Source of the DNA: an uncultured Spartobacteria bacterium
GTDB taxonomy: Bacteria > Verrucomicrobiota > Verrucomicrobiia > Chthoniobacterales > UBA6821
DNA: 42,536 bases
Assembly: GCA_903868795.1 (NCBI GenBank)
Contig: CAIPWR010000133.1
Coordinates: forward strand, 1-42,536
Reading direction: 5' to 3'
Position numbers and translations under genes: made by a program. How positions within the stretch are numbered: position 1 is the first letter of the stretch; each line of letters begins with the position of its first letter. A model generated the notes under the pieces. The model was not told the origin of the DNA. It saw only the letters and a list, made by a program, of their open reading frames with translations, and searched no databases. This document shows positions 1 through 42,536 of this stretch, one piece after another.

Positions 1-112
1 CCTTTGAGAAGGTTCCTATCCATGAACTACTTACAGAAACCGACTTCAAATCTTATATGCCTCAAGAAAATAACCAGTTGATGCTGTTAGACTTATAACC
101 GGACGCTAGTGA
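1..112 (+). mobile_element. Right end of an insertion sequence (partial)
   Basis: Positions 96-112 read TAACCGGACGCTAGTGA. The reverse complement matches 42396-42412 at 16 of 17 bases, as expected for the two inverted ends of one IS type. The stop codon of the upstream open frame (96-98) lies inside this repeat, which is common at the transposase end of IS elements. The element continues to the left of the window. The exact outer base and any target duplication cannot be determined here. Confidence 0.65.
3..98 (+). CDS. C-terminal end of a putative transposase (partial)
   Basis: An open frame enters from the left edge and ends with TAA at 96-98. It encodes 31 residues ending in NQLMLLDL. Endings of the type NQL-hydrophobic-D/F are frequent in IS4-like DDE transposases, but the piece is too short to assign a family. 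Its position, ending within the IS terminal repeat, is the main reason to call it a transposase. It could be another IS-borne gene. Confidence 0.45.
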   Translation, partial: FEKVPIHELLTETDFKSYMPQENNQLMLLDL

Positions 113-2409
113 TAAAAAACCAGAATTTCCGACAACTCGCAAAGATATTGCCCAGAAAAACAGCCTTTGTTGATTACTTTATATTCGATTCTTTTGGTAA
201 GTTCTCTCTTCAAAATCCGTATTACGGAGCTATAGTGATTACCGACTCTGGGAAACTTTCACTTATAAAGCTTGGAGAGTGTAAAAAAATAGATGCTTTA
301 GTAGAGACTTTCAGAAAAAACAATACGACTTTTGTAGGAAACGAAAAAGATCGTGAAATGTCAGAGGTGTGCAGTTCTTTATACAATGAACTAATCGCAC
401 CTCTAAAAACTTACATTGGTGATTGTAATGATTTAGTAATTTCACCTGAAGGGAAGCTCAATTTTGTTCCTTTTGCAGCGTTTGTAGATCATGAGGGTAA
501 GTTTGTCGTTGAAAAAACCGCCATTAACTATGTTTCTTCTGGAAGAGAATTGCTTAAAGACTTTGTCGTTTCTCCAAACAAAACAGTGACCATTGTCGCT
601 GATCCATTATTTAGCAAGTCTTCAACACCATCATCCCAAGAGCCAATTTTCCCGCAACTGCCAGGAACAGCGAAAGAAGCAGAATTAGTTCAGGGTGCTA
701 TGACTAACGGAAATTTTGCAGTGACACTCTTGGAGCAAACAAACGCATCGAAGAACGCTGTGTTGCAACTGGATTGCCCAAGAATATTGCATATCGCAAC
801 CCATGGATTTAATCTTCTCAATAATGATGCGATTACTGAGGGACATACTACACGTGGCATGAAGATAGTCGCGGGTGCTTCTGGTCATTTCATGACAAAT
901 ATCCCTGAAAAGCCAAATCCTATGTTTAGGACCGGATTAGCCTTTTATGGTGCCAACGATTCGTTTCGTGAGTGGAATAGTGGCTCATCCGGCAATGCGG
1001 ATGGAATTCTCACAGCAGCCGAAGTGCCATTAATAAATCTGAATGGAACTAGCCTTGTGGCCCTCAGTGCATGCCAAACTGGCGAGGGAGAAGCGGTAGG
1101 TGGAGAAGGAGTATTTGGCTTGAGGAGAGGCTTTCTGCAATCAGGTGCAAAAAACCTGCTGATGACATTATGGCCGATTGCTGATCAGGAGACCGTCGGC
1201 ATCATGTATGAATTCTATAAAAAAATTGCATTAAACGACGACGATCCATGTAATTCCTTGTCTGAAGTTCAACGTCAGTGGATGCCGAAACTTAAGTCTG
1301 AAAAAGGAATATGTTATGCCATCAATCGGGCTGCTCCTTTTATCATCTTTACTAAAGGTAAGATAACAACACAGGGATGCTCGGAATCATCAAGCGCCGT
1401 TGCTACATCCAAAGTCAATCCTATGTCTCAAGATGTCTTGGATGATTGTGTGCATAAAACGAAGGTCATCATGGATCAGAAAATCCAACAGAATGCTCCA
1501 TCGATTCAGGAACTCTGCACCGAGAAATTCAAAAAGCTTCTGAAAGCTGGCCTCTATGCGCCTCCGGGCGATCAGTGTGCTTTGGATGCTGATTTCCGGT
1601 ACGACACGCAGGACGATTACCCCAAAGTCAACTCGACCGGGCCTGCTGCTCAAAATGGGGAGAAAGTTTCGGTGCCTGTGGAGCTTCAGTTTGGAACGAA
1701 TGCCCCCTTTACCAAGACCTGGGTTTTTGCACAGGAGAACGGCACATGGCTGCTCGATGATGTCCTGACACAGAAGGGCGGTGAGGCTTCAGCAAAGAGC
1801 ATGGCCGATGATCTCTCCAAGCTGCCAAGCCCCCCAGAATCTGGCACTCAGGCAGTCCAATCATCCACTGCCACATCTCCTGCAGGATTAGGTGGTGGTA
1901 GCCCGGCCATTTTGGAATTCGCTGATGCCCTCGCTAAGGCAGATGCCGGCGATGCCTACGCTCAGGGAGTTGTTTCTATCTACTTCACAATGGGATACAA
2001 GACGCCAAAGGATGTAGCCAAGGGGCTATCCTATGCCATGAAGTCCGCGTCCCAAAAGAATCCTTTGGGCATTTATCAGGTAGGTATTCTAAGGGAGTTG
2101 GGAGCAGGAATGAAAAAAAGTAAGAAGGAGGGACGTGTTCTCATGGCCAAAGCCTTTGACGGACTCAATGCGATGTCCGGTGACCCCTATGCACTCTACG
2201 ATCTCGGAATGATGGCCCTAGAGGGCGTTGGTGTTGATCAGAATCCCAAGGAGGCCGCCCGCCTCTTTAAGGCGTCAGCCGATTTAGGCTACGCCCCAGC
2301 ACAGAGAATATACGCGAAGTTTCTCGAGGCGGGAGTAGGCGCGCCCAAAGATCTCGAAGCAGCAAGGCAGTATCAGAGCCAAAGCAGTGCGCAATGGTCA
2401 GAGCAATAA
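109..2409 (+). pseudogene. CHAT-domain protease with DUF3828-like and Sel1-repeat regions, 5' end cut off by an IS
   Basis: CHAT proteins are caspase-fold cysteine peptidases. The His-Cys pair is visible: His232 in HIATHGF and Cys322 in SACQTGEGE, followed by GVFGLRRGFLQSGA and LWPIAD, all typical of CHAT. The CHAT region covers about residues 1-415. A DUF3828-like region follows (about 445-555, DADFRYDTQDDYP to WLLDDV), then a Gly-rich linker and about four Sel1-like repeats (600-766). The frame begins inside the CHAT fold; full-length relatives carry more sequence, usually TPRs, before this point. The only start (GTG at 109) lies inside the IS terminal repeat and has no ribosome site, so I infer that the IS removed the 5' part. 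The rest is intact, so loss is recent or a shortened product is made. Bases 109-1500 are AT-rich, the remainder GC-richer. Confidence 0.75.
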
Positions 2410-2439
2410 TAACCCCAACATCAACCCAGTAAAAAAACC

Positions 2440-2958
2440 ATGAAACCACAACACATCCTGAAAGTAGTCCTCGGCGTCTCATTGATTTCGGTTAGCTCGG
2501 CTGTAGCAGCCGATGACGTCGACTCGATCCTCAAACAGATCAGCGGAGAATCCAGCGGAGGCGGTAGCAGCAGTGGTCAGAATACTTCCCTTAAGAAAAG
2601 CAGTTCTCCCAATGCCGGGACCTCATCTACCAAGAAGCGCTCCCAAGCTTCAGCACCATCCATCAAGGTATGGAATCCCAAGGATAAGCTTCCCTCTGAC
2701 GTTTCTGGCCAAGGTGTTGCCGGTAACTTTGCATTCTACGGGACGAATGCGGAGGGTAATCCGATTTTGATTCCTGCGGAGGATGCAGCCAACCCCTTCG
2801 CCCGCCAGTACTGGATTGTGAACATGCATGATCGGGTGGGACCCAACGTACTCATCCCTGCCAGCCAACGCAGACTTGTTCAGGTATCTTCTCGCCGTCC
2901 CCTCGTCTTTGTAGGAAGGGGACTCCTTCCCGGCATCTACAATGTCCAGGTTCAGTAA
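2440..2958 (+). CDS. Secreted Ser/Gly-rich protein of unknown function
   Basis: This is a 172-residue protein. It has a clear Sec signal peptide (MKPQHILKVVLGVSLISVSS, cleavage likely after AVA-A near residue 24), a low-complexity Ser/Gly/Lys stretch (about 40-75) and a compact C-terminal part (80-172) without recognised motif. The start ATG follows an A-rich run with no obvious Shine-Dalgarno site. It lies 30 bases after the CHAT gene and 20 bases before the FlgT-like gene on the same strand, so the three could be one transcript. I do not recognise the family. The predicted periplasmic location matches its neighbours. Confidence 0.7.
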   Translation: MKPQHILKVVLGVSLISVSSAVAADDVDSILKQISGESSGGGSSSGQNTSLKKSSSPNAGTSSTKKRSQASAPSIKVWNPKDKLPSDVSGQGVAGNFAFYGTNAEGNPILIPAEDAANPFARQYWIVNMHDRVGPNVLIPASQRRLVQVSSRRPLVFVGRGLLPGIYNVQVQ

Positions 2959-2978
2959 TCGTTGAATCCTGTCTCAGC

Positions 2979-4208
2979 ATGAAACCCCACCACCGCACCA
3001 TCCTCACCCCGCTGGCCCTCCTCGCCATCGCGGCCCTCACCATCACCACCACCCTCGCCACTCCGGTCACCGCCGAGGGGCGCACCGCCGGAGATTCCAC
3101 TGCCGCGCGTGAGCAGGCCCTTACCGATGCTCTGCGTGAGGCCGTGCGTCTCGGAGCCGGGGTGAACATCGCCAGCCAGAGCCAGGCCAGTAACTTCGCA
3201 CTCGATTACGACCGGGTCTTTGCCGCTGCCTTCGGCTATGTGAAGAGCTATAAGGTGATCGATTCAGGTATGGGCAAGGATGGGATCTACCATGTGAAGG
3301 TGGAGGCAGAGGTCTCCCCTGGAGATCCCAACATGAATAACACGATGGCTCTGAAGCAACTTGTGGCGCTGAAGGGTTCTCCACGCATCGCCCTCGACAT
3401 CCAGGAGAACATCACCGGCGTCCCCCCGAACTCCGGCTATGCCCAGGCATGGTTCGAGGAGGCGGCCAAGGATCTCCAGCTCAATATCGTCGATGTGGGT
3501 ATGGCCCGTAACCAGGAGATGAAACTCTCCCGCCGCGACGAGGCCCTCGGGAATACGAACTCCGCGAACTTCCGCAACAAGGACATCACCCAGAAGGCCG
3601 ACTTCATCATCCAGGGCAAGGTGACCGGCCGCTACGAGGGCCAGCAGAGCATGTACGGGGGGAATCCCCAGCACGTCTTCGGAATGAGCGCCGACCTCCG
3701 GGCCGTCCGCCCCGAGACTGGTGAAGTCGTCGCCTCCGCAACCATCCATCCGAATAACAACCTCGACAGCGACCAGGGCTCCCCCGAGATGGCCGCCAAA
3801 GACATCCTCTTCAAGCTCCTCACCGGCCGCGAGTCCAAGGGACAGCCCGGCGCCATCGGCCTCTTCCGCAAGATCTTCGCACGCTGGTCCTCCGAGCTCG
3901 ACCTCGGCCGCATGGTCCGCGTCGAGATCGTGAAGATCGACCAGTCCACCCTCACCGCCATGGAGGAGAAGCTCAAGGCCGACCCGCATATCAGCGGTGT
4001 CTGGCAGAGGGAGTTCGACGCCCAGGCCAGCACCTTCCTCGACCTCGAGACCCGGCTGAACTCCGCCGAACTGACCAAGTCAGTGACGGATGCCTCAGGA
4101 GGCGCCTACGGGATTGACCACGGAACCGAGAACTACCTCCTCTTCGTGAAGGGCGGATCTGGATCAACCGAGAAGAAGAGCATCTTCGGAAAAATGTTCG
4201 GGAATTGA
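2979..4208 (+). CDS. Secreted FlgT/LPP20/CsgG-like protein
   Basis: This is a 409-residue exported protein with a signal peptide (residues 1 to about 33, cleavage near VTA-EG). Residues 35-110 resemble the N-terminal domain of FlgT/LPP20 proteins: AREQALTDALREAVRLGAG, then a stretch ending in YHVKVEAEV. Residues 125-260 resemble the FlgT-middle/CsgG-like fold: an IALDI strand, then QKADFIIQGKV and an alternating region. No flagellar gene is in the window, so a flagellar role is unlikely. CsgG- and LPP20-like proteins are often found near exported caspase-family genes, and I infer a shared envelope process. There is no lipobox Cys, so it is probably periplasmic and not lipid-anchored. It is strongly GC-rich and spuriously open in other frames. 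Domain assignment is moderate. Confidence 0.7.
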   Translation: MKPHHRTILTPLALLAIAALTITTTLATPVTAEGRTAGDSTAAREQALTDALREAVRLGAGVNIASQSQASNFALDYDRVFAAAFGYVKSYKVIDSGMGKDGIYHVKVEAEVSPGDPNMNNTMALKQLVALKGSPRIALDIQENITGVPPNSGYAQAWFEEAAKDLQLNIVDVGMARNQEMKLSRRDEALGNTNSANFRNKDITQKADFIIQGKVTGRYEGQQSMYGGNPQHVFGMSADLRAVRPETGEVVASATIHPNNNLDSDQGSPEMAAKDILFKLLTGRESKGQPGAIGLFRKIFARWSSELDLGRMVRVEIVKIDQSTLTAMEEKLKADPHISGVWQREFDAQASTFLDLETRLNSAELTKSVTDASGGAYGIDHGTENYLLFVKGGSGSTEKKSIFGKMFGN

Positions 4209-4268
4209 GGCTTCGCGATTAGCCACATAAAGCACAAGCACAACCTCCCTATTCGCTAAAAAACTTTT

Positions 4269-4457
4269 ATGAAATATATAATCACATCAAAAATCTCGGG
4301 GAATAAATATCTGATAGACACTGAGCAAAGCGAAATTCATTCATCTCTCGCCAGATTTATCGAACAATCTACAGATTGCATTTTTACAAAGAGGGAATTA
4401 AAGGAGGACATAGACGCAGGAGAAATTTTCAGAATCTCAACAGAAAAAATGAAATGA
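4269..4457 (+). CDS. Small protein upstream of the HEPN-type gene
   Basis: This encodes 62 residues and no signal peptide. It reads as a compact alpha/beta protein beginning MKYIITSKISGNKYLIDT. The stop TGA (4455-4457) overlaps the next start in an ATGA, giving strong translational coupling to the HEPN-type gene. The size and coupling are those of an antitoxin or regulator placed before its toxin, but no DNA-binding motif is visible. The sequence is AT-rich compared with the gene before it. Function unknown; partner role is inferred. Confidence 0.55.
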   Translation: MKYIITSKISGNKYLIDTEQSEIHSSLARFIEQSTDCIFTKRELKEDIDAGEIFRISTEKMK

Positions 4458-4924
4458 CAAGAAAATCTACCCCCTCAAATGCGAAAAAAGGAAATGTGGT
4501 TAAACATGACCACTATAAAGAGGCCTTTGCTCGAATTAATGATGCAATCGAGCTCGGATTCTTTATTGAAGCAATAGCAATTGAGGAGGGCATAATTTCA
4601 GATCGCTTAACATCACACCTTTCGTATTTCGGGAAATTACCCAAATCCAAGTTCCCAACTCTAAAAAAGCTCACTGAAGCTTGGGAAAAAATTGCTGGAA
4701 CAGATATTGAGAAAAAACTAATAGCAAAAATCGATAAATGGAGAGATGCCAGAAACCATGCAGTGCATGGGATTGTCAAATGTTCCGATGAAACAAAAAA
4801 CGATAGTGTTAATGCATTTTTAAAGGAGGCAAAAGATTCGGCCGCTAAAGGTCTAGAAATAGTGAATGAATTAAAAAAATGGCATGGCGCAGAAGTTCGA
4901 AAATCAAAAAAATGCTCAAAATAA
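4454..4924 (+). CDS. HEPN-like protein (candidate RNase)
   Basis: This is a 156-residue, nearly all-helical cytoplasmic protein. Residues near 100 read WRDARNHAVHG, containing R-N-x-x-x-H, the R-X4-6-H signature of HEPN-domain RNases. Just before it lies the helix-rich FIEAIAIEEGIISDRL, which I associate with a widespread uncharacterised family with this motif. I chose ATG 4454, which overlaps the upstream stop as ATGA, over a longer frame from 4376 whose extra residues are an out-of-frame reading of the upstream gene. The 3' end overlaps the start of the exported caspase gene by 13 bases, so the small protein, the HEPN protein and the caspase protein are probably translated from one message. 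RNase activity is inferred from the motif only. Confidence 0.65.
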   Translation: MTRKSTPSNAKKGNVVKHDHYKEAFARINDAIELGFFIEAIAIEEGIISDRLTSHLSYFGKLPKSKFPTLKKLTEAWEKIAGTDIEKKLIAKIDKWRDARNHAVHGIVKCSDETKNDSVNAFLKEAKDSAAKGLEIVNELKKWHGAEVRKSKKCSK

Positions 4925-7900
4925 TCACTTTTGCATTTTTAATCGGGGGAGGAATCTGTTCAGCGAACAGCCAAGTTCCTACCCAATGGCAATGCCAACA
5001 GGCCGATGCCCAGCTCAATCAGGTCTACCAGCAGCTCAGGGGAACTCTGAACGATGCCCAGAAGCAGCAGTTAAAGCTGGAGCAGAGGGCATGGATAAAA
5101 GAAAGGGATAATCATATAAGAAATAATCCAAACGATGCGGAGGGAGCATTTCATTACGCCACGGAAAAAAGGATTAATTATCTTAAAAATAAGATAGAAG
5201 GAATCCAAGGTGATAGGGCTGAAAGCGCAAATGATTTGAAGGTCTCAGTTGTTCCTCAAAACTTTCCTACAGATCAAGGGTGTGTGAGCGAAAATGAAGA
5301 CCTGTTAATTGTAGGATGTGATACACAGAATTGGACTTCTTATGCATTAATATTTGATAAAAAAAGCAACTTGTTACTTAAAAAAGCCCAACTTGGTCAA
5401 TTTGAGCTGAGAGAGTTGTATCTACCAAATAATGCAAAATGGTTCGTATGCAGAACTTGGGATAAAAATGACGGAGACGCTATCAGAATATTTTCAATCA
5501 GATCAACCAAGGTTGTAGATTCGCAAAACGATGACATTGGAGATATATACAACCAAAAGCTAGATAGCGAAAATTCAGGACACATATATATTTCAGATAG
5601 CGGAGATTTAATCACCTATGGGAAATATGCTGGAATAGGACAAAAATCTCCGCTTTGGTACTCCCGAACCATTGGGGCGGATGGTCAGATTGGCGCAGAA
5701 GAGCCTCTCAATTTGAGATACAAACCAACAACGAAACCTCTTTTTTCTGAGTTATTTCAGAGACAAGATATTAGGGAACTGCTTCAGCAAAAATTACAAT
5801 ATTCAGAAGAATCAACAGATAAACTTAATCAACTAAAAATGGAGGATAATTCAGTAATTAATATTTCGACGAATGGGGTTTGTAATAAATTGGATTTAAT
5901 TTCAGCTAAAATTACTTGCTCTAAAAAAACAGCTAATGATCATTTAACTTGGATATATGATAATGATACCATGCAAATTAGTAGCAACATTCGTGCAGAT
6001 AGTGGTGTTGTTAAATATACAGCTAAACGAGGAGGGATCGTTATGCAAGAGGTTTCCATTGATGAGGATTATATAGTAAAAGATATCAATATTAATCAAC
6101 TTAATCTAAAAGGTATAAAGATAAATAATGATTCAAATCAACAGACAAATAAATGTTTTGGGGAATATGAAAGCGTCTTATGTATTTCAAATACCCAAAG
6201 CGGAGTAGTCTTTCCAATTTCATGTATCCGGGATTCTTATTCTAAGTGGTCGGACTTAAAATATTATCCAGATAAAGGACTCGTATCTACGTGCTGTCAC
6301 ACTATTCGGTACAATTGTGCTTCAGATGTTATTCCCAGTCTGCAACTCAGGAAAGTTAAAGATGGTTCTTTGGTTTTTAAAACAGATGATTGGGATTCCA
6401 TCTGCTTTTCGGGTGATAAAATGTACTGCTCTTGGGGAGATAGATTTGGTCAGCGATCCGGGCTCTCAATATTTAATACTACATCCTATAAATCAGAGAA
6501 ATTCTTCCCAGATGTCATAGGCATGGACCCTATAGTATCCGATGGGAATAGGATTGCTGGTATATGGAAGGAGGAGCCTACGGTGATTCGTTTATATGAT
6601 CTTAAATCGGGCAATCCGCTCTGCTCAGTTACTCCAGTAAGTAAGACCGCCCTTCTGGTATATACTCCTGATAATTATTACATGTCTGGTTTTGGCAAAT
6701 CTGGGACAGTCGCCTTCAGATTCAAAAATCGCGCATACCCATTCGAGCAGTTCGATCTCCGCCTGAACCGTCCCGATATCGTTCTGGAGCGATTGGGGGC
6801 CCCGAAGGAGGCTATTGAGACGGCAAAATCCCTCCGTGAGAAACGCCTGAAGCGGATGGGAGTCACCGAGGAAATGCTCAAGCCGGATTTCCATCTCCCT
6901 GAGCTTCAGATTGTGGGTGAGGTCCCTGCCACGACTCCCAAGGATCAGCTCGATCTCCAGATCAAGGCCAGCGATGACAAATACCCCCTCGATCGCCTCC
7001 GGGTCTACGTGAACAACGTCCCGGTCAATGGCCGCGACGGGGAACTCCTCCGAGACCAAAAAACTCAATCTCTCGAGAAGCCCATCCCGATCAAGCTGGC
7101 TGCCGGTCGTAACAAGATCCAGGTCTCTGTCCTCAACAGCGCTGGTGCGGAATCTCTCTATGCCAATGCCGAGGTGAACTGCACGGTTGAGCGCCCCAAG
7201 CCGAAGCTCTACGCCGTGGCTCTAGGAGTCTCCCAGTACGCCCGCCCCGAGTGGTGCCTCAAATACGCCGCCAAGGATGCCACCGACCTTATTGGCAAGC
7301 TCAAGGCCAAGTCCGGATCCTCCTACAGCGAGGTAAAGCCCCTTCTCCTCACCGACAAGGAGGTAACCAAGGAAAGCGCCGCCAAGATCAAGGAGTTCCT
7401 CTCCGGGGCCACCATCGACGATACGGTCCTCATCTTCATGGCCGGTCACGGCCTCCTGGATGACAAATACGATTACTACTTCGGTACTTCAGATATTGAC
7501 CCGGCTAAGCCCTCGGAGCGCGGCATGCCCTATGAGGCGATCGACAACATCCTCGCCGAAGTTCCATCTCTGAAAAAAGCCCTCCTCATGGACACCTGCC
7601 ATGCCGGAGAACTGGATGACGACGAGAAGAAGGAACTGGCAGCCACCGATGGATCGGCAATCCCTTCCACTTCCCCTGATACTTCTACGAACAGTTCCCC
7701 CAATCCATCGCCCCTCGCAGGCAAAGTCGCCATGCGCGCCATCGGCACCCGAGGGATGAGCGTCAAAGCCATCGAAGGGGCGAAGGGAAAGAGCGACTGG
7801 TACGAGAAGCTCCAGGACATGTTTGTCGATCTTCGCCGGGGTAGCGGGGCCACAGTGATCTCCTCATCCCAAGGGGCCGAATACGCCTTCGAGAGCAGCG

Positions 7901-8103
7901 AGCAGTCCAACGGCCTCTTCACTTACTCGCTCATGGAGGCCCTCGACGGGAAAGCCACGCCGAATAAGGAACACCAGATCACCATCAGCAGTGTCGGCGA
8001 CTACGTCAAAAAACGCGTCCAAGATCTCACCAAGGGCAAACAAAACCCCAACCTCCGTGGAGTTAATCTTGAAGAGGACTTCACGCTCAGCGCAGCAAAA
8101 TGA
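4912..8103 (+). CDS. Exported LprI / beta-propeller / caspase-domain protein (type 1)
   Basis: This is a 1063-residue protein. It has a signal peptide (MLKIITFAFLIGGGICSANS), an LprI-like (DUF1311) region at about 25-95 (LNQVYQQLRGTL, then RAWIKERD), and a long beta-rich, propeller-like region with WD/PQQ-type spacing (100-610). A helical linker (620-670), an Ig-like domain (675-760) and a caspase (peptidase C14) domain (765-1063) follow. The catalytic His846 is in FMAGHGLLD and Cys896 in LLMDTCHAGE. A Ser/Pro-rich low-complexity insert (about 910-935) separates the two caspase subunit regions, as in metacaspases. Start 4912 keeps the signal peptide; the earlier GTG-like start at 4879 would bury it. 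Bases to about 6720 are AT-rich (16 of 60 G+C at 6121-6180), then GC-rich (34 of 60 at 7381-7440). The last 73 codons recur at 9450-9671 and the last 31 at 14020-14115. Substrate unknown. Confidence 0.85.
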   Translation: MLKIITFAFLIGGGICSANSQVPTQWQCQQADAQLNQVYQQLRGTLNDAQKQQLKLEQRAWIKERDNHIRNNPNDAEGAFHYATEKRINYLKNKIEGIQGDRAESANDLKVSVVPQNFPTDQGCVSENEDLLIVGCDTQNWTSYALIFDKKSNLLLKKAQLGQFELRELYLPNNAKWFVCRTWDKNDGDAIRIFSIRSTKVVDSQNDDIGDIYNQKLDSENSGHIYISDSGDLITYGKYAGIGQKSPLWYSRTIGADGQIGAEEPLNLRYKPTTKPLFSELFQRQDIRELLQQKLQYSEESTDKLNQLKMEDNSVINISTNGVCNKLDLISAKITCSKKTANDHLTWIYDNDTMQISSNIRADSGVVKYTAKRGGIVMQEVSIDEDYIVKDININQLNLKGIKINNDSNQQTNKCFGEYESVLCISNTQSGVVFPISCIRDSYSKWSDLKYYPDKGLVSTCCHTIRYNCASDVIPSLQLRKVKDGSLVFKTDDWDSICFSGDKMYCSWGDRFGQRSGLSIFNTTSYKSEKFFPDVIGMDPIVSDGNRIAGIWKEEPTVIRLYDLKSGNPLCSVTPVSKTALLVYTPDNYYMSGFGKSGTVAFRFKNRAYPFEQFDLRLNRPDIVLERLGAPKEAIETAKSLREKRLKRMGVTEEMLKPDFHLPELQIVGEVPATTPKDQLDLQIKASDDKYPLDRLRVYVNNVPVNGRDGELLRDQKTQSLEKPIPIKLAAGRNKIQVSVLNSAGAESLYANAEVNCTVERPKPKLYAVALGVSQYARPEWCLKYAAKDATDLIGKLKAKSGSSYSEVKPLLLTDKEVTKESAAKIKEFLSGATIDDTVLIFMAGHGLLDDKYDYYFGTSDIDPAKPSERGMPYEAIDNILAEVPSLKKALLMDTCHAGELDDDEKKELAATDGSAIPSTSPDTSTNSSPNPSPLAGKVAMRAIGTRGMSVKAIEGAKGKSDWYEKLQDMFVDLRRGSGATVISSSQGAEYAFESSEQSNGLFTYSLMEALDGKATPNKEHQITISSVGDYVKKRVQDLTKGKQNPNLRGVNLEEDFTLSAAK

Positions 8104-8108
8104 CTTTT

Positions 8109-9242
8109 TTAACTGACAGCCTGTCGCAGCTCGGAGATCGGAAGGAACTCGATCTTCAGACCTCCCATCTGGCGCTCGTAGGCCGTCATGACATGGGGGC
8201 AGAGCACGAGATTTCGCCCGTCGGGATAGGCCTCGCGGAAGATGCGCAGGGCATTCGTATCAAAGGCCTCGGCATTCCACTTGCACTCGATAGCATCGAC
8301 TCGGCCACCAGCTCTGGGAACCACAAAGTCCACCTCCCTGCCCGAGGCATCGCGCCAGAAGTGAACCTTCTGCACAGGAGTCGCCATCAGAGTGTCGAGT
8401 ACGAGGTGTTCCCAGAGGAGTCCGCAGTCTTCGGGGCGGAGCTTGTCCCAGCCACGGGCATGACAGACAAATCCGGTGTCGAATCCATAGAGCTTTGGCC
8501 GAGAGATAAGTTCCCTGCGACCGCCACCGGAGAAGGGTCGCAGGAGATGGGCGACGTGGGTTGCCTGCAGGACCTCCATCCAGTTCATGACCGTCGGACG
8601 ACTTACCCCGGCGTGTTTCGCGAGCGAAGTGACCTCCAGAAGCCCTCCACTCTGACGAAGGACCAATTCCACCAGCAGGAGAAATGCACTGCGCTTCTCC
8701 ACTCGGAACATTTCCTGAACGTCCCGAGCGAAATAGGAGTCGAGCCACTCGGCGTAGAATTCCCAGTTTGGCTCTTTCGCAAGAAGGGCAGGAGGGAGGC
8801 CACCGCGCAGGAGTCGGTCGTTCAGATCCGTCACGCCAAAGGCAGGCAATTCCTCTGCCAGCACAGGGGCCAGTACCACAGAGCGCTTTCTGCCGGTCAG
8901 CGTGTCCCGGAACTTTCGAGTGGCTGCAAGTGTGGAGGAACCCGTTGCCAGCACACGGAGGTGGGGAAAGACATCTGTGGCGATCTTCAGCACGCGGCTT
9001 GGGTCGGAAAGCTGATGAACCTCATCGAGGATGACCAAGGGCTTCTTCAGCGATCGGAAGAAGGCCTCCGGATCTGCCAACCTCGCCACATCATGGGGAA
9101 GATCGCAGTTCAGGAACTCCGCATCGCCAAGTTCCCTGGACAAGACCGTCTTTCCGGCGCGGCGCACGCCGGCCAGCCAGACCAGAGGCACCTGAGACCA
9201 GGCTCGATCCAAGCGACTCTTCCAGAAGGGGCGATCGATCAT
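8109..9242 (-). CDS. AAA_14 / DUF4143-family ATPase
   Basis: This is a 377-residue P-loop ATPase. Walker A is GVRRAGKT near residue 22 and Walker B is LVILDEVHQL near 80. The following ATGSSTLAATR has the sensor position typical of AAA_14. A winged-helix-like part (about 215-260) precedes the DUF4143 region. That region contains REVDFV and AIECKW, the acidic and E-x-K residues of its PD-(D/E)xK-like fold. Members are common, often solitary and of poorly known role. I chose ATG 9242 (MIDRPFWK), the usual family start; longer readings run through the upstream inverted repeat. The gene is antisense to its neighbours and lies between an intact caspase tail and a duplicate of that tail, so it looks like an inserted cassette. 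The opposite strand is open for 523 codons but encodes nothing recognisable. Confidence 0.85.
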   Translation of the reverse strand: MIDRPFWKSRLDRAWSQVPLVWLAGVRRAGKTVLSRELGDAEFLNCDLPHDVARLADPEAFFRSLKKPLVILDEVHQLSDPSRVLKIATDVFPHLRVLATGSSTLAATRKFRDTLTGRKRSVVLAPVLAEELPAFGVTDLNDRLLRGGLPPALLAKEPNWEFYAEWLDSYFARDVQEMFRVEKRSAFLLLVELVLRQSGGLLEVTSLAKHAGVSRPTVMNWMEVLQATHVAHLLRPFSGGGRRELISRPKLYGFDTGFVCHARGWDKLRPEDCGLLWEHLVLDTLMATPVQKVHFWRDASGREVDFVVPRAGGRVDAIECKWNAEAFDTNALRIFREAYPDGRNLVLCPHVMTAYERQMGGLKIEFLPISELRQAVS

Positions 9243-9253
9243 AGGGAGGTACA

Positions 9254-9281
9254 CTTTACATTGAAACGCATGAATGTAAAG
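9254..9281. promoter_or_regulatory. Perfect inverted repeat before the AAA_14 gene, probable operator
   Basis: CTTTACATT (9254-9262) is repeated as AATGTAAAG (9273-9281), with 10 bases between. On the minus strand a TATAAT (9296-9291) lies just upstream, so the repeat would fall at the transcription start of the ATPase gene, 12 bases before its ATG. A good -35 box is not visible. The layout suggests repression, perhaps autoregulation, but the binding protein is unknown. Confidence 0.5.
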
Positions 9282-9369
9282 CGTGGTTTCATTATAATGA
9301 GGGGGCAATCCCGTTCCCGAGAGTATCGCACAGAGCCCTTCGTGACCATTTCGAATTTGGGAGCGCCGA

Positions 9370-9413
9370 ACTCCGAGCTGTGGGAACAGCGGAGTAGCCT
9401 TTGCATGGCAAAG
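9370..9413. repeat. Two adjacent hairpins, intergenic repeat
   Basis: The first hairpin (9370-9395) pairs ACTCCG and CTGT with ACAG and CGGAGT around a GGGA tetraloop, with a two-base bulge. The second (9399-9413) pairs CTTTGC with GCAAAG around ATG. The CTTTGC/GCAAAG hairpin core recurs at 39214-39229. The pair lies just before the orphan caspase tail at 9450 and looks like a dispersed REP-like element. Confidence 0.4.
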
Positions 9414-9449
9414 CCCGGAGGGCGAGGCGAGCGGGAGCGAGTGAGGCAA

Positions 9450-9671
9450 TATGCCTTCGAGAGTAGTGAGCAGTCCAACGGCCTCTTCACCTACGCCCTC
9501 ATGGAAGCCCTCGATGGCAAAGCCACCCCCAACAAAGATGGCCAAAGCACCATCAGCAGCATCGGCGACTACGTCAAAAAACGAGTCCAAGATCTCACCA
9601 AGGGAAAACAAAACCCAAACCTCCGAGGTGTGAACCTCGAGGAAGACTTCACGCTCGGAACGGCCAAGTAA
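9450..9671 (+). pseudogene. Orphan caspase tail 2 (remnant of a type 1 caspase gene)
   Basis: The 73 codons from YAFESSEQSNGLFTY to the stop are 66 of 73 identical to the C-terminal end of the intact caspase protein (7882-8103). Sequence before 9450 is not related to caspase coding sequence, so only the tail remains. There is no ribosome site or suitable start. Many differences from tail 1 are synonymous, which means it evolved under constraint before being orphaned. The stop at 9671 is 5 bases before the next caspase gene, so it may once have been the upstream gene of the same operon. Confidence 0.8.
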
Positions 9672-9676
9672 CTATC

Positions 9677-12600
9677 ATGAAGAAAATAATCCCCTGTATT
9701 CTCCTGATCGGATGCCTTCCCTTGTGGAGAGCCAATGCCCAGCAGAGTGTCGGACCTGCAGAAGTTCAACAAGCGGAGAACCAGCTCACGCAAGTCTATC
9801 AACAACTACGGGGAACGCTTGATGAGGCTAATCAAAAGAAACTTAAGGCTTCAGAAGTGCAGTGGATCAAGCAGAAGGAGACCGCCATCGCTTCGAGTCC
9901 AAATCCTGATGCCACACACTACCAACTGGTGATGCAGCGGGTGGCCACCTTGCAGGAGGTGATGAACAGAATGGGTTCCCAGCAACCTCCTCCCCAGCTG
10001 AGACAGGCGACTCCACCATCTCAAATACCTCCATCCCAAACTACCGAAGGTGGAATCACATCTCAACAGCCCGATCGGATTGAGGGTATTAACAGTGAAA
10101 AGGAAAAATGGGCCTATGAATTTCTGGATAACAAAACTTCTGGAAACCCATCCTTTCTAGACAGTCGGTCTGGAGCGGTTGTTTTTCAGAACTCTGAGTG
10201 GATTGTTAAGGCAACCGAGTCTTCAGGCAATGTAGGCAAGATAAAAACCGATCTGTTTTTTTATGATACTCGAACACTAAAACTCATCTCAACTGCAAGA
10301 ATTCCAAACAAAATTATTAAAGTCGGAAGGGTTGGTTCGGGCACATCGTTTTATGTGATCACGATTACGCCCATGAAATACAGATATGATGATGCACCAC
10401 TTAATATCTGTTTAATAGATCCAAAAAACCGACAAATAGATCGCATTAAACTGGTGGAAGATGACTATTGGTTTGCCCTTAATAACCCAATCCTGGTTTC
10501 AGCTGAAGGAAATACAATTGAGATCCGGGTTGATGAGACTGCCGAACACACAGGACAACTAAATGTATCCAGAAGTGGATATCTTTCAGGGAACCCTAAG
10601 AATTCATTTTTCAAAGATATCAAAATTACTTTTAAGCCAGGAGCTAAAGAGTACTATTCAAAAAATCCTGCTAAAGTTGTTTATCCCAATAACAACTCAT
10701 CTTCGAGAGAGGCTATTATTCCCTCGCAAATGGAATTCGATCAGCAAGCAAAAAATGAACAGGCTTCGCTGGACTCCTTGGGTATTAATGCAACAGGTGA
10801 TATTGATGGTTCCGAAAGGTCTCTCAAGAAAGCAAATGCTGCTGTTGTATCCAGCGGATCCTTATCGGGTATCCATGTGATTAGTGCTGACGAAAACGGC
10901 TCCTTACATGATATTAATCTAGCTTGCCTCACGGCCAGAAGTATCAAGTTGGCTGCGTCCAGAATCGAATTACCTGGAATCTTTTGCGATGGAACATGTT
11001 ACGGCGTGCAATCCAACACTGTTATTATTCATTCGGATGTAACAAACTTTATAACAATATTTACCAACAGCTATCTGACATTTGATTCCTCCAATGCCTA
11101 CGCTCTACCAGAACCACCAGACCACATTTGGTGGAAGCGGCATGTTGTCGATAATATCAGCACCTATTCAATTCAGTCTTTGAATCAAAATGGAGATAAA
11201 AAGGCCATTCAGTTACCTGATCTTCAGACATCATCTGTCAGTAAAAACATTGAAGGAGATATCAGTGTTGCCGTTTATCCAGAAGAACGCCTGATTTATG
11301 GTAGCTGGCTTGAATCCGAACATGATCTTTTGCATGTTTTCGCTCGTTTTTCGCTTTCGGATGGGCGGCAGATCGGACCACTGATCAAATCTGAATGCGG
11401 AAAAACTCCCACGGTCACCTGTATTCGTGATGGCATTGCGCCGAAAGGGTGGCATCTCCCCACCTATTCTCCCACGGGATCTACAGGAGGGTTTGAGTAC
11501 TCGATTGCGCTTCAGAATGACGCAGAGAATTCCACTCTAGATTTGGTTCAAGGTATGCCCGATCTGGCATCGCCTCTTGAAGTCCGCTTTAAGAAGGATC
11601 GTATAATTCAACTGATCTACTCCTGTGCCGGGGTTACTAAACTTGCTGAATATACCCCTGAAGGAAAGCTTAATGAGACGCTTGCCGAATGGCCTTCGCC
11701 TCCTCAGGAGGGAAAGCCTCTTCTGCTTAGCGAAAGGAACCTAGTCTTTATCCCCAAGGCAGGAGGCTATGATGCCTATCGGATCTTTGGAGAAGGGAAA
11801 CCGGAGAAGGCTTTCGAGATCTACTTCCGGGGTAGCAGTGACTATGTAATCCTTCTTCCCAACGGTTTCTATGCAGGATCTCCCGGATGTGAGCGTCTCA
11901 TCACTCTGCAGGCTGGGGATGGGAAAGTTGATGCTTCCGCACTTGCCCCATGGCGAAATAGGCCCGCAGAAGTCATCAAAGCACTCGGAGGCGACCCAAA
12001 GAATGCGGACATCCTCGCAAAGGTTACAGAACGCTGGCTCAAGAGAGCGAAATTCGACCTCTCTATGCCTGAACCCAAGGCCTCAGAGATCCCGAAGGTG
12101 GAGGTCAATCAGATGCCGCCCTTATGGGCACAAGGAGCGGGAATAACCTTCCCAATCGAGGTGACCGCTGGTGCATCGCCTCTGACAGAAGTGACCGTCC
12201 GGGTGAACGGGATCCCTCAGCAGGCGATCAGCGGATCCGAGCTGAACGTCCCTGTAGGGGGCAAGGGGACCGTTCAGGGTTCCGTGACTCTGGCCCAAGG
12301 GCAGAACTGGATCGAGGTGACGGCCACCGATGAGAAGGGGAGGGTGAGTAATCAAGCCCACTTCCGAAGCATTCTGCCGGAGGCTCCCGAGAAACCGAAG
12401 CGCTACATCGTGGCGATGGGATGCTCGGAATACGACCGACCGGAACTCAATCTCCAATATGCGGCCAAGGATGCCGGGGATGTCCTTAAAACCTTCCAAG
12501 AAGCAGGAGGGCGTGACTGCAAGACCCTGCTCCTGACCAATAAGGAGGTGGGGCCAGAAGCTCTGGAGAAGATCAAAGCCTTCGTGGGTGAGAGCAAAGA

Positions 12601-13480
12601 GAGCGATGAAGTGATCCTCTTCTGCGCTGGGCACGGCCTGCTCGACGAACATCTCGACTATGTCTATGCGGGTCACCAGATCGATCCGGAGCATCCAGGC
12701 GACACAGGCATTCATCTCGATGCCCTGCTTGATGCCATCAAGGCGGGCAAGTCGCTCAAGCGTCTTGTGCTCATGGACACCTGTCAGTCGGGGAGCGTAG
12801 GCGAAAAGGAGGAGATGAAGCTGGCATCGGCCTCTACAGAACTTCCCCACGGAGTCCGTGCCGTTAAGTCCCGAGCGCTGAAAGTGGTCGGCGTCTCGCC
12901 GATGACGGGAGGAGATCAGCAACGCTTCATCGAGGAGATGTTCCTCCTGCCTGGCCAGCACCGGGGGATCAATATCATCGGAGCATCAGGAGGCGCGGAA
13001 TATGCCATGGAGTCCGATAAGTGGAACAACGGTGTCTTCACTTCCGCCCTCATCGAGGCTCTCCGTGACAAGAAAGCCGACATGGATCATCGAGGTAGGA
13101 TTTCAGTGAGCGATCTAAAGACCTATTTGGGACAGCGGGTGCCTGAGCTCACCGGAGGTGCTCAGAAACCTAGCGTGGTAGCCTTCGAGCAGGATCAGGA
13201 CTTCGATCTCGTGGGCGATATGCCTCCGATTCCCGAATCTGTGAAGAAACAAGGGGTCGCCACTACATCCGAGGCGCCATTACCTGTGACTCCGTTGTCA
13301 GTTGCCAGTGAATCAACCCAAATGACTCCACCCAACCTGGGTGCTCAGTTTGTGAACTCACTGGGACAGAAGTTCGTTCCAATACCCGGAACGCCTGCCT
13401 ATTTCTGTATCTGGGATACACGGGTGAGTGACTATGGGCAATTTGTGAAAGAGACCGGTAGGGCATGGAAGCCGGCTTGA
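9677..13480 (+). CDS. Exported LprI / propeller / caspase protein (type 2), ending at an in-frame TGA within an FGE-like domain
   Basis: This encodes 1267 residues. It has a signal peptide (MKKIIPCILLIGCLPLWRAN), an LprI-like region (about 30-95), a Gln/Pro-rich linker (98-125), an AT-rich beta-rich propeller-like region (130-780), an Ig-like domain (820-905) and a caspase domain (915-1180). Catalytic His986 is in FCAGHGLLDE and Cys1036 in LMDTCQSG. The caspase end of this protein is distinct from the repeated tails. A linker then leads to the start of an FGE/SUMF1-type domain (FVNSLGQKFVPIPG, about 1224 on), which stops at TGA 13478-13480. The same frame continues the domain to 14017. Without the stop the protein would be 1446 residues. 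The stop sits where family members usually have Gly in a G-F-P-Q-type segment, so GGA to TGA is the simplest change. The protease part is unaffected. Confidence 0.8.
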   Translation: MKKIIPCILLIGCLPLWRANAQQSVGPAEVQQAENQLTQVYQQLRGTLDEANQKKLKASEVQWIKQKETAIASSPNPDATHYQLVMQRVATLQEVMNRMGSQQPPPQLRQATPPSQIPPSQTTEGGITSQQPDRIEGINSEKEKWAYEFLDNKTSGNPSFLDSRSGAVVFQNSEWIVKATESSGNVGKIKTDLFFYDTRTLKLISTARIPNKIIKVGRVGSGTSFYVITITPMKYRYDDAPLNICLIDPKNRQIDRIKLVEDDYWFALNNPILVSAEGNTIEIRVDETAEHTGQLNVSRSGYLSGNPKNSFFKDIKITFKPGAKEYYSKNPAKVVYPNNNSSSREAIIPSQMEFDQQAKNEQASLDSLGINATGDIDGSERSLKKANAAVVSSGSLSGIHVISADENGSLHDINLACLTARSIKLAASRIELPGIFCDGTCYGVQSNTVIIHSDVTNFITIFTNSYLTFDSSNAYALPEPPDHIWWKRHVVDNISTYSIQSLNQNGDKKAIQLPDLQTSSVSKNIEGDISVAVYPEERLIYGSWLESEHDLLHVFARFSLSDGRQIGPLIKSECGKTPTVTCIRDGIAPKGWHLPTYSPTGSTGGFEYSIALQNDAENSTLDLVQGMPDLASPLEVRFKKDRIIQLIYSCAGVTKLAEYTPEGKLNETLAEWPSPPQEGKPLLLSERNLVFIPKAGGYDAYRIFGEGKPEKAFEIYFRGSSDYVILLPNGFYAGSPGCERLITLQAGDGKVDASALAPWRNRPAEVIKALGGDPKNADILAKVTERWLKRAKFDLSMPEPKASEIPKVEVNQMPPLWAQGAGITFPIEVTAGASPLTEVTVRVNGIPQQAISGSELNVPVGGKGTVQGSVTLAQGQNWIEVTATDEKGRVSNQAHFRSILPEAPEKPKRYIVAMGCSEYDRPELNLQYAAKDAGDVLKTFQEAGGRDCKTLLLTNKEVGPEALEKIKAFVGESKESDEVILFCAGHGLLDEHLDYVYAGHQIDPEHPGDTGIHLDALLDAIKAGKSLKRLVLMDTCQSGSVGEKEEMKLASASTELPHGVRAVKSRALKVVGVSPMTGGDQQRFIEEMFLLPGQHRGINIIGASGGAEYAMESDKWNNGVFTSALIEALRDKKADMDHRGRISVSDLKTYLGQRVPELTGGAQKPSVVAFEQDQDFDLVGDMPPIPESVKKQGVATTSEAPLPVTPLSVASESTQMTPPNLGAQFVNSLGQKFVPIPGTPAYFCIWDTRVSDYGQFVKETGRAWKPA

Positions 13481-14017
13481 TTCCCCCAGAAGCCAGATCA
13501 CCCCGCCGTGAGGATCAATTACAACGACGCAACGGCTTTCTGCGAATGGCTGACGCAAAAGGAACATGCCTCAGGCAAACTTTCTCAAGATTGTGAGTAC
13601 AGACTTCCGATGGATCTGGAGTGGAGTGCCGCCGCTGGGTTAGGGCCAGAGGCTCCAGGGCTGCCAAGGGATAGGGATGGTGCAATTCCAAACTGCTACG
13701 CCTGGGGAACCAACTGGCCACCACCGCCAGGAGCCGGCAACTTCGATCCGAAGCTTAAGACTGACAAGTTCCCCTACACCTCGCCGGTTGGCAGCTTTGC
13801 CCCAAATAAATACGGCCTCTACGACATCAGCGGTAATGTCTTCCAGTGGATCAAGGAGGACTTTGATGAAACGGGTCTCGGATTCCTCCGAGGCGGCTCT
13901 TGGCCTGATGAAGCTGAAGAAAATCTCAATCTGTCGGGACGCTGCAAGGAGAGCAAAGAAAACGGCTACAAGTGCTACGGCTTCCGCTGCGCGATCGCAC
14001 CAATTGCACAGAAATGA
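13481..14017 (+). pseudogene. C-terminal part of the FGE-like domain, in frame after the TGA
   Basis: The frame continues directly after the TGA with FPQKPDHPAVRINYNDATAF and carries most of a formylglycine-generating-enzyme/SUMF1-type fold: FCEWL, YRLPMDLEW, KYGLYDISGNVFQW, FLRGGSW and YGFRCA. The N-terminal piece of the domain is encoded before the stop, so neither half would fold alone. The catalytic cysteine pattern of true FGEs is not clear, and many such domains are binding or lectin-type folds. Possible states are a nonsense mutation, read-through, a sequencing error or restart at GTG 13508. Many genes here use TGA as stop, so a changed code is unlikely. Confidence 0.75.
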
Positions 14018-14115
14018 TGAAAAAACGGTTCCAGGATCTGACGAAAGGCAAACAAAACCCCAACCTACGCTGCGTCAACCTTGAGGAGGACTTTGTTTTG
14101 GGAACAGCCAAGTGA
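14017..14115 (+). pseudogene. Orphan caspase tail 3
   Basis: An ATG overlapping the FGE-frame stop (ATGATGA) opens a 32-codon frame. Its last 31 residues match the type 1 caspase tail; 28 of 31 equal tail 2 (QDLTKGKQNPNLR, NLEEDF and LGTAK are kept). It is shorter than tail 2, and its nucleotides differ mainly at third positions, so it is an older or independent copy. It is not the end of the type 2 caspase domain, which has its own different end. Whether the 32-residue peptide is translated by coupling is unknown. Confidence 0.7.
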
Positions 14116-14146
14116 CACGGCACTACTTTTCGGTTATCATTTTATC

Positions 14147-14446
14147 ATGGATTTGAACGACGTACCGATGTCTTCGGATTCCCTGTCGAGGGTGGCGCGG
14201 CGGCTTTTCTGGTGGATGTCACCGACGGAGGCGCTACGCGACAGAAGCCGTTTCCTGGCACAGGTCATGGCGCTGGGGACATGGGAGGATGTGGCCACGG
14301 TGCAGGCGGAGTGTCCTGTGGAGGAGTGGCGCGATGCACTCCGTAGTGCGTCCCCAGGGGTCATCGATCCAAGAAGTTGGCATTTCTGGCACGTGAGGTT
14401 CGGGATGACTCCGATCCCTCCGATGCCGGTGCGCCATTTGGGATGA
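14147..14446 (+). CDS. Putative antitoxin of an AbiE-like pair
   Basis: This is a 99-residue protein. Its C-terminal half contains GTWEDVATV, then SPGVIDPRSWHFWHVRFG and PPMPVR. I recognise this pattern from short proteins encoded immediately before AbiEii-type nucleotidyltransferases. I start at ATG 14147; the longer frame from 14081 runs through orphan caspase tail 3. Its stop overlaps the toxin start in ATGA (14443-14446). No helix-turn-helix is certain, so antitoxin action is inferred from gene order and size. AbiE-type antitoxins often repress their own promoter, but no operator repeat is evident. Confidence 0.65.
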   Translation: MDLNDVPMSSDSLSRVARRLFWWMSPTEALRDRSRFLAQVMALGTWEDVATVQAECPVEEWRDALRSASPGVIDPRSWHFWHVRFGMTPIPPMPVRHLG

Positions 14447-15120
14447 ACGGAGAGAGCCTCGCCATCAGCATGGATCTTCATCTTTCGACTCTACCCAAGT
14501 CCCAGCAGACGCTCTGGGGGGAACTGGATCAGGTGCCGACCGATTTTGTACTCTACGGCGGGACGGCGTTGGCTCTGCGCCTCGGTCACAGAATCTCGGT
14601 CGACTTCGACTTCTTCAACGCATCGCCTTTCGAGCCCGATGAGTTGATCGCCCGGATACCCTTCGCCAAGGGATCCGAAATTCTCCAGAGCAGTGCCAAT
14701 GCTCTGACGATCCTGGTGGATCGCGGGGCACCGGTGAAGGTCTCGTTCTTCGGCGGGCTTGGATTCGGCCGCATGGAGGATCCTCAGTCCGCCGCCGATA
14801 ATAATGTGGCGATCGCCTCGGTGATCGATGTCTTCGCCAGTAAGCTCAAGACGATCCTTCAGCGTTCGGAGGCAAAGGACTACATCGATATCGCGGCGAT
14901 CCTCGCTTCGGGAGTGTCCCTTGAGAAGGGACTCGGCGCGGCCCGAGCTCTCTATGGTGAGGGGATGAACACGCTCCTCCCTCTCAAGGCACTCTGCTAC
15001 TTCGGGGATGGGGATCTGGAGACTCTCAGCCTAGAGGTTCGGGAGCAACTCCTTGCCGCGGTCGCCGGGTTGGGAGAGATCCCCGGTATGGTACGCCGTT
15101 CAGGAAAATTGATCGGCTGA
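14443..15120 (+). CDS. AbiEii/AbiGii-family nucleotidyltransferase toxin
   Basis: This is a 225-residue protein. Motifs of the family are YGGTALALRLGHR (about 33-45) followed by SVDFDFF (47-53), the GG-x-A and D-x-D core that binds nucleotide and metal, then VKVSFF and SVIDVFASKLKTILQR with AKDYIDIAAIL further on. Family members act as type IV-like toxins that modify RNA, for instance by adding nucleotides to tRNA, and can block phage. ATG 14443 overlaps the antitoxin stop and is preferred to a longer frame (14377) inside the antitoxin gene. The protein looks full length with both aspartates kept, so it is probably active. The specific target cannot be read from sequence. Confidence 0.85.
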   Translation: MNGESLAISMDLHLSTLPKSQQTLWGELDQVPTDFVLYGGTALALRLGHRISVDFDFFNASPFEPDELIARIPFAKGSEILQSSANALTILVDRGAPVKVSFFGGLGFGRMEDPQSAADNNVAIASVIDVFASKLKTILQRSEAKDYIDIAAILASGVSLEKGLGAARALYGEGMNTLLPLKALCYFGDGDLETLSLEVREQLLAAVAGLGEIPGMVRRSGKLIG

Positions 15121-15170
15121 TGATACCCGTCTTGTGCTCCGAGGGGGGGATGTTCTGGGTGGTTATGCTC

Positions 15171-15199
15171 CGGAAAGGCTACAACGGCGGCCTTTTCCG
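15171..15199. terminator. Hairpin after the toxin gene, possible terminator
   Basis: CGGAAAGGC (15171-15179) can pair with GGCCTTTTCCG (15189-15199) with one bulged base. It lies 50 bases after the toxin stop and 50 bases before the next start. It has no following T run, so rho-independent termination would be weak. Confidence 0.3.
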
Positions 15200-15249
15200 A
15201 AAGTAGAGAATTGACCCTAACTGACTAAAAACCAATATCTAAGGCTCAT

Positions 15250-15705
15250 ATGAAAACCAAAGGCGCAAATATCGACATCCTCAAGCAATTCGCAGCTCTC
15301 GAGAAAAAGGCTTCTAAGCAGGTTCTCTCCGCAAAGGCCGCTATCGAGAAGAAGATCGCCAAGGAGGTAGCCTCCGTTCACAAGAAGTACGCTAAGGAGC
15401 TCAAGCAGATCGACTCCATGCTTTCCCGCTTCGGTCTTTCAGCCAAAGCGCCGAAAGCGCCCAAGGCTGCCAAGGCCGCTCCTGTGGGAAAGCGCACCCG
15501 CCGCTCTCTCCCCAAAATCTCCGATGAGGAAATCAAAGCCCAGCTCTCTAAGATCCTCTCTGGAGGTAAAAAAGTCTCCTCAGCCGTGATTTTCAAAGAA
15601 GTCGGTCTGGCACGTCCCCGCTTCACCGCCTTCCTCAAGGCCAATAATGGCTTCCTCCACATCGAAGGCAACAAGCGCAGCACCACCTACTCGCTGAAGG
15701 GTTAA
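15250..15705 (+). CDS. Basic coiled-coil protein, putative nucleoid/DNA-binding
   Basis: This is a 151-residue protein, very rich in Lys and Ala. Residues 10-58 form a predicted coiled coil. Residues 60-85 are an Ala/Pro/Lys linker ending in GKRTRRSLPK. Residues 90-151 form a small helical domain with a beta end (KVSSAVIFKEVGLARPRFTA to TTYSLKG), winged-helix-like in look. The layout of oligomerising coil, basic linker and small C-terminal domain resembles H-NS-type and other xenogeneic silencers, although no family sequence motif is present. AAGG lies 7 bases before ATG, an unusually good ribosome site for this window. Its place within the accessory region fits a silencer or regulator; this is inference. 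Confidence 0.6.
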   Translation: MKTKGANIDILKQFAALEKKASKQVLSAKAAIEKKIAKEVASVHKKYAKELKQIDSMLSRFGLSAKAPKAPKAAKAAPVGKRTRRSLPKISDEEIKAQLSKILSGGKKVSSAVIFKEVGLARPRFTAFLKANNGFLHIEGNKRSTTYSLKG

Positions 15706-15715
15706 CTCGGATAAC

Positions 15716-16153
15716 TCAGAACAACTCCTGGGCAATCGCAGGGGGGGCCACCGGATCAATCAATTCCCGATAGTCGTTCCTGACACTGCCCACGGCTTTA
15801 CCAACCGGCCAACGGGTCAGGGTTCCATCCGGTGATGGGCAAAGGAGAATCTGAGGCTGCCCTGAAGGCAATGGGGTAGCAGAGAGCCAATTGGTCCACC
15901 TGTCGGGCGATAGGATCACAGGCATACGGTCATGGACGCCTGCCATGTCCCGGCTTGGAGTGGTGGTGATGACCGTGGCCTCAAGGTGATCGCCTACTCG
16001 TCTCCAGATCCCGGCAAAGGCCAGAGGAAGAGCATCCGCGCGCTCGAAGTAGAAAGGCTGACGGTCGCTGGGTAGGGAATCAACTGTCTCCGCCCTAGCA
16101 TTGAAAACCGGTGCCCGACCCGAGGAAGTGAATCCCCAGACAGCAAGGACCAT
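15716..16153 (-). pseudogene. Decayed SRAP (YedK/HMCES-like) protein gene
   Basis: SRAP proteins crosslink to abasic sites through an N-terminal Cys2. This 145-residue frame retains WGF, FNARAETV, PLAFAGIW, VITTTPS and HDRMPVIL, all SRAP landmarks including the catalytic His. It lacks the MCGR start that supplies Cys2. The usual central RRC-PADGFYEW segment is also missing between SLPS and DRQPFYF, a deletion of roughly 25 residues. The frame therefore cannot carry the standard chemistry. Sequence further upstream does not restore the missing N-terminus. It stands in a strip of gene debris at the end of the accessory region. Confidence 0.75.
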
Positions 16154-16311
16154 GTGTCAGCCACAGGTATCATCAGTGACAATGGGGATAGTGGAGCCGG
16201 GAGCTACATTGTGGCTCTCCGTCCAGTTCTGCTCTCCGGCTACAACGCCAAGAGTCTCTGCAACTTCCTTGGCTCACCTTTCCGGACAAAACGACCGCAC
16301 ATGGCTGAAAT

Positions 16312-16458
16312 CTATCCCACGTTGAGTATTTTCAAAAGGAGGGGTGCGTGTCTGGAGGGGTCAAATTCCTGTGCGACTTTTTGTGCGACTTCGAGGGTGT
16401 TTCTGGCAAGCCAGTCATAACCTAGGAAAAAGGCGTTCCAGCTTGTATTTATAGGCCT
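16312..16458 (-). pseudogene. Gene fragment of unknown family
   Basis: A minus-strand frame of 48 codons ends with TAG at 16314-16312. It reads like a real C-terminus: WNAFFLGYDWLARN, LEVAQKVAQEFDPSRHAP, LLKILNVG. It opens from an in-frame stop, not a start, so only a 3' fragment is present. I do not recognise the family. A recombinase or other island gene is possible given the adjacent tRNA half, but there is no catalytic motif to support that. Between 16154 and 16311 I see nothing convincing. Confidence 0.35.
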
Positions 16459-16512
16459 CTACAGACGATTAATGCAACGCAAGGAAACCCCAAAAAACAG
16501 CTCTAAAATCAA

Positions 16513-16550
16513 TTTTAAGTCGCTTGTCTCTGCCATTGGACTACACCGCC
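16513..16550 (-). pseudogene. 5' half of tRNA-Leu(UAA), possible island attachment scar
   Basis: Read on the minus strand from 16550, the sequence folds as the 5' half of a class II tRNA: acceptor strand GGCGGTG, TA, a 3-base-pair D arm (GTC/GAC) with GG in the loop, anticodon strand AGCGA, and loop CTTAAAA with anticodon UAA. Four of the next five bases can still pair as the 3' anticodon strand. No T arm, acceptor 3' strand or CCA is present below that. Core genes begin 31 bases away (cydB), and debris lies on the other side, as expected for integration in the anticodon loop. A decayed tRNA gene is the alternative. Confidence 0.5.
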
Positions 16551-16580
16551 GGATGCAAGGAAGGCGGGCCTTCTCTGAAA

Positions 16581-17618
16581 TTAGTAGCCTACGTGACCTA
16601 AGCGGGTTTTTCCACGGAAGATCCAGTAGATGCTGACGGTGTAGGCAAGAACGATCGGGACGCCAATGCAGGCGATAATGAACATATACCCGAGCGTCTT
16701 GTGTGAGGAGGCGCAGTTGTAAATCGTCAGGCTGTTGCCGGGATTGGGCATCGACATGACGATGTGAGGGAAATAGGAAATCCCCAGAACCGCCATCAGA
16801 AGAACCATGGTGAGCGCCGACATAAGGAAGGAGCCGAACTCGTAGCCCTTTGCAGTCATCAGACCGATCGAAATAGCCGCCACGATATCGAGTCCCAGGA
16901 TAATGAACCCGTAGGGGCGGGTGAGCATCACGGCCACAAGATCAGGGCACTCGAAGAAGGTGGCCGCGTTGAAAGCGAGGAATAGGATCAAAAAGAGAGC
17001 GATCAAGCGGGGAACCCATCCCTTGATCGTGGCTTGAAGTTCTCCCTCGGTCTTGAGGACAAGAAAGATGGCTCCATGCATCGCAAAGAGAGCCACCACC
17101 GTGACTCCGAGGAGGAGAGAATAGGGGTTGAGGAGCCCGAGGAATGTACCGGTGAAATCCCCCTGTTTGTCGAGAGGGATGCCGCGGGTGATATTCCCCA
17201 TGGCAACGCCGATCAGGAAGGCAGCGAGAAAACTGGCAACGCTGAAGGCGATATCCCAAGCCCGGCGCCAAGCCTTGCCGGGCTCCTTGCTTCGGAACTC
17301 AATCGCCACGGCACGGAAGATCAGGGCGACCAAAAGAAGCATGAAAGCGTCATAGAACCCGGAGAAGACCGTGGCATAGGCTCCAGGGAAGGCCGCAAAG
17401 AGAGCGCCACCGCCGGTAACAAGCCAGACTTCGTTTCCATCCCAGACGGGACCAATGGAATTGAGCAGGATGCGACGATCCTCATCCTTCTTCACAAAGA
17501 GATGGAGGATTCCGACACCGAAGTCGAAACCATCAAGGATCGCATAACCGGTGAAGAGAACACCAACCAGGATGAACCAGACGATGTTCAGGTTAAGAAG
17601 TTGTAAGAGATGATGCAT
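16581..17618 (-). CDS. cydB: Cytochrome bd ubiquinol oxidase subunit II
   Basis: This is a 345-residue inner-membrane protein, the partner of CydA in the high-affinity quinol oxidase that reduces oxygen to water and adds to the proton gradient. It has about eight to nine membrane helices. The N-terminal WFILVGVLFTGYAILDGFDFG is the family signature, followed by GPVWDGNEVWLVTGGGALFA, also diagnostic. Length is normal for the short CydB type. It lies 26 bases after cydA on the same strand and is surely cotranscribed. A GAAGG/CCTTC hairpin (16560-16573) follows the stop but has no T run. Confidence 0.97.
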   Translation of the reverse strand: MHHLLQLLNLNIVWFILVGVLFTGYAILDGFDFGVGILHLFVKKDEDRRILLNSIGPVWDGNEVWLVTGGGALFAAFPGAYATVFSGFYDAFMLLLVALIFRAVAIEFRSKEPGKAWRRAWDIAFSVASFLAAFLIGVAMGNITRGIPLDKQGDFTGTFLGLLNPYSLLLGVTVVALFAMHGAIFLVLKTEGELQATIKGWVPRLIALFLILFLAFNAATFFECPDLVAVMLTRPYGFIILGLDIVAAISIGLMTAKGYEFGSFLMSALTMVLLMAVLGISYFPHIVMSMPNPGNSLTIYNCASSHKTLGYMFIIACIGVPIVLAYTVSIYWIFRGKTRLGHVGY

Positions 17619-17644
17619 GGCCGGGATCGGGTGGGGGGATATGG

Positions 17645-19183
17645 TTACTCCTGGGTGGAGGCACGACCCTTCTGGGTGAAGAGGCCTGCTGCGATCGCAT
17701 CGCTTACTCCGGGAGCCTTGGTGTGATGATCCTGATCTTCATCCGGGCCATGCTGGATTTTATTATTCAACAGGTAGATGAAGGTGATGAAGAGAAGGAT
17801 GTAGATGAGCGCAAAAAGAATGATCGAAAAGACCACCTGATTCGCATGAACGGCACGGGAAAGGCCATCGGAGGTCCGGAGGAGATTGTAGACAATCCAA
17901 GGTTGGCGTCCCATTTCAGCTGTGTACCAACCCGCCTGCATACAGATCTGGGGGGCAATTACGGCAAAGACATAGATCCAGAGAAGCGCACGGATGAGAG
18001 GATTGTCAGCCCTGAAGAGCCATCCCCTCCAGAGAAGCATAAGTGCCAGGAAGGCGAGTCCGAAGACCGCTGAGCCGATGCCGATCATGAGATGATACGT
18101 CTGGAAGACGGCTCCGACCACGGGCCAATAATTCGGCCGAATCTCGGCGAGCTTTTCCTTGGTGAGGCCGGGATTGCGTGCGGCGAGGAATTCATCACTC
18201 GGCATGGAAAGGAGGCCTTGAACGGGTTGCTTGAAGTTATGGAAGCAGAGAAAGCTCAGGAGGGCGGGGATCTGAGGTCCGTGGACAGTCTGATTCTTCG
18301 TGTCGACATACCCAAAGAGGGTCATCGGCGTGTAGTCATGGGTCACGTAGACACCCTCCATGGAGGCGAGTTTGATCGGCTGGGTGCGAACCACTCCGCG
18401 AGCCGTGGAATCTGCGCTGATCGACTGGAGTACTGTAGTGAATGCCGCGAAACACGCTGCTACGGTCATCGAGGTACGGGCAAAGTTTGTGAAGCGCCCC
18501 TTCAGCAGGTACCAGGCACAGATACTCAGGACCAGGAAGGAGCCCACAAGCCATGATCCGAAGACGACGTGGCAGATCCGGTTCAGGGAAGAAGGGTTGC
18601 CGATCATAGCCCAGAAATTATCAACGACTGCGCGGACATGACCCAGATCGGAAGCCTGAACGATATAGCCATCGGGAAGGCGGGTATGAACACTACCAAC
18701 GATCTTCTCCAGATGATAACCGGCCGGGGTCTGCATCCAGGAGTTGGCAATCAGGATCCAGATGGCACTGAAGTGCGAACCAAGGCAGACCATGCAGGTG
18801 GCGAAGAAATGCATCTTCGGGCCGACCTTGTCCCAGCCGAAAAGGAGAAGGGCAAGGAAACCCGACTCTAGGAAGAAGGCAAAGATTCCTTCGGCTGCGA
18901 GGGCGCTTCCAAAAATGTCTCCGACAAACCGCGAGTAGGCAGCCCAATTCGTTCCAAACTCGAACTCCATGACGATGCCGGTGGCGACTCCGATGGCGAA
19001 AATCAACCCGAAGATGCGCGTCCAGAAGTGAGCAAGCTGATGGAAGAGGGGATTCTTAGTCTTGAGATAAAGGCCTTCCATGATGACGAGTAGCATTCCC
19101 AGACCGATGGTCATCGGTGGATAGAGGAAATGGAATGAGACCGTCAGAGCAAATTGAATACGGGAGAGAATTTCTACGGACAT
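17645..19183 (-). CDS. cydA: Cytochrome bd ubiquinol oxidase subunit I
   Basis: This is a 512-residue inner-membrane protein that carries hemes b558, b595 and d and the quinol site. Key features are His18 in SFHFLYPP, the heme b595 region [20 protein letters not shown] with its conserved Glu, [19 protein letters not shown], and GRQPW near the C-terminus. It is first of the cydAB pair. The 78-base gap to the next gene upstream (19184-19261) is AT-rich and probably holds the promoter, but I see no convincing FNR or ArcA site. Oxygen-limited expression is expected from the family, not shown here. Confidence 0.97.
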
Positions 19184-19261
19184 ATTTTTTTGAAGTACCC
19201 TTGGATCAAAGGACTAAACTTGAAGGATTTCAATAATTAATATAAAAACAATGCATTACAT

Positions 19262-20365
19262 TTAATATTGCTGCCGGATGACCTTGCTCGTAAGAAGCGA
19301 GAGAAGGTCGGGATATCCTAGGATGAGTGGAGCAAGTGTGTGGGCTATTCTGGGGCACTCTGAAAGAAGGCGTGTCAGTTGGTTCACCAGGAGGCCATTC
19401 CCGTAAAGATCGCGGTGTCCCCGTCGATAAAGCTCCTCCTTCTTGAGAAGGATCCCAGGAGAGTCGGATTCTCCCGAGCTCAGAATGCCAGCCAGAAGAG
19501 AACCGCTTCTCAGGGCGAACGAAATTCCTTCTCCTGTGAAGGGTTCGACGACCCGCGCTGCATCTCCGCAGAGATAAACTCCGTCATTAGCAACGCTTCT
19601 TGCCGTTGCTCTGGATATCGGTGTGACACTTCTCCATGCGGCAGCTGAAGCCACAGGATAGTACTCCTCCGCCTCCTTGCGCAGATCCTTCATGGCGCCG
19701 TCGTTGGCAACCAGGCAGAGATTGGCAAGACCGCTTCCCAGATCAGCCAAGCCTCCATAGCCATTTTTGTAGATGCGCATCTCAAGGGTGCCATCATATC
19801 CTTCGGGATGGGGGATGTGTGTTTGGAGGCCGATCCTCGCCGTGCGCCGAAGTGGAGCGTGCATCCCGAGATGTCGTGCTGTGACGGAGTTCCGTCCATC
19901 AGCGGCCACGACAAGCTTGGCAAGGTGACTCTCACCTAGCGAGGTGGTGATTTCCCAGAGGTCGGATACCTTTCGAAGGCTGGTGACCGGTGATCCATCC
20001 TGAAAGGTCACCCCGGAGGCAATCGCATGCTCGGCAAGGAGTGCATCCAGATCCCTGCGTCTGACCACCAACTCGGGTGAACTCTCATTCGATGGAGGGA
20101 GAGGGATTTCCGTTTGCCCGGCTCCGACCACCGAAAATCGTATCTTCTGGGGTATGGTTGAGGGGAGGGAGCGTACTTGCTCAGCAATGCCGAGCTCATC
20201 GAGAACAGGCCATCCTGTGGGATTCAGGCAATCCCCGCAGACTTTGTCCCTGGGGAAGCGTGAAGCCTCGAGGAGGAGAACCTTTTTTCCGGACATTGCG
20301 GAGAGAGCGGCACAGGTGCTGCCAGCGGGTCCGGCTCCGATCACAATGAGATCGTGTTTCCTCAT
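19262..20365 (-). CDS. Geranylgeranyl-reductase-family FAD oxidoreductase
   Basis: This is a 367-residue flavoprotein. It begins MRKHDLIVIGAGPAGSTCAA, the FAD-binding GxGxxG. It has RDKVCGDCLNP (the family's conserved Cys region), VVAADGRNS and LCGDAARVVEPFTGEGI, the second FAD motif. Family members reduce isoprenoid double bonds or oxidise aromatic rings; the substrate here is not evident. Start 20365 overlaps the hemW stop as ATGA, so translation is coupled. A longer frame to 20491 would overlap hemW by 130 bases and is unlikely. It may act on a quinone or lipid side chain; that is a guess from the family. Confidence 0.85.
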   Translation of the reverse strand: MRKHDLIVIGAGPAGSTCAALSAMSGKKVLLLEASRFPRDKVCGDCLNPTGWPVLDELGIAEQVRSLPSTIPQKIRFSVVGAGQTEIPLPPSNESSPELVVRRRDLDALLAEHAIASGVTFQDGSPVTSLRKVSDLWEITTSLGESHLAKLVVAADGRNSVTARHLGMHAPLRRTARIGLQTHIPHPEGYDGTLEMRIYKNGYGGLADLGSGLANLCLVANDGAMKDLRKEAEEYYPVASAAAWRSVTPISRATARSVANDGVYLCGDAARVVEPFTGEGISFALRSGSLLAGILSSGESDSPGILLKKEELYRRGHRDLYGNGLLVNQLTRLLSECPRIAHTLAPLILGYPDLLSLLTSKVIRQQY

Positions 20366-21453
20366 ACAAAAATCTCCGCGACCGTATCGGCAAGGAGGCG
20401 ACCCTTGGATGTGAGCAGCCAACGATTCCCCTCGAGTTTCACGAGCCCCTGCCCAAGTGCCTGCCGAAGCTCGGTCTCCCATCGTGAGCATTCCGAGACG
20501 AGTAATCCAGTATTGGTTCTCATTCCGAAGGCGGCGCGCTCACCAGCTTTCACACGCTCGGAAACCTCTTCCTCGAAATCAATGGCTGTGGAGCCAGCCA
20601 TGGTTGTCTTACTGTAGACTCCCGTTTCCCGGATATTTCTCCATCGGCGCGAGCCCAAGGTGGAGAAGGCGCTCGGACCGAGACCGAGGTAATCGGAACC
20701 TCTCCAGTACGCGGAATTATGCCGCGATTCCCTTCCGGTGAGGGCGTAGTTGGAAACCTCATACTGAGCGTATCCAGCATTCCCCAAGAGCTCCGAGGTC
20801 AGTTCGAACTGATCAGCCTCCAACCCCTCGTCGGGTGCCATTTCTCCACGGCCCAACTTCTGGAAGAACTCGGTATCCTCCTCGTAAGTGAGTCCATACG
20901 CCGAGAGATGCTCGGGGGCTAGGCGAAGACTTCTCTCCAGAGTACGTCTCCAGGATTCCAGTGATTGCCCCGGAACCCCAAAGATGAGATCGATCGATAC
21001 ATTGTCGAAACCAGCATGTCGAAGAACCTGAAACGATTCCTCCGCTTTGTCTGCGTCATGCGTTCGTCCGAGAGACTTCAACACGGCATCATCCCAGGAC
21101 TGAACACCCATGCTGATGCGGTTGATACCGAAATCCTTCAACAGCGCAGCCTTATCAGCTGCCACGGTCGCGGGATTCATCTCGATGGTCCATTCTTCGA
21201 GATTGCTTAGATCGAGCTTCGAACAAAGGCCGCCAAGCAGATTCTCAAACTGCGGGATCGAGAGGGCACTGGGCGTACCTCCACCGAAAAAAATAGTCTT
21301 CGGTTTCAGTTGGGCGGACCATCGATCCGCCTCAACCAAGAGTGCCTCCAGGAAAGATTCGACCCGTTCCCTTCCTGCCGATTCCTTGTAAAAGGCGCAG
21401 TAGGGGCAGATGTTCGGACAGAATGGTATATGGATGTAGAGATGCTCGATCAT
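20362..21453 (-). CDS. hemW: HemW, radical SAM heme chaperone
   Basis: This is a 363-residue protein. The radical SAM cluster motif is IPFCPNICPYCAFY near residue 10 (C-x3-C-x2-C). It is followed by FFGGGTPS and the GVQSWDD region, with VPGQSLESW further on. HemW was long annotated as oxygen-independent coproporphyrinogen oxidase. It lacks that enzyme's longer N-terminus and transfers heme to respiratory enzymes. Placement near cydAB, which needs three hemes, is suggestive. It is coupled by a 4-base overlap to the flavoprotein gene. Confidence 0.93.
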   Translation of the reverse strand: MIEHLYIHIPFCPNICPYCAFYKESAGRERVESFLEALLVEADRWSAQLKPKTIFFGGGTPSALSIPQFENLLGGLCSKLDLSNLEEWTIEMNPATVAADKAALLKDFGINRISMGVQSWDDAVLKSLGRTHDADKAEESFQVLRHAGFDNVSIDLIFGVPGQSLESWRRTLERSLRLAPEHLSAYGLTYEEDTEFFQKLGRGEMAPDEGLEADQFELTSELLGNAGYAQYEVSNYALTGRESRHNSAYWRGSDYLGLGPSAFSTLGSRRWRNIRETGVYSKTTMAGSTAIDFEEEVSERVKAGERAAFGMRTNTGLLVSECSRWETELRQALGQGLVKLEGNRWLLTSKGRLLADTVAEIFV

Positions 21454-21567
21454 GCTGCCGACTATCTATTGAAAAGGATTCAGAGGATTCCCTCAAGGAT
21501 CAGTCAAGGTCTCGGTTTTGCTATCAGGAAGTGATCGCCCGGAGAGATTCATGATGCTAACTTCCCA

Positions 21568-22188
21568 ATGCGTCACGCCCTCATGAATGCTTTCCGTCTC
21601 ATCCTTTGCACGGGATTCGTGATTTCAGGGATTCTTGCATCAGGCCTCTTGGCTGCTGAACCTCCGAAGTCGGATCCAGTTGGGATGAAACCTGCTTCGG
21701 AACTCCTGAAGACTCAAGAACCAGGCAAGGTCTTTCCTGCTGTTCTTGCGAAAGCATCGACACAACCCCTCGCTATCGTTGTTTCCCTTTCCAAACAGCG
21801 TGCCTATCTGTTGGTCGGGGGGAAGGTGGCTGTTGATTCCCCGATCTCCTCAGGACGGCGGAACGGCTGGACACCGAAGGGGAATTTCGCCGTTTTGGAG
21901 AAGGATCCCAATCATCACTCCTCACTCTATGGAAACTTTCTCGACAGTGCGGGTCGGGTGATTCGCTCGGGTGTGAGCAGCAGAATCGATGCCGCCCCGA
22001 GCGGCACTCACTTCAGTGGGGCTCCTATGAAGTTTTTTATGCGCCTCACGCCTCAGGGGGTCGGAATGCATGTCGGGATTCTTCCGGGGTATCCGGCCTC
22101 CCATGGCTGCATCCGTCTTCCTCAGGATATGGCTGAAATCATCTATACCAACGTCGGGTTGAATACCCCTGTCACGGTGGGGGACTAA
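21568..22188 (+). CDS. L,D-transpeptidase (YkuD family), exported
   Basis: This is a 206-residue protein with a signal peptide or membrane anchor (about residues 5-30). The YkuD domain spans about 70-206: LAIVVSLSKQRAYLLVGGK at its start, TPKGNFAVLEKD, and the active-site stretch MHVGILPGYPASHGCIRLP with the catalytic His and Cys in SHGCIRL. Such enzymes make 3-3 crosslinks in peptidoglycan or attach proteins to it in the periplasm. Substrate requires diaminopimelate, whose synthesis genes are in the same window. It is divergent from hemW, with 114 bases between starts that should hold both promoters. Confidence 0.9.
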   Translation: MRHALMNAFRLILCTGFVISGILASGLLAAEPPKSDPVGMKPASELLKTQEPGKVFPAVLAKASTQPLAIVVSLSKQRAYLLVGGKVAVDSPISSGRRNGWTPKGNFAVLEKDPNHHSSLYGNFLDSAGRVIRSGVSSRIDAAPSGTHFSGAPMKFFMRLTPQGVGMHVGILPGYPASHGCIRLPQDMAEIIYTNVGLNTPVTVGD

Positions 22189-22225
22189 GCAGGAAGGGTG
22201 AAATCGGAATCAAGACTCTAAAGAA

Positions 22226-22256
22226 TTCTCACGCCGAGACCTACAAGACGCAGAGG
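22226..22256. repeat. Degenerate dispersed repeat of the CTCACGC...GACGCAGAG type
   Basis: TTCTCACGCCGAGAC followed by AAGACGCAGAGG resembles a short repeat seen between genes of many environmental bacteria. It is one copy, with an interrupted second unit. It sits in the 151-base gap after the L,D-transpeptidase gene, where I see nothing else. Identification is from memory of the pattern. Confidence 0.35.
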
Positions 22257-22339
22257 TTAAAAGACTACGTGATTGGTTCAGAGGTCATCTGATCCATGGT
22301 TCATCACGAATCAGAGAACCAAAATGCTCGTAAAAACCT

Positions 22340-22684
22340 CTACTCCATGGAGGAGGACATCAACTCCATGTGGTCCTCAAAATCCGAATTCGAGGAGATA
22401 TACGTGTTGGAGGAAAGCGAGGATCCTGGTGTTCCAATGCCATGCAGAGAGAGGAGAGCAACCGCCGCCAGCCCTGCCAAGGGAATCGGCATCAACCAGC
22501 GAAAAAGCAGAGTGCGCGTGCGCCATTGCCCTAGCGTTCTAGCCTGGGCAACAGTTCGTGCAGCAAACCAAGGGGATGGTGTGACGGGATTAACTTTTGC
22601 GTCAGCAGCGAGGAGATTCCAAAGATGATCATTTAGGGGATCAAGCTCCTGCCCCTGATCGCTATGTTGAAGATCTTCTTTCAT
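22340..22684 (-). CDS. Small membrane protein, anti-sigma-like in layout
   Basis: This is a 114-residue protein. The N-terminal cytoplasmic part contains NDHLWNLLAADA and SPWFAARTVAQAR, then a single membrane helix (about 82-102, LFRWLMPIPLAGLAAVALLS) and a short C-terminal tail. Small proteins with this D-x-LW-x-LL and S-P-x-F-A-R pattern plus one helix occur after sigma-factor genes in Verrucomicrobiota, as I recall. It follows rpoD on the same strand beyond a terminator, so it may depend on read-through or its own promoter. Anti-sigma function is not shown. Confidence 0.55.
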   Translation of the reverse strand: MKEDLQHSDQGQELDPLNDHLWNLLAADAKVNPVTPSPWFAARTVAQARTLGQWRTRTLLFRWLMPIPLAGLAAVALLSLHGIGTPGSSLSSNTYISSNSDFEDHMELMSSSME

Positions 22685-22726
22685 GTGATCTGTATGTGAT
22701 TAACACCGGACTCGTGGAATGGTTGC

Positions 22727-22762
22727 AAAAAAAAGGGCCCACGCGAATGAGCCCTCTTTTTT
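22727..22762 (-). terminator. Rho-independent terminator after rpoD
   Basis: On the minus strand AGGGC and GCCCT pair across a 12-base loop, flanked by A and T runs on the two sides. The T run (22734-22727) follows the stem in the rpoD direction. The symmetric A/T flanks could also stop transcripts from the other strand. Confidence 0.75.
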
Positions 22763-22782
22763 AAAATGGACTGATTGCTACC

Positions 22783-24896
<2,114 letters not shown>

Positions 24897-24900
<4 letters not shown>

Positions 24901-26705
24901 CGGAGCGCAGTTGGTACCGAAGTCGCGGGCGCGGAAAGATCGTTGATCCTTTGCTGAAGGTCAAGGATCTCTTTCTGGATAGAGATCATTTTCTCTGTCT
25001 CGAGTCCCGGTGTTCTGAGTTGGAGGGTTGCTGTTTGTTGCTTTTTCTTCAGATCGATCAGGCGAAGGTTACGGATCGCATCCTGAATGGCCATCAGAGG
25101 AGAAACGGGTAACTTTTCCAACTCCCAGCCGCTGACCAGGGGCTGAAGAGAGGAGGGGATTAAGGTTAAGACTAGTGATGGAGCTAGGTTCTCCACCCCT
25201 TGAAGAGGGGGAAGAAGCTCCTGTAGGAGGGCCAACTCTGGATCCAATTCCTCCACGCGGAAGGAAGTTTCCGAGGAAATCCACTCCCGGGCCTCTTTGG
25301 AGAGGAGTGCCAGGCCACAGATAAGTTCGGTGGATGCTGAAACTTTTGTGGGAGTGTGGTATTTCAATGTGTTGTGATCAGGCAGGCTATTATTAGAAAC
25401 TGGGTTGCTTGCCGCTGCTTCACGAAGCGCTTCAATAGAAATGCCAAGACGGGTCGCAACGTACAGTGCCGTAGATTCTTTAAGAGCCGCATCTGGTAGT
25501 AATTCAATATACCCACCTAGTTTATTAGCAGCAAATGCCTTCTGACGCGGTCCAAAGTCACCACCTGATTCTGTCTCTATACGATTAATTGTATGGTCAA
25601 AAAAATTTCTATTTTCACTAAGGCGTGCTTTAAAAACATCGGCACCCTCCCTTCGGATTAATGAATCAGGATCCTCTCCTAAAGGGAGGCGTGCTACTCT
25701 AATTTCCAGTCCTGCAGAAAGAAGAGAGGGTAGAGATTTCTCCACGGCATTCTGTCCGGCATTATCGGAGTCGAAGCAGAGGATGACCTTGTCAACAAAG
25801 CGCCTTAGGAGGCGCGCCTGCTCGGTCGTGAAAGCTGTTCCCTGGGGAGCAACGACGTTCTTCACGCCATGCTCGAAAGCCGAGATCAGATCGATCTGCC
25901 CCTCGAGAACGATGGCGGCTCCGGCCTCAATCAGGGGACGCTTGCTTTTATCGAGGCCGAAGAGGACGCGTCCTTTTGAGAAAATCGGTGTCTCCGGGGA
26001 GTTTACATACTTCGCCTCCCGGTCATTGTCGCTGAGAATCCGTCCGCTAAAGGCGACCACTTCACCGTAGTCGTTGCGGATGGGGAACATCAGCCGATCG
26101 CGAAAGCGATCGTATCCACTCTGGTTATCACCCTCCTTGGCCGTGAGGAGACCGCCAGCCAGCAGTTCCTCCCGGGTAAAACCCTTGGACATGGCCCAGT
26201 TCCGAAAGGTCTCCCATCCCCCTGGCGCAAATCCGAGCAGCCACCTCACGGCGATCTCCTTGGTGAGTTCCCGTTTCTTCAGGTAAGCGCGGGCATGCTC
26301 GGCATTACGACTACGCAGAAGGTTCATATGAAACCATTCGGCAGCCTCCTTGTGGAGCTGTATTAAACGGCTTCGCTGATCACGCTTAGATTCATAGACT
26401 GGATCATTGTTTTCGACCAAGACGATGCCGGCCCGCTGTGCAAGCTTGCGAACGGCGCTTGGGAAATCGATATGCTCATAATCCATCACAAACCGGAAGA
26501 CGCCGCCTCCGGCACCGCAGCCAAAGCAGTGGAAAGACTGCCTGGAGGGATTCACATGAAAGGAGGGACTCTTCTCCTTGTGAAAGGGGCAGAGAGCTCG
26601 AAAACTCGTCCCTGCACGCTTGAGTGGAAAATAGCCTCCGATGATCTCAGCGATATCGCTGGCTTCAGCGACTTTCTGGACACTCTCTTCAGCAATGCGG
26701 GGCAT
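24897..26705 (-). CDS. dnaG: DNA primase
   Basis: This is a 602-residue protein that makes RNA primers at the replication fork. The zinc-binding region is [15 protein letters not shown] to CFGCGAGG (about 38-65). The Toprim domain has EGQIDLISA with the conserved Glu and Asp, and [10 protein letters not shown]. The C-terminal helicase-binding part is diverged. It overlaps rpoD, keeping the dnaG-rpoD part of the macromolecular synthesis operon; rpsU is not present. The start ATG 26705 has no Shine-Dalgarno site but follows a heptamer repeat. Confidence 0.95.
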
Positions 26706-26710
26706 AGAAG

Positions 26711-26745
26711 AAAAGGTAAAAGGTATAAGGCAAAAGGTAAAAAGG
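26711..26745. repeat. Tandem heptamer repeat in the dnaG leader
   Basis: Five 7-base units follow each other on the plus strand: AAAAGGT, AAAAGGT, ATAAGGC, AAAAGGT, AAAAAGG. On the coding strand of dnaG it is a pyrimidine tract of ACCTTTT units ending five bases before ATG. Short repeats of this kind can change copy number by slippage. Confidence 0.7.
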
Positions 26746-26764
26746 ATTACGAAATCTTATCGGA

Positions 26765-27520
26765 TCATGCCACGATCATGCGTAGGGCCACGGCGGTCGA
26801 CATCACGAGGAGAAGCCAGTCAAACGGCGCCTGAGGTATCTTCCCGAGAAGGTAGCGTCCGCCGATCATTCCGGCAGCGACAGCCGGCAGCAGTAAAAGG
26901 TTCATTATCAGCGAGGAGCAGGTGATCAGGCCCAAGTTCCAGCTAAAAGGAACCTTGGTTAGGTTCGTCACAAAGAAAAACCACGCACAGGTCCCGACGA
27001 AGGCCATCTTATCAAATCTTTTTGCTAGCAAGTAGAAGGTCATCGCCGGTCCACCTGCATTCGCCATCATCGTCGTGACTCCTGCGAAGAAGCCCGAGCC
27101 CGTTGCGAGCACGGGATGGTGCATGATGCCGGAGAGAATCCTGCGATCCAATCTCTGCCACACGACCAAGACCATCATCATTAGGATCATCCATCCCAGA
27201 AAATGCCCGAAGAAACGGTCCGGAATCCGGCTCATCAGGAACCATCCTGCAAGCAACCCCAAGAAAGTGGACGGGATCAGTCCCACGAGCACACGCCACT
27301 CCACATGCCTTCGGTAGATCCCGATTGCCATGAGATCGGCAGCAATAAGCATCGGCAGCACCGCCCCGGTAGATTCCTTGGCAGGCATGATCTGGGTCAT
27401 CAGAACGATGGTGATGAGTCCACATCCGTTAAATCCCGCCTTGGTCAGTCCCACACAGACTGCAGCAACACAGGCCAAGGACCACGCTAGCCCAGTGAGA
27501 TGGGGGAGGTATGAAACCAC
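26765..27520 (-). CDS. TauE/SafE-family anion permease
   Basis: This is a 251-residue membrane protein with about eight helices. The N-terminal half carries the family's GLTKAGFNGCGLITIVLM pattern, and the mid part GFFAGVTTMMANAGGP is the diagnostic repeat. Family members export sulfite, sulfoacetate or similar anions, or import sulfur compounds; the substrate is not predictable here. The start is GTG 27520. The START-like gene upstream ends 12 bases before it, so the pair is likely cotranscribed. Confidence 0.88.
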   Translation of the reverse strand: MVSYLPHLTGLAWSLACVAAVCVGLTKAGFNGCGLITIVLMTQIMPAKESTGAVLPMLIAADLMAIGIYRRHVEWRVLVGLIPSTFLGLLAGWFLMSRIPDRFFGHFLGWMILMMMVLVVWQRLDRRILSGIMHHPVLATGSGFFAGVTTMMANAGGPAMTFYLLAKRFDKMAFVGTCAWFFFVTNLTKVPFSWNLGLITCSSLIMNLLLLPAVAAGMIGGRYLLGKIPQAPFDWLLLVMSTAVALRMIVA

Positions 27521-27532
27521 TGTCAGGAAGCC

Positions 27533-28213
27533 TTACAGCGATTTCCCAACCGAACACTCGAGTGCGTGAATCTGCTTATCCAGAAGGGCCGGAGTTTTTT
27601 CGATTTCCAAAATAACCCGAGTTGCCAAGGCCTTGAAGCACTCCATGACCTGCTTTCCGGCCGATGCGCGAAGCATTCCGGCGAACCGACTCGTGGGAAT
27701 CACCAGGTTGGTGTAGCGGATCAAACTCATCCCGTCATGTTCTTCCACGCGAAGGCTTCCCACGGATGATTTCGAGTACCGAGACTGGGTGACACACCAG
27801 ACGATATCATAATCGCGATCGGAGATTTTCTTCACTTGATTCCTCGAGACATAGACCTCATCCGGAAGGAAAAAGGGCATGGAGAGCGTGTACTCCGCAT
27901 TGACGACACCCGGTTCAGGAGAGTTCAGGATCTTTACGGAAGTGCAATTCGGGATGTACTCAGGATCCTTTTCGCAGTTCCAGAAAACAGCAGCCACAGC
28001 AGCAGGGGAAGCCTTCACCAGTTGATAAATGATGAACCTCGGCCAGACACTCCCATCGACATTCTCTTCAAACTCCACCGTTTTTCCTTCCTGCAGCTCC
28101 CTCTGCTCGAAATGAGGGAGACCGTTCCAGACTTCTCCCTCTGCCCGAACATTCCTCATGAAGACAAGAATCCCGAAAAGGATCGTCATGTGAATCAGCG
28201 GCTTGGCAGTCAT
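27533..28213 (-). CDS. Secreted START/SRPBCC-like protein
   Basis: This is a 226-residue protein with a signal peptide (to about residue 24, NVRA-EG). Residues 40-205 read as a START-type hydrophobic-ligand fold: VWPRFIIYQLVKASPAAVAA, NCEKDPEYIPNCTSVKIL, then VVNAEYTLSMPF and the long C-terminal helix FAGMLRASAGKQVMECFKAL. Such domains bind lipids or other hydrophobic compounds. Location would be periplasmic. Its companion is the TauE/SafE permease 12 bases downstream. The specific ligand is unknown. Confidence 0.7.
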   Translation of the reverse strand: MTAKPLIHMTILFGILVFMRNVRAEGEVWNGLPHFEQRELQEGKTVEFEENVDGSVWPRFIIYQLVKASPAAVAAVFWNCEKDPEYIPNCTSVKILNSPEPGVVNAEYTLSMPFFLPDEVYVSRNQVKKISDRDYDIVWCVTQSRYSKSSVGSLRVEEHDGMSLIRYTNLVIPTSRFAGMLRASAGKQVMECFKALATRVILEIEKTPALLDKQIHALECSVGKSL

Positions 28214-28277
28214 GTTTCTTTTCTATCGTTACGACCACAACGGGTCAACAGGAGCTGGTCATCATCGCCGGATGCGG

Positions 28278-29504
28278 TCAGCGAAGTAAAACGCGCCAAC
28301 TTGAACTCATCAGGCGCACCTTGATGAGGGCAAACTTAGCGGCTTGCGAGCCCTTCCATCCAGACTGCTTCTTCACTGCGCTTCCTCCATTCTTCAGCAG
28401 ATGATCAAGAACTTCCAAAACAAGTGAGGGGAGCTCCTCTTCCTCGTGATCGTTCATCCACGGGATCCGGGCATCCAACAGCCAGACACCCGTCTCATCG
28501 AATTGGATCAACTCCGAGGCCCAGCGTAGGATCGTGGTGGCGGCATTCCCCCTGTGACGCGACGTGATCAGTCGAAGAAGATCCTCGCGCCGCTCCAGAT
28601 TGAGAAGCAGAGCAAGAAAAAAGCGGTGCTCCACGTCCTCGACCGTGGCTCGCATCGCGGTGAGCGCGTCTCGGCGGATGATCTCTTCGAGAGTCTGTTT
28701 GATAGGAATCACCGCCGAGCCGTGTTTGCGGGCAAAGAGGCTCCAGGCACGATCCCACTCACCGAGATTCCGCAGATGACCGATGCAGTTCTGAATAATG
28801 AAGAATCCCCGCTCCAAATCGAGTTCGTCGAGCATTTCCAGCACCAGATCCGCATAGTCCGGGGCACCCGTCTGCTCCAGAACGTCGAGCAACTGCTTGC
28901 GTCTGGTTGTCAGGGCGTCCTGTTGGATCGGATCGAGTGCCACATGGGGAGGGAGGTAGGTGAACTGAGGCCCTGTGCCCGGATCAGAGTGCGTGCGGAT
29001 GACAATCGTAACCGAGGGTGTCTCCAGATGGAACAGGGAGTGAATGCAAGCGCGTCCTGAGGTGATTGGTACCGTGCTGCCGGTTTTCAGGAGTGTGACA
29101 TCACGGAGTTTCAGATCACCCAGGCGGAAGTGCGCGGTGATCTGCTTTGCTTTCTCAAACTCATAGGTTGAGTGGATACTCGATCCCGCCATGACATGGA
29201 ATGCGCCGGAGAACTCGTGCTGATGGATATCCGTCGTTCCATCGAGCCAAAAGAGGGCCTGGATGTAAAACTTCGGGTTGTCGAAGAGGATTAACTCGGG
29301 TTGGCCGAAGCCCGACGCGGTCTGGAAGGGTTGATCATCCTGAAGCAGGAATTCATGGATCAATTCTTGGAGATCGACGTGTGCTGAGGGCTTGCTCTTT
29401 TCGAGTGCCTTGCGTGCAAGATCAGGGAAAAGGGTTAGGTCAAAGTTTGCCTTCTTCCACTGATCGTACACCGATTCTCCGAGTTTTTTAAAAAAGGGAT
29501 CCAT
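28278..29504 (-). CDS. Uncharacterised protein with cupin-like motif
   Basis: This is a 408-residue cytoplasmic protein. Residues about 90-200 contain TTDIHQHEFSGAFHVMAG, a His-x-His and Glu/His pattern like a metal-binding cupin, with a second strand near HSLFHLETPSV. The remainder is helical, with HEAT-like character (NLERREDLLRL and similar). I start at ATG 29504 (MDPFFKKL) because the longer frame to 29573 adds a low-complexity Gly/Ser/Pro stretch. It seems to be a single-gene unit. The function is unknown, and the cupin call is by motif only. Confidence 0.55.
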   Translation of the reverse strand: MDPFFKKLGESVYDQWKKANFDLTLFPDLARKALEKSKPSAHVDLQELIHEFLLQDDQPFQTASGFGQPELILFDNPKFYIQALFWLDGTTDIHQHEFSGAFHVMAGSSIHSTYEFEKAKQITAHFRLGDLKLRDVTLLKTGSTVPITSGRACIHSLFHLETPSVTIVIRTHSDPGTGPQFTYLPPHVALDPIQQDALTTRRKQLLDVLEQTGAPDYADLVLEMLDELDLERGFFIIQNCIGHLRNLGEWDRAWSLFARKHGSAVIPIKQTLEEIIRRDALTAMRATVEDVEHRFFLALLLNLERREDLLRLITSRHRGNAATTILRWASELIQFDETGVWLLDARIPWMNDHEEEELPSLVLEVLDHLLKNGGSAVKKQSGWKGSQAAKFALIKVRLMSSSWRVLLR

Positions 29505-29630
29505 GGAGAAACTCTTTCGTAGGGGAATCCTCGGGACAAGAACCATTCCTAAAGATCCCGATCCCAATCCCAATCCAAGGGGATTTCCTTGTGAGCTTCT
29601 ATAAGAGGAATTATCTTCAAAATCGGTACT

Positions 29631-29706
29631 GGGGGTATAGCTCAGTTGGTAGAGCGCTTCGTTCGCAATGAAGAGGCCAGGGGTTCGACTCCCCTTACCT
29701 CCACCA
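29631..29706 (+). tRNA. tRNA-Ala(CGC)
   Basis: This is a full cloverleaf of 76 bases with encoded CCA. The acceptor GGGGGTA pairs with TACCTCC, including the G3:U70 pair that identifies alanine tRNAs. The D arm is GCTC/GAGC, and the anticodon loop is TTCGCAA with anticodon CGC, reading GCG codons. The T arm AGGGG/CCCCT has loop TTCGACT. Confidence 0.97.
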
Positions 29707-29737
29707 GATCCCTAAAAAAAGATTGAGTAAGGGGCGC

Positions 29738-30202
29738 TTAGTTCCTCGGGGAGGACCGGGCCTTGGCAACCTCAGACTTCTCCCTCATGTAGGCGTCATG
29801 GGTCATGATCGCCAGTTTATGGCGCATCGTGTCGTAGATCGCAAAGGTGACTCTGTCTGGCGTGCACCAGACGCCATTGATCGAGTAACGCGGAGAAGCG
29901 ATCCACTCAGAACTTCCTCCCTCGCTCTTGAGAAGCGATTGGATTTTTTCAGCAGGGAGTTCCACAGGAAGTCCTGACTCCTCGTTCTCGGAAAAGATGC
30001 TCTGAACATCGCATTTTCCTTTGTAAAAATGGGCGATCGTACAAATCCCATCCTTCCGAAAGTAGAGTAATCCGCTTTCCTTCAGGGCATCACGCTCCGG
30101 TTTTCCATAACGGGCGATGCATTGCTCCTTCGTGGCTCCGATCTCAGCATGGAGCAGGGGCCCGGCGAGACATGAAATGAGAATCAGTGGCAACAATCTC
30201 AT
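29738..30202 (-). CDS. Small secreted protein of unknown function
   Basis: This is a 154-residue protein with a signal peptide (MRLLPLILISCLAGPLLHA, cleavage before EIG). The mature part starts GATKEQCIARYGKP, a pattern seen in small periplasmic proteins that compare with SmpA/OmlA-like folds. FRKDGICTIAHFYKGKC follows. Two Cys pairs could form disulfides. No enzyme motif is seen. It lies alone between tRNA-Ala and ppnP, in opposite orientation to the latter. Confidence 0.6.
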   Translation of the reverse strand: MRLLPLILISCLAGPLLHAEIGATKEQCIARYGKPERDALKESGLLYFRKDGICTIAHFYKGKCDVQSIFSENEESGLPVELPAEKIQSLLKSEGGSSEWIASPRYSINGVWCTPDRVTFAIYDTMRHKLAIMTHDAYMREKSEVAKARSSPRN

Positions 30203-30275
30203 GAACAGGGATCATGAACGAAAAATCGTATGGTTTGCACTTGCAAAAGATTCCTCGGAATCCGATCAACGCGGT

Positions 30276-30593
30276 ATGGAATTCAATAACGCCACCGTTC
30301 ACACCAAAGCCAATGTCTACTTCGAGGGCCAAGTCATCTCTCACACGGTCATCACTAAAGAGGGTGAACACAAGACCGTCGGGGTCATTCTTCCCGGTTC
30401 CTTTCACTTCGGAACTGGCAAGGCCGAACGCATGGAGATCATCGAGGGAGTCTGCGAAGTCGTTCTCGATGGCTCGGAAAAAGTCGATACTCATGTCGCA
30501 GGACAGGCATTCGAGGTGTCGGCCAACTCTGGATTCACCATCACGGTGAAAGCCGATCCCTGCCATTACATCTGCTCATTCCTCGAAGCCTAG
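30276..30593 (+). CDS. ppnP: Pyrimidine/purine nucleoside phosphorylase
   Basis: This is a 105-residue, single-domain cupin-like protein, close to the usual length of about 95. Typical stretches are FNNATVHTKANVYFEGQVIS, KTVGVILPGSFHFGT and AERMEIIEGVCEV. PpnP enzymes (old name YaiE/DUF1255) split many nucleosides with phosphate for base salvage in the cytoplasm. I chose ATG 30276, the family start; the frame upstream to 30117 overlaps the neighbour on the other strand and lacks family sequence. Confidence 0.9.
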   Translation: MEFNNATVHTKANVYFEGQVISHTVITKEGEHKTVGVILPGSFHFGTGKAERMEIIEGVCEVVLDGSEKVDTHVAGQAFEVSANSGFTITVKADPCHYICSFLEA

Positions 30594-30675
30594 GGATTCG
30601 AAGGCTATTAGCGGTTTAGACTGAAGCTGTTAAGTAGGCAGGGCAGGCATTTACCGCCAATTCACTCCTGTTTTC

Positions 30676-30688
30676 CTGAGTTCCATAT
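30676..30688 (+). repeat. CTGAGTTCCATAT motif, copy 1
   Basis: This 13-base sequence occurs three times in the window, always between genes and on the plus strand. This copy runs into the ATG of the methyltransferase gene (30687). Confidence 0.6.
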
Positions 30689-31301
30689 GAGAAATTCTCA
30701 GCCATCGGGTGAGCGATACGATCGGTCTTATTTCGACCGATGGTACCGTGATCCTAAGACTCGGGTGAAGTCAGGCATAGCGATCCGAAGAAAGGCGGCT
30801 CTGGCGCTCTCCATGGCCGAGTATTACCTCGAGCACCCTGTCCACACGGTACTCGATGTTGGCTGCGGGGAGGGGAACTGGCTTTCGGCCCTGCGCTCGT
30901 TACGCCCGAAGATTCGCTACACAGGAGTCGATGCGAGCACTTATGCCGTCGAACGCTTCGGCAAAAAGCGAAATATCCGCCTTGGCACCTTCGCTTCGCT
31001 AGAAGAGATCGGACTCAAGGAGGATTACGATCTGATCGTCTGCAGCGATACGCTCTTTTACCTTCCATTGGGTGAACTTGAGCAGGGGATCGCCTCACTC
31101 GCCTCTAGGGCTGCCGGTGTTGCCTTTCTAGAGCTCTATACTGGCGAGGATTCCTTGATCGGTGACTTCCCAAACGAAGGTCTTCAATCCGCATCCTTCT
31201 ACAGGAAGCTTCTCACCAGGAATGGATTCCTCTCCGTGGGTTCACACTGCTACCTAGGTCCCGACATGGCGGAACGGGCCATGCAGATGGAGCAGACATG
31301 A
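30687..31301 (+). CDS. Class I SAM-dependent methyltransferase
   Basis: This is a 204-residue protein. Motif I is VLDVGCGEGNWL (about 58-69), motif II TGVDAS, and the post-region DYDLIVCSDTLFYLP corresponds to motif IV. The N-terminal RYDRSYFDRWYRDPKTR resembles small-molecule methyltransferases next to biosynthesis genes, but no substrate can be named. It stands as a single gene, with 93 bases before and 154 after. The start codon sits within the 13-base repeat motif. Confidence 0.85.
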   Translation: MRNSQPSGERYDRSYFDRWYRDPKTRVKSGIAIRRKAALALSMAEYYLEHPVHTVLDVGCGEGNWLSALRSLRPKIRYTGVDASTYAVERFGKKRNIRLGTFASLEEIGLKEDYDLIVCSDTLFYLPLGELEQGIASLASRAAGVAFLELYTGEDSLIGDFPNEGLQSASFYRKLLTRNGFLSVGSHCYLGPDMAERAMQMEQT

Positions 31302-31416
31302 TGGCATCATGGCGTGATAAAACTCACGCGGAGCCTCTGGAGTGCAGAGAGGATTGGCGAGTGTCGAGTCTTTTACTGAATTGGCTTGCCTGGCCGTTGC
31401 TTCGCAGCCGTTGCAT

Positions 31417-31429
31417 CTGAGTTCCATAT
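31417..31429 (+). repeat. CTGAGTTCCATAT motif, copy 2
   Basis: Second exact copy, 26 bases before the FAH-family gene. A small hairpin (CTCTG/CAGAG, 31335-31349) lies earlier in the same gap. The gap of 31302-31455 holds nothing else I can name. Confidence 0.6.
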
Positions 31430-31455
31430 TTCATTTTCTGCATTAGGTTCTCTTT

Positions 31456-32256
31456 ATGAAGATTGCCCGCATTCTCCTCCCTGATGGCTTCATTCATTAT
31501 GCCCGTCCGCTTGGTGAGCGGGGTTCTTCGATGGAGATCCTCTCGGGGGATCCGTTCCAAGGAGTTCACGCCACAGGGACAACAGTCTCGGAATTCACCC
31601 TGCTCGCTCCAATAGTTCCCGCGGCCATCCTCTGCATCGGTCTGAACTACCGAGAACACGCCGAGGAGATGAATGCGAAGATCCCGAAGTTTCCCATCCT
31701 TTTTCTCAAGAATCCCTCCGCACTCCTTGATCCCGGGGCCGCAATCAGGATCCCGAGGAAACTGGTTTCCACTCAGGTCGATTTCGAGGGGGAGCTAGCC
31801 ATCATCATCGGAAAGAGTTGCCATAATGCGACCAGAGAAAATGCCCTCGACCATGTCCTCGGCTACACCGTGGCCAACGATATCAGTGCGCGGGACTGGC
31901 AGAAGGACTGGGGAGGTTCCCAGTGGTGCCGTGGTAAATCCTTTGATACCTTTGCCCCGATGGGTCCCTGGATCGTAACTTCCGATGAGATCCCCGATCC
32001 GAATGCCCTCCGCATTACAACGCGGGTGAATGGTGAAACGCTTCAGGATTCCAACACGGGAGATATGATCTTTGACGTGCCGGCTCTTATCGAGTTCCTG
32101 AGCGGCGATACCACATTGCCTGTCGGCACCGTGATCATGACCGGAACCCCTTCGGGAGTCGGCGTTGGGCGTACTCCCCAGCGATGGTTACAGCCTGGTG
32201 ATCGCGTCGAGGTAGAAATCGAGGGGATCGGAATTCTTTCCAATCCGGTTGTCTGA
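31456..32256 (+). CDS. Fumarylacetoacetate hydrolase-family protein
   Basis: This is a 266-residue protein. The FAH fold is marked by CIGLNYREHAEEM, the metal ligands in VDFEGELAIIIGK, GYTVANDISARDWQ, KSFDTFAPMGPW and TGTPSGVG. Family members hydrolyse or decarboxylate beta-diketo acids with a divalent metal. Exact substrates differ (acylpyruvate, oxaloacetate, homoprotocatechuate products). No aromatic catabolic genes are nearby, so a general oxaloacetate/acylpyruvate role is as likely as any. SulP follows 24 bases later on the same strand. Confidence 0.9.
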   Translation: MKIARILLPDGFIHYARPLGERGSSMEILSGDPFQGVHATGTTVSEFTLLAPIVPAAILCIGLNYREHAEEMNAKIPKFPILFLKNPSALLDPGAAIRIPRKLVSTQVDFEGELAIIIGKSCHNATRENALDHVLGYTVANDISARDWQKDWGGSQWCRGKSFDTFAPMGPWIVTSDEIPDPNALRITTRVNGETLQDSNTGDMIFDVPALIEFLSGDTTLPVGTVIMTGTPSGVGVGRTPQRWLQPGDRVEVEIEGIGILSNPVV

Positions 32257-32280
32257 GTATTTTTTCTGAAGCATCACTCT

Positions 32281-34011
32281 GTGCTTTTACATTCCCCCAA
32301 CTCACTGAAAGTAAGACTGGCAACTTGGGGCCAGAAAATAAGCCCCGGGATCTTCCCGCTGATACCGGGGAAGTTGCTTTCAGAAATCATTGCCGGAGTT
32401 TCCTTGGCTGCGATGAATATCCCTCAGGCGATGGGCTATGCTCGGATTGCCGGCACACCTGTCATTACCGGACTCTACACCCTGCTTTTTCCCGTGATTG
32501 TTTTCGCTCTCATGGGAGGTGCCCGCTCTCTCTTTGTTGCTGCCGACTCGGCCACGGCCGTGATCCTGTCGACAGGAATCTCCCCGATGGCTCACCCGGG
32601 GACGGCCGTCTTCCTGATCCACGCTTCGGTGGTTGCTCTCATTACCGGAGGATTGCTTCTCCTTGCCAGAGTCTTTCGCCTTGGTTTCCTTGCCGACTTT
32701 CTCTCCCGCACGGTCCTCATCGGATTCTTGACGGGGGTGGGCTTCCAAGTGGGGATTGCGGTGCTTGGGCAGATGGTTGGAATTCCGACGCCCTCCAACA
32801 TCCCGCTTGAGCAACTCCACACTATCTTCACCCACCTTCAGCAACTCCATGTACCGACTCTCCTCATTTCTTGTGTTGTTTTGGCTCTGATCCTTGGCAC
32901 ACGACGTTGGGCCCCGAAAGTGCCAGGCGCCCTGATTGCCGTGCTCGGCACCATTCTCGGTAGCTATTTGCTCGATTTTCAACATTCCGGAGTGCGACTC
33001 ATCGGTCCTGTGGAGGGAGGATTCCCACCCTTAGCCCTACCGTTGATTTCGTGGTCAGATATGAAGGCCCTTCTGCCGATTGCCGGTGCCTGTTTCGTCA
33101 TGATCATCACCCAGAGTTCGGCAACGGCGCGAGCCTTCGGGATCAAGCAACACACCATTCCAGATGAGAACCGTGACCTCCTAGGCCTCGGAGCGGCAAA
33201 TGTCATGGCGGGACTCTCCGGAACCTTTGTGGTCAACGGCAGTCCCACTCAGACCGCCATGCTGGAATCCTGCGGGGGGCGCAGCCAACTCGCAAACTTG
33301 GCTACCGCCGCAACCGTGGGACTGGTGCTGATCATGCTTACAGGTCCGCTGATGTTTCTGCCGATCTGTGTCCTGGGAGCCATTGTCTTTATTGTTGCGA
33401 GCGGAATGATCGACGTTGGTGGTTTTCGGAATCTCTGGATCTGCGGTGGGAAAGAATTCCATGTGGCCTTGCTGACTGCACTCTCCGTGGTCTTTCTCGG
33501 AGTCGAGTACGGCATCTGCATAGCGATCGTCATTTCCCTTTTGGGCCATGTCCGAAGGGGTTACCAACCCCGCACTGCCGTCGTGGTTCGTGATCCCGAG
33601 ATTCACTGGCGTATGGAAAAACCTGTGCCGGGAGTCTTTGTGGAACCGGGAGTGATCCTCTACTGGTTCGGCACCGATCTCTACTACGCCAACGCCCCCC
33701 ATTTCTGTCAGGAGATCCGCCACCTGGTCGCTCATTCCACCGGCGTAAAAGTCATCATTGTCGACTGCGGTCCCATCACCTCGATGGACTTCACTGCGGG
33801 ACGAGCCATCTTAGAACTCCAATCCGATCTCAAGGCAAAAGGAGTTACTTTAGCGCTGGCCCGCGTCACGGTTGGCCTGCGCAAGGATCTCGATCGGCAG
33901 TGTCTGACCACTGTTATCGGCGAACAAAATATCTTCATCTCCCGAAAGCAGTCACTAGCTGCATTCCGTGATTCCTCCTACACACCTCCCTCCCACAAGC
34001 ATCTCTCATGA
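32281..34011 (+). CDS. SulP-family anion transporter with STAS domain
   Basis: This is a 576-residue membrane protein. The SulP signature is near the N-terminus (GVSLAAMNIPQAMGYARIAG and GLYTLLFPVIVFALMGGARS). There are 10-14 helices to about residue 430, then a C-terminal STAS domain (about 445-560; VIIVDCGPITSMDF). The family exchanges sulfate, bicarbonate or dicarboxylates. The start is GTG 32281, as no other start precedes the first helix. The stop overlaps the next start (ATGA, 34008-34011), coupling it to the small ParB-like gene. Confidence 0.92.
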   Translation: MLLHSPNSLKVRLATWGQKISPGIFPLIPGKLLSEIIAGVSLAAMNIPQAMGYARIAGTPVITGLYTLLFPVIVFALMGGARSLFVAADSATAVILSTGISPMAHPGTAVFLIHASVVALITGGLLLLARVFRLGFLADFLSRTVLIGFLTGVGFQVGIAVLGQMVGIPTPSNIPLEQLHTIFTHLQQLHVPTLLISCVVLALILGTRRWAPKVPGALIAVLGTILGSYLLDFQHSGVRLIGPVEGGFPPLALPLISWSDMKALLPIAGACFVMIITQSSATARAFGIKQHTIPDENRDLLGLGAANVMAGLSGTFVVNGSPTQTAMLESCGGRSQLANLATAATVGLVLIMLTGPLMFLPICVLGAIVFIVASGMIDVGGFRNLWICGGKEFHVALLTALSVVFLGVEYGICIAIVISLLGHVRRGYQPRTAVVVRDPEIHWRMEKPVPGVFVEPGVILYWFGTDLYYANAPHFCQEIRHLVAHSTGVKVIIVDCGPITSMDFTAGRAILELQSDLKAKGVTLALARVTVGLRKDLDRQCLTTVIGEQNIFISRKQSLAAFRDSSYTPPSHKHLS

Positions 34012-34391
34012 AGAAAAAGCTCTCCCCTCACTGGAAAAAGGACTCCGACAAGCACGACTATCAAGCCGCAGCAAACTTCCTAACCCTTCTTATGGAGCCA
34101 GAGCGGGCAAAGGAAATCGCCTCACGATTCAAAAAGACCTCCGTTTCTACCTTCTTGGTCAAGGACCTCCTCAGGGCTAGCCGACTCCAACTCCTGCCCA
34201 CCGAAAATTACCATGTCAAAAAAGACCTCAAAAAGGTCAAGGAGGGTAGCCTTCTTTCACCCGTTCTGCTGGTCCGAGGTGAGATCGAGAGTGATCGCCC
34301 TCTAATGATTGCTGATGGCTACCACCGCGTCTGTGCGAGTTACTATCTCGATGAGAACGCGGAGATCCCTTGCCACCTCGTGACATTGTAG
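34008..34391 (+). CDS. Small ParB/sulfiredoxin-fold-like protein
   Basis: This is a 127-residue basic protein. The segment from LLSPVLLVRGE to LMIADGYHRVCASYYL resembles the ParB/Srx catalytic-fold core, in which D/N-G-x-H-R binds nucleotide. No DNA-binding helix-turn-helix or partition partner is seen, so a chromosome-segregation role is unlikely. Coupling by ATGA to a SulP transporter is notable, but its meaning is not clear. I do not know a characterised homologue. Confidence 0.6.
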   Translation: MKKKLSPHWKKDSDKHDYQAAANFLTLLMEPERAKEIASRFKKTSVSTFLVKDLLRASRLQLLPTENYHVKKDLKKVKEGSLLSPVLLVRGEIESDRPLMIADGYHRVCASYYLDENAEIPCHLVTL

Positions 34392-34433
34392 ATTGAACAG
34401 CTCTGCGGTATCGGAAATCTCAATTCAAACTTT

Positions 34434-35219
34434 ATGGAAGTCATCATTTCTCAGGATCCATCTTCCGCCTCCATTCTAGCGGCTCGACTCATCGCCAAGC
34501 TCGTCAAGATAAAGCCCCATGCCGTGCTCGGCCTTTCTACCGGCAGCACTCCCGGGGACCTCTATAAGGAACTGATTCGGATGCATCAGGCCGAGGGGCT
34601 CGATTTTTCACGGGTAAGAACCTTTAACCTCGACGAGTACATCGGCCTACCTCCAGATCATCCAGCCTCCTACCATAGCTTCATGATGAAGAACTTCTTC
34701 CGGGATGTGAATATTCCCCATGGAAACATTCATATCCCCGATGGGCTCGCTTCGGATGTGTCGTCTCATTGCGAAGCCTATGAACAGGCGATTCGCGATG
34801 CGGGAGGAATTGATCTTCAGATCCTCGGCATCGGTTCGGATGGTCACATCGGGTTTAACGAACCCGGATCCTCACTTGCCTCCCGCACGCGTATTAAGAC
34901 GCTGACTCCCGGCACCCGTGAGGACAATGCCCGCTTCTTCGGAAAACCCGAAGATGTTCCCCACCATGTCATCACGATGGGGATCGGTACCATTATGGAG
35001 AGTCGTACCTTGGCTCTGCTGGCGTTCGGAGAAGGAAAGGCCAAGGCTGTTGGAGGAGCAGTCGAAGGTGCAATCAGCGCAAGCAACCCCGCCACGGTTC
35101 TTCAGTTACACCCTAATGCCAAAATCTACCTCGATGAGCCAGCGGCAAGTAGCTTGGAGCGCATCGACTACTATAAGTGGGTTTTCCAAAACAAACCCGC
35201 ATGGCAGGCCGACCTTTAG
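34434..35219 (+). CDS. nagB: Glucosamine-6-phosphate deaminase
   Basis: This is a 261-residue enzyme converting glucosamine 6-phosphate to fructose 6-phosphate and ammonia. Family motifs are GLSTGSTPGDLYKEL, FNLDEYIGLPPDHPASYHSF with the catalytic Asp, and GIGSDGHIGFNEPGSSLASR with the active-site His. Length equals that of E. coli NagB (266). It is preceded by 42 bases without an evident regulator site and is convergent with the CDF gene. No nagA or PTS gene is present in the window. Confidence 0.95.
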   Translation: MEVIISQDPSSASILAARLIAKLVKIKPHAVLGLSTGSTPGDLYKELIRMHQAEGLDFSRVRTFNLDEYIGLPPDHPASYHSFMMKNFFRDVNIPHGNIHIPDGLASDVSSHCEAYEQAIRDAGGIDLQILGIGSDGHIGFNEPGSSLASRTRIKTLTPGTREDNARFFGKPEDVPHHVITMGIGTIMESRTLALLAFGEGKAKAVGGAVEGAISASNPATVLQLHPNAKIYLDEPAASSLERIDYYKWVFQNKPAWQADL

Positions 35220-35293
35220 AACTGATCGAGCTTTCGCTTAAAAAGAATTCGAAAAGAAGCGACCTAAATTTGATGGAGCGCTAGGAGTGTGAG

Positions 35294-36196
35294 TTACCCC
35301 TCCTCAGGTTCAACGTGAAGTGTAACATCTTCCAAGGGAAGTGCCGACTCCATCAGTCGATCCTTCACCAGATGGGAAATCGCATGGCCTTCCCGGACGG
35401 AGATGTCGCCACTAACCCGGATATGGAGATCAGCAATATAGGACAGACCGCTTTTGCGGATGCGGCACTTTTCAGCGCTGATGACACCTGGAACGGCACA
35501 AGTGATCTCCATGACGGTCTTTTCGGCATCAGGAGAGACACGTGCATCCATCATGTCCCCAAGGGAAAGCTTCAGCATGTTATAAGAGCTGTAAAAGATC
35601 ACAATACAGGCAAAGAGGGCAGCCCAGTCATCAGCGACTTCATAACCATGCCCACCAAGAAGGCTAATCGAGATGCCGATGAAAGCAGCGATCGAGGTGA
35701 CTGCATCGGAACGGTGGTGCCAGGCATCAGCCAGGAGGGCATTGCTACCAATCCGACGGGCGCGTCGAGCCATGAACTGATAGAGCGTCTCTTTTAGAGC
35801 GATCACCCCGATGAGGATGAGAAGAGTCCAAGGGGAGGGGAGGTGGACCGGAGCTCCATGAGCGGCGCCGATAAGGGTGACAATGCTGTTGTGGGCGATC
35901 AGGGCCCCGGCAATCGCAAGGACAAGGGATCCGATCAGTGAAGCCAAGGACTCGGCCTTCCCATGGCCATAGGGATGATCTTCATCGGGAGGCTTTGCGG
36001 CATATTTCAGTGCTGCCCAGATCAACAAGGAACTGAAGAGATCAAGAAGCGACTCGATACCATCGGCGACCAAAGCATTGGAACGCCCAAGAATTCCACC
36101 CGCAATCTTACCTGTTGAGAGCACCAGATTCAGAAAAACTCCAGCCAGGATCACTTTCTGCCCCTCGGCCGCCTTACGTTGAAGATCCCCGTTCAT
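35294..36196 (-). CDS. Cation diffusion facilitator (CDF) transporter
   Basis: This is a 300-residue membrane protein with six helices and a C-terminal cytoplasmic domain (about 215-300). Family metal-site and signature residues are ADGIESLLDLFSS, DEDHPYGHGKAES and WHHRSDAVTSIAAF. CDF proteins export Zn, Fe, Mn or Co in exchange for protons. The first metal site has D-x-x-x-D in helix 2 and H-x-x-x-D in helix 5, so iron, manganese or zinc are possible. It is last of the panB run, 10 bases after panB. Confidence 0.92.
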   Translation of the reverse strand: MNGDLQRKAAEGQKVILAGVFLNLVLSTGKIAGGILGRSNALVADGIESLLDLFSSLLIWAALKYAAKPPDEDHPYGHGKAESLASLIGSLVLAIAGALIAHNSIVTLIGAAHGAPVHLPSPWTLLILIGVIALKETLYQFMARRARRIGSNALLADAWHHRSDAVTSIAAFIGISISLLGGHGYEVADDWAALFACIVIFYSSYNMLKLSLGDMMDARVSPDAEKTVMEITCAVPGVISAEKCRIRKSGLSYIADLHIRVSGDISVREGHAISHLVKDRLMESALPLEDVTLHVEPEEG

Positions 36197-36206
36197 CGTT
36201 CAGGAC

Positions 36207-36959
36207 TTAAGAAGCCTGGACCTCGGCGATAAACTCCTTCACGGCATTCTGGAAAGGAGTAGCGAGATCTGCCTTGGGCTTCACAAAAGAGGGGCGGAAC
36301 CATGGCTGGAGGCCAAGAAGATCCGGAGTGACAAGAATCTGCCCATTACAGTCAGGACCACTCCCAATGCCGACAGTTGGGATGTCCAGTTGCCTGCTGA
36401 TCTCTCTGGATAAAGGTGCTTCAACGAGTTCCAGCACGAGTGCACAGCATCCAGCTTTCTGAAGGGCGAGGGAGGCAAGAAGGAGTGCTTCAGCTTCGGA
36501 ATCAGTCTTGCCCTTGCGATGGTACCCACCCTCCTCTCGGACCTGCTGGGGCAGCATCCCGAGATGACCGATAACTTCAATTCCACTTGATACAAGGAGG
36601 GAGATTTGGTCAGGAAGGAGACCTTCCAACTTCACGGCATCGGCCCCAGCATCCACAAGACATCTTGCATTGGCAAGTGCCTGATCAGGAGTTTCATAGG
36701 TGTGAAATGGGAGATCCACAGCAACGGGAGCTCTTGTGACTCCTCGGCGAACGGCTTTCAGATGATGAATCATCTGATCTAAGGTCACATCAATTGTGTC
36801 TTTTTGACCCAGAACGACCATGCCGAGAGAATCTCCGACCAAGATCAGATCAATGCCGGATTCATCCAGAAGGCGTGCCGAGGGGTAGTCATAAGCAGTC
36901 AGCCAGGCCTGTCTCCTCCCCCGAGCCTTAGCGGAAATAAGATTTTCTTTAAGAGTCAT
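36207..36959 (-). CDS. panB: 3-methyl-2-oxobutanoate hydroxymethyltransferase
   Basis: This is a 250-residue enzyme for the first step of pantothenate synthesis, transferring a hydroxymethyl group from methylenetetrahydrofolate to 2-oxoisovalerate. Motifs are LTAYDYPSARLLDESGIDLI, LVGDSLGMVVLG, DLPFHTYET, GADAVKLEG and VIGHLGMLPQ. It is shorter at the C-terminus than the 264-residue E. coli protein but includes all active-site segments. It follows folK by 27 bases on the same strand, so folate and pantothenate steps are coexpressed; PanB uses a folate cofactor. Confidence 0.95.
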   Translation of the reverse strand: MTLKENLISAKARGRRQAWLTAYDYPSARLLDESGIDLILVGDSLGMVVLGQKDTIDVTLDQMIHHLKAVRRGVTRAPVAVDLPFHTYETPDQALANARCLVDAGADAVKLEGLLPDQISLLVSSGIEVIGHLGMLPQQVREEGGYHRKGKTDSEAEALLLASLALQKAGCCALVLELVEAPLSREISRQLDIPTVGIGSGPDCNGQILVTPDLLGLQPWFRPSFVKPKADLATPFQNAVKEFIAEVQAS

Positions 36960-36986
36960 TAGTAGATAACAAGGAAGAGAATAAGA

Positions 36987-37478
36987 TTACTTATTACGAA
37001 TTCTAAATAAATATTCTTCACAAGAATAAACCCATCCTGAGAGTTTGATTTCAGGACGAATCTCCGCCAAGGGAGCAAGGACAAAAAGCCTCTCGGTAAT
37101 CCGAGGGTGAGGGAGCTCTAATTCTGGAAGTTGCAGGGTCATTTCATCGCAATAGAGGAGATCGAGGTCTAAAGTACGCGGTTGATTCACCCCATGATCA
37201 CTCGGACGTCCGAAACGACGCTCCAGGGTCTGCAGTCTCTGGAGAAGTTGCAATGGCTCCAATGATGTCTCAAGCTCTAAAACCCCATTTAAGAAGAGGG
37301 AAGAGCCAGGGGGACAATCCACAGGCTCTGTCTCGAAGAGGCTTGAAACAAGAAACTCGCCATCTTCATGAAGACTCTTAAGATGACCGATTGCTTCCGC
37401 GAGAGTAGCGGCTCTGTCACCTAGGTTGGAGCCGAGGGCGATACCGGCACGCATAGGCTTAACAGAAGAAGCTATCAC
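36987..37478 (-). CDS. folK: 2-amino-4-hydroxy-6-hydroxymethyldihydropteridine pyrophosphokinase
   Basis: This is a 163-residue enzyme of folate synthesis. Conserved parts are GIALGSNLGDR, SSLFETEPVD, FLNGVLELET and NQPRTLDLDLLYCDE with the metal-binding DxD, then LPHPRITERLFVLAPLAEI. I give the GTG start at 37478, which overlaps the dapB stop (GTGA). An ATG at 37454 would give a protein starting MRAGIALGSN, equally acceptable for the family. No good ribosome site separates the two. Confidence 0.93.
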   Translation of the reverse strand: MIASSVKPMRAGIALGSNLGDRAATLAEAIGHLKSLHEDGEFLVSSLFETEPVDCPPGSSLFLNGVLELETSLEPLQLLQRLQTLERRFGRPSDHGVNQPRTLDLDLLYCDEMTLQLPELELPHPRITERLFVLAPLAEIRPEIKLSGWVYSCEEYLFRIRNK

Positions 37479-38221
37479 TGCAACCCAAGCACATCCTGCA
37501 TATCATACAGGCCGGGCTGGTTCTTCTTGGTATCACGGGCCCAGAGGGCAGCCCGAAGGGCGCCTCTGGCAAAGGTTTCGCGACTGGAAGCCCTATGGAT
37601 TAGTTCCAAACGATCTCCCGGCGCTGCCAGCATGACAGTGTGGTCCCCAACAACATCACCACCTCGTACGGCATGGACGCCTATCTCGGTCCGGGTGCGC
37701 TCGCCAGGCATTCCACTGCGCCCGTGGCGGGTATCCTTATCATAATCAAGCCCATAGGCCTCATCAAGGACCTCAACCAAACGACGAGCTGTGCCGCTAG
37801 GTGCATCCTTTTTGAGGCGATGATGAACCTCGATCACCTCGGCATCATAGTCAGGCCCGAGAATTTGAGCTGCCTTCTTAGTCAGCCAGAAGAGGGTATT
37901 TACACCAACGCTGTAATTCGGTGAGAAGATGACCGGAATTTGGGCAGCGGCATCCATAATGGCATCACGAACATCATTGGAATGTCCCGTCGTACCAATA
38001 ACAATAATCTTACCTAATTCCATGCATTTCCTGAGAACTGGAAGGGTTGCGTCAGCATGAGTAAAGTCAATGACGGCGTCGCAATTGGCAATCACTTCCA
38101 ACGACTCTCCAGCATCGATCGTTCCAGCAAGTTCCAGTAAAGAATTCTCTTTTACGGCAGCTATTAGAGCCTGTCCCATTCTTCCTTTGGATCCGTAAAT
38201 AACAACTTTAAGTCGATTCAT
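37475..38221 (-). CDS. dapB: 4-hydroxy-tetrahydrodipicolinate reductase
   Basis: This is a 248-residue enzyme, NAD(P)H-dependent, second dedicated step to diaminopimelate and lysine. The nucleotide-binding motif is VVIYGSKGRMGQAL at the N-terminus, followed by AVIDFTHADAT, IGTTGHS, SPNYSVGVNTLFWLT, EVIEVHHRLKKDAPSGTA and GVHAVRGGDVVGDHTV. ATG 38221 (MNRLKVVIYG) is the normal family start; a TTG 15 bases earlier is less likely. It lies 15 bases after dapA and overlaps folK. Confidence 0.96.
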   Translation of the reverse strand: MNRLKVVIYGSKGRMGQALIAAVKENSLLELAGTIDAGESLEVIANCDAVIDFTHADATLPVLRKCMELGKIIVIGTTGHSNDVRDAIMDAAAQIPVIFSPNYSVGVNTLFWLTKKAAQILGPDYDAEVIEVHHRLKKDAPSGTARRLVEVLDEAYGLDYDKDTRHGRSGMPGERTRTEIGVHAVRGGDVVGDHTVMLAAPGDRLELIHRASSRETFARGALRAALWARDTKKNQPGLYDMQDVLGLQ

Positions 38222-38236
38222 GACAATAAAATACAA

Positions 38237-39124
38237 TTAGAGCAAATGAGACTCTTTCAAGGTCTTTAGCAGGAGATCCTTATTGGAGGTTGTCATCTCG
38301 CAAAGAGGAAGTCGGACATCCTGAGCGCAGATTCCCCTTGCGGCAAGAGCCGTCTTGATGGGAACGGGATTGGGTTCAATGAAAAGATCATGGAAGAGGG
38401 AAGCAAACCGAGCATGTAATTCCTCAGTCTTGCCAAGGTTCCCCTTCAGGAAGCTCCGCACAAGCTCCTCAACTTCGGCAGGAATAATATTGGAGGCAAC
38501 ACTAATCACTCCGACTCCACCAGCCGCCATAAATGGTAATGTTAGTGCATCATCACCAGAGAGAATCTGGAAACTGTTTGGGAGTGCCGCACGGAGTTCA
38601 TGAACCCGATCCACTTTTCCTCCAGCCTCCTTGATGGCGATGATATTCGGACAATCGGCAGCCAAGCGAGCAACTACAGAAACAGGAATCTCGATGCCGC
38701 ACCGTCCAGGAATACTGTAGAGAACGATCGGGATAGTGACTGCATCAGCCACCATCTTGAAGTGTCGATAGAGTCCCTCGGGCGATGGCTTGTTGTAATA
38801 AGGGGCGACCACGAGGGCGGCGTCAGCACCCAGCTTCTCAGCTTCGACTGTCAGCTCAACCGCCTCGGAGGTGGCATTGGAACCGGTGCCCGCGATGACC
38901 AATACTCTCTTTGCAGCTACCTTAACGGCGATCTCAATGACCCGGCGATGCTCCTCATGACTGAGGGTGGGGGACTCACCCGTGGTTCCGACCGGAACGA
39001 TACCGGAGATTCCTCCTTTAATCTGTGCTTCAATCAGGGCTGTGAGGGCTGCTTCGTCAAGGGCCCCATCCTTGAAAGGGGTAACCAGTGCCGTGTGGGC
39101 GCCTGCAAATGAAGGGAAAGACAT
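38237..39124 (-). CDS. dapA: 4-hydroxy-tetrahydrodipicolinate synthase
   Basis: This is a 295-residue aldolase-type enzyme that condenses pyruvate with aspartate semialdehyde. The Schiff-base lysine is in NIIAIKEAGG. The catalytic Tyr is in VLYSIPGRCG, and GTTGESPTLSHEEH binds the substrate carboxylate. It is full length. The 159-base gap to dapF upstream contains three hairpins and probably a promoter, so dapA-dapB-folK-panB-CDF may be one transcript. Lysine repression would be through unseen sites. Confidence 0.97.
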   Translation of the reverse strand: MSFPSFAGAHTALVTPFKDGALDEAALTALIEAQIKGGISGIVPVGTTGESPTLSHEEHRRVIEIAVKVAAKRVLVIAGTGSNATSEAVELTVEAEKLGADAALVVAPYYNKPSPEGLYRHFKMVADAVTIPIVLYSIPGRCGIEIPVSVVARLAADCPNIIAIKEAGGKVDRVHELRAALPNSFQILSGDDALTLPFMAAGGVGVISVASNIIPAEVEELVRSFLKGNLGKTEELHARFASLFHDLFIEPNPVPIKTALAARGICAQDVRLPLCEMTTSNKDLLLKTLKESHLL

Positions 39125-39185
39125 ATGGGGACTAAAAGTTGAAGGTTAAAAAGTAAACCAATCCGCCGGGAAGTGGAGTGGTAGA

Positions 39186-39233
39186 CTGCCGCAGGCAGCC
39201 GTAGACGGCACTGCTTTGCGAGAGCAAAGTGCC
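39186..39233. repeat. Cluster of three hairpins between dapF and dapA
   Basis: CTGCC-GCA-GGCAG (39186-39198) is directly followed by CCGT-AG-ACGG (39199-39208). Next comes a longer stem (39207-39233) pairing GGCA and CTTTGC with GCAAAG and TGCC around a GAGA tetraloop. The last stem shares its CTTTGC/GCAAAG core with the hairpin at 9399. It has no T run, so a REP-like element or RNA-stability structure is more likely than a terminator. Confidence 0.55.
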
Positions 39234-39254
39234 CTCAACGGTATCAGATTGGAC

Positions 39255-39267
39255 CTGAGTTCCATAT
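39255..39267 (+). repeat. CTGAGTTCCATAT motif, copy 3
   Basis: Third exact copy, here just after the dapF stop and not before a plus-strand gene. That argues against a simple promoter or ribosome-site role and for the edge of a dispersed element. It lies 22 bases beyond the hairpin cluster. Confidence 0.6.
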
Positions 39268-39283
39268 TAATCTTTGGGATTTT

Positions 39284-40090
39284 CTAGATGGTTATTGAAC
39301 CAGTGAAGACAAAGTCAGCAGGTCCGGCGAGGGTTACAGAGACAGGATGTCCGCTTTCCTCTAGAAACCCAACCTCCAAGGTCTCGCCGCCACGAACTCG
39401 GACAGAGATAGGAGAGGGGACCTTGGTCAGATGATGGTGAATGAGGGCAGCGGCGACCACTCCTGTACCACAGGCCAGAGTTTCGTTTTCAACTCCGCGT
39501 TCATAAGTACGGATGGCAAGGGAGCCAGGTGCCAGGACTTGGACAAAGTTGGCATTTGTGCCTGCAGGAGCAAAGCGTTGGTGCTGACGAAGAGCGCGAC
39601 CCAGATCGAAAACCGGGGCCCCCTCCAGATTCTGAACAAAGGTGACAGCGTGGGGAACTCCGGTATTCAGGGAGTGCACTTCAAGATCCCGATCAAGTAC
39701 GCGAAGTGAATGAGCCAACTGAAGGCTATGGGGCTCGCTCATGCGGAGACGGACACGGTTGTCGGGGAGGAGTTCTGCGGCAAGCATCCCGGCCTCGGTC
39801 TGGAAAGAGAAGCTTCCGGCACTCAGTCCAAGCAAGCAGGCCGTGAATCGGGAAAAACAGCGGGCTCCATTCCCACACATCTCGGCCTCGCCACCATCGG
39901 CGTTATAATAACGCATCCGGGGAAGTTCGGTCGTGCCTTCGACGGCTATCAGACCATCAGCCCCGATGCCTCGGTGACGATCGCAAAGGAGGGCAATCTG
40001 CTCGCGGGAAAGGCTGCGGGATCCATCACGGTTATCCACCATGACAAAGTCATTCCCGGCTCCGTTCATCTTGGTGAACTCAAAAGTCAT
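39284..40090 (-). CDS. dapF: Diaminopimelate epimerase
   Basis: This is a 268-residue cofactor-free racemase converting LL- to meso-diaminopimelate for peptidoglycan and lysine. The two catalytic cysteines are in EMCGNGARCF and ETLACGTGVVAAA. The start is FTKMNGAGNDFVMVDNRDG, typical of the family. It is 56 bases after the yoaK-like gene on the same strand. With dapA and dapB it supplies three steps of the pathway; the genes for acyl or amino transfer steps are not in this window. Confidence 0.96.
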   Translation of the reverse strand: MTFEFTKMNGAGNDFVMVDNRDGSRSLSREQIALLCDRHRGIGADGLIAVEGTTELPRMRYYNADGGEAEMCGNGARCFSRFTACLLGLSAGSFSFQTEAGMLAAELLPDNRVRLRMSEPHSLQLAHSLRVLDRDLEVHSLNTGVPHAVTFVQNLEGAPVFDLGRALRQHQRFAPAGTNANFVQVLAPGSLAIRTYERGVENETLACGTGVVAAALIHHHLTKVPSPISVRVRGGETLEVGFLEESGHPVSVTLAGPADFVFTGSITI

Positions 40091-40146
40091 CGAACGATTA
40101 TGAAGGCGAACATCACCCTAGTCACGCCGCAAAGCAAGACTCAGCT

Positions 40147-40842
40147 TCAGTCTGGATTCCTAGTCGTTCGAATCTCAGCAGCAATGCCGACAAGGGCGAG
40201 CAGAGTACCGCATGCCATTGTGGCGATGGCGGCGTGCAACCCTCGTTGAAGTCCTCCTGCCAGTGCTCCGATAAAGTAAACACTGAAGACCATCAGTGGA
40301 AACCAAGGGGAGGGTTGATCTGTAACAAAACTAGGCACCATAATTCCCCGTAGATAATGGACGGTGCGCGTCACTCCGGTGGCTAGGGTTCCTGTCACTG
40401 CGGTGGAGGTTCCCGCCCCGGGAAAGTTCAAGGTCACGAGAGCGCTTGCCTGCATACCCATCGCGGCAGCAAGAGCCAGGAGAATGCCGCTGGAATAGGT
40501 GATTTTCTCATGACCCATGGCAACGCCGGATCCGAGCAGGATGCATCCCGCAACTAGAAACACCAGATTCACGCCTCGTGACCAAACCATTCGCTGGGAG
40601 CGGATCAGGACTGCTGCGATGGCACTGCCTAAGCAAAAGCCGAGGATAACCAGAAAGGCATGGGTTTCCCGCTGGACTTCGACTCCGTGATTGACGATGG
40701 AAATCGCAAGAACAACCGAATTTCCCGTCATATTGGCAGGGAAAACACCCGCATTGACGAAGGAAATGGCGTCTATACAGCCAGCAAGAGAGGCAAGAAG
40801 CAGCACAAAGGCGTGGTGAACCTTGTCATGCTGAGGGTTCAT
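40147..40842 (-). CDS. YoaK-like (DUF1275) membrane protein
   Basis: This is a 231-residue protein with six to seven membrane helices. The family pattern is at the N-terminus: LLASLAGCIDAISFVNAGVF then PANMTGNSVVLAIS. FPGAGTSTAVTGTLATGVTR follows in the second half. Function of the family is unknown, though transport has been suggested. It lies 11 bases after trpA, so it is probably expressed with tryptophan synthase, which may only be operon convenience. Confidence 0.88.
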   Translation of the reverse strand: MNPQHDKVHHAFVLLLASLAGCIDAISFVNAGVFPANMTGNSVVLAISIVNHGVEVQRETHAFLVILGFCLGSAIAAVLIRSQRMVWSRGVNLVFLVAGCILLGSGVAMGHEKITYSSGILLALAAAMGMQASALVTLNFPGAGTSTAVTGTLATGVTRTVHYLRGIMVPSFVTDQPSPWFPLMVFSVYFIGALAGGLQRGLHAAIATMACGTLLALVGIAAEIRTTRNPD

Positions 40843-40853
40843 TTAAAAATCAA

Positions 40854-41669
40854 TCAGCCTTTTTTATGATGAACCGCTTCGGCGATGGGGCGTACGAAAT
40901 CAGCAATTTTGGCAGGAAGCTCCGGAGTGTCACCGATCTCCGCGATCTGACGGACGATGGCGCTGCCGACGACGACTCCATCTGCGAGACCTGCCACCGT
41001 GGCGGCTTGCTCAGGATTCGAGATGCCGAATCCGACGGCCACGGGCACCTTTGTGAGTGCCCGGATGGCGGCGACACGTTCAGCGATATCGGTCGAGAGG
41101 CTGGTCTGCTCACCGGTGACTCCTTCTCGGGAAACATAATAGATGAAACCTTCGGCGGAATCAGTGATCTCTTTGAGGCGCTCTGGTGGCGTCGTCGGGG
41201 CAATCAACCGGATGGATTTCAGTCCATGGGTCGATGCGAGCTCGGAGTTCCTGGCAGCTTCCTGAGGAGGAAGATCCAGGAGGAGAAGCCCATCCGCACC
41301 GGCAGCTGCTGCGTCCTGCTGGAATTTCTCGAAACCGTAGATGTAGACAGGGTTCAGATAGGCGAAGAGAACAATCGGGATTTGGCTGGTCTTGCGGATC
41401 TCCCGGACGAGATCGAGAATTCCCGGAACCGAGGCGCCGGCTGCGAGGGCACGACCGGCAGCCATTTGAATGGTGGCGCCATCTGCCAACGGATCAGAAA
41501 AAGGAATTCCAAGTTCCAGGAGGTCAACCCCGGCTTTTTCCATCTCGAGGGCAACCTTTGCAGAGGTGCTCATTTTTGGGTCGCCACCGGTGATGTAGGC
41601 AATCATGGCGGGCTTTGCCTCGGACTTTAGACGGGCAAAGAGTGTGTCGATTCGATTCTCGCTATTCAT
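40854..41669 (-). CDS. trpA: Tryptophan synthase alpha subunit
   Basis: This is a 271-residue TIM-barrel enzyme that cleaves indole-3-glycerol phosphate. The catalytic Glu and Asp are in VDLLELGIPFSDPLADG. IQMAAGRALAAG, LMLL-type leucine-rich GLLLLDLP and SREGVTG, and VAVGFGISNPEQA are the phosphate and loop motifs. I start at ATG 41669 (MNSENRID), since the longer frame to 41711 has no family support. trpB is not next to it in this window. Confidence 0.96.
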   Translation of the reverse strand: MNSENRIDTLFARLKSEAKPAMIAYITGGDPKMSTSAKVALEMEKAGVDLLELGIPFSDPLADGATIQMAAGRALAAGASVPGILDLVREIRKTSQIPIVLFAYLNPVYIYGFEKFQQDAAAAGADGLLLLDLPPQEAARNSELASTHGLKSIRLIAPTTPPERLKEITDSAEGFIYYVSREGVTGEQTSLSTDIAERVAAIRALTKVPVAVGFGISNPEQAATVAGLADGVVVGSAIVRQIAEIGDTPELPAKIADFVRPIAEAVHHKKG

Positions 41670-41800
41670 GGTCAAGCTCTTGATCAAAGGCTGAAATGGC
41701 ACTGGAGACAACCCTTGGCTCAGGTCTTCTCTGTTATTTCAATAACTACAGATAATATATGTCATGAATAATGGAATAGTCAAAGGAGAGAAGCCGCCCC

Positions 41801-42376
41801 TTAATCACCCAGCTTCTTGAGAATCTCAATCTCCGCCACCATGGAGTCAGCCTGATCCCCGGTAGTAGCTGTTTGGCTTGGGCCATGGTAAATGAAACCA
41901 TCCTTCTGAGCCGCCATCTGCAAACTTCCTGAAAGCTCGGGCCATTCCTTGCTGGAAATAATCACAATGATTCGTATGCGGTCATTATCAACAGCCTCCA
42001 CATACTGAAGATGTCTATCGGATAATAACGAGTGAATCTCACTCGTGGCTTTGGTGATCGATGCCGCGGGCGCCTGAATCTGCACCTCTTTCATCTTGGG
42101 ACTTAACTGAGGAACCTTGACCACCCCGGCAGCAGCCTTCTCAAGCATTGCCCTCAAACCACCCAGATCATTGGAATCCTGAGCGTTGGCCTCAGGTGTT
42201 TTGGTACTCTGGAGAGCTTGAGCTTTCTTCTCCCGTCCAAGGACCGTCGATAATCCTGACTTTGTCAATGCTACCCCCATCGATAAGAAGGGAACCATGA
42301 GCAGCGCGATTAGAACTAAGGCCAAGATCCAGATCCACGCCTTGGAACGACCGGAGGGTTCATCGTTTTCTCTCAT
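41801..42376 (-). CDS. Membrane-anchored protein of unknown function
   Basis: This is a 191-residue protein. A short cytoplasmic N-terminus is followed by one membrane helix (about 13-36, AWIWILALVLIALLMVPFLS). A polar linker (45-95) leads to a globular C-terminal part (95-191) with beta-alpha pattern (VEAVDNDRIRIIVIIS). No motif identifies it. The topology resembles small envelope regulators. The IS end at 42396 lies 20 bases before its start, so its promoter may now be in the IS. Confidence 0.55.
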   Translation of the reverse strand: MRENDEPSGRSKAWIWILALVLIALLMVPFLSMGVALTKSGLSTVLGREKKAQALQSTKTPEANAQDSNDLGGLRAMLEKAAAGVVKVPQLSPKMKEVQIQAPAASITKATSEIHSLLSDRHLQYVEAVDNDRIRIIVIISSKEWPELSGSLQMAAQKDGFIYHGPSQTATTGDQADSMVAEIEILKKLGD

Positions 42377-42395
42377 TTCACAGAACCCTGTGACG

Positions 42396-42536
42396 TCACT
42401 AGTGTCCGGTTAAGAGGGTGATTGGATTCTGTTGATTGTTCAAGACGAGGGATTTGCGATCCAAAATGGATGTGAGGGATTTGAACTTGGAAGGTCGCTT
42501 GGTGAGGATACTCGGCCATGAACTCTGGCCGCTACA
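42396..42536 (+). mobile_element. Left end of an insertion sequence (partial)
   Basis: TCACTAGTGTCCGGTTA (42396-42412) is the inverted counterpart of 96-112 with one mismatch. It opens a segment that runs off the right edge. The same IS type probably lies at both ends of the window in direct orientation. Only about 140 bases are visible, and the family cannot be fixed. Confidence 0.6.
42466..42536 (+). CDS. N-terminal start of a putative transposase (partial)
   Basis: An open frame starts at ATG 42466 (MDVRDLNLEGRLVRILG, then HELWPL) and continues beyond the window. A TTG start at 42436 is also possible. Its distance of 54-70 bases from the IS end is normal for a transposase gene. No catalytic residue is visible, so the call rests on position. 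Confidence 0.4.
   Translation, partial: MDVRDLNLEGRLVRILGHELWPL

Follow-up and report, generated by a model that had tools for sequence, protein, structure and literature searches.

Comparison of the type 1 caspase genes in the window, the 42,536-nt contig stretch analysed here, with those of related genomes indicated that recombination at a conserved linker has very probably put new sensor-like halves in the place of old ones, ahead of an otherwise constant exported paracaspase. These genes are mosaics in which the borders of composition and of homology coincide, and the pattern recurs in several genomes. The composition breaks correspond to junctions between DNA of different histories, with a clear join in the type 1 gene. 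A sequence-only reading had proposed, from base composition, that the histories of the sensor and effector halves are separate; this proposal finds support in homology, which is independent of composition.

The features of the cluster are listed in Table 1, in which W_c1 is the type 1 caspase gene of the window. The first gene, which encodes a CHAT protease, may start past the contig edge. The main genome used for comparison, G010, belongs to the same genus and possesses an array of three type 1 genes (G010a, G010b and G010c) and one type 2 gene. The conserved secreted gene upstream of W_c1 shares 95% identity with its G010 counterpart, and at the place of the HEPN-like ORF G010 has small ORFs unrelated to that of the window. 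In addition, between W_c1 and the first orphan copy of its 3' end, an AAA_14/DUF4143 ATPase gene (8109-9611, minus strand; PADLOC candidate PDC-S01, 1e-52) runs in the opposite direction. An AbiEii-like nucleotidyltransferase gene (14377-15120, plus strand) is located immediately 3' of the array, within the block that shares 94% identity with G010.

Table 1. Coordinates of the caspase gene cluster and its parts in the window
Feature	Position (nt)	Strand	Remarks
CHAT protease part of first gene	109-1458	+	Pfam CHAT 5.9e-53; AT-rich, GC3 ~0.35
CHAT gene tail, DUF3828-like and Sel1	1459-2409	+	GC3 ~0.55
Conserved secreted gene, upstream flank of variable segment	2979-4208	+	FlgT_N/CsgG-like, weak matches
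AT-rich variable segment 1	4211-4970	.	blastn gap 4210-4971; equivalent place in G010 without DNA similarity
Small HEPN-like ORF, within variable segment 1	4448-4924	+	GC3 0.30; weak HEPN match; PADLOC CARF_HEPN 2e-5
Type 1 caspase gene W_c1	4879-8103	+	likely start 4912; signal peptide, LprI head, variable half, linker/Ig-like, caspase
LprI head of W_c1	4971-5109	+	conserved patch 5' of variable half; 83% DNA identity to one G010 paralogue
Variable, sensor-like half of W_c1	5110-6735	+	AT-rich, GC3 ~0.30; all-beta in low-confidence models
Constant half of W_c1	6736-8103	+	linker motif YPFEQFDLRLNRPDIV, Ig-like region, caspase 7210-8082, His857/Cys907
Orphan copy, final 226 nt of type 1 caspase gene	9448-9673	+	84% identity
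Type 2 caspase gene	9677-13480	+	LprI head, AT-rich middle, GC-richer caspase part; homology jump at 11606
FGE-sulfatase-like continuation of type 2 gene past in-frame stop	13508-14017	+	
Second orphan end of type 1 caspase gene	14020-14112	+	downstream edge of array

Both caspase genes encode a signal-peptide-like start, found by a heuristic from which export of the two proteins is predicted, followed by an LprI head and a C-terminal C14 caspase domain (45.4 and 37.1 bits against the curated Pfam cut-off of 21.4). The putative catalytic dyad of the caspase half, His857 in an AGHG motif and Cys907 in a DTCHAG motif, is invariant across 19 aligned members. Structure prediction yielded a confident model for the C-terminal half of W_c1, which matches the MALT1 paracaspase with an E-value of 3.2e-8, and also other caspases. 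Based on the C14 match, the dyad and the predicted fold, W_c1 and its kin are putative caspase-like peptidases of the bacterial ortho-/paracaspase type. The front half of W_c1 was modelled as all-beta at low confidence (pLDDT 36, <40 in that part), so that a beta-propeller in this half is only a likelihood. A search for WD40 gave no match in W_c1, and the front half of G010a has a match to PQQ_2, a propeller family, just over the cut-off. Pfam detected no NACHT or NB-ARC NTPase domain in the caspase proteins, which places them outside the STAND/NLR class.

Base composition and codon usage are not uniform along the cluster, and all three genes contain a break, as the sequence-only reading had maintained; its G+C counts, 16 of 60 at 6121-6180 and 34 of 60 at 7381-7440, were exact on recount. 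The break that it had placed near 6720 in the type 1 gene was recovered at codon ~611 (nt 6709; support codons 600-627), where GC3 rises from 0.33 to 0.71 with a likelihood gain of 80, compared to a maximum of 6.2 in 100 codon shuffles. As background we sampled 446 kb from the same genome, with a G+C of 0.519, a mean GC3 of 0.61 and a non-ORF G+C of 0.44. Among its 185 ORFs of at least 300 aa, a single real one exceeded a gain of 31 (48) and none reached 80, the one value above 80 being a masked stretch that was discounted. A strong break (GC3 0.46 to 0.80, gain 48) was seen in the same genome at locus L060 (G000:C40, 1-3120, minus strand), in a gene that by eye encodes a papain-like protease joined to an autotransporter-like region with repeats. 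A two-break model fits W_c1 better still, with breaks at codons 72 and 610 and a GC3 of 0.58 in the LprI head, 0.30 in the middle and 0.71 in the caspase half. These two breaks lie next to codons 77 and 619, where the homology has its edges.

The breaks of the other two genes are less sharp. A change near 11560 in the type 2 gene had been claimed; it is real (GC3 0.42 to 0.64, gain 31) but gradual, and the claimed position is slightly early, with support at codons 664-804 (nt ~11666-12086) and close homology from 11606. The break near 1500 in the CHAT gene held up (GC3 0.35 to 0.55, nt ~1459-1546, gain 14.5) and coincides with the Pfam CHAT/DUF3828-like junction. The codon usage of the AT-rich parts of the type 1 and CHAT genes fits worse than that of 98.5% of sampled host genes, and that of the type 1 caspase half is typical of the host. 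Among 53 relatives outside the clade (Bacteroidota, Nitrospirota, Ignavibacteria and others), the difference in GC3 between the two halves ranges from -0.06 to 0.09 with a mean of ~0.015, compared to 0.36-0.38 in W_c1, G030a and G113a. As these outside relatives are almost without it, the G+C step belongs to the loci of this clade and does not come with the architecture as such. In G029, G030b and L128, composition marks the join only weakly.

Pairwise comparison located the loss of homology at the linker. The caspase half of W_c1 is about 91-95% identical to those of the G010 type 1 paralogues, and no similarity was found between the respective front halves save the LprI patch in one paralogue. 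Among eight genes from five genomes, the caspase halves are 57-95% identical, and the matching front halves share no detectable similarity except for the LprI head and last-blade traces. Set against the G010 paralogues, W_c1 climbs in DNA identity from 0.22-0.51 to 0.78-0.87 over 15 codons at the YPxEQFDLRLNRPDIV motif, with the alignment edge at nt 6735-6736; per 15 codons, the W_c1/G010 and G010/G010 pairs stand at 0.22-0.42 directly ahead of this motif and at 0.78-0.87 directly past it. In all 11 tested pairs the identity reaches 0.67-0.91 within 15 codons at this motif, and it is 0.22-0.42 over the 15 codons ahead in 10 of them. Moreover, the similarity of W_c1 to nearly all relatives begins at nt 6734-6743, and in most genes of the clade the homology border falls within or adjoins the support interval of the composition break. 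The exception is G030a, whose join is displaced ~35-45 codons into the linker; close similarity starts at window nt 6841, and the composition of G030a changes at the shifted join as well. Such a join would be the pattern expected from recombination between diverged homologues inside a conserved stretch.

The length of the front halves varies (~395-1170 residues), as does the head, which is LprI, Sel1 or none recognised. Genome G113 carries two copies with 90% identical Sel1 heads, 90% identical caspase parts and differing middles, and in the G030 copies the LprI heads appear as a repeated element. At locus L082 (G030:C70, 12409-14880, minus strand), in a genome of another family, the caspase part is 92% identical to that of the window, whereas that of the second G030 copy is just 61% identical; these two values suggest that the constant half may also move horizontally.

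Between conserved syntenic flanks, the window and G010 lack homology over the variable DNA. The upstream flank (3056-4210) and the downstream flank (14020-15704) share 91% and 94% DNA identity, respectively. Between them, blastn found no G010 counterpart for 4211-4970 and 5110-6735; the parts with counterparts are the LprI patch (4971-5109, 83%) and the caspase half (6736-8081, 84%). The small AT-rich ORF upstream was probably part of the exchange as well, with the LprI head staying conserved. Orphan caspase 3' ends of ~75-226 nt border inserted modules, at 9448-9673 and 14020-14112 in the window and at 34333-34424 and 54898-54993 in G010:C15, and the type 2/FGE module lies between orphan ends in both genomes, at different places. 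Several array members are interrupted: the type 2 gene of the window by an in-frame TGA (13478-13480) ahead of the FGE part, a caspase gene of G010:C15 by a TAA at ~49640, and a caspase copy of G113:C3, at ~3000, by a split across two ORFs. The arrays may therefore hold silent copies.

Orthologous sensors might alternatively have diverged past recognition under diversifying selection, the constant half being kept homogeneous by constraint and the G+C step reflecting relaxed codon usage. A yardstick is provided by G010c and L128, a locus on a contig binned as Akkermansiaceae, which have a front half in common (28-50% identity across 600 residues, E 1e-113) and caspase halves about 80% identical (74-87%). 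The lower identity of this front half is what fast divergence would produce, yet it remains recognisable over its 600 residues, whereas pairs with closer caspase halves show nothing: W_c1 and G010c are ~90% identical in the caspase half, and their front halves are unrecognisable beyond LprI. Thus, front halves evolve fast, yet too slowly to erase homology at the distance between W_c1 and G010c, and the loss of homology is unlikely to be mere fast evolution. The varying lengths and head domains, the sharp borders at one motif and the relatives elsewhere without a G+C step likewise speak against divergence, which we regard as unlikely. Outside the clade, the front halves of three relatives each retrieve 47-50 others of 64. 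The disagreement between per-domain trees that the sequence-only reading expected was borne out in direction but not in significance: the caspase-half tree favours incongruence with the front half, and the grouping of G010c with L128 is not significantly rejected (AU p 0.14 for protein and 0.08 for DNA). As most front halves cannot be aligned, the tree test is just suggestive.

Synonymous ages are unequal along the type 2 gene. Between the window and G010, the middle of this gene is 33-60% identical, with synonymous sites saturated in residues 1-600; residues 701-900 are 94-98% identical with a dS of 0.14-0.16, the dS is higher again thereafter, and the first ~130 and ~275 residues are unmatched. 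On these comparisons, the type 2 gene is best read as an older, layered mosaic of several ages with one replaced head, its middle part being old and homologous to the G010 counterpart. The CHAT part of the first gene is related to CHAT parts in G009, G029 and G113, and its Sel1 tail shares ~50% identity with the one that follows a G010 caspase gene. Separate histories, and with them the proposed separate exchange of halves, are well supported for the type 1 gene and supported for the CHAT gene; for the type 2 gene the proposal needs qualification, as an exchange of whole halves gives way there to a mosaic of ages. At locus L020 (G009:C295, 5390-7937, minus strand), a CHAT gene stands directly beside the remnant of a caspase gene 3' end, which suggests that the caspase was replaced or lost.

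The low-dS tract of the type 2 gene suggests a conversion-like event, and the GC3 of the constant half (0.71) exceeds the genome mean of 0.61. Both would fit an explanation in which GC-biased gene conversion raised the G+C of the tandem caspase halves and the unconverted fronts drifted to AT without import. We consider it very improbable, however: the GC3 of the variable half, 0.30, is below even the sampled non-ORF G+C of 0.44, the G010 copies share 85-87% DNA identity with each other versus 84-86% with the copy of the window, monophyly of the three G010 copies is rejected in the caspase-half tree (AU p 0.007), and the missing homology of the fronts would be left unexplained. Contig chimerism in metagenome assemblies, conceivable for a fragmented draft genome of 169 contigs, is extremely unlikely, because the frame is open through the join in W_c1, G010b, G010c, G113a and L128 (1074-1548 codons) and the join sits at the same motif in independent assemblies, one of them on a 188-kb contig.

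For the replacement of front halves, we propose a model in which the constant effector is the exported paracaspase, comprising the linker, the Ig-like region and the caspase, and the replaceable module in front of it is beta-rich and probably ligand-sensing. New front halves, together with the small upstream ORF, would derive from divergent, AT-rich genes built on the same general plan, and homologous recombination would join them at stretches that both partners conserve. The 3' join would use the YPxEQFDLRLNRPDIV linker and the 5' join, in some copies, the conserved LprI or Sel1 head, with tandem copies and orphan 3' ends adding further homology. We infer homologous recombination from the positions of the joins and from the repeated elements, namely the LprI/Sel1 heads and the orphan ends; no recombinase responsible for the exchange was identified.

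The front half of W_c1 is absent from the 212 other genomes of its order (213 in all), several of which possess the caspase half, and in the phylum it has only weak matches of 77-126 residues. The front half of G010b has no other match in the order, and that of G010a has widespread matches, at low scores, only to the first ~130 residues and to some stretches of propeller. Viral contigs contained no relative of the caspase half. As the order and phylum searches found no donor of the AT-rich front half, its import from AT-rich genomes is a matter of inference. Judging from the architecture, the variable half might sense a signal and activate the caspase, in a role in conflict (immune) or in envelope surveillance. 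The exchange itself may be an active process. More tentatively, the cluster could be a dedicated sensor-exchange locus, in which the 5' heads, the linker and the orphan 3' ends serve as a recombination scaffold and cells keep swapping sensors and small partner genes onto one exported paracaspase. This possibility is doubtful at present; if true, it would let bacteria build up their receptor repertoire combinatorially, with no recourse to NTPase switches or DGRs.

Caspase homologues are common among prokaryotes, and the signals they sense are mostly unknown. The exchanged half marks the probable target of selection and thereby points to the sensor, and the natural domain swaps could be used to ask if the protease is under the control of the front half. 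Trees built from full-length proteins of this kind should be read with caution, as they blend two histories. We found no account of front-half replacement at this linker in the literature searched, most subscription literature lying outside the search.

Bacterial caspases fused to WD40, Sel1 and FGE domains are known (PMC3501461). The present proteins resemble exported propeller-caspases (orthocaspases/metacaspases) in the signal peptide, the EQFDLRLNRPDIV linker motif, the C14 caspase and a front that may be propeller-like. However, the front halves of such proteins outside the clade retrieve each other readily and show no G+C step, whereas those of this clade are replaced. Segmentally variable genes are defined by a variable stretch of >70 residues beside conserved parts (PMC387263), and the caspase genes likewise combine a variable region of at least 70 residues with conserved regions in one gene. 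The study of segmentally variable genes reported no general G+C difference and argued against repeated fusions (PMC387263); by contrast, the caspase genes display a strong G+C contrast, and replacement is supported.

Variable sensors coupled to protease effectors have also been described in DGR systems, which diversify the sensors (PMC10907252), and in diversifying conflict systems (PMC7159879), and the caspase genes share this combination. Unlike in DGR systems, the differences among them involve whole modules, not point hypermutation. DGR diversification was rejected here, as a search with RVT_1 found no reverse transcriptase in the window or G010; in G000, the genome of the window, RVT_1 matches lie on other contigs only, C107 and C115.

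The closest parallel in composition is found in Rhs genes, which combine a GC-rich conserved core and an AT-rich variable extension in one gene (PMC7259588), and in polymorphic toxins, which undergo cassette recombination from module arrays, sometimes with an accompanying gene (PMC3482391). The caspase genes share with them the GC-rich conserved and AT-rich variable parts, the module arrays and, probably, the cassette-type recombination. No Rhs/YD repeats were matched by Pfam in the caspase genes, and no immunity gene was recognised. Compared to polymorphic toxins, with a constant N-terminal trafficking part and a variable C-terminal toxin, the orientation is reversed: the caspase genes are their mirror image, with a variable N-terminal sensor-like part and a constant C-terminal protease. 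Mosaic G+C structure would thereby extend to a putative receptor family, with Rhs-like diversification on the recognition side.
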